64,000 bases of DNA, from positions 186,001 to 250,000 of the forward strand of contig NZ_LKBA01000019.1 of NCBI RefSeq assembly GCF_001307765.1, in the 5' to 3' direction. A model generated the notes under the pieces. It had not been told where the DNA came from and did not search any database. It worked only from the letters and a program-made list of their open reading frames with translations. The stretch is from Aliiroseovarius crassostreae (GTDB lineage Bacteria; Pseudomonadota; Alphaproteobacteria; Rhodobacterales; Rhodobacteraceae). The translations under genes and the position numbers were made by a program. Position 1 is the stretch's first letter. Every line of letters starts with the position of its first letter. Positions 1 through 64,000 of this stretch are shown here, piece after piece.

Positions 1-182
1 GGACCATGGCACCGCTGCTGTAGGGGGATCAGATGGGCCTGCCGGTTATCTGGTGATGGCGTCTGGCACGCCGTGCCGAAAAAACAGCTCTGATCACCAA
101 TTTTTGGTTGTCTGCGGGCCGCGTTCAGGAAATGGTTGAAACGCACGTTCTTTGTTCAACCCGTAATAAGGTCCATATTGTT

Positions 183-662
183 TTGAAAAAATTTGTCCTT
201 TCAGCTTGTCTGGCAAGCTTGCTCACCGCCTGTGTTTCAACTGTTTCGGATTATCAGTCACCCACGACAGGTGCCAATTTGCAGCTCACACCGCAACTTG
301 GCGGTGCGCTGCTCGCGGTGCGCCGTGCCAATGTCTATATCGCCGAAGAGGTGACATCCTGCGGGTTTGAGACCCAGGGCGTGGTTCGAAATGCGGATCT
401 GCCGCGTTCGATTGCCGTGGTGCCGGGCAAGACCTACAACCTGCGAACAGTGTTTGAAACGGTTGGCAGACAGATCGATGGCACTGTTGTTGTCGACCAT
501 CTGTTTGAGCCGAAACCGGGCGCGCGTTATGAGTTGAGAATGACGTCCAACCGAGATGGGCAGATTGTTCATCTTCTGGAAAACGGGCGCGTTCTGCCGT
601 TGCGGCGGCCCTGTCTCACGAATACGACCTCGTCTTACGGGCGCGAACAATCCGTGAAGTGA
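183..662 (+). CDS. small lipoprotein of unknown function
   Basis: This encodes a protein of about 159 residues that I do not recognise by family. A TTG start at 183 gives MKKFVLSACLASLLTAC, a typical lipoprotein signal with lipobox LTAC, so the mature protein probably begins at that Cys and is membrane-anchored. The frame stays open upstream to an ATG at 108, but that would bury the signal peptide inside the protein, and AAGG at about 167-170 lies at a workable distance before the TTG. The rest is a short soluble domain with two further Cys residues (near TSCGF and RPCLT), possibly a disulfide. The next gene lies on the opposite strand beyond a miniature repeat. The coding call is fairly safe; the function is unknown. 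Confidence 0.6.
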   Translation: MKKFVLSACLASLLTACVSTVSDYQSPTTGANLQLTPQLGGALLAVRRANVYIAEEVTSCGFETQGVVRNADLPRSIAVVPGKTYNLRTVFETVGRQIDGTVVVDHLFEPKPGARYELRMTSNRDGQIVHLLENGRVLPLRRPCLTNTTSSYGREQSVK

Positions 663-782
663 TCTGAACCAGAGGTGATCTGGCCATGGGCAGGTGCATT
701 TCTGCGCGCTCACGGCCAGACCGGGACCAGATCTGAGCCGGATCGGGAACAGGGCTGTGGCACCTGTTCCCCGGATCTGCCT

Positions 783-922
783 TAAAGCGTTTCGGGATAC
801 ACTTGAGACACATGGTTATTCCGAAACGCCACGACATTGAGATCTCTTGCAGCGTTTCGGTTTTGCCCTGTGTTTTTGCCCTGTGTTTTTGCCTTGTGTC
901 AGGTTAAAAGCGGAACGCTTTA
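783..922. mobile_element. TA-flanked miniature element, copy A (136 bp)
   Basis: The element runs from AAGCGTTTCGG at 785 to GGAACGCTT at 920, with TA on each side (783-784 and 921-922). It is the reverse complement of copy B at 866-989 of the 38.8 kb region, except that it carries one extra copy of a roughly 14-bp TTTTGCCCTGTGT unit. Internal CGAAACGC and GCGTTTCG motifs would fold it into two successive hairpins. It has no coding capacity. Terminal inverted repeats with TA duplication are what is expected of an IS630/Tc1-mariner-type MITE; that family assignment is inference. Its right end supplies the stop codon of the adjacent lipoprotein gene. Confidence 0.8.
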
Positions 923-1447
923 GGGCAGTTTCGGGCAGACGATGCTCTCTCCACGGGTGGCAGCGACCAAGGTCTTCACATAGCTGGACAGCCCCACGGT
1001 CGCTGCGATCGTCAATTTGGTGGAGGAGGCATTCACCGGTTCAATCCGCGTCGACACCGCCGCATTGAACCCTTTGCCACCTTTGCCCAAGACGAAGGTG
1101 GAATGCCCGCCGAATTTGCGGAACAGGACATGGCGGGTGGTGCCATCTTCATTGGTAAAGATCGGGACGTAATCAATCTGCGTCGCGGCATCCCCCGGGA
1201 AGCGCCCGTATTTGACACTGACAGACAGACATCTGCTTGAGAAATCTTCGAGGGCCGACATGACCTGCGCCTTGGATCTTTCGACAAGGTGCTGTTCGGA
1301 TTTTACGACAAATGACCCGGACGCCGCGATCCGTTCCAGCGCCGTGCCTGACCGCAGACCATCCTTCATGGCTTGCTGCGTCTCTGCGTTACAGCCTGCC
1401 AGCCCCAGGGCCAGGGCCGAGATAAGAGATAGTTTTTTGAAATTCAT
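920..1447 (-). CDS. small lipoprotein, function unknown
   Basis: The 175-residue protein starts MNFKKLSLISALALGLAGC, a lipoprotein signal peptide with lipobox LAGC, so it is probably a periplasm-facing lipoprotein. The ATG at 1447 is chosen because AAGGAG (1455-1460 on the + strand) lies seven bases upstream; a TTG two codons earlier is in frame but less likely. The mature part has no motif I can name; it has a Cys in SSRCLS and a Cys near the C-terminus that could pair. The stop codon TAA at 920-922 is made from the last base of miniature element A plus its TA flank, so the original C-terminus may have been different. Three 14-bp tandem repeats lie just upstream of the gene. Confidence 0.65.
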   Translation of the reverse strand: MNFKKLSLISALALGLAGCNAETQQAMKDGLRSGTALERIAASGSFVVKSEQHLVERSKAQVMSALEDFSSRCLSVSVKYGRFPGDAATQIDYVPIFTNEDGTTRHVLFRKFGGHSTFVLGKGGKGFNAAVSTRIEPVNASSTKLTIAATVGLSSYVKTLVAATRGESIVCPKLP

Positions 1448-1488
1448 GAACAAACTCCTTAATCATTCACACTTGCAACGAACGCCCG

Positions 1489-1530
1489 ATCTGACAGGCT
1501 AAATTTGACAGGCCAAATCTGACAGGCCAA
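1489..1530. repeat. three tandem 14-bp repeats
   Basis: Three consecutive copies of AT(C/T)TGACAGGC(C/T)AA occupy 1489-1502, 1503-1516 and 1517-1530, differing at only one or two positions. They sit about 40 bp upstream of the minus-strand lipoprotein gene, where its promoter should be. They could be repeated operator sites or slippage products. TTGACAGG within the unit resembles a -35 element. Confidence 0.7.
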
Positions 1531-1922
1531 AACAGGGCGCCATACTGAGGCCCTAGCCGGGTCACAGGCCTGATGAGGCTCATAAAACCCAGCTTCGGAA
1601 ACATAATTGCTTGTTACAATGTCAGGTGGTTCCAAGTCCACTATTTCTCTTATCGAGGGTATTTCATTGCAAAATCTGTTTCGAAAGAAGGGATCGGATG
1701 GTGTCCCTTGGGCGCATGCCCGAAACCTGCGGGAAAGGTGTGGCGCCGACATCTGGAGGATACGGCGTCAGGTGGTCAGATTACTGCTGGCGTCCCCCCG
1801 GAATGTGCCCGAAATGTAACCTCAAGCACGAAGCCGTGAGGTCGCTTCACAAGGGCTGCTCCTGAGGGCATATAGCGTTAAACTGATTTTAACGGTTTTT
1901 CATCTTGCCTCGATTATGAGGA
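1531..1922. other. intergenic stretch without a supported gene
   Basis: This stretch lies between the lipoprotein promoter region and the rpoH promoter. Short open frames of 70-97 codons occur on both strands but overlap one another, have no good ribosome binding sites and resemble no family I know. No RNA gene was recognised. It may be the eroded remnant of a gene. Confidence 0.4.
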
Positions 1923-1953
1923 CTTGAAACCTGCAAGAGAGATCCTATCTTGA
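1923..1953 (+). promoter_or_regulatory. heat-shock-type promoter upstream of rpoH
   Basis: CTTGAA at 1923-1928 and CCTATCTT at 1944-1951 fit the alphaproteobacterial sigma-32 pattern CTTG-N17-CYTATNT, with exactly 17 bases between CTTG and CCTAT. The site lies about 90 bp before the rpoH start and points towards it, suggesting that RpoH activates its own gene. This is a motif match only; no transcript start is known from the sequence. Confidence 0.5.
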
Positions 1954-2042
1954 TGTTAAGCCTTGATACATTCAAGAAGCACACAGGATAAGTTTGGCCC
2001 GATTTCGGGTCTGAGACTATGGCCGGGAGGGCCTGAGAGACG

Positions 2043-2939
2043 ATGAGCAACTACAAGAATCTGCCGGCGCCGACCCCGGAAGGGGGCTTGAACCGCTATC
2101 TACAGGACATCCGCAAGTTTCCGATGCTGGAACCGGAAGAGGAATACATGCTGGCCAAACGCTGGGTGGACCATCAGGATCGGGATGCGGCCCACCAGAT
2201 GGTGAACTCGCACCTGCGACTGGCGGCCAAGATTGCCATGGGTTACCGCGGCTATGGATTGCCGCAGGCCGAGGTGATTTCCGAGGCAAATGTCGGCCTG
2301 ATGCAGGCGGTGAAACGGTTTGACCCGGAAAAAGGGTTCCGTCTGGCGACCTATGCCATGTGGTGGATCCGCGCCAGTATCCAGGAATATATCCTGCGCA
2401 GCTGGTCGCTGGTGAAACTGGGAACGACCTCTGCGCAGAAAAAACTCTTCTTCAACCTGCGTAAGGCCAAGGCGCGGATTGGCGCGCTGGAAGATGGCGA
2501 CCTGCGTCCGGAAAACGTGGCCCGGATTGCCAATGATCTGAATGTGACGGAAGAAGAGGTCATCTCGATGAACCGTCGCCTGTCAGGGGGGGATGCCTCG
2601 CTCAACGCGCAGGTGTCTGCCGATGGCGAAGGGGCGATGGAATGGCAGGAATGGCTGGAGGATGAAGATGCCGACCAGGCCGCCGATTATGCGGAAACAA
2701 ACGAGCTTGAGGTGCGGCGCGAGCTGCTGACACAGGCGATGGATGTGCTGAATGACCGCGAGAAAGATATCCTGACCCAGCGTCGCCTGAAAGATAAACC
2801 GGTGACGTTGGAGGATCTGTCGAGCGTCTATGATGTCAGCCGTGAACGGATCCGCCAGATCGAGGTGCGGGCGTTTGAGAAGCTGCAGAAACGGATGCAG
2901 GAGCTGGCGATGGAAAAGGGTCTGTTGGAGCACAACTGA
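2043..2939 (+). CDS. rpoH: RNA polymerase heat-shock sigma factor RpoH (sigma-32)
   Basis: A 298-residue sigma-70-family factor that directs RNA polymerase to heat-shock and stress promoters. The N-terminus carries region 1.2 (NRYLQDIRKFPML). Region 2 follows, with the core-binding and -10 recognition helices (GYGLPQAEVISEANVGLMQAV, then RLATYAMWWIRASIQEYILR). The RpoH box lies just after it at about residues 130-140 (QKKLFFNLRK). Region 4 near the C-terminus has the -35 binding helix-turn-helix (LEDLSSVYDVSRERIRQIE). The length matches RpoH rather than the much longer RpoD. The start is supported by GGGAGG upstream. The gene stands alone, with a sigma-32-like promoter upstream and a terminator downstream. 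Rhodobacteraceae usually carry two RpoH paralogues; I cannot say which this is. Confidence 0.95.
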   Translation: MSNYKNLPAPTPEGGLNRYLQDIRKFPMLEPEEEYMLAKRWVDHQDRDAAHQMVNSHLRLAAKIAMGYRGYGLPQAEVISEANVGLMQAVKRFDPEKGFRLATYAMWWIRASIQEYILRSWSLVKLGTTSAQKKLFFNLRKAKARIGALEDGDLRPENVARIANDLNVTEEEVISMNRRLSGGDASLNAQVSADGEGAMEWQEWLEDEDADQAADYAETNELEVRRELLTQAMDVLNDREKDILTQRRLKDKPVTLEDLSSVYDVSRERIRQIEVRAFEKLQKRMQELAMEKGLLEHN

Positions 2940-2964
2940 TCCGCGCCGGGATAGAACTTCCCAG

Positions 2965-2991
2965 AACCCGCGCCACAAAGCGCGGGTTTTT
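2965..2991 (+). terminator. Rho-independent terminator after rpoH
   Basis: AACCCGCG at 2965-2972 pairs with CGCGGGTT at 2981-2988 and is followed by a short T run. It may also serve the convergent dipeptidase gene. Confidence 0.8.
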
Positions 2992-3013
2992 GCATTTGTG
3001 GCAAGGGCCAGAG

Positions 3014-4189
3014 TCATGGGCGGAGGCGCGCCCGCAAAACGCGGAGCATGTTTTCCCCGGACACTTTGCGGATCTGACGCTCGCTCAGCCCAGCATCCAG
3101 CATTGCCTGCGTTAAGGCCGCAAGGTCCGACGTGTCAAATCCCACGCGCACGGTGCCATCGTAATCCGACCCGTATGAGACCGCGTCCTCTCCCACCGCA
3201 GCGATTGCCGCCCTGATCGCGGCGGCCACCCCCGCCGGGCTGTCATCACAGGTCACATCCGCCCAATATCCAATGCCGATCACGCCGCCGGTGGCCGCCA
3301 CCTGCCGCATCAGCTCATCGGGAATATTGCGTTTGGTCTGGCAATGGGACTGCAGGCCGGTATGGCTGATCACCAGCGGCATGTCGGTCATGGCCAGCAC
3401 ATCGCGCACCACCTGTGTGCTGGAATGCGCCAGATCCAGCACCATCCCGCGCGCGGCGACCTCAGCCACCACCTGACGGCCAAAATCGGTCAACCCGTGA
3501 TTGCCCTGCCCATGTAGCGACCCACCCAATTCATTGTCAAAGAAATGCTGAAGGCCGATCAGGCGATATCCGGCGCGTTCCAGCCGGTCGAGGTTTTCCA
3601 TTTTGCCTTCAAGGGGATGCGCCCCTTCGACGCCAAGAATGCCGGCCACCATATCAGCCCCCTCGGCGCGTGCCGCCAGCACCGCCTCCAAATCGCCAAG
3701 CGTTCGGACCACCCGCAGATCGGACGGGGCCTGTGCTGCAAACCCATGCAGCCGCTCGGCCTGATAAATCGCGCGCTCAAGGATCGAACTCCAGGTCCGC
3801 AGCGGCCAGAGCTGCCCCACGGCCAGGAGCGTGATGTCATCGCGGGCATCCGCTGCGTTCTCGTCATAATTCAGACCAGACGGGCTTTTGGTCACCGCCG
3901 TGAACACCTGCACCGCCACATTGCCTTCCTGCAGGCGCGGCAGATCCACATGGCCATAATCATGGCGCTCCAGCAGCGAACGTTTCCACAGCAGGCTGTC
4001 GGCGTGCCAGTCCCCGATGGTGAGGCTTTGATGCAATGCCCGGGCTGCGTCTGAGATGGGGTAGGGGGCGTGGTCATTCACCGGGTTCATCGCCTGATCT
4101 GCCATCCGCGGGGCAAAGATCAGAAATCCGCCCCCCGCCATAACCCCCAATCCGAGAACCACCGCCAGCCCGCGTTTGACCCATTTCAT
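3014..4189 (-). CDS. membrane dipeptidase (peptidase family M19)
   Basis: A 391-residue zinc-dependent dipeptidase of the renal dipeptidase type, which cleaves dipeptides including D-amino-acid-containing ones. MKWVKRGLAVVLGLG opens an N-terminal membrane anchor, so the catalytic domain faces the periplasm. Family signatures include the metal ligands in IGDWHADSL, the bridging Glu in GVEGAHPLEG, LQHFFDNELGGS, LDLAHSS and ISHTGLQSHC, and the late YGSDYDG. The frame remains open about 120 codons upstream, but GGGAG eight bases before the ATG at 4189 and the membrane anchor fix this start. It converges with rpoH. Confidence 0.9.
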   Translation of the reverse strand: MKWVKRGLAVVLGLGVMAGGGFLIFAPRMADQAMNPVNDHAPYPISDAARALHQSLTIGDWHADSLLWKRSLLERHDYGHVDLPRLQEGNVAVQVFTAVTKSPSGLNYDENAADARDDITLLAVGQLWPLRTWSSILERAIYQAERLHGFAAQAPSDLRVVRTLGDLEAVLAARAEGADMVAGILGVEGAHPLEGKMENLDRLERAGYRLIGLQHFFDNELGGSLHGQGNHGLTDFGRQVVAEVAARGMVLDLAHSSTQVVRDVLAMTDMPLVISHTGLQSHCQTKRNIPDELMRQVAATGGVIGIGYWADVTCDDSPAGVAAAIRAAIAAVGEDAVSYGSDYDGTVRVGFDTSDLAALTQAMLDAGLSERQIRKVSGENMLRVLRARLRP

Positions 4190-4313
4190 ACCGCTTACTC
4201 CCTGTTTTTTCGATTGAACCGCAAAGGGGCGCCGTTTGCCAATGATAACCCGGCGGAAACCGGCTTGAATGCCGGCGGTTGTGGGGTAGATTTGAGAGGG
4301 AAAGGAGATCCGC

Positions 4314-4583
4314 ATGGCAGGTGGATGGGCGCGCGATGGCGCAGTCAGTGAACAGATCGAAGCGTCAGTGTCGGATGAACTGGCCCGGATGCGGGCAAAG
4401 GCGTCCCCGGTGGGGGAGAGCTTTACCCATTGCGCGGAATGCGAAGAGGAAATCCCCCAGGCCCGACGCGAGGCCATCCCCGGTGTGAAGCTCTGCATCG
4501 ACTGCGTGCGTGACCGCGACGCGGCGTTCAAGCAGCGTCCGGGTATCAACCGGCGGGGGTCAAAAGACAGCCAATTGAAGTGA
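4314..4583 (+). CDS. DksA/TraR family C4 zinc-finger protein
   Basis: An 89-residue short member of the DksA/TraR family, which act on RNA polymerase through its secondary channel. It has the four-Cys zinc finger C40-x2-C43 and C61-x2-C64 (HCAEC and LCIDC), flanked by the typical EEEIPQARREAIPG linker. The coiled-coil arm is far shorter than in DksA itself, so this is closer to the YbiI/TraR-like small proteins, and a stringent-response role should not be assumed. AGGAGATCCGC precedes the start. It is divergent from the dipeptidase gene. Confidence 0.85.
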   Translation: MAGGWARDGAVSEQIEASVSDELARMRAKASPVGESFTHCAECEEEIPQARREAIPGVKLCIDCVRDRDAAFKQRPGINRRGSKDSQLK

Positions 4584-4689
4584 CCTGTCAGAACGTCGCG
4601 TTCTCAGCCGTTGCTCCCTTTTCCCCTGCGGAAATCGCAGTGCTATGTCCTTTATGGGCAAATTGGAGATGGCGTCGCCGTTATGTTAT

Positions 4690-4907
4690 TCCTCCACATG
4701 GCTCAGCATGAACGTGCGGGTGCTGGGCCCGAAACGGTTTGTATCGAGAAATCAGAGGTTTATCAGGCGGAGCAGATGGACAAGCTGGGCATGGAAGTGG
4801 TCGAGGTCGAGCTGCGCGACGCCTATGCCTTAGGAGGTGGCCTGCACTGCTGCACCGCGGATGTCTATCGCGATGGGGAATGTGAGGATTACTTCCCAAA
4901 TCTTTAA
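4690..4907 (+). pseudogene. amidinotransferase / dimethylarginine hydrolase family, C-terminal remnant
   Basis: The translated end reads VCIEKSEVYQAEQMDKLGM, then LRDAYALGGGLHCCTADVY, finishing GECEDYFPNL. This is the C-terminal part of the amidinotransferase/arginine-deiminase-like superfamily, in which the Cys of GGGxHC is the catalytic nucleophile. Only about 70 residues remain. The preceding stretch MNVRVLGPKR continues the same protein in another frame, so a frameshift lies near 4738. No N-terminal part is visible upstream; the DksA-like gene ends at 4583. I call it a truncated, frameshifted relic. The precise substrate class cannot be told. Confidence 0.6.
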
Positions 4908-4953
4908 GGTTTTGCGCCGAGACAGCCTGTTGGATGGGGGGCGTGCGCGTCCC

Positions 4954-6282
4954 TCATTGCCCGGATTGTGTGGCCGGGGCCGGATCTGCCAGTGCGGCAG
5001 GTGGGCGATAGCGCAAAAAGGGCAGTGCTTTTCGCAGCAGGCTGAGCGCCCCGTGCTGTTCCACCCACAGCGCATATTCCACATAGACCGGATCTTGCGA
5101 CAGGTGGGCCTCCTCCGCTTTGGCGCGCAGGTAATAGATCAGGTTGATCCCCATCAGCAGAAGGGAATTGCGCAGCGCCTCTTGCGGGCTTTCCAGCGAA
5201 AAGAACGGCACTGCCAGCAGCCACCATGAAATGTTCTTGAAGAAATAGGAGGGGTGGCGGAACCAGCGAAACGGCCCGTTGGTGATGATGCCGCGATGGG
5301 TCAGGTTGGAAAACCGGATCCCAAAGGACATGTTGGACCAGGCCCAGAGCAGCTTGCTGAGCACAATTGCCAAGCCCCAGAGCAGGACCCAGCCCTGTTG
5401 ATTGGGACCGAACATGTCAAGCCAGCCAATGCCGTCATTATATTCCAGATATTTGCGCCCGATCACTGAAAAGAACGGCACATACATGGCCAGCGTTACC
5501 ACCCAGCCCCAGAATAACGGGTTGGGCGAGCGGATATGGCTGTCGGTCAGGCGCAGGGTCAGCACATAGCCGATGCTGACAAAGGCAAGGTCAATCCCAA
5601 GGCTGAGCCGAGAGATGTAATTGACCCCCGCCCGGATGCTGTCGGTGGCGGAAAAGGGATCCATCGTGACCAGTGAGGTTGCGTTGGCACTGAAGTAGAC
5701 AAACATCAGTGGCAGGAAAAACGCTTTGATCAACCACCCAAGCGCATGATCTCGCAAGGCCGCGCGATCCACCCTGCCCAGGCGGAAAAGAAAGAGCAGA
5801 CCCGCGTGGTAATACCCGTCTTTCGGGGACTGCATACGCGCATCAATCACCGCGAAATAGGGCAGCGCCAAGGCCAGAAGGATCGGCAGATAGCTGCGGC
5901 AGGCGGTCCAGAAGGGCTGGTAAAAATCCCGGTGGTATTCGGGAAACAACCAGTAAAAGAGCGCAATCAGCGCCAATGTGCCAGCAAGGCCGATCAGTTT
6001 GACGCCAACACGTGCCCAGACGATCTCTGCCCGGGAAAGGGCGGCAAAGCCCGTCAATCCGGACGAGCTGCGCCGATAGCTGCGTTCAATAAACACCTCA
6101 TGCAACAGCATTGGCAGCGCGGTGGCCACCATGGCCGCAGCCCCGAGTTCAACGCGGCTCAGCTGAGATCCCCGCAACAGGTAAAGCGCCCCGAAATAGC
6201 CGCACAGCCCCAAAAGCACCGTCCATTGGCTGGTGGCCGATCTCGGCGGGGCCGTCTTATGTGATAGGGTCATGGGGTCCAA
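4954..6282 (-). CDS. isoprenylcysteine carboxyl methyltransferase (ICMT)-like integral membrane protein
   Basis: A 442-residue polytopic membrane protein with roughly ten hydrophobic segments. The C-terminal part carries the ICMT/PEMT-type signature: FGIRFSNLTHRGIITNGPF, then FRHPSYFFKNISWWL, and the late YLRAKAEEAHLSQDPVYVEY. In this superfamily these regions bind S-adenosylmethionine and the membrane-embedded methyl acceptor. The long N-terminal membrane half is extra compared with minimal bacterial ICMT proteins of about 200 residues. The acceptor is unknown; a lipid or small molecule is more likely than a prenylated protein in bacteria. It has no obvious operon partner. Confidence 0.7.
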   Translation of the reverse strand: MDPMTLSHKTAPPRSATSQWTVLLGLCGYFGALYLLRGSQLSRVELGAAAMVATALPMLLHEVFIERSYRRSSSGLTGFAALSRAEIVWARVGVKLIGLAGTLALIALFYWLFPEYHRDFYQPFWTACRSYLPILLALALPYFAVIDARMQSPKDGYYHAGLLFLFRLGRVDRAALRDHALGWLIKAFFLPLMFVYFSANATSLVTMDPFSATDSIRAGVNYISRLSLGIDLAFVSIGYVLTLRLTDSHIRSPNPLFWGWVVTLAMYVPFFSVIGRKYLEYNDGIGWLDMFGPNQQGWVLLWGLAIVLSKLLWAWSNMSFGIRFSNLTHRGIITNGPFRWFRHPSYFFKNISWWLLAVPFFSLESPQEALRNSLLLMGINLIYYLRAKAEEAHLSQDPVYVEYALWVEQHGALSLLRKALPFLRYRPPAALADPAPATQSGQ

Positions 6283-6348
6283 CCTTTGCCGCTCCTCCTG
6301 GGTATCTTAGCAAAGGTTGGACATTTGGCACGTTTTTTGAAAGGTGCC

Positions 6349-8172
6349 TCACTCCATCGCTTCAAGTTCGTCAATGAACCCTTCGATCATGGCAAGGCCC
6401 TTGTCCCAGAATTTGGGGTCGGACGCATCCAGCCCGAAGGGGGCGAGCAGCTCTTTGTGGTGCTTGGCGCCACCCGCTTTCAGCATCTCGAAATACTTGT
6501 CCTGAAAGTCCGCATCGCCTTCTTCATAAACCGCATAAAGCGCGTTCACGAGGCCATCACCAAACGCGTAGGCGTAGACATAGAAGGGCGAATGCACGAA
6601 GTGGGGAATATAGGACCAGAAGGTCTCATAACCCTCCATGAACTCAAACGCGTCGCCCAGGCTTTGCGCCTGCACCGACATCCACAGCGCGTTGATATCA
6701 TCGGGGGTGAGTTCGCCGCCCGCGCGCGCCTCATGCAGTTTGCATTCGAAATCGTAAAACGCGATCTGGCGCACCACGGTGTTGATCATGTCCTCGACCT
6801 TGCCGGCCAGCAGCACTTTTTTCTCTTCCTTGGTCTTCGCCTCTGAGAGCAGTTTGCGGAAGGTCAGCATTTCGCCAAAGACGGATGCCGTTTCCGCCAG
6901 TGTCAGCGGGGTGGAGGACAGAAGTTCCCCCTGATCAGCGGCCAGAACCTGATGCACGCCATGGCCAAGCTCATGCGCCAAGGTCATGACATCACGGGGT
7001 TTTCCGAGATAGTTCAACATCACGTAAGGGTGGGCGTCGGTCACGGTGGGGTGGGCAAAAGCGCCCGGCGCCTTGCCCGGTGTGACGCCTGCATCAATCC
7101 AGCCATCGGTGAAAAACGGCTTGGCAATCTCGGCCATACGGGGATCAAAATCACCATAGGCCTCCATCACGATTTTCTCTGCCGTGGGCCAATCGACCAG
7201 CTTGTCATCTTCCATCGGCAGCGGCGCGTTGCGGTCCCAGACCTGCATCACGTCAAGGCCCAGCCATTTGCGTTTGAGCTCATAGTAACGGTGCGACAGG
7301 CGCGGATAGGCGGCGACCACGGCATTGCGCAGCGCCTCGACCACCTCAGGCTCCACATGGTTGGACAGGTGGCGGCCCATCTGCGGGCTGGGCATGTTGC
7401 GCCAGCGATCTTCGATTTCCTTTTCCTTGGCCAGCGTGTTGTGCACGCGGGCAAAGATCTTGATGTTTTCGCCCAGCACACGGGCGATTTCACGCGCGGC
7501 GGCTTCTCGGGTCGGGCGGTCCTGTTCGGTGAGCAGGTTGGCGGTGGCTTCAAGGTTGCGCTCTTCCCCGTTCACGGTGAACATCAGCCCCGCGACGGTT
7601 TCATCAAACAGCGTGTTCCAGGCCCCGGCGCCAACCGATGATTTGTCGTGCAGGAACTGCTCAAGCTCATCCGAGAGCTGGTGCGGGCGCAGCGCGCGCA
7701 TCCGGTCAAAGATCGGCTTGTAGCGGGCAAGTTTGGCGTTTTCGGCAAACCATGCCTCAAGAAGGTCATCGTCCAGACGGTTGATTTCCAATGAGAAAAA
7801 CACCAGGGGTGCGGTGCCGACAGTGATGCGTTCCTGACAGTTCTGGAAAAACTGCGCGCGCTCTGCATCCGTGGTTTCCTGATAATACCGCAGGCCGGCG
7901 AAGGACATGATACGCCCGGCGATCATGGTGATCTTTTCGTCTGCCAGAATGCATTCCAGCATTCCCGCCGCATCGAGATCTGCCAGCTTGCCCTGATATG
8001 TCTCGGCAAACTCGGCGCAGGCGCTGTCGATCCAGTCCAGGTCGCGGGCAAGTTCAGGGGCGTCTTCTGACGCATAAAGATCGCTCAGGTCCCAGCTTGG
8101 CAACTCGCCAAAACTGTCGGTGCCGGACCCGGCATTGGCGTCAAGGACGGGAAAGGGAAGGGGGTGGAACAT
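6349..8172 (-). CDS. pepF: oligoendopeptidase F (peptidase family M3B)
   Basis: A 607-residue cytoplasmic zinc metallopeptidase that degrades oligopeptides of roughly 7-17 residues. The zinc site HELGH is at residues 400-404 within TLAHELGHGVHQ, and the downstream Glu ligand is in TLAETASVFGEM. The N-terminal oligopeptidase F helical domain is complete, and the length is normal for the PepF/M3 family. The C-terminus (SDPKFWDKGLAMIEGFIDEL) is family-typical. It is divergent from mrcA across about 315 bp containing a dispersed intergenic repeat. Confidence 0.93.
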   Translation of the reverse strand: MFHPLPFPVLDANAGSGTDSFGELPSWDLSDLYASEDAPELARDLDWIDSACAEFAETYQGKLADLDAAGMLECILADEKITMIAGRIMSFAGLRYYQETTDAERAQFFQNCQERITVGTAPLVFFSLEINRLDDDLLEAWFAENAKLARYKPIFDRMRALRPHQLSDELEQFLHDKSSVGAGAWNTLFDETVAGLMFTVNGEERNLEATANLLTEQDRPTREAAAREIARVLGENIKIFARVHNTLAKEKEIEDRWRNMPSPQMGRHLSNHVEPEVVEALRNAVVAAYPRLSHRYYELKRKWLGLDVMQVWDRNAPLPMEDDKLVDWPTAEKIVMEAYGDFDPRMAEIAKPFFTDGWIDAGVTPGKAPGAFAHPTVTDAHPYVMLNYLGKPRDVMTLAHELGHGVHQVLAADQGELLSSTPLTLAETASVFGEMLTFRKLLSEAKTKEEKKVLLAGKVEDMINTVVRQIAFYDFECKLHEARAGGELTPDDINALWMSVQAQSLGDAFEFMEGYETFWSYIPHFVHSPFYVYAYAFGDGLVNALYAVYEEGDADFQDKYFEMLKAGGAKHHKELLAPFGLDASDPKFWDKGLAMIEGFIDELEAME

Positions 8173-8487
8173 GGGGCCTCCGGTAAATCAGTTCCCCAAG
8201 ACATAGGCGCGGGGAGAGGGGGATGCAAATGGCGATGCGGTGAAGATGTGGCATCTGAGAAAATCCCGGGAGAAATCCGGGCGGAGTCTGGGAGGAGATC
8301 AGGGGCTCTGCCCCTCGCGCTCCGCGCTCACCCCGAGGTATTTGGAGAAGGAAAAGAGCGAAAGCGCGCGCGGGCATCGCAACCGGGGCGCAAACGGGCG
8401 TGTTTTGGCCGATTTTTCCCCGCGCTTGGGTTTTGACCCCCGCCTGCGCGCCCTTTATAGGAAGATGGACAAAACCCGGAGGCGCGC
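8173..8487. other. pepF-mrcA divergent intergenic region
   Basis: No gene is supported here. The stretch must contain the promoters of pepF and mrcA. Its central part is the dispersed GGGGCTCTGCCCC-type repeat described separately. GGAGGC before 8488 can serve as the mrcA ribosome binding site. Confidence 0.5.
8302..8358 (+). repeat. dispersed intergenic repeat, copy 1
   Basis: GGGGCTCTGCCCC and CGCGCTCCGCGC form two adjacent small palindromes, followed by TCACCCCGAGGTATTTGG and an A/G-rich tail. A second copy with the same layout is at 16165-16220, directly after ccdA. The hairpins could act as transcription or RNA-stability signals. Confidence 0.7.
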
Positions 8488-11028
8488 GTGGTCCGATTCA
8501 TACTTGGCATTTTTGGCTCGATTTTTACCTTTCTTACCATTGGGGTCTTTATGGGCGCCTTGGTGGTTGGTGGCGTGTTCTGGATGTATTCGCAGGACTT
8601 GCCCAGTCACGAGCAGTTGGCGAATTACACGCCCGCGACGATCAGCCGGGTCTATTCAGGCGAAGGCGACCTGATGGATGAGTTCGCCCGCGAGCGCCGT
8701 CTTTACACCCCTGCGGATGAGATCCCGGAGATGGTGAAGCAGGCCTTCATCTCGGCCGAAGACAAGAATTTTTATAACCACAAGGGGTTTGACCTGCGTG
8801 GGATTGTAGCCGCGGCGATCGAAGCTGCGCGCGGGGGGCGCCTGCGGGGGGCCTCGACGATTTCCCAGCAGGTGGTCAAGAACTTCCTTCTGTCGTCGGA
8901 ACGGTCTGCCGAACGCAAGATCAAGGAGCTGATCCTGTCGGTGCGGCTGGAAAACTCTCTCGACAAGGATCAGATCCTTGCGCTTTATCTGAACGAGATT
9001 TTCCTCGGGCAGAATTCCTATGGTGTGACCGCAGCGGCGCAGACCTATTTCAACAAGACGCTGGATCAGCTTGCCCCGCATGAGGCGGCCTATCTGGCGA
9101 CCTTGCCGAAAAAACCTGCCAGGTTGCATCCGGTGCGCAATCGCAAGGAGGCGCTGGAGCGGCGCAATTATGTGCTGCGCGAGATGTATCAGAACGGCTA
9201 TCTGGATCAGGCCACCTATGCGGCTGAGCTGGAAATGCCACTGCGCTCGGTGCAGGCGGGGGATTTCCCGGCCTTTCGTCAGGACCTGCCGCCGCGCGAT
9301 TATTTTACGGATGAAATCCGCCGTCAGCTGTCACGCGATTTCGGTGAAGAAGAGTTTTTCACCGGCGGCATGACCGTGCGGGCCACGGTGGACCCTCATC
9401 TACAGGATGTGGCGGCCAAAAGCCTGCGCGACGGGCTTGAGAAATATGACCGAAGTCAGGGTGTCTGGCGCCCGACCGGTGTGACCATCCCGGTTGATAA
9501 GTTGCAGGCAGAAGCCAGCTGGCGCGCGGCGCTTGCCGAGGCTGAAATGCCACGTGACATCGAGGGCTGGTTGCCCGCCGTGGTGCTGGAACTGGGCAAA
9601 AACGATGCGCGGATTGGCATCGAAGGTGTCGAGGGGGGTGAGGATGGTCACTGGATTGCGGCCAAGGACGTGCAATGGGCGCGCCGCCGCAACCCGGAAA
9701 CCGGTAAGCTCGGGCGCAGTGCCCGCGTGGCCAGCGATCTGCTGAAACAGGGTGAGGTGGTTCTGGTGCGCCGGCTGGTGGACGACAATGGCGCATTCCT
9801 GCGCTGGAGCTTGCGCCAGGTTCCCGAAGTGCAGGGCGGGTTCATGGCAATGGATGTGAACACGGGGCGCGTGATTGCGATGCAGGGGGGCTTTTCCTAT
9901 CAGGACAGCGTCTTTAACCGCGCCACCCAGGCCACCCGTCAGCCTGGATCAAGTTTCAAACCCTTTGTTTATGCCTCGGCGCTGGACAGTGGGTTTTCGC
10001 CTGCAACCATCGTGATCGACGCGCCGATTGAGGTGCAGGTGGGCGGCGGCAAGGTCTGGCGCCCCAAGAATGCGTCGAACGAATTCTACGGGCCCACGCC
10101 GCTGCGCACGGGGATCGAACAATCGCGCAACCTGATGACCGTGCGTCTTGCGCAGGAAATCGGGATGGACACCGTGGCGGCCTATGCCGAACGGTTTGGC
10201 GTCTATGAAGAGATGAACCCCTTCCTTGCCAATTCACTGGGGTCGGAAGAGACCACCCTGTTCAAGATGGTGGCGGCCTATGCGATGTTTGCCAATGGCG
10301 GCGAACGGGTAGAGCCGACACTGGTTGACCGGGTGCAGGACCGTTGGGGCAAGACGATCTATCGTCATGACCGGCGCGACTGTGTGGATTGCGCCAATCC
10401 GCAACTTGCCGATGGGGCGGAACTCAGGATCGTGTCAAACCGCGAGCGGGTCATGGATCCGATCACGGCCTATCAGCTGACCTCGATGATGCGGGGGGTG
10501 GTCGAGCGCGGCACGGCCTCGCGCACGGTGAACCTGCCGGTGCCGACCGCCGGCAAGACCGGCACAACCAATGACGCGCGCGACGTGTGGTTCGTGGGCT
10601 TTACCTCGAATATCGTGGCGGGTTGTTATATCGGCTATGACCGTCCCCGCACCATGCCCGGCGCGTCGGGCGGGGGCATGTGCGGCCCGGTTTTCAACAG
10701 CTTCATGAAAGAGGCGATCAAGGAATATGGCGGCGGCGCGTTCAAAGTGCCTGAAGGGGGGCATTTCATCAAGATCGACCGCTTCACCGGCGCGCGTCTT
10801 CCCGATGATGCGTCTGGGGAGCATGTGGTGGCGGAATATTTCCGCGATGGTGAAGAGCCGCTGTTTGGTGTGATGTTTGACGGTGGCTTTGCCATGGGGT
10901 CAAACCTACCGCTATTTGTCCCGAGCGACAGTGATGGGAATTCGGTGGTGACCACATCTACCGGTGAAAAGGTGGTGGTGCCCGGCAAGGCCGATTTCGG
11001 CTCGCTGTCTTCTGGTGGCCAGTATTGA
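8488..11028 (+). CDS. mrcA: penicillin-binding protein 1A (bifunctional transglycosylase/transpeptidase)
   Basis: An 846-residue class A PBP that polymerises and crosslinks peptidoglycan. An N-terminal membrane anchor (about residues 5-35) is followed by the GT51 transglycosylase domain, with the catalytic Glu in SAEDKNFYNHKG and the motif RGASTISQQVVKN. An OB-like insert follows, then the transpeptidase domain with SSFK (S488, K491), SRN in EQSRNLMTV, and KTGT at 690-693. The length is usual for alphaproteobacterial PBP1A. The GTG start matches the N-terminal anchor. In many relatives an N-acetylmuramoyl-L-alanine amidase gene lies next to this gene; none is found here. Confidence 0.95.
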   Translation: MVRFILGIFGSIFTFLTIGVFMGALVVGGVFWMYSQDLPSHEQLANYTPATISRVYSGEGDLMDEFARERRLYTPADEIPEMVKQAFISAEDKNFYNHKGFDLRGIVAAAIEAARGGRLRGASTISQQVVKNFLLSSERSAERKIKELILSVRLENSLDKDQILALYLNEIFLGQNSYGVTAAAQTYFNKTLDQLAPHEAAYLATLPKKPARLHPVRNRKEALERRNYVLREMYQNGYLDQATYAAELEMPLRSVQAGDFPAFRQDLPPRDYFTDEIRRQLSRDFGEEEFFTGGMTVRATVDPHLQDVAAKSLRDGLEKYDRSQGVWRPTGVTIPVDKLQAEASWRAALAEAEMPRDIEGWLPAVVLELGKNDARIGIEGVEGGEDGHWIAAKDVQWARRRNPETGKLGRSARVASDLLKQGEVVLVRRLVDDNGAFLRWSLRQVPEVQGGFMAMDVNTGRVIAMQGGFSYQDSVFNRATQATRQPGSSFKPFVYASALDSGFSPATIVIDAPIEVQVGGGKVWRPKNASNEFYGPTPLRTGIEQSRNLMTVRLAQEIGMDTVAAYAERFGVYEEMNPFLANSLGSEETTLFKMVAAYAMFANGGERVEPTLVDRVQDRWGKTIYRHDRRDCVDCANPQLADGAELRIVSNRERVMDPITAYQLTSMMRGVVERGTASRTVNLPVPTAGKTGTTNDARDVWFVGFTSNIVAGCYIGYDRPRTMPGASGGGMCGPVFNSFMKEAIKEYGGGAFKVPEGGHFIKIDRFTGARLPDDASGEHVVAEYFRDGEEPLFGVMFDGGFAMGSNLPLFVPSDSDGNSVVTTSTGEKVVVPGKADFGSLSSGGQY

Positions 11029-11600
11029 GGCGTTCAGCCGCTTGGCCACTTTTTTAGGAAACTCCCCCTGGGGATCCATGCAAAGGTTGCGGGATAGGGG
11101 GCAGCCACCGGAAATGGCCGCCTGTCGTGAAGGGAAGCGGGGAGGAAACCCCCTGCTTTCAAGGCGATTTTGCACGCATTCCGGCGTTCCGGCCGTGCTC
11201 TCACATCTTTGGCGCGAATTTGGTTTTCAGAGGGTTTTGCCACGCTTCGTGCAGCCGTGACCGGGGGTAAATCGGGATTTGCGTTGCAGCATTGCATTTT
11301 GCCCATTGTCATCCCCCCCCCTTGCCACCTATGTTGCATATTACGGAGAGCCGCTAAGAGTGCGCTTTTCCCGAGAATTTTTCCGGTTTCTCCGGGGCGC
11401 GGGGGTAAATTGCCCAAGCCTGAGAAACGGACTGAGAGCGTCGCGCTAGGTAGGTTCGCCAGATATGTGGCTGAATACCCCCTCGGACGACAGGAATTGA
11501 AGATCGGAACCCTACACGGCACAGCGACCGTGATCTGATCGGATACATCGCCGCACCCCGGTTGACCGGGGGTGGCACTTAATTGGGGCCGGGCGGGCCA
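11029..11600. other. long mrcA-rne intergenic region, no supported gene
   Basis: Open frames occur on both strands but none has family resemblance or a good start. A run of nine C lies near 11312-11320. CACCCCGG at about 11553-11560 can pair with CCGGGGGTG just after it, which would make a stem with a TTGA loop. The unusual length before rne suggests a long transcribed leader. Confidence 0.45.
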
Positions 11601-11603
11601 CCG

Positions 11604-11669
11604 GGCAGGGAACTGCCTTTGAACAAAGCGCGGGAAACCGCCTTTATGAGAGGTGCAGGGAACCGCACC
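11604..11669 (+). promoter_or_regulatory. rne leader: three tandem GNRA-loop hairpins
   Basis: Three hairpins follow one another on the coding strand. GGCAG-GGAA-CTGCC is at 11604-11617 and GCGG-GAAA-CCGC at 11630-11641. GGTGC-AG-GGAA-CC-GCACC is at 11652-11669, with one A.C mismatch. All three loops are GNRA tetraloops, and two are GGAA. They lie about 200 bp before the rne start. RNase E is known to control its own mRNA through the 5' leader in enterobacteria; a similar role here is inference. Confidence 0.5.
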
Positions 11670-11865
11670 GGGATGGCCGCCGGCACCGGAGAAGAAACGC
11701 GATGATGCGTGTGAGGACAGAGCAGAGACTTAATCAGGGGCCGACGCCCCCGACGCTATTGCTGTCCCCCTCGCAACTTTTCGCCCAGACAAGCCACCCT
11801 TCCAGACACACGCGCCCGCCAGACCGGTCGGGACGTGCGCCTGATGATGGGTGCAGAAAGACAAT

Positions 11866-14800
11866 ATGCCCAAAAAGATGCTTATCGATGCCACCCACGC
11901 GGAGGAAACCCGCGTTGTTGTGGTCGACGGCAACAAGGTCGAGGAATTTGACTTTGAATCGGAAAATAAACGTCAGCTAGCTGGCAATATCTATCTGGCC
12001 AAGGTGACGCGGGTTGAACCCTCACTGCAGGCGGCCTTTGTGGATTATGGCGGAAACCGCCATGGTTTCCTGGCGTTTTCGGAAATTCACCCGGATTATT
12101 ACCAGATCCCGGTTGCGGATCGTCAGGCGCTGTTGGAAGAAGAGCGCGCCTATGCCGAGGCGCAGGCTGCGGAAGACGAAAAGCCCAAATCGCGCCGTCG
12201 CCGCCGCTCGAAATCCAAATCCAAAGCGGAAGAGACCAAATCGGCAGATGCCGTGGCGACCAAAGAGGTGGAAACACTTTCTGAGGAGCCGGTCGAAAAC
12301 TCGGCGTCCGGCATGGACGTGATTGATCTGGATGAAGGTGGGGCGGACACGCTTGAAGGTCACTCGCCGATGGATCTGGTCGATGAGACTCCGGTTGCGG
12401 AACCGGCAGAGGATGCAACGGACACGCCCGCAGCAGAAACCCCGGTGGAGACACCTGCTCAAGAGGGGGCGGATGCTGGTGATGTGGCTGAAAACGCTGC
12501 CGAAGATCAGGCCGCTGACCTTGCCTCTGATGCGCAAGACGCCGATGGCGACCATGCTGATGATGGTCATGGCGAAGATGACGGTGACGAAGACGATCCG
12601 CTCGAAGCTGACGAAAAAGACGATCAGATCGAACGCGTTGCGGATGATGACAGCTCAGAAGACATTCGCCCGCGCCGCAAACCGCGCCAGAAACGTTACA
12701 AGATCCAGGAAGTGGTCAAGGTGCGCCAGATCATGCTGGTGCAGGTTGTAAAAGAAGAACGCGGCAACAAGGGGGCGGCACTCACCACCTATCTGTCGCT
12801 GGCAGGCCGCTATTGCGTGCTTATGCCCAATACGGCGCGTGGTGGCGGTATTTCCCGCAAGATCACCAATATCACCGACCGTAAGAAACTCAAGGAAATC
12901 GCGGCTGAGATCGACGTGCCGCAGGGCGCGGGGCTGATCATCCGCACCGCGGGCGCCAAGCGCACCAAGACCGAGATCAAGCGCGATTATGAATATCTGC
13001 AACGCCTGTGGGAGCAGATCCGCACCCACACGCTGGAAAGCATTGCCCCGGCCAAGATCTATGAAGAAGGCAACCTGATCAAACGCACGATCCGCGATCT
13101 TTATTCGCGCGAGATCGACGAGGTGTTTGTAGAAGGCGCCGCCGGCTATCGCACCGCCAAGGACTTCATGAAAATGATCATGCCGTCCCATGCGAAAAAC
13201 GTGAAACACTATCAAGATCAGATGCCGCTCTTTGCGCGGTATCAGGTGGAAAGCTACCTCTCGGGCATGTTCAACCCGACGGTGCAGCTGAAATCCGGTG
13301 GCTATATCGTGATCGGTGTGACCGAAGCTCTGGTGGCGATTGATGTGAACTCGGGTCGGGCCACCAAGGAAGGCTCGATCGAGGAAACCGCGCTCAAGAC
13401 CAACCTGGAAGCCGCCGAAGAGGTGGCCCGCCAGTTGCGTCTGCGCGACCTTGCCGGGCTGATTGTGATCGACTTCATCGACATGGATGAACGTCGCAAC
13501 AACACGGCCGTCGAAAAGCGGATGAAAGACAAGCTCAAGACCGATCGCGCGCGCATTCAGGTGGGCCGTATCTCGGGCTTTGGTCTGATGGAAATGTCGC
13601 GCCAGCGTCTGCGCCCCGGCATGATCGAGGCCACGACCCAGCCGTGTAACCATTGCCACGGCACCGGTCTGATCCGGTCCGACGACAATCTGGCCCTCAA
13701 TATCCTGCGTCAGCTGGAAGAAGAAGGCGTGCGCCGTCGCTCACGTGAAGTGCTGGTGAAGGCTCCTGTCGGCATCGTGAACTTCCTGATGAACAACAAG
13801 CGTGAACATATCGCCCAGATCGAAGCGCGCTATGGTATGGCGGTGCGGATCGAAGCTGATCCGTTCCTGATTTCCCCCGATTTCGCCATCGAAAAGTTCA
13901 AGACCGCCACCCGCGTGGTGCCGGAGGCCGCTGCGCTTGTATCGGCGGATGCCTCACTGATGAGTGAGATTGACGAGGTGGAAGAGGCCGAGGTGATTTC
14001 CGAGGAAGCGCCGACTGAGGCGTCGCCCGCCACAACAGGGGACGAGGAGCAAAAGCCCAAGAAGCGCCGCCGTCGTCGTCGCCGCCGTCGCAGCTCCAGT
14101 TCCGAAAATGGCGAGAACGGCGAAAACGGAGAGACCACCGACGGTTCGGGTGAGAACGGTGACGTGGCAGATGTGGCCGAGGATGCAAAGGCATCGGACG
14201 GCGAAGCGCCAGGTGACGCAGCCAGTGAGGGTGCGGATGCCGGCGGGAACGCATCCCCTGCTGAGGCGGCTGACGAGGCAGAAAAAGACGCTGCCAAGCC
14301 GCGGAAAACCAGCGGGAAATCCTCAGGCAAGACCGCCAAGAGAAGCTCGACCAGCAAGAGGAAAGCTGCTGCGCCCGAGACAGGGGGGGAGACGGGGGTT
14401 GAGGCTGGGGAAGAGAGTGCGGAAAATGCCTCTGACGCTGTGTCGCCTGCGGAAGATAAGCCCAAGAAAACCACGCGTAAAAGCAGCTCGGCCAGGAAAA
14501 AGTCGAGCAGTTCCAAGGCAAAGGAAGAGGCCGAGCTCGCCTCTTCTGAGCAGGGCGCTGATGCGGTGACAGGAGAGGCCACAGAGGCGGCGAGCGATGC
14601 ACCTGCCGAAGGTGACGTGAAGCCGAAGAAGACCACGCGCAAACGCACAACCAGAAAGAAAAAAGCGGCAGAGGTCGTGGAACCTGCGCCTGACAGTGCT
14701 GAGCAAGAAACCTCGGCAGAGGCCGTGGTTGCGGCAGAGCCGGTGAGCGACACCGTGGACGTTTCCTCAGCAGAGCCCACCCCTGCACCCGAGGACGGGG

Positions 14801-14949
14801 CGGTCGCAGAAACGCCATCTGAAGAGCCGAGCGTGGCCCCCTCAGAGCCGGTGGCAGAACCTGTGACCGAAGAGGTGTCAACGACCGCTGTAAAAGAGGA
14901 CACGCCCCCCAAGCCCAAACGTAAAGGCTGGTGGTCGCTGGGCCAGTAA
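11866..14949 (+). CDS. rne: ribonuclease E
   Basis: A 1027-residue endoribonuclease that starts mRNA decay and processes rRNA and other RNAs. MPKKMLIDATHAEETRVVVV is the family N-terminus, so the start is 11866 rather than the in-frame ATG 15 bases earlier. The S1 domain is split after YYQIP by an acidic Ala/Glu/Asp-rich insertion of nearly 200 residues, as is usual in alphaproteobacteria. The catalytic core has VAIDVNSGRATKEGSIEETA and VIDFIDMDERRNN, and the zinc link CNHCHGTG. The C-terminal third is low-complexity, with the Arg run in KPKKRRRRRRRRR and Lys/Ala/Glu repeats, the likely scaffold for RNA and degradosome partners. A long leader precedes it and a terminator follows. Confidence 0.95.
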   Translation: MPKKMLIDATHAEETRVVVVDGNKVEEFDFESENKRQLAGNIYLAKVTRVEPSLQAAFVDYGGNRHGFLAFSEIHPDYYQIPVADRQALLEEERAYAEAQAAEDEKPKSRRRRRSKSKSKAEETKSADAVATKEVETLSEEPVENSASGMDVIDLDEGGADTLEGHSPMDLVDETPVAEPAEDATDTPAAETPVETPAQEGADAGDVAENAAEDQAADLASDAQDADGDHADDGHGEDDGDEDDPLEADEKDDQIERVADDDSSEDIRPRRKPRQKRYKIQEVVKVRQIMLVQVVKEERGNKGAALTTYLSLAGRYCVLMPNTARGGGISRKITNITDRKKLKEIAAEIDVPQGAGLIIRTAGAKRTKTEIKRDYEYLQRLWEQIRTHTLESIAPAKIYEEGNLIKRTIRDLYSREIDEVFVEGAAGYRTAKDFMKMIMPSHAKNVKHYQDQMPLFARYQVESYLSGMFNPTVQLKSGGYIVIGVTEALVAIDVNSGRATKEGSIEETALKTNLEAAEEVARQLRLRDLAGLIVIDFIDMDERRNNTAVEKRMKDKLKTDRARIQVGRISGFGLMEMSRQRLRPGMIEATTQPCNHCHGTGLIRSDDNLALNILRQLEEEGVRRRSREVLVKAPVGIVNFLMNNKREHIAQIEARYGMAVRIEADPFLISPDFAIEKFKTATRVVPEAAALVSADASLMSEIDEVEEAEVISEEAPTEASPATTGDEEQKPKKRRRRRRRRRSSSSENGENGENGETTDGSGENGDVADVAEDAKASDGEAPGDAASEGADAGGNASPAEAADEAEKDAAKPRKTSGKSSGKTAKRSSTSKRKAAAPETGGETGVEAGEESAENASDAVSPAEDKPKKTTRKSSSARKKSSSSKAKEEAELASSEQGADAVTGEATEAASDAPAEGDVKPKKTTRKRTTRKKKAAEVVEPAPDSAEQETSAEAVVAAEPVSDTVDVSSAEPTPAPEDGAVAETPSEEPSVAPSEPVAEPVTEEVSTTAVKEDTPPKPKRKGWWSLGQ

Positions 14950-14971
14950 GGTCGCAAATGGCGAAGATACG

Positions 14972-15000
14972 AAAAAGCCGGGCATCTGCCCGGCTTTTTT
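14972..15000 (+). terminator. Rho-independent terminator after rne
   Basis: AAAAAGCCGGGCA pairs with TGCCCGGCTTTTTT across a short loop, about 25 bp after the rne stop. The T run is strong on the + strand. Confidence 0.85.
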
Positions 15001-15049
15001 CTTTTCGGGGGGCCGCCTGTGCGAGTTGCGATCCGTAGCCCGCTTCGCC

Positions 15050-15289
15050 TCAGCCTTTGCGAATGAAATAATGGGTGACGTCCTGATCCCCAAGTTTTGC
15101 GGGGGCCTCTCCCAGAAACTCATGCCCCTGTTCCGCGCAGAAATGCGGCACGTCAATCACCGCGGCGGGGTCGGTGGCCTCAAGACGAAGCACTTGGCCG
15201 TTTTGCATGGATTTCAACCGCTTGCGGGCTTTCAGAACCGGAAGCGGGCAGAGCAGCCCAATGGCGTCGAGGGTTTCATCATAGGTCAT
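15050..15289 (-). CDS. TusA-family sulfurtransferase
   Basis: A 79-residue sulfur-carrier protein of the TusA/SirA family. It has the signature LDAIGLLCPLPVLKARKRL, in which the Cys of CPxP carries the persulfide. MTYDETLDAIG at 15289 is the natural start; the frame stays open 13 codons further but without support. Members of this family deliver sulfur for tRNA thiolation, molybdenum cofactor or sulfur oxidation; which one applies here cannot be told. It is divergent from ccdA, and both genes concern thiol chemistry. Confidence 0.85.
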   Translation of the reverse strand: MTYDETLDAIGLLCPLPVLKARKRLKSMQNGQVLRLEATDPAAVIDVPHFCAEQGHEFLGEAPAKLGDQDVTHYFIRKG

Positions 15290-15404
15290 GGGGGAGACAT
15301 AAAAGGCCAGGCTCTGCCTGTCCAGCATCTGTCGCGGATCTCTCTCGCGCGGATGTGATCATCTGGCAGGTGACAGCGCCTGCGCATTGGCCTATGTGAG
15401 GATC

Positions 15405-16157
15405 ATGTTTGGAATTGACCTCATAGATGCAGCCCTTCTGCCTGCAATGATCGTGGCCCTCGTGGCCGGTGTCCTGTCGTTTCTCAGCCCCTGTGTGCTG
15501 CCGATCGTGCCGCCCTATCTGGCCTATATGTCGGGTGTGTCGATGGGGGAGATGTCCGAAGGCAAATCGGGGCAGGGTAAGGTTTTGCTGGCAGCCGGGT
15601 TTTTCGTGCTTGGCCTGTCGACGGTGTTTCTGTTCCTGGGGTTCACCACATCGCTCTTTGGCGCGTTCTTTTTGCAAAATCAGAGCTATTTCAACACCTT
15701 TTCCGGTGTTCTGGTGATGGTTTTCGGGGCGCATTTCCTGGGTGTGATCAACATTCCTTTCCTCAATCGTGAGGCGCGGATGGATGCGGGGGACCAGGGG
15801 GGCAGCGCCTTTGGGGCCTACCTGCTTGGGCTGGCCTTTGCCTTTGGCTGGACGCCTTGCATCGGCCCGCAACTGGGAATGATCCTGTCCTTGGCCGCGA
15901 CGGAAGGATCCGTTTCTCAGGGTACGCTTCTGCTGGCCGTGTATGCGGCGGGGCTGGGTATTCCATTCCTGCTGGTTGCGGCTTTCTTCCCGCGCATGGG
16001 ACCGGTGATTGCCTTTATGAAGCGGCATATGGAGCGGATTGAGCGGGTGATGGGGCTGTTGCTGTGGACCATCGGGCTGCTGATTCTCACGGGTGGGTTC
16101 TCGGCCTTTTCCTATTGGCTTTTGGAAACCTTCCCGGCGCTGGCAAGTTTGGGTTAG
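15405..16157 (+). CDS. ccdA: cytochrome c biogenesis protein CcdA
   Basis: A 250-residue inner-membrane thiol-disulfide transporter of the DsbD/CcdA type, moving reducing equivalents from cytoplasmic thioredoxin to the periplasm for cytochrome c maturation. About six membrane helices are visible. The redox Cys pair lies in LSFLSPCVLPIVPPYLAYM (first helix) and GWTPCIGPQLGM (fourth helix). AGGATC precedes the ATG at 15405, which I prefer to the upstream start in the same frame. The length is normal for CcdA proteins lacking the extra DsbD domains. Confidence 0.92.
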   Translation: MFGIDLIDAALLPAMIVALVAGVLSFLSPCVLPIVPPYLAYMSGVSMGEMSEGKSGQGKVLLAAGFFVLGLSTVFLFLGFTTSLFGAFFLQNQSYFNTFSGVLVMVFGAHFLGVINIPFLNREARMDAGDQGGSAFGAYLLGLAFAFGWTPCIGPQLGMILSLAATEGSVSQGTLLLAVYAAGLGIPFLLVAAFFPRMGPVIAFMKRHMERIERVMGLLLWTIGLLILTGGFSAFSYWLLETFPALASLG

Positions 16158-16164
16158 GCCGGAA

Positions 16165-16220
16165 GGGGCGCTGCCCCTCGCGCTTTGCGCTCACCCCGAG
16201 GTATTTAATGCAAGAAAAAG
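16165..16220 (+). repeat. dispersed intergenic repeat, copy 2
   Basis: GGGGCGCTGCCCC and CGCGCTTTGCGC form paired palindromes, followed by TCACCCCGAGGTATTTAATG and an A/G-rich tail. It matches copy 1 at 8302-8358. It sits immediately after the ccdA stop and could act as its terminator or mRNA end. Confidence 0.7.
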
Positions 16221-16307
16221 CCAAGGGGGGCGTGGGGAAAGCGCCGTCCGGGGCTTACTTTGGCCCAAATCCGCAGCTATCTTCTGGGCAAATCAGGGGC
16301 CAGGAAG

Positions 16308-17555
16308 ATGGTAGCAGAGTTTTCAAAAGGTCAGGATGTGTGCAGGCGGCGGGTGTTTTATATCCCCGGCTACGATCCTATTCATCCCCGTCGGTATCGC
16401 GAGCTCTATCGTAAGGAAAGTGCCCGTCAGGGGGCGGTGTCCGGCTATGAGGTGGATCTGATCGGCCGTCAGGGCGGTGACACTTATGGCTGGCAGGTCA
16501 CATCGCGTATGGACGGAGTGGAAACCGAGGCCGAGTTTGATGTTCTGGTCTGGTCCGACATTGTCCGCACCAGCATGGATCTGAATATTCCCCGCACCTA
16601 TCTGATGATGGCCCGCACGGCTTGGGTTTACATCGGTTCGGGCGCGCTTGGGCGGTTGATGCGATTGCGCAAGGGGCCGGTGATTGCGGCGCTTTATCCG
16701 GTGGGAATGTTGCTTTTGCAATTGATCCTGGCGCTTTTGGTGGCCTGGGTGCTTGGGGGGCTGATCACGCTGGGTCTGCGCGGGTTGATTGGCGATGTTG
16801 CAGCGATCAGTGCAGGGGCGGTCGTGGGGATCGCAACTGTCCTTGCGGTTCTTGTCTGGTTTCGCAGGATCGACAGCAAGTTATACGTCTATTACCTGAT
16901 GCATGATTACAGTTATTCGGCGGCGACCAAAGGGGCCAATCCACCGGATCTGGAGGCGCGGATTGCGGCGTTTGCGGGGCAGGTCGGCGCTGCGTTGGAA
17001 AGTGATGTGGATGAGGTTCTGGTGGTTGGTCATTCTTCGGGCGCACATCTGGGCGTGTCGATCCTGGCGGATCTGCTGCGCGATGGACGCGTGGCTGAAG
17101 GGGGGCCGAAGCTGGGGTTTCTGACGCTTGGGCAAGTGGTGCCGATGGTGTCGTTTCTGCCCAAGGCCTGGCGGCTGCGACGCGATCTGCACGCATTGAG
17201 CCAATCTGACCAGATCACCTGGATAGATGTGACGGCGCCGGGGGATGGCTGTGCCTTTGCTTTGTGCGATCCGGTGTCGGTTTCGGGTGTGGCGCCCAAG
17301 ACGGGCAAACGCTGGCCGATCGTGTTCTCTGCGGCTTTTACGCAGACCCTGTCTCCGGCGCGCTGGAAGGCGCTGAGGTGGCGGTTTTTCCGACTGCATT
17401 TCCAATATCTCTGCGCCTTTGACAGGCCTCGGGGTTACGACTATTTTCGCATCACGGCCGGCCCGATCAGCCTTTCTGAACGTTATAAAAACCGAAAGCC
17501 ATCGGGCAGCCGTATCGACCGTTCCATATCGAAATATATCAGTATGGAACCGTGA
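16308..17555 (+). CDS. membrane protein with alpha/beta-hydrolase-type GHSSG motif
   Basis: A protein of about 415 residues. The N-terminal part has RRVFYIPGYDPIHPRRYRELY, typical of an alpha/beta-hydrolase opening strand. Two membrane segments occur mid-protein, from about residues 120-195 (VIAALYPVGMLLLQLILALL and a second hydrophobic block). The C-terminal half contains VLVVGHSSGAHLGVSILADL with the nucleophile elbow GHSSG, so a serine hydrolase, possibly acting on a lipid, is likely. AGGAAG precedes the ATG at 16308. The stop overlaps the P450 start, so the two are probably co-translated. The substrate is unknown. Confidence 0.7.
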   Translation: MVAEFSKGQDVCRRRVFYIPGYDPIHPRRYRELYRKESARQGAVSGYEVDLIGRQGGDTYGWQVTSRMDGVETEAEFDVLVWSDIVRTSMDLNIPRTYLMMARTAWVYIGSGALGRLMRLRKGPVIAALYPVGMLLLQLILALLVAWVLGGLITLGLRGLIGDVAAISAGAVVGIATVLAVLVWFRRIDSKLYVYYLMHDYSYSAATKGANPPDLEARIAAFAGQVGAALESDVDEVLVVGHSSGAHLGVSILADLLRDGRVAEGGPKLGFLTLGQVVPMVSFLPKAWRLRRDLHALSQSDQITWIDVTAPGDGCAFALCDPVSVSGVAPKTGKRWPIVFSAAFTQTLSPARWKALRWRFFRLHFQYLCAFDRPRGYDYFRITAGPISLSERYKNRKPSGSRIDRSISKYISMEP

Positions 17556-18937
17556 TGAGCTGTCCGCATCTTCCCCCCAAACCCCCCGCCCGATCCGGGC
17601 GCGTATCGTTGCGCCGTTATGCCAAGCTGTTTCGGCAAGACATTCTGTCCGCCCAGCCCGCGCGGCTGTATCGCGCCTGGATGGCTGAGTTTCGCACGCC
17701 GTTTTTCCGCAGTTTCATGTGCAATGACCCAAAGCTGATTGATCTGGTCCTGAAGGGGCGGCCGGATGATTTCCCAAAATCCGACCGAATCCGTGAAGGT
17801 CTGGCGCCGCTATTGGGCAACTCGGTCTTCATCACCAATGGCGAGACGTGGAAGCGGCAACGTCGCATCATTGATCCGGCATTTGAAGGCGGGCGGGTGC
17901 GCGAAGTGTTTCCCGCCATGTGGGATGCGGGCGTTGCAGCGGTGACGCGGCTTGCCCCGCTTGCCAATGGGCAACCTGTTGAAATTGAACTGCAAACCAG
18001 CCATGCGGCGGCAGATGTGATTTTTCGCACCTTGTTTTCGATCCCGATCGAACATGAGGTGGCCGGTGCGGTTTTTGACCGGTTCAAGGACCACCAGCGC
18101 GCGCAGCCCGTGGTCAATCTCGGGGCCATTCTGCCCTTGCCCAAATGGTTCCCGCGCTTTCATTCGCGCCAGACCCGTGAAACCGCGCGCGACATTCGCG
18201 CCCTGATCACCCGGCTGACAGAAGAGCGTATGTCGCGCATTGAGGCGGGGACCGCGCCCGATGACCTTGCCACAAAAATCATGACCACGCAGGACCCGGA
18301 AACGGGCCAGCGGTTCGACACGGAGGAAATGGTGGATCAGGTGGCGATCTTCTTCCTCGCGGGGCATGAAACCAGTGCCTCGGCGCTTGCCTGGTCCCTT
18401 TATCTGCTGGCACTTTACCCTGAGTGGCAGGAGCGGGTGGCCCGGGAAGCCTTGACGGCAATTGATCCGGAGAAGATCTATTTCTCGGTCATGTCGAAAC
18501 TGAAACTGTCCCGAGATGTGTTTCGGGAAGCGATGCGGTTGTATCCCCCGGTGCCGATGATGGTGCGGGAGGCGGCCTGTCCCGAGCAGTTCCGAGGGCG
18601 CAACGTGCCCCGTGGGAGCCAGATTGTGCTCAGCCCCTGGCATGCCCATCGCCACGAGCGGATCTGGGATCGGCCGGATGAGTTTGACCCCGCGCGGTTC
18701 TCTACCCCCGACGGCAAAGAGAGCATGCGCGCGGCGTATTATCCCTTCTCGGCGGGGCAGAGGGTCTGTCCGGGATCTGCTTTCGCGATGATAGAAGGGG
18801 CGCTGATCCTCTCGCTGTTGGTGCGGGCTTATCATTTTGAAATCGTGAAGGAAAAACCGGCCATGCCGGTGGCCCATCTGACCGTTCGGGGCAAAGATGG
18901 GATTTGGTTGAAACTGGTCCCTCGCGCGGTATCCTGA
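17552..18937 (+). CDS. cytochrome P450
   Basis: A 461-residue haem monooxygenase. The I-helix oxygen-activation motif AGHETS is at 270-275, the K-helix ExxR lies in FREAMRLYPPVPMM, and the haem loop FSAGQRVCPG has its Cys ligand at 406. There is no membrane anchor, so it is a soluble bacterial P450 needing separate redox partners, and no ferredoxin or reductase gene is nearby. GTG at 17552 or ATG at 17555 can start it, overlapping the stop of the preceding hydrolase-like gene. Co-translation suggests that the two act on the same substrate. The CYP family cannot be assigned by eye. Confidence 0.93.
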   Translation: MMSCPHLPPKPPARSGRVSLRRYAKLFRQDILSAQPARLYRAWMAEFRTPFFRSFMCNDPKLIDLVLKGRPDDFPKSDRIREGLAPLLGNSVFITNGETWKRQRRIIDPAFEGGRVREVFPAMWDAGVAAVTRLAPLANGQPVEIELQTSHAAADVIFRTLFSIPIEHEVAGAVFDRFKDHQRAQPVVNLGAILPLPKWFPRFHSRQTRETARDIRALITRLTEERMSRIEAGTAPDDLATKIMTTQDPETGQRFDTEEMVDQVAIFFLAGHETSASALAWSLYLLALYPEWQERVAREALTAIDPEKIYFSVMSKLKLSRDVFREAMRLYPPVPMMVREAACPEQFRGRNVPRGSQIVLSPWHAHRHERIWDRPDEFDPARFSTPDGKESMRAAYYPFSAGQRVCPGSAFAMIEGALILSLLVRAYHFEIVKEKPAMPVAHLTVRGKDGIWLKLVPRAVS

Positions 18938-19162
18938 CGCGTAACGGGTGTTTTTCGTCGTCAGGTTAAAATCCATGCACTTGGCTGTTTCTGACCTGGC
19001 AGGGGGAGTGTGGCCGGAATTTCCCCGAGATTTGCATGGATCCACCTCTGAAGTTCGACCTGTATTTGGTCCAATATCCAATGAGGAGGGTCTGGGATGT
19101 GGAGAAGCACGTCGGGAGAGGGGGCCTCTGAACGGGGATCCGGATGGGAGGTTTGGGGAGCC

Positions 19163-19354
19163 ATGAAAGATCGGCACAAGCAGAACTGCTCTGATCGGGA
19201 GCCGGGCAACTCTGTCTCCCGTGATGAGCTGGAAGAGATGTTCGGAGATGTTCTCAAACCGGATGGGGAGGATAAATCCCTCAGCGAAGAAGAGCGTCTG
19301 CAACGGCTGCGGGCTGAGAAGCTGAGAAACGCACTTTATCCGAAGGACAGGTGA
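19163..19354 (+). CDS. small hypothetical protein
   Basis: A 63-residue, highly charged protein beginning MKDRHKQNCSDREPG, with the predicted helices SRDELEEMFGDVL and SEEERLQRLRAEKLRNALYP. GGGGAG lies just before the ATG at 19163; a start at 19097 is also open but has weaker support. I do not recognise a family. It converges with the RHH gene about 30 bp away. Confidence 0.5.
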   Translation: MKDRHKQNCSDREPGNSVSRDELEEMFGDVLKPDGEDKSLSEEERLQRLRAEKLRNALYPKDR

Positions 19355-19387
19355 CGGGGCAGAAGACGGGGCAGAACCGGCTGGCCT

Positions 19388-19615
19388 TTAACGGGCGGCC
19401 TTGTTCTGCAGATGGGTCAGCACATAGACACGGATCGCCGAGGCAAGCCCGCGATCCATACCGCGGGTTTCATCCACCTCCGCCGCAAGAGCGTTGAGCG
19501 CAAGGCCGCGTTCTTTGGCAATACCTTGAAACGCTTTCCAAAACTCTGGCTCCAGAGACACGGATGTGCGGTGGCCATGTAAGGTGAGGGAATGTTTTTG
19601 CGGGCGGGTGGTCAT
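19388..19615 (-). CDS. ribbon-helix-helix domain protein
   Basis: A 75-residue protein with KHSLTLHGHRTSVSLEPEFW followed by two helices, matching the small RHH-type proteins common in alphaproteobacteria (RHH_4-like). These are probable DNA-binding dimers, the strand contacting DNA through HRTSVSL. It is the last gene of an apparent fumC-DUF4169-RHH operon: its ATG overlaps the stop of the DUF4169 gene by four bases. The target is unknown; autoregulation of the operon is possible. Confidence 0.8.
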   Translation of the reverse strand: MTTRPQKHSLTLHGHRTSVSLEPEFWKAFQGIAKERGLALNALAAEVDETRGMDRGLASAIRVYVLTHLQNKAAR

Positions 19616-19791
19616 GTGTCATCCTCCCGTTTGTGGCCGTCAAATAGGCGGATCACCCGGTCTTTGTCGGCCTTCTCCACCGCTTTTTGAGCTTTGGTGC
19701 GGCCAAATTTCACGGCGTTTTCGTCTGCGCGGGCCTTTTGTTCGGCCCGCGCTTTTTCTTTTCGATACCGGTTCAGGTTGACCGGTTTCAT
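19612..19791 (-). CDS. DUF4169 family protein
   Basis: A 59-residue basic protein reading MKPVNLNRYRKEKARAEQK and ending FDGHKREDDT. The opening and the run RTKAQKAVEKADKDR match the short DUF4169 family of unknown function. It lies three bases after fumC on the same strand and overlaps the RHH gene by ATGA, so all three are likely one transcript. It is mostly helical and charged, without a membrane segment. Confidence 0.8.
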   Translation of the reverse strand: MKPVNLNRYRKEKARAEQKARADENAVKFGRTKAQKAVEKADKDRVIRLFDGHKREDDT

Positions 19792-19794
19792 GGA

Positions 19795-21189
19795 TCAGGC
19801 CTTCGGGCCGATCATCTGTTCCGGGCGGACCACGGCGTCGAAGGTTTCTTCATCGACAAAGCCAAGGGCGATTGCCTCTTCCTTCAGGGTGGTGCCGTTC
19901 TTGTGCGCGGTCTTGGCCACTTTGGTGGCATTGTCATAGCCGATGGTCGGGGCGAGTGCGGTGACCAGCATCAGGCTTTCCTTCATCAGTTTGTCGATGC
20001 GCGGCTCATTGGCTTTGATGCCATTCAACATCCGCTCGGTGAAGCTGTCGGTCGCGTCGCCCAGAAGCTGGATCGACTGAAGCAGGTTGTAGCTCATCAT
20101 CGGGTTGTAGACGTTGAGTTCAAAATGCCCTTGAGAACCAGCAAAGGTCATCGCGGCGTTGTTGCCCATCACATGCGCGGCCACCTGGGTCAGCGCCTCG
20201 GCCTGGGTCGGGTTCACCTTGCCCGGCATGATCGACGAACCGGGTTCGTTTTCCGGCAGGATCAGCTCACCCAGACCCGAGCGCGGGCCGGAGCCCAGGA
20301 AGCGGATGTCATTGGCGATCTTGTAGCAGGAGCCGGCCACGGTGGCCAAAGCGCCCGACATGAACACCATGGCGTCATGGGCGGCCAGCGCTTCGAACTT
20401 GTTCGGTGCGGTGACAAAAGGCAGGTCGGTGATGCGCGCCATATTGGCGGCCACTTCTTCGCCCCAGCCTTGCTTGGTGTTGAGCCCGGTGCCCACGGCG
20501 GTCCCGCCTTGAGCGAGTTCGTAAATGCCGGGAAGCGCGGCTTTCACGCGCGCGATGCCCTGACGGATCATATGTGCATAGCCCGAAAACTCCTGGCCCA
20601 GGGTCAGCGGGGTCGCGTCCTGGGTGTGGGTGCGGCCGATCTTGATGATGTCCTTGAACTCTTCTTGCTTGGCCTCAAGCCCGGCCAGCAGTTTCTCTAG
20701 CCCCGGCAGCAGCACGTCGCGCACCGACATGGCGGTGGCGATATGCATCGCGGTGGGGAAGGTGTCGTTCGAGGACTGACCCATGTTGCAGTGATCGTTT
20801 GGGTGCACCGGATCTTTCGATCCGATCACGCCGCCCATGATTTCGATGGCGCGGTTGGCGATCACTTCGTTTGCGTTCATGTTCGACTGGGTGCCGGACC
20901 CGGTCTGCCAGACGACCAGCGGGAAGTTGTCGTCAAACTTGCCGGCCACAACTTCGCTTGCAGCCTGGATAACGGCGTCTGCGATGGCCGGGTCCATGTT
21001 GCCGGATGCCTTGTTGGCTTCGGCGCAGGCCTGTTTGATCACGCCAAGAGCGCGCACGATGGCGACGGGCTGCTTTTCCCAGCCGATCGGGAAGTTCATC
21101 AGCGAGCGTTGGGTCTGAGCCCCCCAATATTTGTCTGTGGGAACTTCGAGCGGGCCAAAGCTGTCGGATTCAGTGCGGGTCTCGGTCAT
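19795..21189 (-). CDS. fumC: fumarate hydratase, class II
   Basis: A 464-residue iron-independent fumarase converting fumarate to L-malate in the TCA cycle. The signature [11 protein letters not shown] is present, together with [15 protein letters not shown], the catalytic-region [13 protein letters not shown], and [16 protein letters not shown]. The length and the [17 protein letters not shown] opening are normal for FumC. It is the first gene of a minus-strand operon with the DUF4169 and RHH genes. Confidence 0.97.
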
Positions 21190-21410
21190 GTCTTGCGCCT
21201 TTTTTCAAAAGAAACCGACGCTTTTCTACCCGAATACGCACCAAATTCAATGGGGCAGAGGTGGGAAAGGGGAGAGGTAGCGCCAACATTGCATGCAATT
21301 GTGCACAATTATCCGCTGACGACCCAACTCATCAGCTGAAATGGGGGCCCAAATTGCGGACCATGTCTGTTGGGCGACGGTGCGCGGGCGGCCTGACGCA
21401 GGGCGCCATG

Positions 21411-21947
21411 TTATTTGCGGAAACTGTCGAGGCTGACCACGTCAGCGTCCTTATGGGCCGCATCATCATCGGCCTCGTCCTCCGCGTCGGATGGTTTGGC
21501 CCTGCTACACTCTGACGATAGATCGGCTTCATCCACACCGGACACGTCATCATCCTCACCTGCCAGATGCAGATTGGCGTGATGGTCCTCGCTTTCCTGT
21601 GTATCGAACCGCAATCCGAACTCCACCGAGGGATCCACGAATGTGTTGATCGCATCAAACGGCACATAAAGTGGTTCGGGTGAGTCGCCGAAATTCAGGG
21701 TCACGTTGAACCCGTCTTCGCCCACTTCCAGATCCGCAAACCAGTGCTGCAGGACGATGGTCATATCTTCTGGAAACCGGTCATACATCCAGTCCGCCAG
21801 CTCGGTTTCCGGGTGGCGGGTGTTGAAATTGATAAAGAAATGGTGCTGCCCGGGCAGGCCGTTGCGAGCCACATCCTCCAGCACGGTCCGGATCAGACTG
21901 CGCATGGCGTTATGCATGAGGTTTCCATAGTCAATTGAACCGGACAT
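21411..21947 (-). CDS. sspB: SspB-family ClpXP adaptor for ssrA-tagged proteins
   Basis: A 178-residue alphaproteobacterial SspB homologue, which binds the tmRNA-encoded degradation tag and delivers tagged proteins to ClpXP. The N-terminal two-thirds (from YGNLMHNAMRSLIRTVLEDV through HHFFINFNTRHPETELADW to LEVGEDGFNVTLNFG) is the tag-binding fold. The acidic tail (DEADLSSEC to the end) should carry the ClpX-tethering segment, ending VVSLDSFRK. The ssrA gene lies about 310 bp upstream on the same strand. Two perfect 11-bp repeats containing the ribosome binding site precede the ATG. Confidence 0.9.
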   Translation of the reverse strand: MSGSIDYGNLMHNAMRSLIRTVLEDVARNGLPGQHHFFINFNTRHPETELADWMYDRFPEDMTIVLQHWFADLEVGEDGFNVTLNFGDSPEPLYVPFDAINTFVDPSVEFGLRFDTQESEDHHANLHLAGEDDDVSGVDEADLSSECSRAKPSDAEDEADDDAAHKDADVVSLDSFRK

Positions 21948-21948
21948 T

Positions 21949-21970
21949 TCTCACCCTTGTCTCACCCTTG
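21949..21970 (-). promoter_or_regulatory. duplicated ribosome binding site before sspB
   Basis: CAAGGGTGAGA occurs twice in tandem on the minus strand, ending one base before the sspB ATG. The nearer AAGGG is about six bases from the start and is a good Shine-Dalgarno sequence; the other lies 11 bases further away. Confidence 0.6.
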
Positions 21971-22261
21971 GTTAACCCATCGTATCGGGGATGTTTCGTG
22001 GTTTGAGCATAAGCGAATTTTCGGTGAAATAAAGCGTTGAACGAAAAATCTTTGTGAAGTCATAACGGTTGGTTTTGTGCGGAAATGCGGGTCTGTGGTG
22101 GTTTGGTGAAACGCAATAATCCCTTTGGTTATAAACTGTTTATGGGAATAGAGGAGGTTCATTTTCTTACCAAGATCATCAGATTGTTGACCTCTCTTGC
22201 TGTGGTTGGACCCCCTTTTGCCATCGGTTGCCGTTAAAATGCTTCAGGTAAGGGGGCGCTC
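21971..22261. other. sspB-ssrA intergenic stretch
   Basis: No gene is supported here. The region is AT-richer than its surroundings, has several GTGAA and TTTGG stretches and presumably holds the sspB promoter. No terminator with a clear T run was found for ssrA. Confidence 0.4.
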
Positions 22262-22645
22262 GCCAGGGGAAGGGCCGGGCTATGTTTGGGCAACAGGCGG
22301 GGAAAGTGCAGGTTTCTGTTGCCAGGTACCTGCGAACCCCGCCAAACGCGGCTAGGCGTAAGGACTTAGTTTCGGCGACCCGAACTGCTTACGCAGCCAG
22401 AGCCATTGCCGGAGCTTTGTTGTCGTTTGCAACTAGCTTAAGTGAACCGATAACGGTGGTATCTCACCGAGACAAAGCTAACCCCTTTAGACGTCCGTCG
22501 ATCCTGTTTCGCCCCCACGGTATCAAGGTGTTCCCCAAACGAAGGATGCCCCTGAGTGTGTTATGGTGGAGGCGCCGGGTACCGCCCCCGGGTCCGATCC
22601 GCTTATTACGAGCGCGTTTATGTCCATAGTCCCCGAGGGGACAGA
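22262..22645 (-). ncRNA. ssrA: transfer-messenger RNA (permuted, two-piece tmRNA)
   Basis: The gene is circularly permuted, as is normal in alphaproteobacteria. Reading the minus strand, the acceptor piece comes first: T arm CGGACCCGGGGGCGG, then CGCCTCC-A-CCA with the encoded CCA at 22566-22564. An intervening loop of about 47 bases follows. The coding piece begins GGGGGCG at 22516, and its first seven bases pair fully with CGCCTCC (one G.U). The tag frame at 22430-22389 encodes ANDNKAPAMALAA and ends TAA. The outer ends are approximate. The tag's Ala-Ala end is the ClpXP degron, and the adaptor gene sspB lies next door. Confidence 0.93.
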
Positions 22646-22742
22646 TCATATGTAAGGGGTGCGGACGGAATTGAAAAGGGGTTGCGTGCCGAATGCAGGA
22701 ATGACACTCTGGGCGTCATTAAAGCGTAGGACATTACTGATT

Positions 22743-23540
22743 ATGAAAAACAGCCTTCCCGGTGCGGCGATAGCGCAACTTGCCCAACACGCACCCACCG
22801 CCGTTTTGATTTCGCTGCCCGCCTTTGCCTATTCCGTTTTGGCGGAAACAGTGGCGATGTGGATGGAACGCGAAGTCTATGATGCCGACAGCGCTTTCGC
22901 CTCGCTTGGATTCCTGCTTGGAATAGTCGGTTTCGTCGCTTATTTCGCAATCTTCGGCGCGATGGCCATTGCATGGCACAGGTTGATACTACAACGCGAG
23001 GAACCGGTTGCGTTGGGCCTTCAAGGCGCGTTTGGGCGTTTGACCTCTTACGCGACCCAGTGGTTCGTGCTGGGCGTAGTCATCTCCATTCCCGTAATGA
23101 TCGTGCAGATCCCCTTTATCTTCATGCAGTCCCAGACCTTGATCTTAGAGCAAGGCGAGGTGGGTCTCGTTGCCGGTTCTGTTTTTGTCGTGGTGCCATA
23201 TGCCATCGGGGGAATGCTGATCCTTCGGTTGGGGCAGAAACTGGTTGCGATCGCCACGGATGCGCCCGAGATGTCCTTTCGCGATTCATGGCGTATGACC
23301 CGCCCGCACGCGATGCCTGTAGTGATGGCGGGGCTTTTGCTGGGTGCCGTGGCGTTTATAGTTTATGTCCCGGCCGAGTTGGTCGTGACGGGGCGGTTGG
23401 ACTTCATAGGCAGCGATCCCATGGGGGGATGGGTTTTAGCCTTCATTGATGGGGTCGGGGGCGTGCTTCTGGTTCTGCTCGAAGTCTCGTTCCTGACCGA
23501 GCTTTATCGCCGTTGCACCACGACAAGCGCGCGCGATTAA
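22743..23540 (+). CDS. polytopic membrane protein of unknown function
   Basis: A 265-residue protein with about six hydrophobic segments. The first helix starts near VLISLPAFAYSVLAETVAMW, then GFLLGIVGFVAYFAIF, VLGVVISIPVMIVQIPFIF, VFVVVPYAIGGMLIL, MAGLLLGAVAFIVYV and a C-terminal helix ending LLEVSFLTELYRR. The sequence SFRDSWRMTRPHAMPVV lies in a cytoplasmic or periplasmic loop. I recognise no named family. The start MKNSLPG at 22743 is chosen because the upstream frame runs into the ssrA promoter area. Its stop overlaps the convergent FCD regulator by four bases. Confidence 0.7.
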   Translation: MKNSLPGAAIAQLAQHAPTAVLISLPAFAYSVLAETVAMWMEREVYDADSAFASLGFLLGIVGFVAYFAIFGAMAIAWHRLILQREEPVALGLQGAFGRLTSYATQWFVLGVVISIPVMIVQIPFIFMQSQTLILEQGEVGLVAGSVFVVVPYAIGGMLILRLGQKLVAIATDAPEMSFRDSWRMTRPHAMPVVMAGLLLGAVAFIVYVPAELVVTGRLDFIGSDPMGGWVLAFIDGVGGVLLVLLEVSFLTELYRRCTTTSARD

Positions 23541-24277
23541 TGCGCTTTGGCGGGGGTGGGCTTGCTTTCCAGACGACGACACCCAAGTTCGGCGGTGTAG
23601 TCTGCAAGCTCTGACAGAATTGCTTCTGCCTGTTCGCCGGACTGTGCTTCCACGGCATCCGCCAGCCGCGTATGCAGCTCTACGATCCGATCCCTATCCC
23701 GCTGGGTATAGGTGATCATGTTCATCAAGGGCTGCATCGCCTCGACAGCACCTGCCAGTTGGTAAGACAGAACCGGATTGCCTGCCCCATCCACCAGCGC
23801 CCGGTGAAAGGCCACGTCCGAGGCGCAGAAGGCTTCGTCCGTGAGGCCCGGTTGGGACTGGCGCATGATCTCGGCGCGCATGGTGGCAAGGTGATCGGCC
23901 GTGCGACGCTCTGCCGAAAGCGGCGCACAGGCGCGTTCCAGCGCAAAGCGCGCCTCACAGGCGGTCTCGAAACTCACCTCGTTCATCGACAAGAGCAGCG
24001 TTGAGGTGGTGATCTGTTGGCCATACGCATCCTCAAACGACATGCGGTTTACAAAGGCCCCGCCGGTGGCTCCGCGCTGGGTGCGGATGAGGTTCTGCGC
24101 TGCCAGCCGTTTCAACGCCTCGCGCACGGTCGGGCGCGAGACGGAGAACTGGTCCGCCAGCTCTGCCTCGGACGGGAGGCGCTGATCCACTATCAGATCG
24201 CCCGCGATGATCGCATCGCGAATGTCACTGGCAATCTGCGCCGAAAGGTCTTGCGGGGTGGGTTTGCTCGCACTCAT
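23537..24277 (-). CDS. GntR-family transcriptional regulator, FadR/FCD subfamily
   Basis: A 246-residue regulator with an N-terminal winged helix-turn-helix (about residues 10-80: RLPSEAELADQFSVSRPTVR, then EALKRLAAQNLIRTQRG). A C-terminal all-helical FCD effector domain (about 95-230) carries metal- and ligand-binding residues, as in DVAFHRALVDGAGNPVL. FCD proteins usually sense carboxylic acids. It is divergent from the DUF2182-DUF1326-dmdA-acuI operon, and palindromic sites matching the GT-N3-AC pattern lie between them, so it probably controls DMSP demethylation; that link is inferred. A GntR-type gene next to dmdA is common in the Roseobacter group. Confidence 0.88.
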   Translation of the reverse strand: MSASKPTPQDLSAQIASDIRDAIIAGDLIVDQRLPSEAELADQFSVSRPTVREALKRLAAQNLIRTQRGATGGAFVNRMSFEDAYGQQITTSTLLLSMNEVSFETACEARFALERACAPLSAERRTADHLATMRAEIMRQSQPGLTDEAFCASDVAFHRALVDGAGNPVLSYQLAGAVEAMQPLMNMITYTQRDRDRIVELHTRLADAVEAQSGEQAEAILSELADYTAELGCRRLESKPTPAKAH

Positions 24278-24351
24278 GTAAACTGTTTAGGGGGCAATGC
24301 CGGTCCGGGTCAACTGGACGCTACGTCACTTTTTGGGTCGGTAAAATTCAT

Positions 24352-24362
24352 TTGTCAGACAA
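24352..24362. promoter_or_regulatory. candidate FCD/GntR operator 1
   Basis: TTGTCAGACAA is a perfect 11-bp palindrome around a central A and fits the GntR-type pattern TnGTnnnACnA. It lies in the divergent region between the FCD regulator and the dmdA operon, 56 bases before the DUF2182 start. Confidence 0.5.
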
Positions 24363-24385
24363 TTGCATGATGGGCATAGTTTTAA

Positions 24386-24396
24386 ATGTAAGACAA
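24386..24396. promoter_or_regulatory. candidate FCD/GntR operator 2
   Basis: ATGTAAGACAA repeats the GT-N3-AC core of operator 1, with its centre 34 bp downstream, about three helical turns. Together they could bind two dimers of the adjacent regulator. Confidence 0.4.
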
Positions 24397-24417
24397 TTCG
24401 AGTCAGGAGAGGTCCCG

Positions 24418-25209
24418 ATGCAGATCGCCGACAGGATACGACAGATGGCAGCCCCCCATTGGCTGGCGCTGTTCGGGCTGGTCGCCTTGGGCTGGATGGT
24501 GATTTACGCGATGGCGGTGCCGTCTGACCAGATGGAGATGGCCCAGATCTATGGGGCCGAGTTCTGGCGCTCGCTTTGTATCGTGTCGCCGGATCAGGCC
24601 GGGTTCTGGGGGCTTGCGCTTATGTGGATGATCATGTCCGCGGCGATGATGGCGCCGACCGCACTGCCTGCGCTGGCCACCTATGATGACATGATTGCGT
24701 CTGGTGCGGGCAGTCGGCAGGGGTTTGGTGAGCTGATTGCGGGCTACCTTGCGGTATGGCTTGGCTTTTCGCTGCTGGTGGCAGGCGCGCAGCTGGTGCT
24801 GTTTCAGGCGGGGCTTTTGTCACCGCTGGGGCAAAGCCTGTCGGCCTGGCTGTCCGGTGGGTTGCTTGTGGGGGCGGGGCTTTACCAGTTCTCATCCCTG
24901 AAAGAGGCCTGCCTGTCCAAATGCCGCCATCCGATGAGTTTTTACATGCAGTATTGGCGCGAAGGTCGCTGGAACGCGGTCTCGCTTGGCCTGCGCCTTG
25001 GGGCGGTCTGCCTTGGCTGTTGCTGGGCCCTGATGCTGCTTGGCTTTGTGGGCGGGGTGATGAACATCGCCTTCATGGGGCTCGCCACCCTGATCATGAT
25101 TTTCGAAAAGCTGCCGGAACTTGGCCGCTACATCACCAAACCGCTGGGCTGGGGGCTGACTATCTTTGGTCTTGCGGTGATCACCAATGGCGCATTGCCC
25201 CTGATCTAG
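24418..25209 (+). CDS. DUF2182 integral membrane protein (predicted metal-binding)
   Basis: A 263-residue membrane protein with about seven hydrophobic helices. It has the DUF2182 signatures LMWMIMSAAMMAPTALPALATY (Met-rich), QFSSLKEACLSKCRHPMSF, and GCCWALMLLGFVGGVMN. The Met/Cys-rich faces suggest metal binding, but no reaction is known. AGGAGAGG precedes the ATG at 24418. It is the first gene of a tight operon: the DUF1326 gene follows after 24 bp, then dmdA and acuI. DUF2182 and DUF1326 genes are often neighbours in bacteria, which suggests a joint role. Confidence 0.85.
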   Translation: MQIADRIRQMAAPHWLALFGLVALGWMVIYAMAVPSDQMEMAQIYGAEFWRSLCIVSPDQAGFWGLALMWMIMSAAMMAPTALPALATYDDMIASGAGSRQGFGELIAGYLAVWLGFSLLVAGAQLVLFQAGLLSPLGQSLSAWLSGGLLVGAGLYQFSSLKEACLSKCRHPMSFYMQYWREGRWNAVSLGLRLGAVCLGCCWALMLLGFVGGVMNIAFMGLATLIMIFEKLPELGRYITKPLGWGLTIFGLAVITNGALPLI

Positions 25210-25233
25210 GGCGCGCAAGAAAGGGAGAGAGAA

Positions 25234-25866
25234 ATGGACGGGACGCAAATCGGTCAGGTTGAATGGGCCATCAAGGGAGAGCTGATCCTCAACTGTAACT
25301 GCACGGTGTTCTGCCCCTGTGTGGTCAGCCTGGGGGATCACCCGCCGACAGAAGGCTATTGCATGGGCTGGGCCGGTATTCGCATCGACAGCGGCAACTA
25401 TGGCGGTGTGGACCTGTCTGGGCTGAATGTGGGGCTCTTGCTGGAAATCCCCGGGCGCATGGCCCGTGGCAACTGGAAGGCCGCCGCCTATATTGACGAG
25501 CGCGCGGATGATGATGCGTTTGAGGCGCTCTGCCACATCTTCACTGGGGCCGCGAAGGGCACCACCGGGCTCTTTAAAATGCTGGTCAGCGAGTTTCTGG
25601 GCGCCGAACGCGCACCCGTGTCGTTTGAGACCGAAGGCAACACCCGTCGCCTGATTGTTGGCAAAGCCATTCGCGGGTCCGTGACCCCGGTGCCGGGTAA
25701 GGGCGGGGCCGATCAGGTGATCACCAACACCAATTACTGGATGGGGCCGGATATCACCGTGGCCAAAGCTGACGAGGCCCGCGTGCGTGCCTTTGGCCGG
25801 GTCTGGGACTTCGACGGGAAATCCGCCGAGATCTGCCAGATTGATTGGAAAGGCCCCGGTCGCTAA
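25234..25866 (+). CDS. DUF1326 domain protein
   Basis: A 210-residue soluble protein with the family's Cys cluster near the N-terminus, LNCNCTVFCPCVVS, followed by a conserved GYCMGW. Four clustered Cys residues suggest a metal site. The domain also includes IDSGNYGGVDLSGLNV and PGRMARGNWKAAAYIDERA. The biochemical role is unknown. It is the second gene of the operon that ends with dmdA-acuI, 24 bp after the DUF2182 gene and 33 bp before dmdA. The context allows a role in metal or thiol handling during DMSP breakdown, but this is speculative. Confidence 0.85.
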   Translation: MDGTQIGQVEWAIKGELILNCNCTVFCPCVVSLGDHPPTEGYCMGWAGIRIDSGNYGGVDLSGLNVGLLLEIPGRMARGNWKAAAYIDERADDDAFEALCHIFTGAAKGTTGLFKMLVSEFLGAERAPVSFETEGNTRRLIVGKAIRGSVTPVPGKGGADQVITNTNYWMGPDITVAKADEARVRAFGRVWDFDGKSAEICQIDWKGPGR

Positions 25867-25899
25867 GGCGGCTGGGTTCACGTCAAGGGAGCGCGCCTC

Positions 25900-27030
25900 A
25901 TGGCACAGAATGCCCCGCTGATCTCTCCGTCCCGCCGTTTGCGGCGCACGCCTTTTTCCCCCGGTGTCGAAGCCGCCGGGGTCAAAGGCTATACGGTTTA
26001 CAACCACATGCTGCTGCCGACCGTCTTTCGGTCGGTGGAGGAGGACTATCGCCACCTCAAGGACGCGGTGCAGGTCTGGGATGTCGCTTGTGAGCGTCAG
26101 GTTGAGGTGAGGGGCCCCGATGCCGCCCGCCTGATCCAGATGCTCACCCCGCGCGACCTGTCCAAGATGCAGGACGGGCAATGTTTCTATGTGCCGATGG
26201 TGGATGAGACCGGGGGGATGCTGAACGATCCGGTGGCGGTAAAGCTGGACGAGGACCGGTTCTGGATTTCCATTGCCGACAGTGATCTGCTGTTTTGGGT
26301 CAAGGGGCTGGCTTATGGGTTCCGGCTGGATGTGCTGGTGGATGAACCGGATGTGTCACCGCTTGCCATTCAGGGGCCGAAATCGGACGATCTGGCGGCG
26401 GCGATCTTTGGCGACGCGGTGCGCGACATCCGGTTCTTCCGCTACAAGCGGCTGGCGTTCCAGGGGCGTGAGCTGGTGGTGGCGCGCTCGGGCTACTCCA
26501 AGCAGGGTGGGTTTGAGATCTATGTGGACGGCTCTGACATCGCCATGCCGCTGTGGAATGCGCTGATGGAGGCGGGCAAACCCATGGATGTTCATGCAGG
26601 CTGCCCCAATGGTATTGAACGCGTCGAAGGGGGGCTTCTGTCCTATGGCAATGACATGACCCGCGAAAACACCCCGCATGAGGCCGGTCTCGGGCGGTTT
26701 TGCGCGACCCAAAGCGCGATTGGCTGTGTGGGACGTGATGCGCTGTTGCGTGTGGCCAAGGAAGGCCCGGTGCAACAGGTGCGCGCGATTGAGATCCACA
26801 CCGGGGGCGGGGGCCGCGCGCCCATCCCGCCCTGTGACCGGGCCTGGCCGCTGATGGATGGGGACAGGCAGGTGGGGCAGGTGACCTCGGCCGCCAACTC
26901 CCCTGATTTCAACACCGGTGTCGCCATCGGTATGGTGCGCATGACCCATTGGGAGAGCGGGACAGAGTTGGATGTGATCACCCCGGATGGTCCCCGCGCG
27001 GCCACGGTTTACGATACTTTTTGGATATAA
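25900..27030 (+). CDS. dmdA: dimethylsulfoniopropionate demethylase DmdA
   Basis: A 376-residue tetrahydrofolate-dependent demethylase of the GcvT fold, transferring a methyl group from DMSP to THF to give methylmercaptopropionate. The opening SPSRRLRRTPFSPGVEAAGV, then KGYTVYNHMLLPTVF and VWDVACERQV, is very close to what I recall of characterised Roseobacter DmdA. LLSYGNDMTRENTPHEAGLG holds the substrate-binding region. Generic GcvT or sarcosine oxidase relatives lack the YNHMLLPT block, which argues for DmdA proper. It is followed by acuI, the arrangement known from Ruegeria. A BCCT carrier that could import DMSP is 2.5 kb downstream. Confidence 0.92.
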   Translation: MAQNAPLISPSRRLRRTPFSPGVEAAGVKGYTVYNHMLLPTVFRSVEEDYRHLKDAVQVWDVACERQVEVRGPDAARLIQMLTPRDLSKMQDGQCFYVPMVDETGGMLNDPVAVKLDEDRFWISIADSDLLFWVKGLAYGFRLDVLVDEPDVSPLAIQGPKSDDLAAAIFGDAVRDIRFFRYKRLAFQGRELVVARSGYSKQGGFEIYVDGSDIAMPLWNALMEAGKPMDVHAGCPNGIERVEGGLLSYGNDMTRENTPHEAGLGRFCATQSAIGCVGRDALLRVAKEGPVQQVRAIEIHTGGGGRAPIPPCDRAWPLMDGDRQVGQVTSAANSPDFNTGVAIGMVRMTHWESGTELDVITPDGPRAATVYDTFWI

Positions 27031-27073
27031 AGGGGACGCCTCTGACATGAGGTCCCGAGAAGAGGAGATGAGG

Positions 27074-28066
27074 ATGTTTAAAGCACTGGTAATGGAACAG
27101 GACGGCGAAGGGCTGGCAGCTGCACAGATCAAGCAGATTGGGGTGGAGGCTCTGCCCGAGGGCAATGTGACCGTGGCCGTCGAGTATTCCACCGTGAACT
27201 ACAAGGACGGGCTGTGCCTGTCTGCAAAAGGCGGTGGGCTTGTGCGCAACTATCCCCATGTGCCGGGCATTGATTTTGCAGGCACGGTCGAGGCGTCTGA
27301 CGATGACCGCTACAAGCCCGGCGACAAGGTGGTTCTGACTGGCTGGCGTGTTGGCGAAGTGACCTGGGGCGGCTATGCCCAGAAGGCGCGCATTGACGCG
27401 GACAAGCTGGTGCCGCTGCCCGAAGGCCTGACCACCCGTCAGGCGATGGCCGTGGGGACCGCCGGGTTCACCGCAATGCTGGCTGTGATGGCGCTGGAAG
27501 ATCACGGGCTGAAGCCGGGCAATGGCCCGGTGCTGGTCACCGGTGCTGCGGGTGGTGTCGGCTCGGTCGCCACCGCGATCCTTGCAAATCTGGGATATGA
27601 AGTTGCCGCCGTGACCGGTCGCCCGGATCAGGCGGATTACCTCAAATCTCTGGGCGCCACCACCATCGTGCCGCGCGAAGATCTGAATGAGACCACCAAA
27701 CGTCCGCTGGAGCGTGAAACCTGGGCCGGGTGCGTGGATGCCGTGGGCGGGGACATGCTGGCCCGTGTGCTGGGGCAGATGAAATACGGTGCCTCCGTCT
27801 CTGCCGTGGGGCTTGCCGGTGGCGCCGGATTGCCTGCGACGGTGATCCCGTTCCTTCTACGCGGTGTGAACCTGTTGGGCATCGACTCGGTCATGCAGCC
27901 CTATGACAATCGCCTGCGCGCCTGGGAACGGATCGCCAAGGACCTGCCGATGGAGAAGCTTGAGGCGATGATCCACCCGGCCACACTGGACGATCTGCCT
28001 GCGCTGGGCGCAGATATCCTGAAAGGGCAGGTCAAGGGGCGTGTTGTCGTGGATGTGAACGGCTGA
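27074..28066 (+). CDS. acuI: acryloyl-CoA reductase (NADPH) AcuI
   Basis: A 330-residue zinc-independent MDR/quinone-oxidoreductase-type reductase that converts acryloyl-CoA to propionyl-CoA, removing a toxic DMSP-derived intermediate. Typical AcuI stretches are VAVEYSTVNYKDGLC, YPHVPGIDFAGTVE and TGWRVGEVTWGGYAQKA. The NADPH site is GAAGGVGSVATAIL, and the C-terminal part has FLLRGVNLLGIDSVM. MFKALVMEQDG at 27074 is the family start, with GGAG six bases upstream. It lies 43 bp after dmdA in the same transcript. A hairpin GGGGCGGGCTTGACCCGCCCC follows at about 28076-28096, without a T run. Confidence 0.93.
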   Translation: MFKALVMEQDGEGLAAAQIKQIGVEALPEGNVTVAVEYSTVNYKDGLCLSAKGGGLVRNYPHVPGIDFAGTVEASDDDRYKPGDKVVLTGWRVGEVTWGGYAQKARIDADKLVPLPEGLTTRQAMAVGTAGFTAMLAVMALEDHGLKPGNGPVLVTGAAGGVGSVATAILANLGYEVAAVTGRPDQADYLKSLGATTIVPREDLNETTKRPLERETWAGCVDAVGGDMLARVLGQMKYGASVSAVGLAGGAGLPATVIPFLLRGVNLLGIDSVMQPYDNRLRAWERIAKDLPMEKLEAMIHPATLDDLPALGADILKGQVKGRVVVDVNG

Positions 28067-28164
28067 CACGGCGCGGGGCGGGCTTGACCCGCCCCGACAT
28101 ATGCGGCATGAGGGCCGCATGATCAGACACATGCACAGTTTTGCCTATTATCCCCTGTTCTCAT

Positions 28165-28252
28165 AGAACGGGCGGCAAGCATGTGCGAAAAACGATCAAT
28201 GTGACAACGATCAAACCGACATCGACCGCCCCGAGGGCGGTCTTTTTCTTTT
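28165..28252 (+). ncRNA. candidate small RNA ending in a terminator
   Basis: The acuI-GNAT gap ends in an intrinsic terminator that no gene upstream seems to need, because acuI has its own hairpin about 130 bp earlier. TTGCCT at about 28141 and CATAGA at about 28163 could form a -35/-10 pair about 17 bases apart. A transcript of roughly 80 nt would result. No RNA family is recognised, so this is a weak prediction. Confidence 0.25.
28224..28248 (+). terminator. Rho-independent terminator
   Basis: GACCGCCC at 28224-28231 pairs with GGGCGGTC at 28235-28242, followed by TTTTTCTT. It ends whatever is transcribed in the acuI-GNAT gap, before the GNAT gene. Confidence 0.75.
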
Positions 28253-28286
28253 CAACCCCTCCTCGGGGTCAGAAAGGAAAAGAGAC

Positions 28287-28739
28287 ATGGATAATCTGAT
28301 AATTCGGGCTGTGGAGGCGCGGGATCTGCGCGCGCTGGGCGATCTGGTAAGCAGTCTTGCGCGTCATCATGGGGATACGGCGCGGGTCACGCAATCGGGG
28401 CTGGCGCGTGACTGTCTTGGCCAGGCGCCATGGCTTCGCATTCTGGTGGCCGAACATCATGGCGGACTGGTGGGCTACGCCGCCCTGTGTCCGCAGGCGC
28501 GGCTGCAATTTGGGGCGCGCGGGATGGAGCTTCATCACCTGTTTGTGCATCGCCCGTTGCGGGGGCAGGGTGTGGGGCGGGCGTTGCTGACGGCGGCCCG
28601 GGATCTGTCCCACCAGATGGAGGCCGATTTTCTCACCGTGGCGGCAGAGGCGGGCAATGCGGCGGCGCAGTCTTTCTACGAAGCCGCCGGGTTCAGGGCG
28701 CTGCCGGATGATGCGGCCCGCTATCAGATGGTGGTGTGA
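28287..28739 (+). CDS. GNAT-family N-acetyltransferase
   Basis: A 150-residue single-domain acetyltransferase. The acetyl-CoA loop is in HRPLRGQGVGRALLTAA (R/QxxGxG/A motif), preceded by the beta strand MELHHLFV and followed by the C-terminal motif NAAAQSFYEAAGFRAL. GGAAAAGAGAC precedes the ATG. The substrate cannot be predicted from the sequence. The neighbouring genes are a CdiI-like protein and the DMSP operon; no functional link is evident. Confidence 0.85.
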   Translation: MDNLIIRAVEARDLRALGDLVSSLARHHGDTARVTQSGLARDCLGQAPWLRILVAEHHGGLVGYAALCPQARLQFGARGMELHHLFVHRPLRGQGVGRALLTAARDLSHQMEADFLTVAAEAGNAAAQSFYEAAGFRALPDDAARYQMVV

Positions 28740-28749
28740 CGTCATTTGA

Positions 28750-29238
28750 ATGTTGCTGTGGAGGGGCGGAAATGGGGCAGGGGAAAATGTCGCATCTGCC
28801 CAACCGTGGTCCGTTCCTATATGTGTTGGGAGCGCCCGGAATGTCACATCGGAATATCACCCTGAAAAACACAATGAGGACAGGTATTTGGCAGCAAGAA
28901 GCACCTCGCCTGACAGGGTCCCCCGCGACCTGTCCCTTGAACAGATTGACGGGCAGCGCTGGCCGGTGCCCTGCTGCGCCTCCTACCTCGTTGCCACCAC
29001 AACTGCGCTGCGGCAAAAACCGATCGGCCAGTTCACGGTGGAAGATCTGCGCATCATGATTGCGCAGGATATCGGAGCTGAGATCCTGAGACCGATTGCG
29101 CTGGAGACCTTGCGGGACAATCCGATGGCCGAGGGGGATTACTACCCCGGTGACTTGCTGGAAGCGGCTTTGAAACGCTGGCCGGAAGATCAGGAATTGC
29201 GGGAGATCGCCGCGCGACAGGCGTGCACAGACGCCTGA
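28750..29238 (+). CDS. CdiI-like contact-dependent inhibition immunity protein (orphan)
   Basis: Up to 162 residues; the conserved part begins near RVPRDLSLEQIDGQRWP and includes TALRQKPIGQFTVEDLRIMI, ILRPIALETLRDNPMA and EGDYYPGDLLEAAL. This resembles small proteins annotated as CDI-system immunity proteins of the CdiI_2 type. No CdiA toxin, CdiB or other toxin gene is within the window, so it would be an orphan immunity gene. The true start is unclear: the residues before about position 45 look non-native, and a TTG near 28887 is possible. The family call is by resemblance only. Confidence 0.5.
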   Translation: MLLWRGGNGAGENVASAQPWSVPICVGSARNVTSEYHPEKHNEDRYLAARSTSPDRVPRDLSLEQIDGQRWPVPCCASYLVATTTALRQKPIGQFTVEDLRIMIAQDIGAEILRPIALETLRDNPMAEGDYYPGDLLEAALKRWPEDQELREIAARQACTDA

Positions 29239-29280
29239 TTTCTGGCCCCGGACCGAACGTTCCGCTCGGACAATTCAGCG

Positions 29281-29304
29281 GCCAGTCCACCTGCCAGTCC
29301 ACCT
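29281..29304. repeat. tandem 12-bp repeat
   Basis: GCCAGTCCACCT occurs twice in a row, with a degenerate third unit at 29305-29316. It lies in the gap between the CdiI-like gene and the BCCT transporter. No function is evident. Confidence 0.5.
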
Positions 29305-29497
29305 GCCTGTCCAGCAGCCTGCCCAACAACCGGTTCAGATCACCACAGATCCGTTTTGTGAAGCCGGCACCAGTACCGAAACCATTGGCCATATGCGACG
29401 TGCATGTCGGTTTTGGTCGAAAAAAGGGCGCTTGAACCCATATTTAAATCCCCCCACCCGACAGGTTCGCAGCATCAAGCAAGTAGGGAGGGGATAT

Positions 29498-31078
29498 ATG
29501 TCCCAAGAAACAGAAATTGACTATGAGGTCGGTCAGGACAACGTCCAGATCTTAGGTCTCGATTTTCACAACCCGGTCTTTGCCATTTCCGCAGCTGTCA
29601 TTCTCGCTTTCGTGTTTTTCACGCTGGTGTTTCAGGACAGCGCAGAAGGGTTCTTTGGCTGGCTGCGCCCCGCGCTGACCAGCTCGTTTGACTGGGTGTT
29701 TATGCTCGCCGGGAATATTTTTGTAATTTTCTCGCTGGTGCTGATCGTAAGCCCTTATGGCAAGGTGCGTCTGGGTGGCGCGGATGCCAAGCCGGATTAC
29801 AGCTATATGGGATGGTTCTCGATGCTGTTTGCCGCTGGCATGGGGATTGGCCTTGTGTTCTGGGGGGTCGCTGAACCGATTTCGCATTACGGCAGTTCCC
29901 TGGGCGGCACTGCTGTCGAAGCAGGCGCGCGCACTGACTGGGCTCCGCTGGGGGCCGCTGCTGACAACCCGGAAGCGGCGCGGGAACTTGCAATGGCAGC
30001 CACCATTTTCCACTGGGGCCTGCACCCTTGGGCGGTTTATGCGGTTGTGGCTTTGGCTCTTGCATTCTTCAGCTTTAACAAAGGCTTGCCGCTGACCATG
30101 CGGTCGGTCTTCTACCCGATCTTCGGAGAAGCCACCTGGGGTTTTGCAGGCAATGTGATCGACGTTCTGGCCGTGTTTGCCACGATCTTTGGCCTTGCCA
30201 CGTCGCTGGGTCTGGGCGCCACACAGGCGCTGGCCGGTCTGAACTATCTGTTTGGCGTGCCGGTTTCTGATGGCATGAAAGTGCTCCTGATTGTTGCGAT
30301 CACCATCTTTGCGCTGGTTTCGGTTGTGGCGGGGCTCGACAAAGGGGTGAAACGCCTGTCCGAAGTGAACATGGTGCTGGCGGCCGTGCTGTTGATCCTG
30401 GTGATCATCGTGGGGCCGACCATGGCGATCCTGACCGGGTTCTTCGACAACCTCTGGGCCTATGCGGTGAACCTGCCGGCCCTGTCGGGGGTCATCGGGC
30501 GCGAAGACACCAACTTCATGCAGGGCTGGACCGCCTTCTACTGGGCCTGGTGGATCAGCTGGTCACCTTTCGTTGGCATGTTCATCGCCCGCATCTCGCG
30601 TGGTCGCACCGTGCGTGAGTTCATCACCTGCGTGTTGATCATTCCCACCGTTGTGGGCGCGATCTGGATGAGCGTCTTTGGTGGCGCCGCTCTGGATCAG
30701 GTCATGTCGGGTGCAGGCGAAGCTTTGTCCAATGCCGGGCTTGAGCTGAAGATGTTCACCATGTTCGAAGCGTTCCCGATGACCGGCCTGCTGAGCTTTA
30801 TCGGCATCATCCTGGTGATCGTGTTCTTCGTCACCTCGTCCGATTCCGGTTCGCTGGTGATCGACCAGATTACCGCCGGTGGCAAAACCGATGCGCCGAC
30901 CGCTCAGCGCGTGTTCTGGTGTATCCTCGAAGGTGCCATCGCCATTGCCCTGCTGTTGGGTGGCGGGCTGGCAGCCCTTCAGGCGGCAGCGATTGCAACG
31001 GGGTTCCCCTTTGCCATCGTTCTCGTGCTGATGTGCGTTTCGATCTTCCTGGGTCTGCGCGGTGAGCGTACAAAATAA
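29498..31078 (+). CDS. BCCT-family betaine/choline/carnitine-type transporter
   Basis: A 526-residue secondary transporter with 12 expected helices that takes up trimethylammonium or dimethylsulfonium compounds, driven by Na+ or H+. Family signatures include GMGIGLVFWGVAEPISHY, the Trp-rich FYWAWWISWSPFVGMFIARIS (in two pieces, FYWAWWISW and SPFVGMF), and SSDSGSLVIDQITAGG. GGGAGGGG precedes the ATG at 29498. The cytoplasmic C-terminal tail is very short, so osmosensing like that of BetP is unlikely. Because dmdA-acuI lies just upstream, DMSP is a plausible substrate; glycine betaine is equally possible. Confidence 0.92.
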   Translation: MSQETEIDYEVGQDNVQILGLDFHNPVFAISAAVILAFVFFTLVFQDSAEGFFGWLRPALTSSFDWVFMLAGNIFVIFSLVLIVSPYGKVRLGGADAKPDYSYMGWFSMLFAAGMGIGLVFWGVAEPISHYGSSLGGTAVEAGARTDWAPLGAAADNPEAARELAMAATIFHWGLHPWAVYAVVALALAFFSFNKGLPLTMRSVFYPIFGEATWGFAGNVIDVLAVFATIFGLATSLGLGATQALAGLNYLFGVPVSDGMKVLLIVAITIFALVSVVAGLDKGVKRLSEVNMVLAAVLLILVIIVGPTMAILTGFFDNLWAYAVNLPALSGVIGREDTNFMQGWTAFYWAWWISWSPFVGMFIARISRGRTVREFITCVLIIPTVVGAIWMSVFGGAALDQVMSGAGEALSNAGLELKMFTMFEAFPMTGLLSFIGIILVIVFFVTSSDSGSLVIDQITAGGKTDAPTAQRVFWCILEGAIAIALLLGGGLAALQAAAIATGFPFAIVLVLMCVSIFLGLRGERTK

Positions 31079-31110
31079 CGCGGCCTGTCCAGTCTTGGAT
31101 ATGCCACGTC

Positions 31111-31140
31111 AAAGGGCTCCCATCCGGGGGCCCTTTTTTA
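31111..31140 (+). terminator. Rho-independent terminator after the BCCT gene
   Basis: AAAGGGCTCC at 31111-31120 pairs with GGGGGCCCTTT around a short loop, followed by TTTTTA. It lies about 35 bp after the transporter stop. Confidence 0.8.
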
Positions 31141-31286
31141 TCTCACCTCTTGCCCCGTGTTGCCGCTCTGGCTAGCACTTCATCTGAATTCGTCATGTGC
31201 CTTCAGCGCATGGCGCCCGCGGAGAGATATCCCCCGCGGCTGGCTGGAGGACCCGCCGGAACGGGAGCCCCCGGACCGCCCATGGC

Positions 31287-31610
31287 CTGATGCGCGCGCA
31301 TGAGGTGAAACTGCTGCAACCGCTTCTGGATTATGCCAAGGCCAAGAACTCGGTGCGGCTGCTGGGGCCAGATCAGGCAAAGGCGCGCGCACCCACTGTG
31401 GCGCTGGCGTCGCAAATCGCAGGGGAAGACCTGGCACGGTGGCTTGCCCCTCTTGGCATCATGGCCGGAGGAGGGGATTTCTACGCGGTGCGTGCGCTTG
31501 CAGCCCAGGGCGTGGACCCGTCCCACGGGGGGCTGCGGGTGAGTTTCACCCATTACACCTCCGAGGAAGAGGTGACCAAACTGATCGAGGCGCTTGATCA
31601 GGTGCTGTGA
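31287..31610 (+). pseudogene. class V aminotransferase (cysteine-desulfurase-like), C-terminal remnant
   Basis: From LMRAHEVKLLQPLLDYAKA through KNSVRLLGPDQA to GIMAGGGDFYAVRAL and LRVSFTHYTSEEEV, this is the C-terminal part of a fold-type I, class V aminotransferase resembling the SufS/CsdA-like subfamily. About 108 residues remain out of roughly 400; the PLP-lysine domain is absent. The upstream 90 bases do not continue the protein in any frame. The gene is a decayed 3' end, with no obvious cause at its breakpoint. Confidence 0.7.
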
Positions 31611-31722
31611 GATATGATCTGAGCGGGGCAGCCTCGCCCACCTCATGCCAAGGGACGGGGCGAGAGGTGGGCGTTTCTGCATGCGCAAAACCACCCTCTT
31701 GTCCGCTCCCCCCTGAACCGCC

Positions 31723-31838
31723 TAAAGTGTTTCGACTTATTATTGAGACACAATAATGAGGCGAAACGCTCGAAACCTACTGATGTTGCGGGCGTTTCGA
31801 AATCAACTTGTGACTCAAGTTAATCTCGAAACGCTTTA
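31723..31838. mobile_element. TA-flanked miniature element, copy C (112 bp)
   Basis: AAGTGTTTCGA at 725 and TCGAAACGCTT ending at 836 (31.7-31.8 kb) are near-perfect terminal inverted repeats, with TA on both sides (31723-31724 and 31837-31838). Internal CGAAACGCT and GGGCGTTTCG repeat the two-hairpin plan of copies A and B. It lies about 50 bp before cfa, so it may form part of that gene's leader. Confidence 0.75.
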
Positions 31839-31889
31839 GCCTTGTGGTGTTCAAGACATTGGATTTCACATTGGATTTTGGGGGGAGCC

Positions 31890-33095
31890 ATGATCCTGAC
31901 GGAGACCAGGGGGCAGCCTGATCTGCCGCGTTATTTCGCCCGTGTGTTTGACCGCGCGGGCCGGATGAATACCGGACAGCTTGATTTCGTCTTGCCGGAT
32001 GGGCGCCGGTTTCGCGCTTTTGGCGCGCGGCCGGGGCAGGTGGCGGAGCTGAGGATACACGAAGCTGATGTTTTTGCCCGGCTGATCCGCGAAGGGCATC
32101 TGGGCTTTTGCGATGCCTATATTGAGGGCGGCTGGTCGACCCCGGATCTCCAGGCTTTTCTTGATTTATTACAAGATGATAACGAGATCATCTATGACGG
32201 TTTTCCGGGGATGATCTTTGTTCGGTCCTACGAGCGGATGCGCCACCTGATGAACGGCAATTCCAAACGTCAGGCGAAAAGAAATATCAGCTATCACTAT
32301 GATCTGGGCAATGCGTTCTACGCGTTGTGGCTGGACAAGACGATGACCTATTCCTCCGCCCTGTTTCGCTCGGGGCAGGAAAGTCTGGAATGTGCGCAGG
32401 AACAGAAATATGCCTCTCTTCTCGAACAAATGGGGGTGGGGCCCGGTGATCACGTGCTGGAGATCGGATGCGGCTGGGGCGGCTTTGCCGAGTTTGCCGC
32501 AAAGCGGGGCGTGCGTGTCACCGGGCTGACCATTTCGCAAGAGCAGCATGATTTCGCCGTGCAAAGGATCGCGCGGGCGGGCCTGTCGGACCTGGTCGAG
32601 ATCCGACTTCAGGATTACCGCGATGAGACCGGCAAATATGACGGGATCGCCTCGATCGAGATGTTCGAAGCGGTGGGAGAGAAATACTGGCCAACCTATT
32701 TTGAAACCGTGCGCAACTGCCTGCGTCCCGGGGGGCAGGCCGTGTTGCAGATCATCACCATCACCGAACGGCGCTTTGATCAATATCGCAAGGGTGTCGA
32801 TTTCATTCAGAAATACATTTTTCCGGGGGGGATGCTCCCGTCGAAAACCCGTCTGCGCGAAGAGGTCGGCCGGGCAGGGCTTGCCTTTCGCGACCAGATC
32901 ACATTTGGCGAAAGCTATTCTGAAACGCTGCGCCGCTGGCACGATGTGTTCAATGCAAAATGGGCCCGCGTGGCCGAGCTGGGGTTTGACAACCGGTTCC
33001 GGCGCATGTGGAGTTTCTATCTGACCTCTTGTGCGGCATCTTTTCATTCGGGAAATTGCGATGTGGTGCAGGTGACCTTGCAAAAGCCGGGCTGA
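31890..33095 (+). CDS. cfa: cyclopropane-fatty-acyl-phospholipid synthase family protein
   Basis: A 401-residue SAM-dependent methyltransferase that adds a methylene bridge across the double bond of phospholipid acyl chains. The SAM site is HVLEIGCGWGGFAEFAAKRG. Other family marks are NISYHYDLGNAFYALWLD, TYSSALF, FDQYRKGVDFIQKYIFPGGM and SYSETLRRWHDVF. GGGGGGAGCC precedes the ATG at 31890. Rhodobacteraceae carry several members of this family, and some make methylated or furan fatty acids instead, so the exact product is uncertain. Miniature element C lies directly upstream. Confidence 0.9.
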   Translation: MILTETRGQPDLPRYFARVFDRAGRMNTGQLDFVLPDGRRFRAFGARPGQVAELRIHEADVFARLIREGHLGFCDAYIEGGWSTPDLQAFLDLLQDDNEIIYDGFPGMIFVRSYERMRHLMNGNSKRQAKRNISYHYDLGNAFYALWLDKTMTYSSALFRSGQESLECAQEQKYASLLEQMGVGPGDHVLEIGCGWGGFAEFAAKRGVRVTGLTISQEQHDFAVQRIARAGLSDLVEIRLQDYRDETGKYDGIASIEMFEAVGEKYWPTYFETVRNCLRPGGQAVLQIITITERRFDQYRKGVDFIQKYIFPGGMLPSKTRLREEVGRAGLAFRDQITFGESYSETLRRWHDVFNAKWARVAELGFDNRFRRMWSFYLTSCAASFHSGNCDVVQVTLQKPG

Positions 33096-33152
33096 ACGGG
33101 TGATATAGATCCATGCCCCGCAAGAGGGCAGGGAGATCAGAGGAGAGAGCGT

Positions 33153-33593
33153 ATGCCCACCGCAGCAAAACTCGTGGCCGCCGGTTTTTTCGCGGCCCTT
33201 GCCTTTATGGTCGGCAACCTGATCATCCCCTATCTGGCGGAAGGGCGGGATTATACCCTGTTTCCCGTGGGGCTTGCGGGTCTCGGGCTGGCGATTGGCT
33301 GGCGTTTTACCGGCTACCGGATCGGGCGCGGACTGGGCGAGCCGGTCGGGATTGGCCTGTCCTCGGGGGCGTTGCTGGTCTTTTGGGGATTTCTGGTGTT
33401 CTCGATCTACGAGATGCTGCGCAAAACCCTGCGAAACGCCTATGATGGCCCGGTCGAAGGCTTGCGGGCTGCGGTCAAAATCGCGGTTGATTACGGCTAT
33501 GACATCGCCCATGTGGATGTGATAGCCTCGCTGGTGCTGGGCAGTGTCTTCGGGGGCTGGCTGACCGGTGTGGTCGCCCGCCGCTGGTCCTGA
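33153..33593 (+). CDS. trgA: TrgA family membrane protein
   Basis: A 146-residue inner-membrane protein with four hydrophobic segments (KLVAAGFFAALAFMVGNLII, LAGLGLAIGWRF, SGALLVFWGFLVFSIYEML, and LVLGSVFGGWLTGVVA). It matches TrgA, first found with trgB and cysK in a tellurite-resistance locus of Rhodobacter sphaeroides. The same order follows here: trgB starts 13 bp later and cysK next. The biochemical role is unknown. GGAGAGAG precedes the start. Confidence 0.85.
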   Translation: MPTAAKLVAAGFFAALAFMVGNLIIPYLAEGRDYTLFPVGLAGLGLAIGWRFTGYRIGRGLGEPVGIGLSSGALLVFWGFLVFSIYEMLRKTLRNAYDGPVEGLRAAVKIAVDYGYDIAHVDVIASLVLGSVFGGWLTGVVARRWS

Positions 33594-33606
33594 TCGAGGA
33601 AAGTCA

Positions 33607-34731
33607 ATGAAAACCCTGTTTTTCTACGGCACGCTTTGTTTTCGGCCGTTGTTGGAGCTTGTGCTGGAGGGCGAGACCTATCGTGCTGAGCAGGCGTCTT
33701 TGCCGGATCATGCGGTTTACTGGGCAAAGGATCAGATCTTTCCGATGATCCAGGCCGAACCGGGCGCGCGTGCTGAGGGAATGCTGGTCAGCGGCCTGTC
33801 TGACGGGGCCATTGCCCGGCTTGATCATTACGAAGGGGGCTTTGCCTACCGGTTGGTCGAGATGACGGTGCAGGCATCTGGGGGGACTGCTTCTGCCGAG
33901 GTTTATTTCCCCGAAGAGGGGCAGTGGACCCCCGGCCCGGTCTGGTCGCTGGATGACTGGGCCCGTGACTGGGGAGAGATCACGCTGTTTGCCGCGGAAG
34001 AAGTGATGTCCTATATGGGGCAGCTCTCACCGGAAGAGGTTGCGGCGCGCTTTGCGATGATCCGCCTGCGGGCGGCGTCGAAACAACGCGCCGCCTCCCA
34101 CTCCACCCCAACAGACCTGCGCAGCAAGCGGACGGCGTCAGATCTGGATGTACACAGAAAATCAATACCTTACAGTAATTACTTCACTATTGAAGAGCAG
34201 GACCTTTCCTTTCCGCGTTTCGATGGCTCGATGAGCCCGCTGGTGAACCGCGCGGGGTTTGTTGGTGGGGATGCGGTCACCGTTCTGCCGTATGATCCGG
34301 TGCGCGATACCGTTCTGGTGATCGAACAGTTTCGGGTAGGACCTTACATGCGCGGTGATCAGCACCCGTGGGTGCTCGAACCGATTGCCGGGCGAATTGA
34401 TCCGGGGGAAACGCCTCAGCACACGGCGCGGCGCGAAGCTCTGGAGGAGGCCAGCCTGACAATCGGTGCGCTCGAACATGTTGGCAATTACTATCCCAGC
34501 CCCGGGGCGGTTACGGAATATCTCTATTCCTACGTGGCGCTGTGTGACCTGCCTGACAGTGCCGCCGGGATTGGTGGCGTTCTGGGGGAGGCGGAGGATA
34601 TTCGCAGCCACGTCATCCCGTTTGCCCGGCTGATGGAGCTGGTCGGGACGGGCGAAGTGGACAATGCACCGCTGCTCCTGTCTGCCATGTGGCTGTCGCA
34701 AAACCGTGATCGGTTGCGCAGGGCTGCTTGA
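33607..34731 (+). CDS. trgB: TrgB: gamma-glutamylcyclotransferase-like / NUDIX fusion
   Basis: A 374-residue two-domain protein. Residues 1-120 form a GGCT-like (AIG2) domain opening MKTLFFYGTLCFRPLLELVL. Residues about 190-365 form an ADP-ribose-pyrophosphatase-type NUDIX domain, with the Nudix box from GRIDPGETPQHTARREALEE into EASLTIG. Between them is a low-complexity linker with many Ser/Ala/Arg residues. GAGGAAAG precedes the ATG at 33607. It lies in the trgA-trgB-cysK arrangement known for tellurite resistance. Nucleoside diphosphate sugar hydrolysis is the likely chemistry. Confidence 0.88.
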   Translation: MKTLFFYGTLCFRPLLELVLEGETYRAEQASLPDHAVYWAKDQIFPMIQAEPGARAEGMLVSGLSDGAIARLDHYEGGFAYRLVEMTVQASGGTASAEVYFPEEGQWTPGPVWSLDDWARDWGEITLFAAEEVMSYMGQLSPEEVAARFAMIRLRAASKQRAASHSTPTDLRSKRTASDLDVHRKSIPYSNYFTIEEQDLSFPRFDGSMSPLVNRAGFVGGDAVTVLPYDPVRDTVLVIEQFRVGPYMRGDQHPWVLEPIAGRIDPGETPQHTARREALEEASLTIGALEHVGNYYPSPGAVTEYLYSYVALCDLPDSAAGIGGVLGEAEDIRSHVIPFARLMELVGTGEVDNAPLLLSAMWLSQNRDRLRRAA

Positions 34732-34819
34732 AACCCGCGCAGTGCGCACTTACACATGAGAAGAGTTTTGCGGATCCGTTCCGCGCGCGACAACCCAAAT
34801 ACATCCGGCAGGGGGCATA

Positions 34820-35854
34820 ATGGATATCAAACAGGATCTGGCACAAACGGTTGGCAACACCCCTTTGATCCGTCTGAAAGCGGCAAGCGAGGCCACCGGC
34901 TGTGACATTTACGGCAAGGCCGAGTTCATGAACCCGGGCCAGTCGGTCAAGGACCGCGCAGCCCTTTACATCATTCGTGATGCGATTGCGCGCGGTGACC
35001 TGAAACCGGGCGGCACGATCGTCGAAGGCACTGCGGGCAATACCGGCATCGGCCTTGCGCTTGTGGGGGCATCCATGGGGTTCAAGACCGTGATCGTGAT
35101 CCCGGAAACCCAGTCCGAGGAAAAGAAGGATATGCTGCGTCTGGCCGGGGCCGAACTGGTTCAGGTGCCCGCCGCCCCCTATCGCAATCCCAACAACTAC
35201 GTACGCTATTCCGGGCGTCTGGCCGCCAAACTGGCCGAGACGGAACCCAATGGCGCGATCTGGGCCAATCAATTTGACAATGTAGCCAATCGTCAGGCCC
35301 ATGTGGAAACCACCGGGCCTGAGATCTGGGCCCAGACCGATGGCAAGGTGGACGGGTTCACCTGTGCGGTAGGGTCAGGTGGGACGCTTGCAGGGGTGGC
35401 CGAGGTGCTGCAGCCCAAGGGCGTGAAAATCGGCCTGGCAGACCCGGAAGGGGCAGCCCTTTACAGTTTCTACACCTCAGGCGAATTTGCCGCGACCGGT
35501 GGGTCGATCACCGAAGGGATCGGGCAGGGGCGGGTGACCGCCAACCTCGAAGGGTTCACCCCCGACATGTGTTTCCAGATCCCGGATGCCGAGGCGCTGC
35601 CTTTCGTGTTTGATCTGGTCGAGCAGGAAGGCCTGTGCCTGGGCGGATCTTCAGCGATCAATATCGCTGGCGCCGTGCGCATGGCCCGCGAGATGGGACC
35701 GGGCCACACGATCGTGACCATGCTCTGCGACTATGGCTCGCGCTATCAGTCCAAATTGTTCAATCCGTCTTTCCTGAAAGAAAAAGGGCTGCCGGTGCCC
35801 GCGTGGCTTGATCGCGAACCTGCTCTGCTGCCCGAGGTGTTCGAGGACATCTGA
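34820..35854 (+). CDS. cysK: cysteine synthase A (O-acetylserine sulfhydrylase)
   Basis: A 344-residue PLP enzyme making L-cysteine from O-acetylserine and sulfide. PLP binds the Lys in NPGQSVKDRAALYI, and the substrate loop is GTAGNTGIGLALVG. The late GSGGTLAGVAEVLQPKGVK is family-typical. The protein is slightly longer than E. coli CysK and closer to the form found in Rhodobacteraceae trg loci. Its stop overlaps the mechanosensitive channel start by ATGA. Confidence 0.93.
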   Translation: MDIKQDLAQTVGNTPLIRLKAASEATGCDIYGKAEFMNPGQSVKDRAALYIIRDAIARGDLKPGGTIVEGTAGNTGIGLALVGASMGFKTVIVIPETQSEEKKDMLRLAGAELVQVPAAPYRNPNNYVRYSGRLAAKLAETEPNGAIWANQFDNVANRQAHVETTGPEIWAQTDGKVDGFTCAVGSGGTLAGVAEVLQPKGVKIGLADPEGAALYSFYTSGEFAATGGSITEGIGQGRVTANLEGFTPDMCFQIPDAEALPFVFDLVEQEGLCLGGSSAINIAGAVRMAREMGPGHTIVTMLCDYGSRYQSKLFNPSFLKEKGLPVPAWLDREPALLPEVFEDI

Positions 35855-38370
35855 TGATGCGCATTTTTCTCCTCCTCTTTGTCCTTGTGCTGGGTCTTCT
35901 GGCGGGGACGCCGGAAGGGGTGGCACAACAGGGCGCGGCCAGTTCGGCAGCGCCCTTTCCTGTGCCTGCCACACCGGTGGCGAATGGCGATGAAGGCCAG
36001 AAGCTTTATGTGTTGCGAAGCGATGGCAGCCCTGATTACACCGCCTGGGGCAAGCTCGCTGACCGGGTTGAACAGGCGCTTCAGGTGGGGCGGGCCTCTG
36101 ACGGGGTGATGCGGGACCTGCGGGCTGAACTGGTGGATTGGCGTGGATTGTTTTCTGCGGCTAAGAGCGAAAATGATATTAGAATCAATACGCTAAAGAC
36201 GCAAATTGCCACGCTCGGCCCCAAGCCGGAAGGTGAGGGGACAGAGCCTGCGATCCTTACCCAGCGACGTGAGGAGCTGTCCCGGGAACTCAGCGCAGCC
36301 CAGGCCCCGGTGCAAGCTGCCGAAGAGGCCCGTTCGCGCGCCAATGTGCTGATCGGTGAGATTGACAGTCTCTTGAGGGCGCGGCAGGCCGACCAGTTGC
36401 TGAGGTTGGGGCCGACCCCGATCAACCCGGTGCTCTGGCCCGCTGCGGTTGAGGATCTGGGGGCCTCGCTTCATCTGGTTGCCAGCGAGGTGAGATCGAA
36501 TTTCGGCAGCGATGCCCAGCGGGCGGATTTGCTTGAGGATCTGCCGTTGACCGTCGTGTTGCTGGTGATTGGCGCGGTGTTGCTTGTGCGCGGGCGTATC
36601 TGGGTCATGCGCATGGGGGACGCGCTGCGGGCCCGACGCCGGGGAAGCTCGCGCGGGGTTGTTGGGGTTGTCGTTTCGATCGGGCAGGTTCTGGCCCCGC
36701 TGCTGGGCATGGTCCTGCTGGTTGAGGCGCTTAATCTTGTGGGTATTTTGGGGCTGCGGGGACAGGTTCTGGCGGACACGCTGCCCTCGGTTGCCGTGCT
36801 TGTATTCGGCAGCCTCTGGCTGGGCAACCGGGTGTTCGGTGTCGAAGGGGCGGACTGGCCTGTGCTGGAAATGCCCTCAACCGTGGCGCGGGCAGAAGCC
36901 CGGTTTGATGTGGCATTTCTCGGGGCCTTGCTGGCCCTGAAGCTGGTGCTGCAGACCCTTGCGGATCACGAGGGATATTCAGAGGCGACCTATGCGGTTC
37001 TGATTTTCCCGATCTATCTTGGGCTTGGGGTGCTTCTGGTGCGGCTTGGCCGTCTTCTGCGCCTTCATGCGAAGCTGCGTGCGCGCGATGAAGAGAGTGC
37101 AAGTTTCCGGTCCTCTGTGCTGGGGCTTGTCAGCACCATCACCACATTGGTCGGCTTTTTCGGCCCGACGGTTGCCGCAGTCGGGTATCAATCTCTGGCG
37201 GACGAGGTGCTGATCCCCTGGGTTCTGACCCTTGGCCTGCTGGCCCTGCTTGAAGTGCTGCACCGATTTGTTGTCAGCCTTTACGGGGTGATCCTGCGCA
37301 AGGATGAAGAGGAGGCGGGGCAGGCGCTCTGGCCTGTTCTCATCTCATTTGCGCTGGTGATCGCCACCTTGCCGCTTCTGGCGCTGATCTGGGGCGCACG
37401 CGTCACCGATCTGACCGAGCTGTGGACCGTTGTCATGAACGGTATCCAGTTGGGGGATGCCCGCCTGACACCACGCAGTTTCATGATCTTCGCGGCCGTG
37501 TTCCTTGTTGGTTACATGCTGACCCGCCTGTTGCAATCCATGCTGAAGTCGTCGGTCCTGCCAAAAACCAAGCTGGATATCGGCGGGCAGAATGCCATTT
37601 CGGCGGGGGTGGGCTATCTGGGCATTTTCCTCGCGGCGCTGATCGCAATCACCTCTGCGGGGCTGGATCTCAGCTCGGTGGCGATTGTTGCCGGGGCGCT
37701 GTCCGTGGGGATCGGGTTCGGCCTTCAGAACATCGTCTCGAACTTCATTTCCGGTATTATTTTGCTGGTGGAGCGTCCGATTTCCGAAGGGGACTGGATC
37801 GAAGTGGGCGGGCAGATGGGCTATGTGCGCGATATCTCCGTGCGCTCAACCCGGATCGAGACCTTTGACCGCTCGGATGTGATCCTGCCCAACTCCGACC
37901 TGATTTCCGGCGTGGTTACGAACTATACCCGTGGCAATGCAATCGGACGGATCATCCTGCCGGTTGGGGTTGGGTATGGAACCGATACCAAACGGGTCGA
38001 ACAGGTGCTGCGCGAGATTGCCGAGGCGCATCCGATGGTGACGGTGAACCCGCCGCCCTCAGTGCTGTTCACCAATTTCGGGGCGGATGCGCTGGAGTTC
38101 GAGGTGCGGGCGATCCTGAGTGATGTCAATTTCTCGCTTTCGGTGAAAAGTGAATTGAATCATGAAATTGCCCGTCGTTTTGCCGAAGAAGGGTTCGAAA
38201 TCCCGTTCGCGCAGCGCGACCTGTGGATCCGCAATCCGGAGGCATTGCGTCCGGCCCCCCCGCGTGAGGAAACGGCGCCCGCCCCGGTCCGGCCCGTTCC
38301 GGATGAGTTTACCATCGACGATATGCAGGACGGCGCAAGCGAAGCTGTGGATGGAGAGGGGGAAGAGTGA
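35854..38370 (+). CDS. MscS-family mechanosensitive ion channel with DUF3772 N-terminal domain
   Basis: An 838-residue large MscS-type channel. The signal peptide MMRIFLLLFVLVLGLLAGTP is followed by a periplasmic DUF3772 helical domain (about 45-200). About ten membrane helices follow, then the MscS pore helix and beta domain: SSVAIVAGALSVGIGFGLQN, IVSNFISGIILLVERPISEG and DWIEVGGQMGYVRDISVRST. The tail is Pro/Glu-rich. It opens under membrane tension to release solutes. It is translationally coupled to cysK through an ATGA overlap, and its 3' end abuts the alaX pseudogene. Confidence 0.9.
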   Translation: MMRIFLLLFVLVLGLLAGTPEGVAQQGAASSAAPFPVPATPVANGDEGQKLYVLRSDGSPDYTAWGKLADRVEQALQVGRASDGVMRDLRAELVDWRGLFSAAKSENDIRINTLKTQIATLGPKPEGEGTEPAILTQRREELSRELSAAQAPVQAAEEARSRANVLIGEIDSLLRARQADQLLRLGPTPINPVLWPAAVEDLGASLHLVASEVRSNFGSDAQRADLLEDLPLTVVLLVIGAVLLVRGRIWVMRMGDALRARRRGSSRGVVGVVVSIGQVLAPLLGMVLLVEALNLVGILGLRGQVLADTLPSVAVLVFGSLWLGNRVFGVEGADWPVLEMPSTVARAEARFDVAFLGALLALKLVLQTLADHEGYSEATYAVLIFPIYLGLGVLLVRLGRLLRLHAKLRARDEESASFRSSVLGLVSTITTLVGFFGPTVAAVGYQSLADEVLIPWVLTLGLLALLEVLHRFVVSLYGVILRKDEEEAGQALWPVLISFALVIATLPLLALIWGARVTDLTELWTVVMNGIQLGDARLTPRSFMIFAAVFLVGYMLTRLLQSMLKSSVLPKTKLDIGGQNAISAGVGYLGIFLAALIAITSAGLDLSSVAIVAGALSVGIGFGLQNIVSNFISGIILLVERPISEGDWIEVGGQMGYVRDISVRSTRIETFDRSDVILPNSDLISGVVTNYTRGNAIGRIILPVGVGYGTDTKRVEQVLREIAEAHPMVTVNPPPSVLFTNFGADALEFEVRAILSDVNFSLSVKSELNHEIARRFAEEGFEIPFAQRDLWIRNPEALRPAPPREETAPAPVRPVPDEFTIDDMQDGASEAVDGEGEE

Positions 38371-38380
38371 ACCGCTTTAC

Positions 38381-39209
38381 ATGCAGGACGCCTATCTGAG
38401 GGAGGCCATGGCACGGGTTGTGGCCCATACCGACCAGGGTGGACTTGTTCTGGACCGCTGCCTTTTCTACCCGACAGGCGGTGGTCAGACCGGAGATGCG
38501 GGGTATCTGCGATGGGGCGGAGAACAGGTGGCGATTGCCACTGCGGTGAAGTCGCCCGAAGGACCGGTTCTGGTGCCCGAGGCGGGGTAGGTGCTGCCTC
38601 CGATTGGCAGCAAGGTCACCCAAGATCTCAATTGGGATCTCAGATGTGCGTCACATGCGGATGCTCACCGCGCTACACCTGCTGTCCGTGGTGATTCCCA
38701 TGCCGGTGACAGGCGGCCAGATCGGGGCAGAGAAGTCGCGGCTGGATTTTGCCATGGAAACCCCGCCCGAAGACAAGCTGGCGCTGGAACAGGCACTGAA
38801 CGCGCTGATTGCCCGTGATCTGTGCGTGTCCGAGCGATGGATCACGGATGAGGAGCTTGCCGCTAAAGCGTTTCGATTTTAACCTGACACAGGGCAAAAA
38901 CACAGGGCAAAACCGAAACGCTGCAAGAGATCTCAATGTCGTGGGTGTTTCGGAATAACCATGTGTCTCAAGTTTATCCCGAAACGCTTTAATCCCGGTC
39001 TGGTGAAAACCATGTCGGTTCAGCCCCCGAAAGGGGCAGGACGGGTGCGCCTGGTGCGGATCGGCTCAGATGATGAGACGCAGGTGGATTTGCAACCTTG
39101 TGGGGGCACCCATGTGCGGCGCACCGGGGAAATCGGCCGGGTTCGCATTGGCAAGATTGAGAAAAAAGGGCGGATCAATCGCCGCGTGGCCCTGCATCTG
39201 GAGGCGTAA
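38381..39209 (+). pseudogene. alaX: alanyl-tRNA editing protein AlaX, inactivated by four lesions
   Basis: The pieces read as one AlaX protein in successive frames. Piece 1 (38381-38590) carries MQDAYLREAMARVVAHTDQG and FYPTGGGQTGDAG, then stops. Piece 2 (38604-38864) carries HMRMLTALHLLSVVIPMPV and SRLDFAMET. Piece 3 (38992-39209) carries NPGLVKTMSVQPPKG and PCGGTHVRRTGEIG. Lesions are a premature stop near 38588, a frameshift before 38604, a Leu in place of the first His of the zinc-binding HxxxH motif, and insertion of miniature element B after 38865. Removing the element rejoins EELAA to NPGLVKT in frame. AlaX hydrolyses Ser or Gly mischarged on tRNA-Ala; this copy cannot. Confidence 0.85.
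38864..38991. mobile_element. TA-flanked miniature element, copy B (124 bp), inside alaX
   Basis: The element runs 38866-38989, with TA at 38864-38865 duplicated at 38990-38991. The ends are AAGCGTTTCGA and CCGAAACGCTT. Removing 126 bases restores GCC-GCT-AAT-CCC, the expected coding sequence of alaX, which fixes both ends and shows that TA is the target duplication. Internal CCGAAACGCT and GTGTTTCGG make two hairpins. The insertion keeps the frame but brings a TAA at 38880. Confidence 0.88.
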
Positions 39210-39321
39210 ATCCAACTTTGGGCAGGGGCGCAGGGCGAGGGGTTTTCGCGCAAGAACAGTTTTTCGGCAATTTTGCGAAAGGTGCTTGAAACCCTTGGTC
39301 TTTCGCTATAGCAACACCGGC

Positions 39322-39411
39322 GGAGCGGTGGCCGAGTGGTCGAAGGCGCACGCCTGGAAAGTGTGTAGGCGGGGAACCGTCTCGAGGGTTCGAATCCCTT
39401 CCGCTCCGCCA
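39322..39411 (+). tRNA. tRNA-Ser (GGA)
   Basis: The acceptor strand GGAGCGG at 39322-39328 pairs with CCGCTCC at 39401-39407, followed by G and an encoded CCA ending at 39411. The D arm has GGCCGAGTGGTC. The anticodon loop CTGGAAA gives anticodon GGA for UCC codons. A long variable arm lies between TGTAGGCGGGGAACCGTC and the T loop GGTTCGAATCC, as expected for serine tRNA. A serine recombinase remnant lies immediately downstream, converging on the tRNA, which suggests the 3' end served as an integration site. Confidence 0.95.
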
Positions 39412-40051
39412 TTATCTTCTTTTGGCAAGAAAACCCCTCTAACACCTTGAATGGTAAGGTGGTTTTAGGTGTTTGAAGTCCTTCATTTCTTGTAAAGCCG
39501 ATTTTCTCTGCAAAGGCCAGTCTCAGGACAGTGCGTTGGGCGATTAGGTTGCCACTTTTCCAGAGTTTCCAAGGGTTTGACAGGAATTGCAGTGCGTGTT
39601 CGAACATTTGCTCGAAGGTATGCATTGGCTTGCCTTGGTTTTGCAGTTTTTCGTCTAAAATCAGCTTCTCACGCTCCATCTTTTCGATGCGCTTTTCGTA
39701 GGCGGTAATCAGCGTTGGGCTATCCGCGTCTACTACGCGATCCAAAAGGCCTTCGATTTGATTATCCAGTTTGTTGCGCTCCGTGCAGATCAGGCGTTTT
39801 TCAGCCTCCATCTGCCCCGCACGTTGCCCCCAAGCGTCCTTGAACATTTTGGTTGCCATCGAGAACATCCCCTCAGACGGCGTGAGGCTTTGCATCAATT
39901 CGTCGAACTCCCCTTCCAGCACATCGCGGCGGATCGACTTGCGATAGCTGGGACAGCCTTTGGCGTGGCAGAGGTAATACGGATGTTTCTTGCCCGATTT
40001 GCTGGTGGACCAGCAAGCCGTCAGAGGCGTGTTGCAGTCATCGCAGCACAC
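39412..40051 (-). pseudogene. large serine recombinase, C-terminal remnant
   Basis: On the minus strand the fragment reads CCDDCNTPLTACWSTSKSGK, then HPYYLCHAKGCPSYRKSIRR (zinc beta ribbon), then a coiled coil rich in Glu/Lys (MEKREKLILDEK-type) and FLSNPWKLWKSGNLIAQRTV, LRLAFAEKIGFTRNEG. This is the end of a resolvase-type large serine integrase; the catalytic N-terminal domain and DNA-binding recombinase domain are missing. It is cut at 40051, exactly where the IS256-like left end begins. The open frame continues without a stop into the antisense of the tRNA-Ser gene, so its native end is displaced. It is the remains of an integrated element. Confidence 0.75.
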
Positions 40052-40742
40052 GGGACTATCCTGAATTTTGTGCTCTGGCGTGGTAGCTCAAGAATGAGGA
40101 GACCCACGTATGAGCATCGACAAAGACCTTTTGGACCAGCTGATGGATGGGCGTTCGCCCGGTGATCTGTTTGGTAAAGATGGCGTTCTGGCTGAATTGA
40201 CGAAAGCGCTGGCGGAACGTGCCCTGAGTGCGGAATTGGACGATCATCTGACAGAAGACCGGTCTGATCCGCCGTCTGAAGGGGCAAACCAGCCGCCAAA
40301 TCGGCGCAATGGCAGCAGCCAAAAGACGGTAACGACCGGCAGTGGCAAGGTTGTTCTGGACATTCCCCGCGACCGCAACGGCAGCTTCGATCCGCTGCTG
40401 ATCGCCAAGTATCAGCGGCGGTTTTCCGAGTTCGACACCAAGATCATCAGCATGTATGCGCGCGGCATGACGACCCGGGAAATCCAGGGCCATATTGAGG
40501 AGATTTACGGCGTTGAGGCGTCCCCCAGCCTGATCTCGGCGATCACCGGCGCTGTCATGGACGAGGTCACTGCCTGGCAGACCCGCCCGCTGGAACCGTG
40601 CTATCCGGTCGTGTTCATGGACGCGAGCGTGGAAGCCGAGATGGCGATCTTTGAATACATCAACGGGTTCTATAATCCGCGCCGCCGTCACTCAGCACTG
40701 GGCTGGAAAAGCCCCGTGGCATTCGAACGGAAGGTGGCTTAA
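40052..40742 (+). mobile_element. chimeric transposase: IS256-type head fused to IS3 OrfB tail
   Basis: The open frame 40110-40742 has 210 codons. Residues 1-172 match an IS256/mutator transposase (KDLLDQLMDGRSPGDLFGKD, IPRDRNGSF, FDTKIISMYARGMTTREIQG, and CYPVVFMDA with the first catalytic Asp at 171). Residues 173-210, SVEAEMAIFEYINGFYNPR and RRHSALGWKSPVAFERKV, are the C-terminus of an IS3-family OrfB. The switch at about 40626 keeps the frame. The IS256 left end begins GGGACTATCCTGAATTTTG at 40051. Most of the catalytic triad is lost, so it is inactive. Its TAA lies at the edge of the following IS5-type element. Confidence 0.8.
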
Positions 40743-40857
40743 CAGGTCGCTGAAATAGTCGCTGAGCCGGAACGCTTTCCCGTCGTCAGGTCCGGTTCGA
40801 CTGAAGTGTCATGTCTGTCGGCGCGCCCACGGCTCGCTTCTGGGGCCATCTTTCCCT

Positions 40858-41917
40858 TCATACCGCCAGCAACCTCGGCAGCGGGGCAAGGTTGTTGGCG
40901 GCCATGGTCAGGATGAAGCGGGATCGGATGCGTTCGACGCCCCGATACATGGTCTGCGCCATGCCGCCGACGGTTTTGGCCCATCCGAACGGCTCTTCGA
41001 TCTTCTTTCGGTGCTGCTGGGATAGAGCGTAGCCCTCGTGCCGGGTGGTTCGGCCATCGATTGCTGAAAATCTCGTTTTCTGGGCGACATGGGGCGTGAC
41101 GCAGGCTTGGCGCAGGTCGGACACGAACCCGGCCGCGTCATATCCCTTGTCGGCACCCAGCGTCAGCTGCCGCGTCGATCCGGGGGAATGTCGATGGATC
41201 ATGTCCAGTGCCGCCTTGCGCTCGGCATGACCGTCCATTGCCCGGCAGGCGATTGCGCAGCAATCTGCCGAGAGGGGCCTGGGTCAGATCACCCTGCACG
41301 ACCAGCCCGTTGCGGTTCTCCATCAGAGTATGCCCCATGAAGCACAGCATGGCACCCGTGCCGGGGGATTTCTTGTAAAGGCGCGCATCCGGATCGGTGG
41401 TCGAGGCATGCGTCGCGTTCGAGCGCTTCTCGCCCTTGAAGTCGACCTCGGCATTGCGGTGGTGGCGTTTGTTGCGGGGCATCGGGTCTGTCTCGGCTGG
41501 GGTCTCGGAAGGCGCGGTCTCGCGGTGCGCCAGGATCGCCGCCATTACCTTGCGCGACATTTCCGTGGTCAGCAGCCGGTCGCGGTTCTTGGTGAATACC
41601 GTGGGGACCCATACCGGATCGTCGATCCCGAGGCCCACAAACCAGCGAAACATCAGGTTGTAATCCATCTGTTCCATCAACTGCCGTTCGGAGCGGATCG
41701 AGAACAGGATCTGGAGCAAGCTCGCCCGGATCAGCCGTTCCGGCGGGATCGAGGGGCGCCCAAAATCGGTGTAAAGCGCCTCGAATTCGGCATCGAGGCT
41801 GACCAGGGCGTCATTGACCACCTGTCTGATCTCGCGCAGCGGGTGCCGAGACGGGATGCGCTCCTCCAGATCAACATAGCTGAACAGCGACCCGATCGCT
41901 TCGTCCGTCCCGCGCAT
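40858..41917 (-). pseudogene. IS5-family transposase, frameshifted by a 40-bp hairpin insert
   Basis: Part one (41917 to about 41276) includes GSLFSYVDLEERIPSRHPL, ASLLQILFSIRSERQLMEQM and WFVGLGIDDPVWVPTVFTKN. Part two (41235-40858) includes DGHAERKAALDMIHRHSPG, LTLGADKGYDAAGFV and EEPFGWAKTVGGMAQTMYRG with the late catalytic Glu region. The two parts are joined perfectly in frame if 41236-41275 is removed. As it stands, translation ends in a junk tail after LTQA. Together they form a normal-length DDE transposase of the IS5/IS1182 kind. Confidence 0.82.
41236..41275 (-). repeat. 40-bp imperfect hairpin element, copy 1 (in IS5-type transposase)
   Basis: On the minus strand it reads CCTCTCGGCA, then GATTGC-TGC-GCAATC, then GCCTGCCGGGCAATG. 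The inner stem is 6 bp and the outer stem CGGCA/TGCCG, with a GCC bulge on the right arm. Removing it restores the transposase reading frame and residues. A sister copy at 43341-43383 has the same arms with one extra T-A pair in the stem. Confidence 0.8.
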
Positions 41918-42162
41918 CATACCCCCCCCCCGCCGTAACCATCCCGGATGGTGAATCATGTTCTCAAACCGCTGTCGAGGCAGGACTATTTCAGCAGCCT
42001 GTTAAACGAGCACCTGGCGCGGCACGAAAGCGCGACAGGTCCAATATTGCTCTCAAAGGGCCGGAACTAAACCGGAACAAGTCCAGTGGATTGGCGAGCC
42101 CTGACCGTGCCGGTACCGTTGCTGAGCATTAGGAACGATGGTTGGGGCACCCAGCTGTTTTG

Positions 42163-42819
42163 TCAGGGTAGGGGAGAAATGCCGATGACGAACTCATGTG
42201 CCCAGACGGTCAAGGTAAAAAGCACAATCCCCAGAGCGAAACGGACACTCCCGTTTATACTTGGCTTGAAACCAAGGTGAGTTTTACGCAATGCCTCCCA
42301 GGTTTCAGCTCCCAATTCTCGACGTGTTCGCCTGTTGATGATTGTCCGGCCAAACAGGGAAAATAATCCAAACAGTCCAAACATGATCACATGTGCCAGA
42401 TCGCCATTTGCCACCAGATGTGCACCTGACCAAAGCAAAAGTGCGACAAGTAGCGGGTGATGGAACCAACCGACAATGCCCGGATCATTCGGATCAAAAC
42501 GTGCGTTGTTACTGCCCCCAAAAGATAGGGGATTGGGGCGTCCGGCCGATAACGTGACAAGGATAATTGCCAGAAACATCAAGGTCAGGGCCAGATGATT
42601 TTGCCAGCTTTCCCAATGCCAGATAGGAATATGGGGGGCGGTTTGGGCAGCCATGATCAATACGGTCAGTGCTGCAATGGATAGGATGCTATAGGCCAGT
42701 GTGAAGCCCCGCTTGCCGAGGACACTTACCAGGCGGTGTTTGACCTTCGGTCGGGTGGGGATCGAGTGGCTGAGGAAGAAAAAGAGAATACCAAGTAAGA
42801 AATTGCTCCAGTCCTGCAT
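42163..42819 (-). CDS. nnrU: NnrU family membrane protein
   Basis: A 218-residue protein with about six hydrophobic segments. It matches the NnrU family (LLGILFFFLSHSIPTRPKVK, then GFTLAYSILSIAALTVLIMA, RFDPNDPGIVGWFHHPLLVA and TWEALRKTHLGFKP), whose founding member is linked to nitric oxide reductase expression in Rhodobacter. No nir or nor genes are in the window. It is the only intact gene in the IS-rich islet, lying between the IS5-type element and miniature element E. Confidence 0.85.
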   Translation of the reverse strand: MQDWSNFLLGILFFFLSHSIPTRPKVKHRLVSVLGKRGFTLAYSILSIAALTVLIMAAQTAPHIPIWHWESWQNHLALTLMFLAIILVTLSAGRPNPLSFGGSNNARFDPNDPGIVGWFHHPLLVALLLWSGAHLVANGDLAHVIMFGLFGLFSLFGRTIINRRTRRELGAETWEALRKTHLGFKPSINGSVRFALGIVLFTLTVWAHEFVIGISPLP

Positions 42820-42940
42820 CTGCCATCCCTTTTGAAAACTGTTCTTGTCTTGCTGTGTAGCGGAGCAGGATCTGAAACGAAATGTGGAAATGGAGTCTTA
42901 TTCCGCCATTAGCATGAGAGAGATGGTCCCAAGTGCCCAC

Positions 42941-42961
42941 TAAAGCGTTTCGGGATAAACT
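42941..42961. mobile_element. TA-flanked miniature element, copy E (truncated, about 19 bp left)
   Basis: TA-AAGCGTTTCGGGATAAACT matches the end of copies B and D but breaks off after 19 bases, where IS3-related sequence starts. It appears to have been cut by the IS3 remnant. Confidence 0.6.
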
Positions 42962-43039
42962 AGAGGTGGTCGCGGAAATTTGGGCCAGTCGTTAACCAGT
43001 CGTTAAGGTGGATCGCATGATGAAAGTGATGATCCAAAA

Positions 43040-43840
43040 TGAAGAAAAGAAAGAACCATTCGCCCGAGTTCAAGGCCAAGGTTGCGCTTGAGGCGATCCG
43101 CGAAGAAATGACGTTGGCTGAGCTGTCCAAGAAGTACGGCGTCCAACATGAAACGTAATGGCATCAATGTGGTCGGCACCGTGTACGACGGTTAATGCGT
43201 CTGATGCGTTTGGTTCCGATCTATCAGGAACCAAACGCCAGCAAGAAGCATCCACAGCATAAGGTCTGGCCATACTTGCTGCGCAACATGGTGATTGATC
43301 GTCCGAACCAAGCCTGGTGCGCGGATATTGCTTACATACCCCCTCTCGGCAGATTTGCCCTGCAAATCGCCTGCCGGGCAATGGATGCGGCGCGGGTTTT
43401 TGTACCTTATCGCCATTATGGATTGGCACAGCCGCAAAGTGTTGAGCTGGCAGCTATCGAACAGCATGGACGCAGATTTTTGCGTGGAGGCTCTGAAAGA
43501 GGCTTTGGCCAATCACGGCACACCGGAAATCTTCAACAGTGACCAAGGCAGCCAGTTCACCAGTGGCGCATGGATCGACGTGTTGGTGGACGCAAAGATA
43601 AAGATCAGCATGGATGGGAAAGGCGCTTGGCGTGACAACCGGATGATCGAGCGACTGTGGCGCTCGTTGAAGTACGAATGCGTCTATCTGAATGCCTTTG
43701 AGACAGGCTCAGAAATGCGCACCGGGATCGGCAAGTGGCTGAGCTACTATAATTCCGAACGCCCGCACTCGACACACGGCTTGTTGACCCCCGATGAAGC
43801 CTATGCAAGCAAAACACAGCCGATGAAAATAGCAGCCTAA
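43040..43840 (+). pseudogene. IS3-family transposase OrfA/OrfB, deleted and frameshifted
   Basis: OrfA (43040-43159) has the helix-turn-helix [14 protein letters not shown] and then stops. OrfB resumes as RLMRLMRLVPIYQEPNASKK, PNQAWCADIAYIP with the first catalytic Asp, then a 43-bp hairpin insert (43341-43383) shifts the frame. It continues MRRGFLYLIAIMDWHSRKVL, IFNSDQGSQFTS (second Asp) and DNRMIERLWRSLKYECVYL (Glu), ending SEMRTGIGKWLSYYNSERP and then HSTHGLLTPDEAYA. It would need two repairs to be active. Confidence 0.82.
43341..43383 (+). repeat. 43-bp imperfect hairpin element, copy 2 (in IS3 OrfB)
   Basis: It reads CCCTCTCGGCA, then GATTTGC-CCT-GCAAATC, then GCCTGCCGGGCAATG. It is the same element as copy 1 at 41236-41275, with one compensated extra base pair in the inner stem and a different loop. 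Removing it gives TAC-ATA-CCG-ATG-CGG, the expected YIPMR of IS3 OrfB. Confidence 0.8.
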
Positions 43841-43895
43841 TGAACCCCTGATCCACCTTAAACCGGCTGCAAACTGGTCTAAAATTTAGGACAAC

Positions 43896-44209
43896 CTCTT
43901 GTCCCAGTGCAGGTCCACGGCGTTCAGTTCGATATGCGCCACGGCATGCAGAAGCGCGATGCGTCCTTCCGGGCTGCCGGGTTTGCGTTTGGGCACATCA
44001 CGCGGATCTTTCAGTTCGGGATGGTCCGGTCGGGCGGGAAAATCCGGTGGGGAGGCGGTCCCGATCTCTGGCAGATCTCCACCGGTGCGTGCGGCAAACC
44101 ATTCTGCGGCGTAACGGCGTGACAGGGCACATTTTTCGCGACCATCAGCTGTGCGCAGCACCTCCTCGGCCATCCGGGCCAGTGGTTTGGAACGCTGGGG
44201 ACGGGTCAT
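43896..44209 (-). pseudogene. DUF455 family protein, 5' part truncated by IS3
   Basis: The remaining N-terminal 102 residues read MARPQRS-type start MTRPQRSKPLARMAEEVLRT, then KCALSRRYAAEWFAARTGG, PRDVPKRKPGSPEGRIALLH and AVAHIELNAVDLHWD. This is the start of the ferritin-like DUF455 family, normally about 270 residues, with the first metal-ligand helix EGRIALLHAVAHIE present. After HWD the sequence is IS3 and stops at 43886. The rest of the gene is not found on the other side of the IS, so a deletion accompanied it. The ATG overlaps the bcp stop (ATGA), so the genes formed an operon. Confidence 0.75.
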
Positions 44210-44700
44210 TGTTGAACCAGTTCGCGCGCGGCCTCGAGCACGGCCTGGGCGTGATCCTTGACCTTGACCTTTGTCCAGGCTTTGGCGATTTTGCCTTCGG
44301 CATCAATCAGATAGGTGGTGCGGGTGATGCCAAGATAAACCCGGCCATAGTTCTTTTTCTCGCCCCATGTTCCGTAGGCCTCGCAGACCTGCGCATCCGC
44401 ATCAGACAAAAGAGGCACGGTCAGCGCCTGCTTGGCGCGGAAATTTTCGTGACGTTTAAGGCTGTCCTTCGAGATCCCGAAGACCTGCACGCCCAGCGAC
44501 TGGAAATCGGGCAGAAGGGATGAGAAATCCTGTGCCTCGGTGGTGCAGCCGGGGGTGCTGTCCTTGGGGTAGAAAAACAAAACAACAGGCGCACGTGCGC
44601 CGTCCTTTTCGACCCGTGACAAGGTGACCGGATCTCCCCCGTCCTGGGGCAATGTGAAATCTGGCGCAATTGCGCCTGTTTTCAATGGGGTTGCGTCCAT
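44206..44700 (-). CDS. bcp: thioredoxin-dependent peroxiredoxin, BCP/PrxQ type
   Basis: A 164-residue peroxiredoxin reducing H2O2 and organic peroxides with thioredoxin. The peroxidatic Cys is C52 in FFYPKDSTPGCTTEAQDF. The usual BCP resolving Cys five residues later is Gln here, so it works either with another Cys (C105-region VCEAYG) or as a 1-Cys enzyme. GVQVFGISKDS and KKNYGRVYLGITRTTYLID complete the family pattern. It is upstream of the truncated DUF455 gene and divergent from the AsmA-like gene. Confidence 0.92.
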   Translation of the reverse strand: MDATPLKTGAIAPDFTLPQDGGDPVTLSRVEKDGARAPVVLFFYPKDSTPGCTTEAQDFSSLLPDFQSLGVQVFGISKDSLKRHENFRAKQALTVPLLSDADAQVCEAYGTWGEKKNYGRVYLGITRTTYLIDAEGKIAKAWTKVKVKDHAQAVLEAARELVQQ

Positions 44701-44864
44701 TGCTTGGCTTCCTTCCCGATGCGGTTTAGCTATTCACAGGCTTTTGTTTTACGGCCAAAAAGCGCAATATGAAAGGGCGCGGTCAATCGGGGGAAGGTCT
44801 TGTGAAAAAGACCAAACCGAAGGGCGGTTTTCGGAGCAGTTGGTGAAAGGCACGCTCGGCACAT

Positions 44865-47800
44865 ATGGGCACATCAGACAACCATATTCTCCACGCGCCC
44901 GTGACGGGCAGCGAGGATGGCGGCAAGGATGGTGGCGCGACGGTCGATATTGTGCCGAAGATCGAGCACGACCAGGGCCTGCCCGACAATACCGCGCCGA
45001 TTTCAGGCCCCGATGGACCGATGTGCCCGATTGCAGCGCGAAAAGCCCGCAGACGCCGCCGCTTGAAATGGCATCTGAGCATCTGGACCGTGCTTCTGGC
45101 CGTGGGGGCTGTGCTTTTCGCGATCATGCTGTCCATGTCCCTGACGGGTCGGGTTGTGACGCTGCCGGACTGGCTGACCCGGCAGGTCGAAACGGTGATC
45201 AATCAACAGACAGACAAGGCGGACCTGTCCCTGCACCGGCTGGAGTTCGGTTTCAGTCCTAAGGGAATCCCTCGTCTGCGCATGGTGGATGTAGGCATCA
45301 AGGATCAGACCGGTCTGGAAGTGGCGCGATTGAATGCAGTTGAAGGGGGCATGCGTCTTGGCGATGTGCTGCGCGGTGAGATCAAACCCGCATGGCTGCG
45401 CCTTTATGGTGCGCAGGTAACCCTTCGCAGGCGCGCCAATGGTGAGTTTGATCTGAGTTTCGGGGCCGGTGGCGGGGCAACCGGGGATCTTGCCACCATT
45501 CTCGACGTGATCGACAGCGAATTTTCGTCCGGCAAGCTATCCGGGCTTGAGGATATCACGACCGAAGCACTGACAATTACGCTTGAGGATGCCCGCTCGG
45601 GCCGGTTGTGGCAGGTGACCGATGGGAGGCTCAAGGTCACCCATAACGATGAAGCGGTGGATATCAGCGTCGCCTTTGACGTGTTCAACCAGACCGAGGA
45701 ACTGGCCGAGACCATCTTGGGGTTCCGTGCGTTCAAGGGGCGCACCGGGGCCACGATGACCGCGACCTTCAAGAACGCACTTGCCCAGGACATCGCGGCC
45801 CAATCCCCGGTGATGGCGTTCCTGTCAGTGGTGGACGCCCCGATTTCCGGCGCTTTGCATACGGTCATCAATGATGCAGGCGGAATTGAAGATCTGGCGG
45901 GCACATTGGAGTTTGGCGAAGGGGCCATCACGCCGGGCGAGGGGGTCGCGCCGATCCGGTTTGACGGTGGCAAGGTCTATATGGATTATGACCCGGAACG
46001 GGAGCGTATTGATTTTGCTGAGATTTCCGTTCTTTCTGATTGGGGGGAGGCGAAAATAGACGGTCATGCCTACCTGCGTGGCTGGGATCGGGGCTGGCCT
46101 GCTGAACTGATCGGCCAACTGGCGCTGTCATCTGCTCGGATTTCTCCGCCAGACCTGTTTGAGGGGCCGGTTGATCTTGCTGGTGGGCAGGCGGATTTTC
46201 GTCTGCGTCTCGATCCTTTTGAACTCGATCTGGGGGCGTTATCCGTCAGCTATGACGATGGGGTGAACCCGGTGACAGCCACCGGTCGCGGGCGCGCTGC
46301 GGTGCGCAATCAAAGCTGGGATCTGGCGCTGGATCTGACTGCGAAGAAAGTGACGCCGGAGCAGGTGGTGACCTTCTGGCCGATCCGCGAGAAAAGCCTC
46401 AAATCCCGCACCTGGACCAAAAAAAATGTCCATTCCGGTTATCTTGAGGATGTGAGTGCCTCGGTTCGGGTGAAGCCGGGGCAGAAGCCGGTTGTGGCGG
46501 TCAGTTCGGATTTCAAGGACCTCAAAGCAACCGTCGTGCGTGACATGGTGCCGGTCGAGGAGGCGTCGGGCCGGCTCTATATTGAAAACAACCAATTGAT
46601 TGTGGCCGCTGACAAAGGGGTGGTGCGTCCCGAGGGGCATGAGGCGATAGACATTGCCGGAACGCGTTTTGTTGTTCTTGACATGAAGACCAAACCAGCG
46701 CCCGCGCGGGTGGATCTGAACCTGCGCGGTGCGGTGCCGGCCGCGCTTGATGTGCTGTCCAAACCGCCGTTTCGGATCTTCAAGCACAGCAAGACACTTG
46801 GACCGGATGTGGTGTCCGGCGGAAGGTTCGCGCTTACCGGACCTATCCATCTGGTGTTGAAGCGTAAACTGCGCCCGCAAGAGGCGGAATATGACCTGAA
46901 TGCAACCCTGCGCGATGTGGTCAGCGATCGCCTGATCCCTGAAGAGGTCTTGCGACTGAAAAGCGGTGAGCTTTCGGCCCGCAATGACGCCATCATCCTG
47001 ACCGGGCAGGGGCGTTTGGGCAATGCGCCGCTCAGCACAAAATGGGTCATGCCGCTGGATCCGGAAACCGGGCGCGGGCAGGCGTCACGTGTCACCGGTG
47101 ACCTGCCGCTGGACCAGCGCCTGCTGGATGAACTTCAGATCGAACTGCCCAAGGGAACGCTGAGCGGACGCGGCACATTGTCTTATGAGATCACTCTTGC
47201 GCCAGATACGCCACCACGCCTGACGGCCCGATCTGACCTGAGGGGCGTGGGGCTTGCGATCAGCGCGCTTGGTTGGTCCAAACCCAGCGCCGCCAAAGGG
47301 GATTTGCGGCTGGAGGCGGTGTTGAGCAAACCGGCTGCCATTCCGTCCTTCGAAATCAAGGCGCCAGGGTTTTCCGCAGTTGGACAGATGCGGTTTAATG
47401 CCCAAAAAGAGCTGGAAGCTGCCGAGTTTTCCGAGGTCAGTCTGGGAGGGTGGCTGAAAGCTCCGGTCACGTTGGTTGGTCGCGGCAAGGGCGTGCCCCC
47501 CGCGATTTCGGTCAGGGGGGGCACGTTGGATATGCGCAAGGCCACCCTGGGCGGTGGCAAAGGGGGGGGCAGCGTTCAAGGGGCAGTGCCCATTGATCTG
47601 CAGCTGGATCGCCTGATCGTGTCGAACGGAATTGTCCTGACCGGGTTTGCCGGGGATTTTACACAGCATAACGGAACCACCGGCACCTTTAAGGCCCGCG
47701 TTGCCAATGGTCCGGCCATTTCGGGGGTGGTGGCCCCACAGGCCAAAGGAACGGCCATTCGCATCACCTCAGCCAATGCTGGGGGGGTGATGAAAGCGGC

Positions 47801-48332
47801 GGGGGTGTTCAAATCCGCCGTCGGCGGCAAGATGAACCTTGTTCTGGCGCCTGGCGGTGCAAAGGGCACTTATGATGGTGAAGTCAAGATTTCGGATATC
47901 TCGGTCAGGGAGGCCCCGGCCATGGCAGAGCTGCTCTCGGCCATCTCTGTTGTCGGTCTTTTGCAGCAGTTGGGCGGGCAGGGCATTCAGTTCAATGAGG
48001 TCGAGGGCCGCTTCCGCCTCGATCCCGAAAAGGTCTCGGTCTATCGCAGTTCGGCAGTTGGACCGTCCATGGGGATTTCGATGGACGGGTATTATCATCT
48101 GGGCAGCAGCAGGATGGAGATGCAGGGGGTGGTGTCGCCCTTTTATTTCTTGAATTCCATCGGCCGGGTCATGGCGCGCAAAGGCGAGGGGCTGGTTGGG
48201 TTCAATTACAGCCTTGAGGGCACGCCGGACCAGCCGAATGTAAACGTAAATCTGCTCTCGCTTTTTACGCCGGGGATCTTTAGAGACATCTTCCGTCGCA
48301 AACCGCCGCCCAAACCGCCTCAACCGAACTGA
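44865..48332 (+). CDS. large AsmA-like protein (DUF3971 / YhdP type)
   Basis: An 1155-residue protein with one N-terminal membrane anchor (about residues 65-95: [20 protein letters not shown]) after a cytoplasmic tail of about 60 residues. A long periplasmic region of repeated beta-rich segments follows. The C-terminal part ([40 protein letters not shown] and [20 protein letters not shown]) is typical of DUF3971/AsmA-2 proteins. Such proteins are thought to bridge the periplasm and carry phospholipids to the outer membrane. queA follows after 19 bp, so the two are likely co-transcribed. Confidence 0.8.
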
Positions 48333-48351
48333 TCCCGGACAAGAATACCCG

Positions 48352-49416
48352 ATGAAACTGAGTGATTTCGATTTCGACCTGCCTGAAGAGCTGATCGCAA
48401 CCCGCCCTGTGCGCCCGCGTCCGGCCAGCCGGATGCTTGTGGCGACCCCGGGGGGGCAGGTGGATGCCCATGTGCGTGACCTGTGTGACTGGCTGCGTCC
48501 TGGTGACCGGCTGGTGCTGAACAATACCAAGGTCATTCCCGGCCGCCTGTTTGGGACCCGCAGCCGCGCGGGGCAGGCGCCTGGGGAAGGGCAGGCAAAA
48601 ATCGAAGTGACGCTTTTGTCTCCCACCGCGGACGGGCATTGGCGTGCGATGATCAAACCCCTGCGCAAGGTGCGTGAGGGGGAGGTGATCGCGTTTGCCG
48701 CAGGGCTGAGTGCAACCCTCTTGAACAAGCAAGACGGGCAAGGGGCATTGGCCTTCAACATGTCCGGGGCGGATTTTGACGCAGCCCTGCAAGAGGCCGG
48801 GGAAATGCCGCTTCCCCCTTATATCGCGGCCAAGCGCGCGGCTGACGCGCAGGATGCCGTGGATTACCAGACCGTCTTTGCCAAGAAGACCGGCGCCGTC
48901 GCCGCCCCGACTGCCTCGCTTCATTTCGACGAGGCGCTTTTGGCCCGTGTGGCCGAGATGGGCGTCGGGATCACTGAGGTGACGCTTCATGTCGGGGCCG
49001 GGACGTTTCTGCCGGTCAAGGTGGATGATGTGCGGGATCATAAAATGCATGCGGAATGGGGGCATGTTTCCGAAAATGCGGCGGAGGAGATCAATGCGAC
49101 CAAGGCGGCGGGCGGTCGGGTGATCCCGGTGGGCACCACCGCATTGCGACTGATTGAAAGCGCAGCCACCTCGCAGGGGCAGATTGCGGCCTGGGCGGGG
49201 GAGACGGATATTTTCATCATGCCCGGATATGGGTTTAAAATCGCCGATGGGCTGATGACCAATTTCCACCTGCCGAAATCAACCCTGATGATGCTGGTGT
49301 CGGCCCTGATGGGGCAGGGTCGGATGCGCGCGGTTTACCAGCATGCAATCACGCATCGGTACCGCTTCTTCTCTTATGGCGATTCCTCTTTGCTGCTTCC
49401 CGGAGGGGTCGGGTGA
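48352..49416 (+). CDS. queA: S-adenosylmethionine:tRNA ribosyltransferase-isomerase
   Basis: A 354-residue enzyme that transfers and isomerises the ribosyl part of SAM onto preQ1 in tRNA, giving epoxyqueuosine. The family opening [18 protein letters not shown] is present, then [36 protein letters not shown] and [10 protein letters not shown]-type [18 protein letters not shown]. The end [20 protein letters not shown] and [14 protein letters not shown] is conserved. It follows the AsmA-like gene by 19 bp. Confidence 0.96.
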
Positions 49417-49504
49417 CGAAACGCGACTTTAACAGGTCGTGATTGTCAGATATTTGATACAGATCCTCTCTATTTTGAGGGATCGGTTTGTCTCTGCCGA
49501 GGAC

Positions 49505-49618
49505 CAAAGCATTTCAGGATGAACCTGACACAGGGGAAACTGAGATATGGTAAGAGATATCAGAAATGTGGGCGTTTTGGGGTAAGCATACGCCTCAAGT
49601 TTATCCCGATACGCTTTA
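49505..49618. mobile_element. TA-flanked miniature element, copy D (degenerate, 110 bp)
   Basis: AAGCATTTCAGG at 49507 and CCCGATACGCTT ending at 49616 are degraded terminal repeats; the right flank is TA, the left CA. The interior keeps ACCTGACACAGGG and AGAGATATCAGAAATGTGGGC, which parallel copy B. Its right TA forms the first A of the AGGAGG ribosome binding site of the MFS gene. Confidence 0.7.
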
Positions 49619-49628
49619 GGAGGCGGAT

Positions 49629-50888
49629 ATGTTTCAGGTGTTGAAAAGCTCATGGGCGCTGCTCTTGGGAATGATGCTGTTGATGGTTGGGAACGGCGTC
49701 CAGGGCACGCTGCTTGGGATTCGCGGGGGGATCGAAGGGTTTTCCACGTTTCACATGTCCATTGTCATGTCGGGCTATTTTGCGGGTTTTCTGTTCGGGT
49801 CACGTCTGACGCCGCTGATGATCCGGCGCGTTGGCCATGTGCGGGTCTTTGCGGCCCTCGGATCGTTCATCTCGGCTGTGCTGATCCTATATCCCGCGAT
49901 GACCCACCCCATCGCCTGGACCGCCCTGCGTGTGGTCATCGGGTTCTGTTTTTCCGGCGTGTATGTGACGGCTGAAAGCTGGCTCAACAATGCCGCCGAC
50001 AATGAGAACCGCGGTAAGGCATTGTCGCTGTATCTCATCGTTCAGATGGTGGGGATCATCACTGCGCAATATCTTCTGGTGCTGGGGGATCCCGGTGGCT
50101 TTATGCTGTTCATCCTGCCTTCGGTGCTTGTGTCGATCGCCTTTGCCCCGATCCTTCTGTCAATCAGCCCCACCCCCGCTTTTGAAAACACCAAGGGGAT
50201 GAGCCTGCGTGAGCTGTTTTTACTGTCTCCCCTGGGCTTTGTCGGCATCATGGTGGTCGGCGGCGTTTATGCAGCCATGTTTGGCATGTCGGCGGTGTTT
50301 GGCAGTGAAATCGGGATGTCAGTAGGGGAAATCTCGTTTTTCGTGTCGATGTTCTATATCGGCGGTTTGGTGTTGCAATACCCGATTGGCTGGATCTCTG
50401 ACCGGGCAGACCGTCGACGGCTGATCCTGGTTGTTGCCGGCATCGCGGGTGTGGCGTCGTTTGTCCCCCTGTTTGCGGGTTCCAGTTATTACGCATTCCT
50501 GGTGGCCGCATTTTTTGTCGGCGGTATGACCAATCCGCTTTATGCGCTGCTGCTGGCTTATGTGAACGACTATCTGGACGTTGATAACATGGCCGCCGCG
50601 TCTGCGGGTCTGATTTTCGTGAATGGTATCGGCGCAATCATGGGGCCGGTTGTGACGGGGTGGATCATGAGTGTGCTGGGGCCGCTGGGCTTTTTTGTCT
50701 ATATGGGGACCCTTCTCCTGCTGCTTTTGGGATATGGCCTGTGGCGGTCCACCCGGCGCGCGGCGCCTGCCATGGATGATACCAGCAGCTACATGACCAT
50801 GTCGCCGGCGGCCTCCCCCGTGGCTGTTGATATGGCACAGGAAGTTTGGGCCGAAGAGGCAAATGAAGGAGACATGGCGCAGGGCTGA
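49629..50888 (+). CDS. MFS transporter
   Basis: A 419-residue major facilitator with 12 predicted helices. The helix 2-3 loop motif GSRLTPLMIRRVGHVRVFAA (a variant of GxLaDrxGrk) and the later IGWISDRADRRRLILVVAG are present. The second half is typical of the YcaD/CynX-like subfamily in Rhodobacteraceae. The tail is cytoplasmic and Glu/Met-rich. AGGAGG eight bases before the ATG is shared with the end of miniature element D. The substrate is unknown. Confidence 0.88.
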   Translation: MFQVLKSSWALLLGMMLLMVGNGVQGTLLGIRGGIEGFSTFHMSIVMSGYFAGFLFGSRLTPLMIRRVGHVRVFAALGSFISAVLILYPAMTHPIAWTALRVVIGFCFSGVYVTAESWLNNAADNENRGKALSLYLIVQMVGIITAQYLLVLGDPGGFMLFILPSVLVSIAFAPILLSISPTPAFENTKGMSLRELFLLSPLGFVGIMVVGGVYAAMFGMSAVFGSEIGMSVGEISFFVSMFYIGGLVLQYPIGWISDRADRRRLILVVAGIAGVASFVPLFAGSSYYAFLVAAFFVGGMTNPLYALLLAYVNDYLDVDNMAAASAGLIFVNGIGAIMGPVVTGWIMSVLGPLGFFVYMGTLLLLLLGYGLWRSTRRAAPAMDDTSSYMTMSPAASPVAVDMAQEVWAEEANEGDMAQG

Positions 50889-51102
50889 CTGTCCCGCGAC
50901 CACCGCATCGGCCTGCTCGCTCCACTGATGGTTTTGTCGGTGGAGCAGCCATCCCGATCCGCTCCGTTCACCAGAATGGCGGGAATGTTACATTTTTTTG
51001 GGAAGAATATTTCAAGATGTTACCTGGTTAAGGAAAGATATTGCGCATGAGTGGTGGGATTTGTAACGATTCCATGAACGAGCAGGCGTAGAGGAGGGCA
51101 CA

Positions 51103-51678
51103 ATGTGTGCGCCGAGTGAAATTATTGACTTCTGGGTAAACGACGTTGGACCGGATGGGTGGTATCAGGGATCAGAAGAGCTTGATGCCCGTATTCGGGA
51201 CCGGTTTGAAAAAGAATGGGAGGCCGCGCAGAGCGGAGCGTATAGCGATTGGATGAGGGATGCGGAGTGCGCGCTGGCCTATATCATCCTCATGGACCAG
51301 TTGCCGCGAAATATGTTCCGCGGCAGTGGCAAGGCATTTGCGACCGATCATCTGGCCCGCTCTGCGGCCAAACGTGCGATCTCAAAAGGGTGGGACAAGC
51401 GCGTTCCCGAACCACAGCGTCAGTTCTTTTATCTTCCCCTGATGCATAGCGAAAACCTCCCGGATCAGGAACGTTGCGTGCGCCTGATGCTGACAAGGAT
51501 GGAAGGGGGCGCTTCGGACAGCAATGTCCTGCATGCCCAGGTGCATCGCGAAGTGATCCGCCGTTTCGGTCGATTTCCCTATCGTAACAATGTCTTGGCA
51601 CGCCCCTCGACCGGGCCCGAAATGGCGTTTCTGGCAGAAGGGGGCTATGCCGCGATCCTGAACCAGTTTGCCGCCTGA
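51103..51678 (+). CDS. DUF924 family protein
   Basis: A 191-residue all-helical protein of the DUF924 family. It has the motifs IIDFWVNDVGPDGWYQGSEE, ALAYIILMDQLPRNMFRGSG, AFATDHLARSAAKRAI, RQFFYLPLMHSENLPDQER and FGRFPYRNNVLAR. It has a tetratricopeptide-like fold by family, and its function is unknown. GGAGGGC precedes the ATG. It is monocistronic, with a terminator 30 bp after the stop. Confidence 0.9.
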   Translation: MCAPSEIIDFWVNDVGPDGWYQGSEELDARIRDRFEKEWEAAQSGAYSDWMRDAECALAYIILMDQLPRNMFRGSGKAFATDHLARSAAKRAISKGWDKRVPEPQRQFFYLPLMHSENLPDQERCVRLMLTRMEGGASDSNVLHAQVHREVIRRFGRFPYRNNVLARPSTGPEMAFLAEGGYAAILNQFAA

Positions 51679-51708
51679 AGACGGGCTGTCGAACCGTCCA
51701 GACCTGAT

Positions 51709-51738
51709 AAGGCTGCACCTTTGGTGCAGCCTTTTTTA
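51709..51738 (+). terminator. Rho-independent terminator after the DUF924 gene
   Basis: AAGGCTGCACC at 51709-51719 pairs with GGTGCAGCCTT at 51723-51733, followed by TTTTTT. Confidence 0.88.
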
Positions 51739-51854
51739 TTGGCCCGAGGTGAAAAAAACAGCACACTGATCATGGAAAGATGGAAATTGACGTTTTTTCA
51801 AGGAGATGCCCTGATTCCGACTGTCTGTCAAATTCATTGATCCGTTGAACAAAA

Positions 51855-51872
51855 TAGTTTAATGCCAAACTA
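51855..51872. promoter_or_regulatory. inverted repeat upstream of lpdA
   Basis: TAGTTT-AATGCC-AAACTA is a perfect 6-bp inverted repeat about 36 bp before the lpdA start, within AT-rich sequence. It could be an operator or part of the promoter. No regulator can be named. Confidence 0.3.
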
Positions 51873-51907
51873 TATTTGCAGACCGGTATCTAAACCAGGA
51901 GGAAACC

Positions 51908-53302
51908 ATGGCCGCGAAATCCTTTGATACAATTGTTGTTGGTGCTGGCCCGGGGGGCTATGTCGCTGCGATCCGCGCGGCCCAGCTGGGTCAGAATGTG
52001 GCCATCATCGAGCGTGAAAACCTGGGAGGGATCTGTCTGAACTGGGGATGCATCCCGACAAAGGCGCTGCTGCGCTCGGCCGAAGTGTTTCATCTGATGC
52101 ATCGCGCCAAGGAATTCGGCCTGTCGGCGGACAAGATTGATTATGATTTGCCAGCCATTGTGAAACGCTCTCGTGGTGTGGCAAAGCAACTGTCTTCCGG
52201 GATCGGTCATCTGATGAAAAAGAACAAGATTACCGTGGTGATGGGGGAGGCGACCCTTCCTGCAAAGGGCAAGGTCTCGGTCAAAACGGACAAAGGTGTC
52301 GAAGAGCTGTCCGCTCCGAACATTATTCTTGCCACGGGCGCGCGTGCGCGGGAACTGCCGGGGCTGGAGGCCGATGGCGATCTGGTCTGGACCTATCGCC
52401 ATGCGTTGAACCCGCCGCGGATGCCCAAGAAGCTCCTCGTGATCGGCTCCGGGGCGATTGGTATTGAATTTGCGAGCTTCTTCAACACATTAGGCGCTGA
52501 CACCACTGTGGTTGAGGTGATGGATCGGGTGCTTCCGGTGGAAGATGCGGAGATCTCGGGTTTTGCCAAGAAATCTTTCGTGAAGCAGGGGCTGAAGATC
52601 ATGGAAAAAGCCATGGTTAAGCAGCTCGACCGTGCCAAGGGCAAGGTGACTGCCCATATCGAAGTGGGTGGCAAGGTTGAAAAGCAGGAATTTGACACGG
52701 TGATTTCGGCGGTCGGCATTGTCGGCAATGTGGAAGGGCTGGGTCTGGAAGAGCTTGGTGTGAAGATTGACCGCACCCATGTGGTCACCGACGCCTATTG
52801 CCGCACCGGTGTGGATGGTCTTTATGCGATTGGCGATATTGCCGGTGCGCCATGGCTTGCTCACAAGGCCAGCCATGAAGGTGTGATGGTGGCCGAACTG
52901 ATCAATGGCCTGCATGCTCATCCGGTCAAACCAGAAAGCATTCCGGGCTGCACCTATTGTCACCCGCAGGTGGCCTCGGTCGGACTGTCAGAGGCCAAGG
53001 CCAAGGAGCAGGGCTATGAGGTCAAGGTCGGCCGTTTCCCGTTTATCGGCAACGGCAAGGCGATTGCCATGGGGGATGCCGAAGGCATGATCAAAACCGT
53101 GTTTGACGCCAAAACCGGCGAGCTGTTGGGCGCCCATATGGTGGGCCCGGAAGTGACCGAGATGATCCAGGGCTACGTGGTCGGCAAGACGCTCGAAACC
53201 ACGGAAGAAGAGCTGATGCACACGGTCTTCCCGCACCCAACGATCAGTGAATCGATGCATGAGGCCGTGCTTGACGCCTATGGTCGCGCATTGCACATCT
53301 GA
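51908..53302 (+). CDS. lpdA: dihydrolipoyl dehydrogenase
   Basis: A 464-residue flavoprotein that reoxidises dihydrolipoamide of 2-oxoacid dehydrogenase complexes (E3). The FAD-binding GAGPGGYVAAIRAAQLG and the redox disulfide C43/C48 in GGICLNWGCIPTKALL are present. The NAD-binding GSGAIGIEFASFFNTLG follows, and the C-terminal His-Glu pair is in VFPHPTISESMHE. CLNWGCIPTK instead of CLNVGCIPSK is the form found in alphaproteobacterial PDH-type E3. No dehydrogenase genes adjoin it here. AGGAGG precedes the start and a terminator follows. Confidence 0.96.
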   Translation: MAAKSFDTIVVGAGPGGYVAAIRAAQLGQNVAIIERENLGGICLNWGCIPTKALLRSAEVFHLMHRAKEFGLSADKIDYDLPAIVKRSRGVAKQLSSGIGHLMKKNKITVVMGEATLPAKGKVSVKTDKGVEELSAPNIILATGARARELPGLEADGDLVWTYRHALNPPRMPKKLLVIGSGAIGIEFASFFNTLGADTTVVEVMDRVLPVEDAEISGFAKKSFVKQGLKIMEKAMVKQLDRAKGKVTAHIEVGGKVEKQEFDTVISAVGIVGNVEGLGLEELGVKIDRTHVVTDAYCRTGVDGLYAIGDIAGAPWLAHKASHEGVMVAELINGLHAHPVKPESIPGCTYCHPQVASVGLSEAKAKEQGYEVKVGRFPFIGNGKAIAMGDAEGMIKTVFDAKTGELLGAHMVGPEVTEMIQGYVVGKTLETTEEELMHTVFPHPTISESMHEAVLDAYGRALHI

Positions 53303-53324
53303 TCTAAGGGTCTGATATTAAAGG

Positions 53325-53352
53325 AAACCCGCGCTGATCTGGCGCGGGTTTT
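53325..53352 (+). terminator. Rho-independent terminator after lpdA
   Basis: AAACCCGCGC at 53325-53334 pairs with GCGCGGGTTT at 53342-53351. It may serve both lpdA and the convergent rhodanese gene. Confidence 0.8.
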
Positions 53353-53366
53353 CCATTGTCGGGATC

Positions 53367-53720
53367 TTATCGCGTGACTTCCCCACCAGCCTGATGCCAA
53401 TGGCCGAGGCCACCAATATTATAGACCTCATCATAGCCGAGCTTTTTCAGGATACGGATGCCCATCGCTGAGCGTGCACCTGAGGCGCAGTAAAGGGCGA
53501 CCGGTTTGGATGGGTCGATCGCCTTGTTGAAATCCGGCCCCTTGGGGTCACATTGAAAAGGCATCACGGACAGGGGAACCACCAGTGCCCCCTTGGCTTT
53601 GCCGGTCATCTGCACTTCACCGGCGTCGCGAACATCAATCACGGTGATTTCGCCTGCCTTGGCTTTGCGAACTGCGTCTTGCGGAGCCATTTTCGCGCCG
53701 CCCATCATGAACCCGAACAT
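53367..53720 (-). CDS. rhodanese-like domain protein
   Basis: A 117-residue single-domain rhodanese. The active-site loop is LYCASGARSAMG, with Cys as nucleophile, and ITVIDVRDAGEVQMTGKAKG is the typical DxR strand. MFGFMMGGAKMAPQDAVRK at 53720 is the natural start, with AGAGGC upstream; the frame is open 27 codons further but unsupported. It likely transfers sulfane sulfur; the acceptor is unknown. It converges with lpdA. Confidence 0.88.
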   Translation of the reverse strand: MFGFMMGGAKMAPQDAVRKAKAGEITVIDVRDAGEVQMTGKAKGALVVPLSVMPFQCDPKGPDFNKAIDPSKPVALYCASGARSAMGIRILKKLGYDEVYNIGGLGHWHQAGGEVTR

Positions 53721-53955
53721 GTTTTGCCTCTCTTGATGCTTGTGCAAGGCATATAGAGCGCTGCAGGGGGTGGTCAATATGACCTCCCTATAAATATTCA
53801 AAAAAAGAGATGTGAGTTGGTGAATTCTTGCCGTATGTCAGGATGTTCCATCTATGTTCTCACTTTTCGATTGTCCCGATGGGCTGTTTGCCCTATCGGT
53901 TAAAGCTAAGTGAACAGGGCTGTGCAGGAGAGATCGGCGCGGCAAAGGGGGCAAA

Positions 53956-56802
53956 ATGGCCGAGCTTAAGGAAATCCAGGTGCGCGGGGCGCGCGAACAT
54001 AACCTCAAATCGATTGATGTGGATATTCCACGCGACGAGTTGGTGGTGATCACCGGCTTGTCCGGGTCGGGGAAATCCTCGCTTGCCTTTGATACGATCT
54101 ATGCGGAAGGGCAGCGACGCTATGTGGAAAGCCTGTCTGCGTATGCGCGCCAATTCCTTGATATGATGGAAAAACCGGATGTGGATCATATTGCGGGCCT
54201 GTCGCCCGCGATCTCCATCGAACAAAAGACCACGTCCAAAAACCCGCGTTCAACCGTGGGCACGGTTACGGAAATTTACGACTACCTGCGCCTGCTTTTT
54301 GCCCGCGCGGGCACGCCGTATTCACCTGCCACCGGCCTGCCGATTGAGGCGCAGCAGGTCCAGGATATGGTGGATCGGGTCATGGCCATGGAAGAGGGCA
54401 CGCGTGCCTGTTTGCTGGCCCCGATCGTGCGTGACCGAAAAGGTGAATATCGGAAGGAATTTCAAGAGCTTCAGAAGAAGGGTTTCCAGCGCGTCAAGGT
54501 GAATGGGGAGATGTATGAGCTTGATGCGCCCCCCACGCTTGATAAAAAGTTTCGCCATAATATTGATGTTGTCGTGGACCGGATTGTGGTGCGCGAGGGG
54601 ATGGCGCAGCGATTGGCTGACAGTTTTCGCACCGCGCTGGACCTGGCTGATGGCATTGCCGTTCTGGAAACAGCCCCGCGAGAGGGAGAGCCGGAAAATT
54701 TCACGTTCTCCGAGAATTTTGCCTGCCCCGAGAGTGGTTTCACCATCCCCGAGATCGAGCCGCGCCTGTTTTCCTTCAACGCCCCGTTTGGGGCCTGCCC
54801 GGCATGTGATGGTCTGGGGAAAGAGCTGTTTTTCGATGAACGCCTTGTGGTGCCGGATGTGACCCTGAAAGTTTATGACGGGGCGCTGGCGCCCTGGCGC
54901 AAGGGCAAATCCCCCTATTTTCTGCAAACGATTGAGAGCATTGCAAAACATTACGAATTTGACCGGAACACCCCCTGGAAGGATCTGCCGAAACATGTGC
55001 AGCAGATCTTTCTTTACGGATCTGGTGGGGAAGAGATCCCCTTCCGATTTGATGAAGGGGGGCGGGTTTATGAAGTCACGCGGCCATTTGAGGGTGTTAT
55101 TCCCAATATGGAACGGCGCTATCGCGAAACCGACAGCAACTGGGTGCGGGAGGAGTTTGAACGCTACCAGAACAACCGTTCTTGCGGGGCGTGTGGCGGC
55201 TATCGTCTGAAGGACGAGGCGCTGGCGGTGAAAATCGGTCCGGCAGAGAACCTGATGCATATCGGGCAGGTCGTGCAGCTTTCGATCCGCGAGGCTCTGG
55301 CATGGATCGAAGAGGCGCCAAAGTCGCTTTCGCCGCAAAAGGCAGAGATCGCCCGCGCGATTGTAAAAGAGATCCGCGAACGGCTGGGCTTCTTGAACAA
55401 TGTCGGCCTTGAATATCTGACCCTTGCGCGCAATTCCGGCACACTTTCGGGTGGGGAGAGTCAGCGGATCCGGCTGGCAAGCCAGATCGGATCGGGTCTG
55501 ACCGGTGTACTCTACGTGTTGGATGAACCGTCAATTGGCCTGCACCAGCGCGATAATGGGCGGTTGCTGCAAACGCTCAAGAACCTGCGTGATCAGGGCA
55601 ACACGGTGATTGTGGTCGAACATGATGAAGAGGCCATTCGCGAGGCAGATTACGTGCTGGATATCGGGCCGGGGGCAGGGGTGCACGGGGGCGAGATCAT
55701 CGCCCGTGGCACGCCGCAGCAAATTGCCGAAACCGCTGATTCCATTACGGGTCAATATCTTACCGGGGTGCGTGAAATCCCGGTCCCTTCAGAACGGCGC
55801 AAGGGGAATGGCAAGAAAATCACCGTGAAAAAGGCCACGGGAAACAACCTGAAAAATGTGACGGCGGATTTCCCGTTGGGCAAGTTTGTCTGTGTGACCG
55901 GGGTGTCGGGCGGGGGGAAATCCACCCTGACGATTGAAACATTGTTCAAGACCGCCTCGATGCGCCTGAATGGTGCGCGGCAGACACCTGCGCCCTGTGA
56001 GACCATCAAGGGGCTGGAGCATCTGGACAAGGTGATCGACATTGATCAGCGTCCGATTGGGCGCACACCGCGTTCGAACCCGGCGACCTATACCGGCGCC
56101 TTTACCCCGATCCGCGAATGGTTTGCCGGGCTGCCCGAGGCGAAAACCCGTGGATACAAGCCAGGCCGGTTCAGCTTCAACGTCAAAGGGGGGCGTTGTG
56201 AGGCCTGCCAGGGGGATGGGGTCATCAAGATCGAAATGCACTTCCTGCCCGACGTTTATGTCACCTGCGAAACATGCAAGGGCGCGCGCTATAACCGGGA
56301 AACGCTTGAGGTCACTTTCAAAGGCAAGTCGATTGCAGATGTGCTTGATATGACTGTCGAGGATGCGCAGGAATTCTTTCAGGCGGTGCCTACGATCCGG
56401 GAAAAGATGGACGCGCTGATGCGGGTTGGTCTGGGCTATATCAAGGTGGGGCAGCAGGCCACCACCCTGTCTGGTGGCGAAGCGCAGCGGGTGAAATTGT
56501 CAAAGGAGCTGTCAAAGCGCTCAACCGGACGCACCCTTTATATTCTGGATGAACCCACCACCGGACTGCATTTTGAAGATGTGCGTAAGCTGTTGGAAGT
56601 TTTGCATGAATTGGTGGATCAGGGGAATTCTGTTGTGGTGATCGAACACAATCTCGACGTGGTGAAAACGGCGGATCATATTATTGATATCGGGCCAGAG
56701 GGCGGCGATGGCGGGGGCACGATTGTGGCCAAGGGCACACCGGAACAGGTTGCAAAGGTCGTGGAAAGTCACACCGGGCGTTATCTCAAGGATATGCTGT
56801 GA
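53956..56802 (+). CDS. uvrA: excinuclease ABC subunit UvrA
   Basis: A 948-residue ABC ATPase that finds DNA lesions in nucleotide excision repair. The two Walker A sites are [14 protein letters not shown] and [14 protein letters not shown]. The signatures [18 protein letters not shown] and [16 protein letters not shown] and the zinc-finger pairs [17 protein letters not shown] and [16 protein letters not shown] are present. Length and motif order are normal. The NUDIX gene follows with a one-base overlap (TGATG). Alphaproteobacterial uvrA is normally LexA-controlled; I did not find a clear GTTC-N7-GTTC box upstream. Confidence 0.98.
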
Positions 56803-57218
56803 TGCCCAAACCTGTCCTGGCCGTCCTTGCGATTGTTCTGCGTGGTCAGGACGTGCTTTTGGTGAAGCGTAGGAACGAACCGGATGCAGGTCTTTGGGGC
56901 TTTCCCGGTGGACGGTTGGAATATGGAGAAACGCTTGAAGAGGGGGCGTGTCGGGAGCTTTTCGAAGAAACCGGGGTGCGGGCCTCTGCCGAGCGGTTTT
57001 TGGACCTGCAGGAGGTGATCAAACCACCGCTTCCGGGGCAGGGTGAACCGGCGTTTCACTACGTTCTTCTGGGGATCAAGTGCCGCTATGAAGGCGGGGA
57101 ACCCTCAGCGGCTGATGACGCGTTGGAAGCCCGGTTTGTGCCTTATGAGGATGTGTTTAAAGCGCGCTTGCCGCTGTGTGATCAGGTGGCTGACATGCTG
57201 CAGCGCGCCTTGGAATAA
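56802..57218 (+). CDS. NUDIX hydrolase
   Basis: A 138-residue NUDIX protein. The box GGRLEYGETLEEGACRELFE followed by ETGV fits GX5EX7REUXEEXGU. The opening PKPVLAVLAIVLRGQDVLLV is typical of ADP-ribose or CTP pyrophosphatase-like NUDIX proteins. ATG at 56802 overlaps the uvrA TGA by one base; a GTG one codon earlier is the alternative. It is translated after uvrA and followed by a strong terminator. The substrate is unknown; a nucleotide-cleaning role beside a repair gene is plausible. Confidence 0.88.
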   Translation: MPKPVLAVLAIVLRGQDVLLVKRRNEPDAGLWGFPGGRLEYGETLEEGACRELFEETGVRASAERFLDLQEVIKPPLPGQGEPAFHYVLLGIKCRYEGGEPSAADDALEARFVPYEDVFKARLPLCDQVADMLQRALE

Positions 57219-57221
57219 AAG

Positions 57222-57255
57222 AAAAACCGCCCGGATTTGTCCGGGCGGTTTTTTT
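57222..57255. terminator. bidirectional terminator
   Basis: AAAAACCGCCCGGA pairs with TCCGGGCGGTTTTTTT, with an A run before and a T run after. It can end the uvrA-NUDIX transcript on + and the iron-binding-protein transcript on -. Confidence 0.88.
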
Positions 57256-57279
57256 GATGTCAGAGGGGTGTCGCAGGGC

Positions 57280-58296
57280 TTAGCCGTCGAAATCAACCTC
57301 TTGCACCAGCTTCAATGCGGCGGGGCGTTCCTTGGCGACTTCCATCAGGTTCAGGCTGTCAGCGGTAAAGCTGCCCCAGCTTTTCACCAGCTCATCCGCC
57401 TCGGTGCCCGGTGCAATCGGGTATTCAAAGTTCTGCGCCGCATAGATTTCCTGCGCTTCCGGCGAGGACAGGAATTCCATCAGCTTCACAGCATTGTCCT
57501 TGTTCGGCGCGTATTTGGTCAATGCCATGCCCGACAGGTTCACATGGGTGCCGTCCCCTTCGAAGACCGGGAACACCACGTTCACGCTGTTGGCCCAGGC
57601 TTTCTGCTCCTCATCCGAAAGCATCTTGCCCATGTAATAGGTGTTGCCGATCGAGATGTCACATTCGCCGGCCCAGATCGCCTTGACCTGTGCGCGGTCA
57701 TTACCTTGCGGTTTGCGGGCGAGGTTGGATTTCACCCCTTCCAGCCAGGTCTTGGTGGCCTCTTCACCATGGTGCTTCAGATAGGCCGAAACCAGCGCCA
57801 GGGTGTAGGAATGGGTGCCGGAACGGGTGCAGATGCGCCCCTTCCACTTCGGATCGGCCAGATCTTCATAAGTGGTCACGTCCCCTTCCGCCACACGGTC
57901 TTTCGAGGCATAGACGATGCGCGCGCGCGAGGTCAGGCCGAACCACTGGTCTGCGGGGTCACGGAACTCAGCCGGGATATTTGCTTCCAGTGTTTCGGAT
58001 TGTACAGGCTGGGTCAGGTCCGCTTCCACAACGCCATTCAGACGCGAGATGTCGGTGGTCAGCACCAGGTCGGCGGGCGAACGTTTTCCCTCGGATTGAA
58101 GGCGCTCAATCATGCCCTTTTGCAAAAACGCCACATTGACGTCGATGCCGGTTTCCTTGGTGAAAGCGTCCATCAGCGGCTGGATCAGCTCGGGCTGGCG
58201 ATAGGAATAAACATTCACCTCGTCGGCCGAGGCCATGACGGGCAGGGCGGTGGTCAGGGCAAGTGCAGCGGTGAGGGTGCGGGTGAAGGTCATCAT
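57280..58296 (-). CDS. fbpA: Fe(III) ABC transporter substrate-binding protein (FbpA/AfuA type)
   Basis: A 338-residue periplasmic iron-binding protein. The signal peptide MMTFTRTLTAALALTTALPV is cleaved near VMASADEV, giving mature EVNVYSYRQ. The ferric ligands are expected in YSYRQPELIQ and the tyrosine pair in IGNTYYMGKM; the latter Tyr-Tyr motif is the classic one. VNVVFPVFEGDGTHVNLSGM is family-typical. AAGGAG precedes the ATG. Membrane and ATPase partners are not in the window. A perfect CTGA-N9-TCAG palindrome lies 66 bp upstream, so iron control is likely. Confidence 0.9.
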   Translation of the reverse strand: MMTFTRTLTAALALTTALPVMASADEVNVYSYRQPELIQPLMDAFTKETGIDVNVAFLQKGMIERLQSEGKRSPADLVLTTDISRLNGVVEADLTQPVQSETLEANIPAEFRDPADQWFGLTSRARIVYASKDRVAEGDVTTYEDLADPKWKGRICTRSGTHSYTLALVSAYLKHHGEEATKTWLEGVKSNLARKPQGNDRAQVKAIWAGECDISIGNTYYMGKMLSDEEQKAWANSVNVVFPVFEGDGTHVNLSGMALTKYAPNKDNAVKLMEFLSSPEAQEIYAAQNFEYPIAPGTEADELVKSWGSFTADSLNLMEVAKERPAALKLVQEVDFDG

Positions 58297-58360
58297 GCGA
58301 CTCCTTGGAGCATCAATTTCATTGCGCGCCTTAAACCTGACAAAAACACTTTGGTCAATA

Positions 58361-58379
58361 CCTGATTAAAAAAATCAGG
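58361..58379. promoter_or_regulatory. Iron-Rhodo-box-like operator upstream of fbpA
   Basis: CCTGATT-AAAAA-AATCAGG is a perfect 7-bp inverted repeat and contains CTGA-N9-TCAG (58362-58378), the pattern proposed for iron-responsive sites in Rhodobacterales and linked to IscR. It sits upstream of the iron-binding-protein gene and immediately upstream of the mazG stop. The regulator itself is not in this window. Confidence 0.6.
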
Positions 58380-58395
58380 CAAAAGATCGCCGGTT

Positions 58396-59238
58396 TTATC
58401 TGTTTTTCAGTTTGTCTGCCGCTCGGATCTCGTTCCAAAGGGCATCCATTTCGTCCAATGAACTGTCTTCCGGCTGGCGGCCCTGTTCTGCAAGGCGTTG
58501 TTCAATATAGGAAAATCGCCGCTCAAATTTGGCGTTGGCCTTGCGCAGCGCCTCTTCAGGTTCGACGTCCAGATGGCGGGCAAGGTTGGCGATGACAAAC
58601 AGCAGATCCCCCATTTCCTCGCGGATTTCATCCTGGGTCAGCCGGTTTTTTGCCTCGACCAATTCGCGTGCCTCTTCCTGAATTTTGTCGAGGACCTGTG
58701 TGGTTTCGGGCCAGTCAAACCCAACGCGGGCCGCGCGTTTTTGCAATTTGGCCGCGCGCAGCAGGGCGGGCAGGCCGATGGCCACTCCGTCCAGCACACC
58801 TTTTTGCGCCTTTGCCGCGCGTTCCGCTGCCTTGATGGTTTCCCAATCCCGCGTCTGCTGTTGGGCGGATTTATCCCGGCTTTCGTTGCCAAATACATGA
58901 GGATGGCGGGCAACCATTTTGTCTGACATGCTATCGGCCACATCATCAAAGCTGAACAGCCCCTTTTCCTCGGCCATCTGTGCGTGGAAAACGGATTGAA
59001 ACAACAGATCCCCCAACTCGCCTTTCAACTCCTCCCAGGCTTCGCGTTCGATTGCATCTGCCACCTCATAGGCCTCTTCGATCGTGTAGGGCGCGATGGT
59101 CGAGAAGTCCTGCTCGATATCCCAGGGGCAGCCCGACTTTGGATCCCTGAGGCGGCGCATGATTTCACGCAGCCTCTCCACCCCGCCATTGGGCCCGCCA
59201 TTGGAGTTGTGCACGATCTGATCAGATGTTTTCGCCAT
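58396..59238 (-). CDS. mazG: nucleoside triphosphate pyrophosphohydrolase MazG
   Basis: A 280-residue two-domain all-alpha NTP pyrophosphatase that removes non-canonical or regulatory nucleotides. The N-terminal MazG domain has LRDPKSGCPWDIEQDFSTIA and YTIEEAYEVADAIE, then WEELKGELGDLLFQSVFHA with the ExxE12-28ExxD metal motif. The second domain has KIQEEARELVEAKNR and IREEMGDLLFVIANLARHL. Length and motif order match E. coli MazG. It is divergent from the amidohydrolase gene. Confidence 0.93.
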   Translation of the reverse strand: MAKTSDQIVHNSNGGPNGGVERLREIMRRLRDPKSGCPWDIEQDFSTIAPYTIEEAYEVADAIEREAWEELKGELGDLLFQSVFHAQMAEEKGLFSFDDVADSMSDKMVARHPHVFGNESRDKSAQQQTRDWETIKAAERAAKAQKGVLDGVAIGLPALLRAAKLQKRAARVGFDWPETTQVLDKIQEEARELVEAKNRLTQDEIREEMGDLLFVIANLARHLDVEPEEALRKANAKFERRFSYIEQRLAEQGRQPEDSSLDEMDALWNEIRAADKLKNR

Positions 59239-59304
59239 TGCAATTGTCCTTCATTTCGGGGAAGCCTGCCCTCAGTTGTCAGGCCTGAGTTAAAGGAGGT
59301 GCCG

Positions 59305-60468
59305 ATGCCCATTATCAACCGTATCGCTGATTTTGGCGAAGATATGAAGACCTGGCGGCGCTGGATGCATGCCCATCCAGAATTTGGGCTCGAATGTCAC
59401 CAGACTGCCGCCTATGTGGTGGAGCGGCTGAGAGAGTTTGGCGTGGATGAAATTCACGAGAAAATAGGTGTCTCGGGGGTGGTGGCCGTGATCAATGGGC
59501 AGGGAAAAGGCCCAACCATTGGTTTGCGCGCCGATATGGATGCCCTGCCAATGCAAGAAATGACCGGGTTGGAATATGCGTCTCAAACGGACGGTATGAT
59601 GCATGCATGTGGGCATGACGGCCATACAACCATGTTGCTCGGCGCGGCCAGATATCTTGCGGAAACCCGCAATTTTTCAGGGCGCGTGGCACTGATTTTC
59701 CAACCTGCCGAGGAGAATTTCGGCGGGGCAAAATACATGTGCGATGACGGCATGATGGACCGGTTTGGCATCCAGGAGGTTTACGCTCTTCATAATCTTC
59801 CGGGCGAAGAGCTGGGCAGTTTCATCACCATGCCTGGCCCGTTGATGGCGGCGGAGGACACGCTGCGGGTCAACGTGACCGGCGTCGGGGGGCACGGGGC
59901 GCATCCGGACGAATGCCGTGATCCGATCATGGCGCTGGTCTCGATTGCTCAGGCGCTGCAGAGCATTGTCAGTCGCAACCTGCCGCCGATGGAGCAGCTG
60001 GTGATTTCCGTCACGCAGGTGCATGGCGGCACAGTGGATAACGTGATCCCGGAAACCGCCTGGCTTGAGGCGACGATCCGTTCTTTCACACCAGAGGTTC
60101 GGGACCTGGCGGAAAGGCGGGTGCGCGAGATTGTGGCCGGGCTTGCTGCCGGGTTCGATGTTTCGGCAGAGGTGGTCTATGATCGCGGCTATCCCGCGAC
60201 TGTGAACCATGCGGAGCAGACCGAATTTGCACTTGGGATTGCCCGTGAGCTTTCTGGGGAGGCGCGGGTTGATGGAAATGGCGGTCTTTCCATGGGGGCG
60301 GAGGATTTTGCCTATATGCTGGAAGAGCGACCAGGGGCTTACCTCTATCTTGGACAGGGCGAGGGGCCGTATGTGCACCACCCGGAATATGATTTTAATG
60401 ACGACGCTTCCCCCTATGGGGCCAGCTTCTTTGCGCGATTGGTTGAAAAGCGGCAGCCTGTGAAATGA
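59305..60468 (+). CDS. M20-family amidohydrolase (HipO/AmhX-like)
   Basis: A 387-residue metallopeptidase-family amidohydrolase cleaving N-acyl amino acids or related amides. The motifs are KTWRRWMHAHPEFGLECHQT, GLRADMDALPMQEMTGLEY, the metal ligands in HACGHDGHTTMLLGAA, IFQPAEENFGGAKYM, GGHGAHPDECRDPI and SMGAEDFAYMLEERPGAYL. AAAGGAGGT precedes the ATG at 59305. A ureohydrolase gene follows after about 100 bp with the same orientation. The substrate may be an amide of a guanidino compound; that is inferred from the neighbour. Confidence 0.9.
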   Translation: MPIINRIADFGEDMKTWRRWMHAHPEFGLECHQTAAYVVERLREFGVDEIHEKIGVSGVVAVINGQGKGPTIGLRADMDALPMQEMTGLEYASQTDGMMHACGHDGHTTMLLGAARYLAETRNFSGRVALIFQPAEENFGGAKYMCDDGMMDRFGIQEVYALHNLPGEELGSFITMPGPLMAAEDTLRVNVTGVGGHGAHPDECRDPIMALVSIAQALQSIVSRNLPPMEQLVISVTQVHGGTVDNVIPETAWLEATIRSFTPEVRDLAERRVREIVAGLAAGFDVSAEVVYDRGYPATVNHAEQTEFALGIARELSGEARVDGNGGLSMGAEDFAYMLEERPGAYLYLGQGEGPYVHHPEYDFNDDASPYGASFFARLVEKRQPVK

Positions 60469-60528
60469 TCAATATTTGATCAAATTTATGGATTGTCTGC
60501 ACGAAATGTGTTAAACTGGTCAAAAGTA

Positions 60529-60541
60529 TTGGTCAGACAAT
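60529..60541. promoter_or_regulatory. FCD-operator-like motif before the ureohydrolase gene
   Basis: TTGGTCAGACAAT differs from the palindrome at 24352-24362 by one inserted G (TTGGTCAGACAA against TTTGTCAGACAA). A half-site ATTGTCTG lies at 60492-60499 in the opposite direction. It lies about 25 bp before the ureohydrolase start. Possibly a GntR-type operator. Confidence 0.35.
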
Positions 60542-60565
60542 GGCCACATCCAACAGGAGAAAGCC

Positions 60566-61525
60566 ATGGCACTGGAAGACGCCAGCAAAGAGGTGGACAC
60601 CGCGATCACCCGTGATGGGTTCAAGGGGTTGTCTTTTGAAAATACCTTTGGGGGGATCACATCCTTTTTGCGACGCACCTTCACCAAGGATCTGCGCAAT
60701 GTGGATATTGCCGTGACCGGGGTGCCGTTTGATCAGGCTGTCACCAATCGCCCCGGCACCCGTCTGGGTCCACGGGCGATCCGCGAAGCGTCGGCATTGC
60801 AATCCCCTGATCCGGCCTATGGCTGGGGCTTTGATGTTCTCAGCGAGTTTGCCATCGCCGATTATGGTGATCTGGCGTTTGACTATGCGAATACGGCCCA
60901 GTTCCCGACCACGCTGGAACAACATATCGCCGGCATTCTGGATCAGGATTGTGCAACGCTCACGCTGGGTGGGGACCATTACATCACTTATCCGATTTTG
61001 CGCGCATATGCCAAGAAATATGGCCCTTTGAGCCTGTTGCAATTCGATGCGCACACCGACACCTGGCCCGATGATGACCTTACGCGGGTGGATCATGGCA
61101 CCATGTTTTACAAAGCGGTGAAAGAGGGGATCGTAGACCCCCGGCGTTCGGTCCAGGTGGGTATTCGCACCACAAACGAAGACACGCTTGGTGTGAATAT
61201 CATTGATGCGCGTGAAGTGCATGAGACCGGTCCGCAGGCGGTGGCGAAGAAGATCAAATCTATTCTGGGAACACATCAAACCTATCTGACCTTTGATATT
61301 GATGGTCTGGATCCGGCGTTTGCGCCGGGGACCGGAACGCCGGTCTGGGGGGGGCTGACCTCTGCGCAGGCATCGATCATTCTGCGCGATATTGCTGGCA
61401 TCCATCTGGTTGGCGGGGATGTGGTTGAGGTGTCCCCGCCTTTTGATACCACCGGGGCCACGGCGATTGCCGGGGCGCATGTGGCGATGGAGATCCTGAA
61501 TCTCTGGGCCTGGACCCGACGCTGA
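60566..61525 (+). CDS. speB: ureohydrolase family protein (agmatinase-like)
   Basis: A 319-residue binuclear manganese ureohydrolase releasing urea from a guanidino compound. The motifs are TRLGPRAIREASALQSPDPA, LGGDHYITYPILRAY with the first His ligand, QFDAHTDTWPDDD, and TFDIDGLDPAFAPGTGTP with the late Asp ligands. GGDVVEVSPPFDTTGATAIA completes it. AGGAGAAAG precedes the ATG. Agmatinase is the default call; guanidinobutyrase or guanidinopropionase would look the same at this level. It probably forms a unit with the upstream amidohydrolase. Confidence 0.88.
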   Translation: MALEDASKEVDTAITRDGFKGLSFENTFGGITSFLRRTFTKDLRNVDIAVTGVPFDQAVTNRPGTRLGPRAIREASALQSPDPAYGWGFDVLSEFAIADYGDLAFDYANTAQFPTTLEQHIAGILDQDCATLTLGGDHYITYPILRAYAKKYGPLSLLQFDAHTDTWPDDDLTRVDHGTMFYKAVKEGIVDPRRSVQVGIRTTNEDTLGVNIIDAREVHETGPQAVAKKIKSILGTHQTYLTFDIDGLDPAFAPGTGTPVWGGLTSAQASIILRDIAGIHLVGGDVVEVSPPFDTTGATAIAGAHVAMEILNLWAWTRR

Positions 61526-61684
61526 CACTCTTTTTGTCCAACATATGATCATATCAGGGGGAGGCCGCCCGTAACGGGACACCCGGCGGTTTTCTTCCCC
61601 GCCTCAAGATTTCCGTTGAGGAAGGCTCGCATCCTGCCCCAAGCCATGATAGTGCGCCGCGCGAAATGTGCAGAGGTGATCTGA

Positions 61685-62182
61685 ATGCAAACTGGAATTT
61701 GGCTGCTGGCAGGGCTTGTCGCATTGGCGATGCTGGGGGGAGTGGCACTTGCGGGCTATAGTCGGTGGGCACCGCTTCCCACCGGGCGTCTGGCTGATCA
61801 TCCGGGGCCGCAGACCCGCGGTCAGCACAAGTTGGAAGGGGGCGTGAAATACGTGCTGCCACTGGGGCAATTGCCGGAAGGTGGTGTCGCGCGCTTGCTG
61901 GATCTGGTTCGTAAGACACCGCGCACGGAAGAACGTCCCGCTGCCGATGGATACAGTTTCGTGCATCGCTCGCGCCTGTTCGGCTTTCCCGACATCACCC
62001 GGATCTGGATTGTAGACGGGCATCTGCATATCCATTCGTATCTGGTGATCGGGCGCTCAGATCTTGGGGTCAATGCTGCCCGGCTCACCAACTGGCTCAA
62101 GCTGCTCTATGCCCAGCCGGGACGAGAGGCAGGCACGGCCCGTGTCGCGCCAGATCGGGACATTCAGGCTCATGTCGCATAA
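61685..62182 (+). CDS. DUF1499 domain protein
   Basis: A 165-residue protein with one N-terminal hydrophobic segment (GIWLLAGLVALAMLGGVALA) as signal or anchor, then a DUF1499-like domain with EERPAADGYSFVHRSRLFGF and PDITRIWIVDGHLHIHSYL, ending with the typical GRSDLGVNAARLTNWLKLL. The function is unknown. AGGTGATC precedes the ATG. Its 3' end overlaps a convergent gene by 126 bp. Confidence 0.82.
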   Translation: MQTGIWLLAGLVALAMLGGVALAGYSRWAPLPTGRLADHPGPQTRGQHKLEGGVKYVLPLGQLPEGGVARLLDLVRKTPRTEERPAADGYSFVHRSRLFGFPDITRIWIVDGHLHIHSYLVIGRSDLGVNAARLTNWLKLLYAQPGREAGTARVAPDRDIQAHVA

Positions 62183-62350
62183 GGCCATGAAGGCGCGCCC
62201 GTCCACGAACAGGCAGATTTCCTGACCCAGCTCCACCCGTCCGCCCTGACTGTCGGTGCAATAACAGTCGATCACCCGCCCACTGGGGGCGGTCACATCT
62301 GCCTGAGCTGCCGGGCCGACAAGCATGGCGATAAGAAGGAAATGGCGCAT
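62057..62350 (-). CDS. small secreted protein, function unknown
   Basis: A 97-residue protein with signal peptide MRHFLLIAMLVGPAAQA followed by TAPSGRVIDCYCTDSQGGRV, then GQEICLFVDGRAFMALCDMS, LNVPIWRDTGRACLSS. Five or six Cys residues suggest disulfides in the periplasm. Similar small proteins occur widely in Rhodobacteraceae. Its last 42 codons overlap the antisense end of the DUF1499 gene, so its true end may be nearer CLSS. No function is known. Confidence 0.6.
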   Translation of the reverse strand: MRHFLLIAMLVGPAAQADVTAPSGRVIDCYCTDSQGGRVELGQEICLFVDGRAFMALCDMSLNVPIWRDTGRACLSSRLGIEQLEPVGEPGSIDPKI

Positions 62351-62413
62351 GAGGTCAGTATATCACGGTCCGGCCTCTTGACCAAAACCCGGCAATAAGA
62401 CAGACCGATCTTC

Positions 62414-63469
62414 ATGGTTCCTTTGGAAAAACTCAACGCGATCACCGAGCGGTTCGAATTTCTCGAAGCGCGCATGTCACAAGGTCTGTCCGGCGATGAA
62501 ATCGCCGCGGTTGGCCGTGAATATGCGGAGCTGAAACCCGTGGTGGAGGAAATTGCAGCCTATAAGCAGCTCCTGGCCGATATCGAAGAGGCCGAGGTGA
62601 TGATGGGCGATCCGGAGATGCGGGAACTGGCGGAAGAAGAGCTGCCCCAGCTGACCGCCCGTCTGCCCGAGGCTGAGCAGGGGATGCGGCTTGCGCTTTT
62701 GCCCAGGGATGCGGCGGACAGTCGCCCGGCAATGATCGAGATCCGCCCCGGCACCGGCGGGGATGAGGCGGCGCTTTTTGCCGGTGATTTGCTGCGTATG
62801 TATCAGCGATACGCCGAAACGCAGGGCTGGAAATTTGAAATCATGCAGCAGTCCCTGTCGGAACTGGGAGGAGTGAAAGACGTCACCGCACATGTGAAGG
62901 GCGAGGGGGTCTTTGCACGTCTCAAGTTCGAAAGCGGTGTGCATCGGGTGCAACGCGTGCCGGAAACCGAAAGTGGCGGGCGGATCCATACCTCTGCGGC
63001 AACCGTGGCGGTTCTGCCGGAAGCCGAAGATGTGGATATCCAGATCGACGCAAATGATATCCGCATTGATACGATGCGGTCCTCCGGCGCGGGGGGACAA
63101 CATGTGAACACAACCGATTCTGCGGTGCGGATCACTCACCTGCCAACCGGCATCGTTGTGACCAGTTCGGAAAAATCCCAGCATCGCAATCGCGAGATCG
63201 CAATGCAGGTTCTGAAAACCCGACTGTATGATCAGGAGCGGCAACGGATTGACGATGAACGCTCGGCGGACCGGAAATCACAGGTCGGTTCAGGGGATCG
63301 CTCGGAACGGATCCGCACCTACAATTTTCCGCAAGGGCGCATGACGGACCACCGGATCAACCTCACGCTTTACAAGCTTGACCAGATCATGAACGGGGAT
63401 CTGGACGAGGTGATTGACGCGCTGATTGCCGAAACCCAGGCCGCACAATTGGCTGAGATGGACACATGA
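62414..63469 (+). CDS. prfA: peptide chain release factor 1
   Basis: A 351-residue class I release factor that reads UAA and UAG and triggers peptide release. The GGQ motif is at 227-229 in [20 protein letters not shown]. The codon-reading domain contains the PVT-type region ([27 protein letters not shown]). The opening [20 protein letters not shown] is normal. The prmC gene that methylates its GGQ Gln follows with an ATGA overlap, the standard arrangement. Confidence 0.97.
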
Positions 63470-64000
63470 CTGCGCCTGATCTGACGGCACAGATGCTGCT
63501 GGTGCAGGGTGTGCGGCGGCTTTCTGAGGCGGGCATCGAGGGTGGAGCGGGGGATGCGCGCGCGCTGCTGGCTTACGCTCTGGGAATTGATCGCGGACGC
63601 CTGACGCTGGCGCTGCCTGACCCGGTCAGCGCGGATCAGAAACAAAGGTTCGACCAAGCCATCGAGGCCCGGATTGCCCGCCAGCCGGTGGCCCAGATCG
63701 TGGGCAAACGCCATTTCTATGGGCGTGACTTCCGCGTCACGCAGGATGTGCTGGATCCGCGCCCTGAGACCGAAGAACTGGTCTCACTGGCCCTGCAGGC
63801 ACCGTTCGGGCGGGTTCTGGATCTGGGCACGGGATCAGGCTGCATCCTTGTGACGCTTCTGGCTGAATGTGAGGGCGCGCAGGGGGTGGGGGTGGACCTG
63901 TCACCAGCGGCGCTTGAGGTGGCTTGCGAAAATGCCAGGGCCCTTGGCGTTCTGCCCCGTATTTCCTTTCTCAAAGGCAGCTGGTTTGAACCCGTGGATG
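63466..64000 (+). CDS. prmC: release factor glutamine methyltransferase PrmC (5' part)
   Basis: The gene starts at 63466, overlapping the prfA stop by ATGA, and runs off the window after about 178 codons. The N-terminal helical domain ([19 protein letters not shown]) is followed by [34 protein letters not shown] and the SAM-binding [20 protein letters not shown]. The NPPY catalytic motif should lie beyond the window edge. It methylates the Gln of GGQ in release factors; partner prfA is immediately upstream. Confidence 0.95.

Follow-up and report, generated by a model that had tools for sequence, protein, structure and literature searches.

A small REP-like hairpin inserted in transposase genes of Rhodobacterales

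The 64,000-nucleotide stretch of Aliiroseovarius crassostreae DNA analyzed here (the window) contains two copies of a hairpin, apparently a miniature palindromic element that is undescribed and is copied as a unit. We read it as a non-autonomous REP-like element of about 41 nt, inserted before GAYG and hitchhiking on other transposons, with a probability of roughly 0.58. An undescribed element copied as a unit had been proposed in a preliminary description of the window. That proposal is now supported by further copies, empty sites, compensated stems, and the lack of an associated REP transposase. A description of this hairpin was not found in literature searches.

Both copies lie where the preliminary description placed them (Table 1). 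The core of copy 2 is 42 nt (43342-43383, plus strand), with one additional leading C at 43341. The two copies have perfect arms of 21 and 16 nt in common. They had been taken as inserts of 40 and 43 bases, and the empty relatives are shorter by exactly these lengths. The empty IS5 site of Roseinatronobacter sp. S2 reads CAGGCT^GACGG, and the empty IS3 site of Roseovarius sp. THAF9 reads CATCCCA^ATGCGG. The inner stems had also been said to differ by a compensated pair. A paired difference is present, but it is one added T-A pair and not a substitution; compensated pairs that do arise by substitution are numerous across the hairpin family as a whole. The host IS5-type element lacks about 150 bp that are found in the 1.41-kb copies of the same genome. 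The 3' part of its transposase gene has its first ATG in the final three hairpin bases. A full-length copy of this IS5 transposase (L001) matched Pfam DUF772.

Table 1. Hairpin copies and host features in the window
Feature	Position	Strand	Description
Host IS5-type element	40743..42001	-	Inverted repeats CAGGTCGCTGAAATAGTC / GACTATTTCAGCAGCCTG; TTAA/TTAA on flanks
IS5 transposase gene, 3' part	40858..41238	-	DGHAE...GADKGYD...
Target tetranucleotide CGTC	41232..41235	+	Abuts hairpin 1 on its 5' side; reads GACG on element strand; already in empty relative L312
Hairpin copy 1	41236..41275	-	A type, 40-nt core; inside IS5 transposase gene, sense to gene
IS5 transposase gene, 5' part	41276..41959	-	Ends ...LTQA before hairpin; has internal deletion
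Host IS3-type element remnant	43000..43865	+	Lacks ~370 bp that Roseovarius relative has
Hairpin copy 2	43341..43383	+	A type; inside IS3 orfB, sense to gene

The hairpin is not confined to the window. The element is about 41 nt long (range, about 36 to 45) and consists of C + CCTCTCGG-...-CTGCCGGGCARTG. The 3.72-Mb genome of A. crassostreae contained 11 copies with exact arms and none of the reversed pattern. A wider pattern gave 22 copies and none for its control, so the hairpin does not occur by chance. Sampling of 295 genomes from the family found it in 44, and a GTDB scan retrieved at least 117 stretches with it. Its carriers are many marine Roseobacter-type bacteria, and the element is mainly one of Rhodobacterales. 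Before the counts were made, 12 of 120 site clusters were excluded by hand as chance or foreign (L123, L177, L179, L188, L199, L203, L218, L225, L228, L232, L234, and L237), and L091 and L235 fell under the folding cut-off.

The stem is maintained by compensated change. It has about 13 pairs, with a 3-base bulge in the A types and a 3-base loop in the common types, and most copies are single units. The outer arms are nearly invariant, and the inner stem varies through compensated pairs. Pairing held in 98.9% and 96.6% of the stem cells, with 23 and 34 two-sided cells. The covariation scores were matched by 0 of 500 shuffles, and slid partners failed. A comparison of 14 loci with Rfam (E ≤ 1) matched nothing at the hairpins.

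Empty sites place the junctions. Eighteen further genomes of the family have related IS5 copies, 68 to 79% identical, that are empty at the site of the IS5 hairpin, and the junction is directly legible in 10 of these genomes. One of the 18 (G212, locus L323) has an antisense hairpin elsewhere in the same IS5 gene. In 52 filled/empty pairs from distinct sites, the hairpin enters directly before GAYG, which is just 3' of CRTC on the opposite strand. The added length relative to the core was +1 in 29 pairs, 0 in 14, +2 in 6, -1 in 2, and -2 in 1. None of the 52 pairs has a target duplication, and the inserted lengths follow no reading-frame rule. The feet of the hairpin are CCT and CARTG, and the flanks are YC and GAYG. 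To the right of the junction, the empty sequences have G at +1 (79%), A at +2 (67%), Y at +3 (85%), and G at +4 (62%). To the left, C reaches only 54% and 50%; against the strong right-hand bases, this identifies GAYG as the target and the leading C as mostly part of the element. The CRTC/GAYG tetranucleotide is thus target DNA that was present before insertion. The boundaries are loose, varying at the far end by about a base, and the target motif is degenerate. A hairpin-forming target was rejected; neither inverted repeats nor folding energy at joined target sites exceeded the level at 1,211 control CCGAYG sites (1,000 sampled for energy).

The hosts are almost all transposase genes. In ten whole genomes that we chose, eight of which had copies, 76 of 79 hairpins lay in such genes. 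These span several IS families and sometimes hold two to four hairpins each. The two unrelated transposase genes of the preliminary description are therefore the rule across the hairpin family and not a coincidence. Control sites fall in ordinary genes, unlike the hairpin hosts, among the 25 of 97 families given in the control table. The pooled Pfam scan used peptides chosen by similarity between loci, which favors repeated families. Relative to the host gene, the hairpin may point either way; 43 of 84 loci were sense, 35 were antisense, and 6 were mixed. The hexamer coding score had no orientation bias, and comparing ORF lengths before and after removal of the insert did not discriminate in this GC-rich DNA. 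A few copies have other hosts (a RelE-family gene or an intergenic repeat) or lie within or next to tyrosine recombinase genes; the identifiable nontransposase hosts are likewise mobile or repeated DNA. The intergenic repeat contains multiple hairpins (L100, L142, L144, L168, L171, and L191) and was rejected as a parent element. It is merely another host, since neighboring repeat copies in L100 and L142 are empty. An apparent FlgI host in L123 (Ignavibacteriales) was by elimination a chance pattern match.

Hairpin-bearing ISs exist as several near-identical copies. All eight IS5 copies that cover the site in A. crassostreae hold the hairpin. Four of this genome's IS5 copies, of 1,409 to 1,412 bp, have 0 to 6 mismatches and lie in different places. 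Genome G013 has six copies of an IS3, every one with four hairpins, and G055 has four IS427-type copies with two each. Five A. crassostreae IS5 copies can be read at both ends. The 4-bp flanks of two of them are mismatched, and YTAR flanks match by chance in about one-quarter of cases, so part of the IS5 spread may be recombination.

A candidate mobilizer was sought. IS200/IS605 systems recognize hairpins and insert 3' of a tetranucleotide without target duplication. The hairpin inserts in this manner too, and the shared geometry suggests that the folded single strand would be cut and joined by a putative HUH-type (Y1-like) enzyme supplied in trans. The looseness of the hairpin ends is unlike classical IS200/IS605 insertion and counts against this explanation. 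The element also differs in having one hairpin and no left and right ends. The Y1 genes of A. crassostreae are IS200-like. Its resident IS200 was rejected as the mobilizer, since by eye the ends have no resemblance to the hairpin. The linked REP-type transposase raised in the preliminary description was searched for with RAYT model NF047646 in hairpin-bearing and other genomes. Nothing scored over the cut-off in A. crassostreae, and there was no match at all in G002, G013, G067, G075, G183, G211, G262, and G279. RAYT is not associated with the hairpin, since the score exceeded the cut-off in 4 of 13 genomes with hairpins and in 5 of 10 comparison genomes. Three hairpins afterward turned up in G003, which belongs to this second group. 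MITEs are also nonautonomous, multicopy, and palindromic. The hairpin differs from them by the absence of target duplication and of recognized parent IS ends.

The hairpin might be an ordinary member of a known REP superfamily (GTAG or CGTC REPs, or the Rickettsia RPEs), whether or not a known REP transposase serves it, and its position in ISs would then be incidental. We consider this unlikely. REPs in general are short, multicopy, imperfect palindromes with a conserved stem, as is this hairpin, and the RAYT genes in four hairpin-bearing genomes would suit such a reading. In the abstract of PMC8266576, the GTAG REP/RAYT system likewise has a short hairpin (bulged in one group), multiple copies, single-strand processing, and a foot motif. 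The hairpin lacks GTAG at its foot, lies in transposase genes and is not predominantly extragenic, and has no associated RAYT. The CGTC REPs, including Rickettsia RPE-4 and RPE-6, come closer. According to PMC3733652, they resemble the hairpin in being mostly alphaproteobacterial, with a CGTC-like tetranucleotide (here CATC or CGTC) at one end and no dedicated transposase, and some lie inside genes. The same paper gives them stems of 8 to 9 bp opening with A-T pairs, loops of 4 to 5 bases, mostly head-to-head dimers, and an association with transposase genes that is only fortuitous. The present hairpin differs in its longer stem, its 3-base loop, and its mostly single units; moreover, its tetranucleotide is preexisting target DNA and its hosts are transposases.

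Other readings start from the host genes. An old IS part that is vertically inherited and not mobile is extremely improbable. In Leisingera methylohalidivorans, the same IS5 site is occupied by a hairpin whose changes are proportionate to its flanks, but the empty relatives contradict this reading. Both intact relatives lack the hairpin at their sites, and types A, B, and C all occur at one same site. At L101 and L150, the flanks are 95 to 96% identical and the hairpins differ (86% identical). It is very unlikely that the hairpin is skipped, as an intron or by the ribosome, to leave a functional transposase. No element-free full-length copy was found in A. crassostreae (IS5) or G013, the coding segments between hairpins look intact, and all six frames are free of stops in 86 of 125 distinct hairpins, versus 31% in a simple null that ignores relatedness. 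Both orientations are tolerated, however, and no frame rule holds. The G013 segments are near neutral (among five of the six copies, 10 changes are replacements and 2 are silent), and selection on these copies was rejected. In the T4 gene 60 bypass and in mitochondrial byp elements, a hairpin-forming insert likewise lies in coding sequence. At bypass sites, the take-off codon matches the landing codon. In the two window copies, by contrast, the last codon ahead of the hairpin differs from the triplet that precedes the resumed frame (GCC/ATG and CCC/TGG). A putative enzyme or host system might instead insert the hairpin specifically in transposase genes, as an IS hyperparasite or an attenuating host device. 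The concentration in these genes, the recurrence of sites with different hairpins, the multiple inserts per gene, and an IS5 type hit at two different sites favor such targeting. It is nevertheless quite improbable, since the hosts share no sequence apart from a site of about 5 bits, a few copies lie elsewhere, and hairpin-bearing ISs still multiply.

Hitchhiking on other mobile DNA, a parasite nested in a parasite, is the best reading of the hairpin's persistence. A hairpin that landed in an IS would multiply and spread as that IS was moved, whether in cis or in trans. One that landed elsewhere would stay single and then be lost. The concentration in ISs may thus reflect multiplication of IS-borne copies and loss of the others. 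Hitchhiking alone may not account for so strong a confinement to ISs. A bolder version, which we regard as speculative and unlikely, has the hairpin specialize in transposase genes as a class. A putative HUH-type enzyme would join the folded strand 3' of CRTC, inserts would accumulate to as many as four, and the carrier IS would stay mobile because the inserts are tolerated (through fragments, supply in trans, or skipping). In that case, insertion sequences across Rhodobacterales would have in the hairpin either a hyperparasite or a natural brake.

The spread of REP-like hairpins is poorly understood, according to the abstract of PMC8266576. For this family, the 52 filled/empty pairs determine the strand and place the insertion target 3' of CRTC. 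They suggest that the "tag" of a REP may be target DNA. The habitat of one tiny element is the transposase genes of several unrelated IS families. Since up to four inserts per gene occur in ISs that are still multicopy, the effect of the insert on transposition is directly testable in cultured roseobacters.

The two hairpins that the preliminary description had located were both recovered at their positions in the window (table below), and no other copy with exact arms was found there. In the 3.72-Mb genome of A. crassostreae, the exact arms gave 11 matches and a wider pattern gave 22, vs 0 for the reversed pattern in each search. The proposed search of related genomes retrieved many more copies. 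Of 295 family genomes examined, 44 contained the pattern CCTCTCGG-N6..36-CTGCCGGGCARTGG, A. crassostreae among them, and the reversed pattern gave 0 matches in each. At least 117 stretches with the hairpin were retrieved from GTDB (one genome per species). Among the 80 GTDB matches listed, 71 were Rhodobacterales by title. The others were Labrenzia, alphaproteobacterial or rhizobial MAGs, and four foreign matches, which were dropped. A blastn search with the hairpin as query (E<=0.1) matched 103 plasmid records, chiefly from Pseudosulfitobacter, Sulfitobacter, Leisingera, and Phaeobacter.

Features of the hairpin loci and their coordinates
Feature	Coordinates	Strand	Remarks
Hairpin copy 1	41236-41275	minus	inside IS5-type transposase gene
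Hairpin copy 2	43341-43383	plus	inside IS3 orfB
Window IS5 copy	40743-42001		~150 bp missing relative to other copies
Reading frame	40110-40742		by eye, resembles IS256-type N-terminal part fused to IS3-type C-terminal tail; its stop codon (TTAA) is the IS5 insertion point
IS3 copy of genome G013	L343:1381-2765		one of six full copies (L343-L348)

The family contains several types. Type A is CGGCAG..CGCCTGCCGGG, and type B is CGGGA..CCCTGCCGGG. Type C is short, with CGGCGATTGC..GCAATCGCC. Further forms start with CCTCTCAT or CCTCTCGTG. An Rfam search of 14 loci gave no match at the hairpins. The 3' end, CARTG, provides an ATG or GTG, with 85 A and 83 G among 168 hairpins; this is partly by construction, because the search patterns largely required A or G at that position.

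Relatives lacking the hairpin, with which a comparison had been proposed, exist for both hosts. The empty IS5 relative is from Roseinatronobacter sp. S2 and is 40 bases shorter at the site. The empty IS3 relative is from Roseovarius sp. THAF9 and is 43 bases shorter. Elements 68 to 79% identical to the IS5 were found in 18 other genomes of the family, and 0 of the 18 carry the hairpin at the window's site (junction directly legible in 10). In one of them, G212 (loci L323 and L098), the gene for this type of IS5 transposase carries an antisense hairpin at a different position, before DEHFSV. The hairpin that Leisingera methylohalidivorans carries at the site used in the window's IS5 shows five differences, and two compensated pairs account for four of these. 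The window IS5 is ~94% identical to other copies over the first 458 bases and 100% identical over most of the remainder. This pattern suggests recombination between two lineages of the IS5.

The collected loci contained 170 distinct hairpin matches, 168 of them well folded, in 120 flank clusters; 12 clusters were removed by hand. For 52 clusters, the collected loci included a clean empty relative (>=74% identity). Relative to the core length, the net addition amounted to +1 base in 29 clusters, 0 in 14, +2 in 6, -1 in 2, and -2 in 1. To the right of the site, the empty sequences have G (79%), A (67%), Y (85%), and G (62%). The left CC is found in 92% and 75% of 102 filled sites, and the same positions are C in 54% and 50% of empty sequences. 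The target is thus ^GAYG, with the leading C usually supplied by the element. Read on the other strand, the element lies directly 3' of CRTC. The 52 comparisons revealed no target-site duplication and no frame rule for the inserted lengths. No folding of the target itself was seen.

Stem pairing was scored in 27 distinct type A and 27 distinct type B sequences of 40 nt each, which were picked as distinct variants and are not a random sample. Paired cells made up 98.9% (A) and 96.6% (B), and two-sided cells numbered 23 (A) and 34 (B). The covariation scores of both types were matched by 0 of 500 shuffles, and the test fails for both when pairing partners are shifted by one to three columns. A cruder measure, pairs with any two-sided change, was less striking (reached by 14 of 500 shuffles for A and 145 of 500 for B).

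One nucleotide site holds different hairpin types in different genomes in clusters 1, 2, 4, 8, and 13. Loci L101 and L150 carry clearly different hairpins between flanks 95 to 96% identical. The hairpin is mobile, and its carriers are multicopy. All 8 A. crassostreae IS5 copies covering the site have the same hairpin. The four full copies (1,409 to 1,412 bp) differ by 0 to 6 mismatches and have differing flanks. Their 4-bp flanks match in two, as in the deleted window copy, and mismatch in two (chance match, about a quarter). The sole other relative covering the site in this genome is hairpin-free, 69 to 76% identical, and frameshifted upstream. In G013, the orfB of each of the six full IS3 copies is interrupted by four hairpins, two in either orientation, and the search of that genome yielded no full copy free of hairpins. 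Five G013 copies have 10 replacement and 2 silent changes, which is near neutral. In genome G055, an IS427-type element with two hairpins is present in four copies, which are 98.9 to 99.7% identical over ~930 bp. The carriers may make transposase in cis: coding segments between hairpins appear intact, but the changes among the G013 copies are near neutral. Among 125 distinct hairpins, 86 have no stop in any of the six frames, vs 31% in a simple null that takes no account of relatedness. The IS3 copy of the window is internally deleted yet present twice, which points to help in trans, at least for this IS3.

In 84 of the 120 clusters, reading frames next to the junction resemble those of other clusters. 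The six largest host groups comprise 72 clusters, with membership by chained blastp matches and not by a Pfam match per member. The representative of each matched a transposase domain (rve; DDE_Tnp_1_5/DDE_Tnp_1; DDE_Tnp_1; rve with Mu-transpos_C_2; DDE_Tnp_IS66; DUF772). The remaining 12 are six pairs and include a tyrosine recombinase (L211, L219), an intergenic repeat (L191), and the dropped L188. A scan of 83 peptides (one per cluster, without L188) matched 26 families and is biased to repeated families, because peptides were selected by similarity between loci. The best 25 of the 26 were transposase, integrase-core, or helix-turn-helix families, except for Phage_integrase in 2. Outside the 84 there are 25 further real clusters, and about 19 of them gave no host assignment. 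The hosts of L117, L147, and L161 are transposases, and L181 is an IS110 transposase by our reading. L125 is a RelE-family gene, and L144 is an intergenic repeat. The pooled scan also matched TnpB_IS66, IstB, and DDE_3, without assignment to individual members. Control sites, 67 CCGAYG sites picked at random within these loci at a distance of 1 kb or more, matched 97 families, nearly all single-member. Among the 25 control families listed, one was IS related (IstB) and the others were ordinary genes. Orientation to the host gene at 84 loci was sense in 43, antisense in 35, and mixed in 6.

For a count with less selection, the wider pattern was also run across ten whole genomes, eight of which had copies. 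It gave 79 copies (A. crassostreae, 22; G013, 28; G055, 11; G075, 7; G279, 5; G003, 3; G239, 2; G009, 1), a count that describes location and not frequency, because the genomes were hand-picked, most for having copies. Transposase genes contained 76 of the 79 (by Pfam match, plasmid annotation, or reading of flanks). The other three were L444 (G013), with no assigned host, L429 (G003), in a RelE-family gene, and L100 (G009), in an intergenic repeat. The RelE-family toxin-antitoxin gene is split at one shared site in L125 (Pfam) and in L233 and L429 (similar flanks). The intergenic repeat is ~250 nt with several hairpins of its own and no Rfam match. It hosts this element at one place (L100, L142, L144, L168, L171, and L191), with adjacent empty copies at L100 and L142. 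Two or three hairpins lie close together at L133, L139, L145, L201, L209, L356, and L357.

No description of the family was found in the accessible literature on Rhodobacteraceae or Roseobacter REPs, palindromic elements inside transposase genes or other coding genes, bypass elements, Rickettsia elements, and REP transposases. PMC3733652, PMC12306157, and PMC8266576 served for comparison. The family is apparently undescribed as far as these searches reached; most subscription papers lie outside them.

These data establish insertion of the hairpin as a unit, its strand and target, the lack of duplication, stem conservation, its habitat, and co-amplification. An HUH enzyme acting in trans would process the hairpin as a single strand. 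A known RAYT enzyme as the mobilizer is opposed by the distribution of its model (NF047646), which was over the cutoff in 4 of 13 hairpin-bearing genomes, A. crassostreae not among them, vs 5 of 10 others. Mobilization by a resident IS200 was also rejected, as the IS200 ends in this genome are unrelated to the hairpin. The bias to ISs may reflect targeting or hitchhiking on these elements. We favor hitchhiking, because the identified non-IS hosts are also mobile or repeated DNA.
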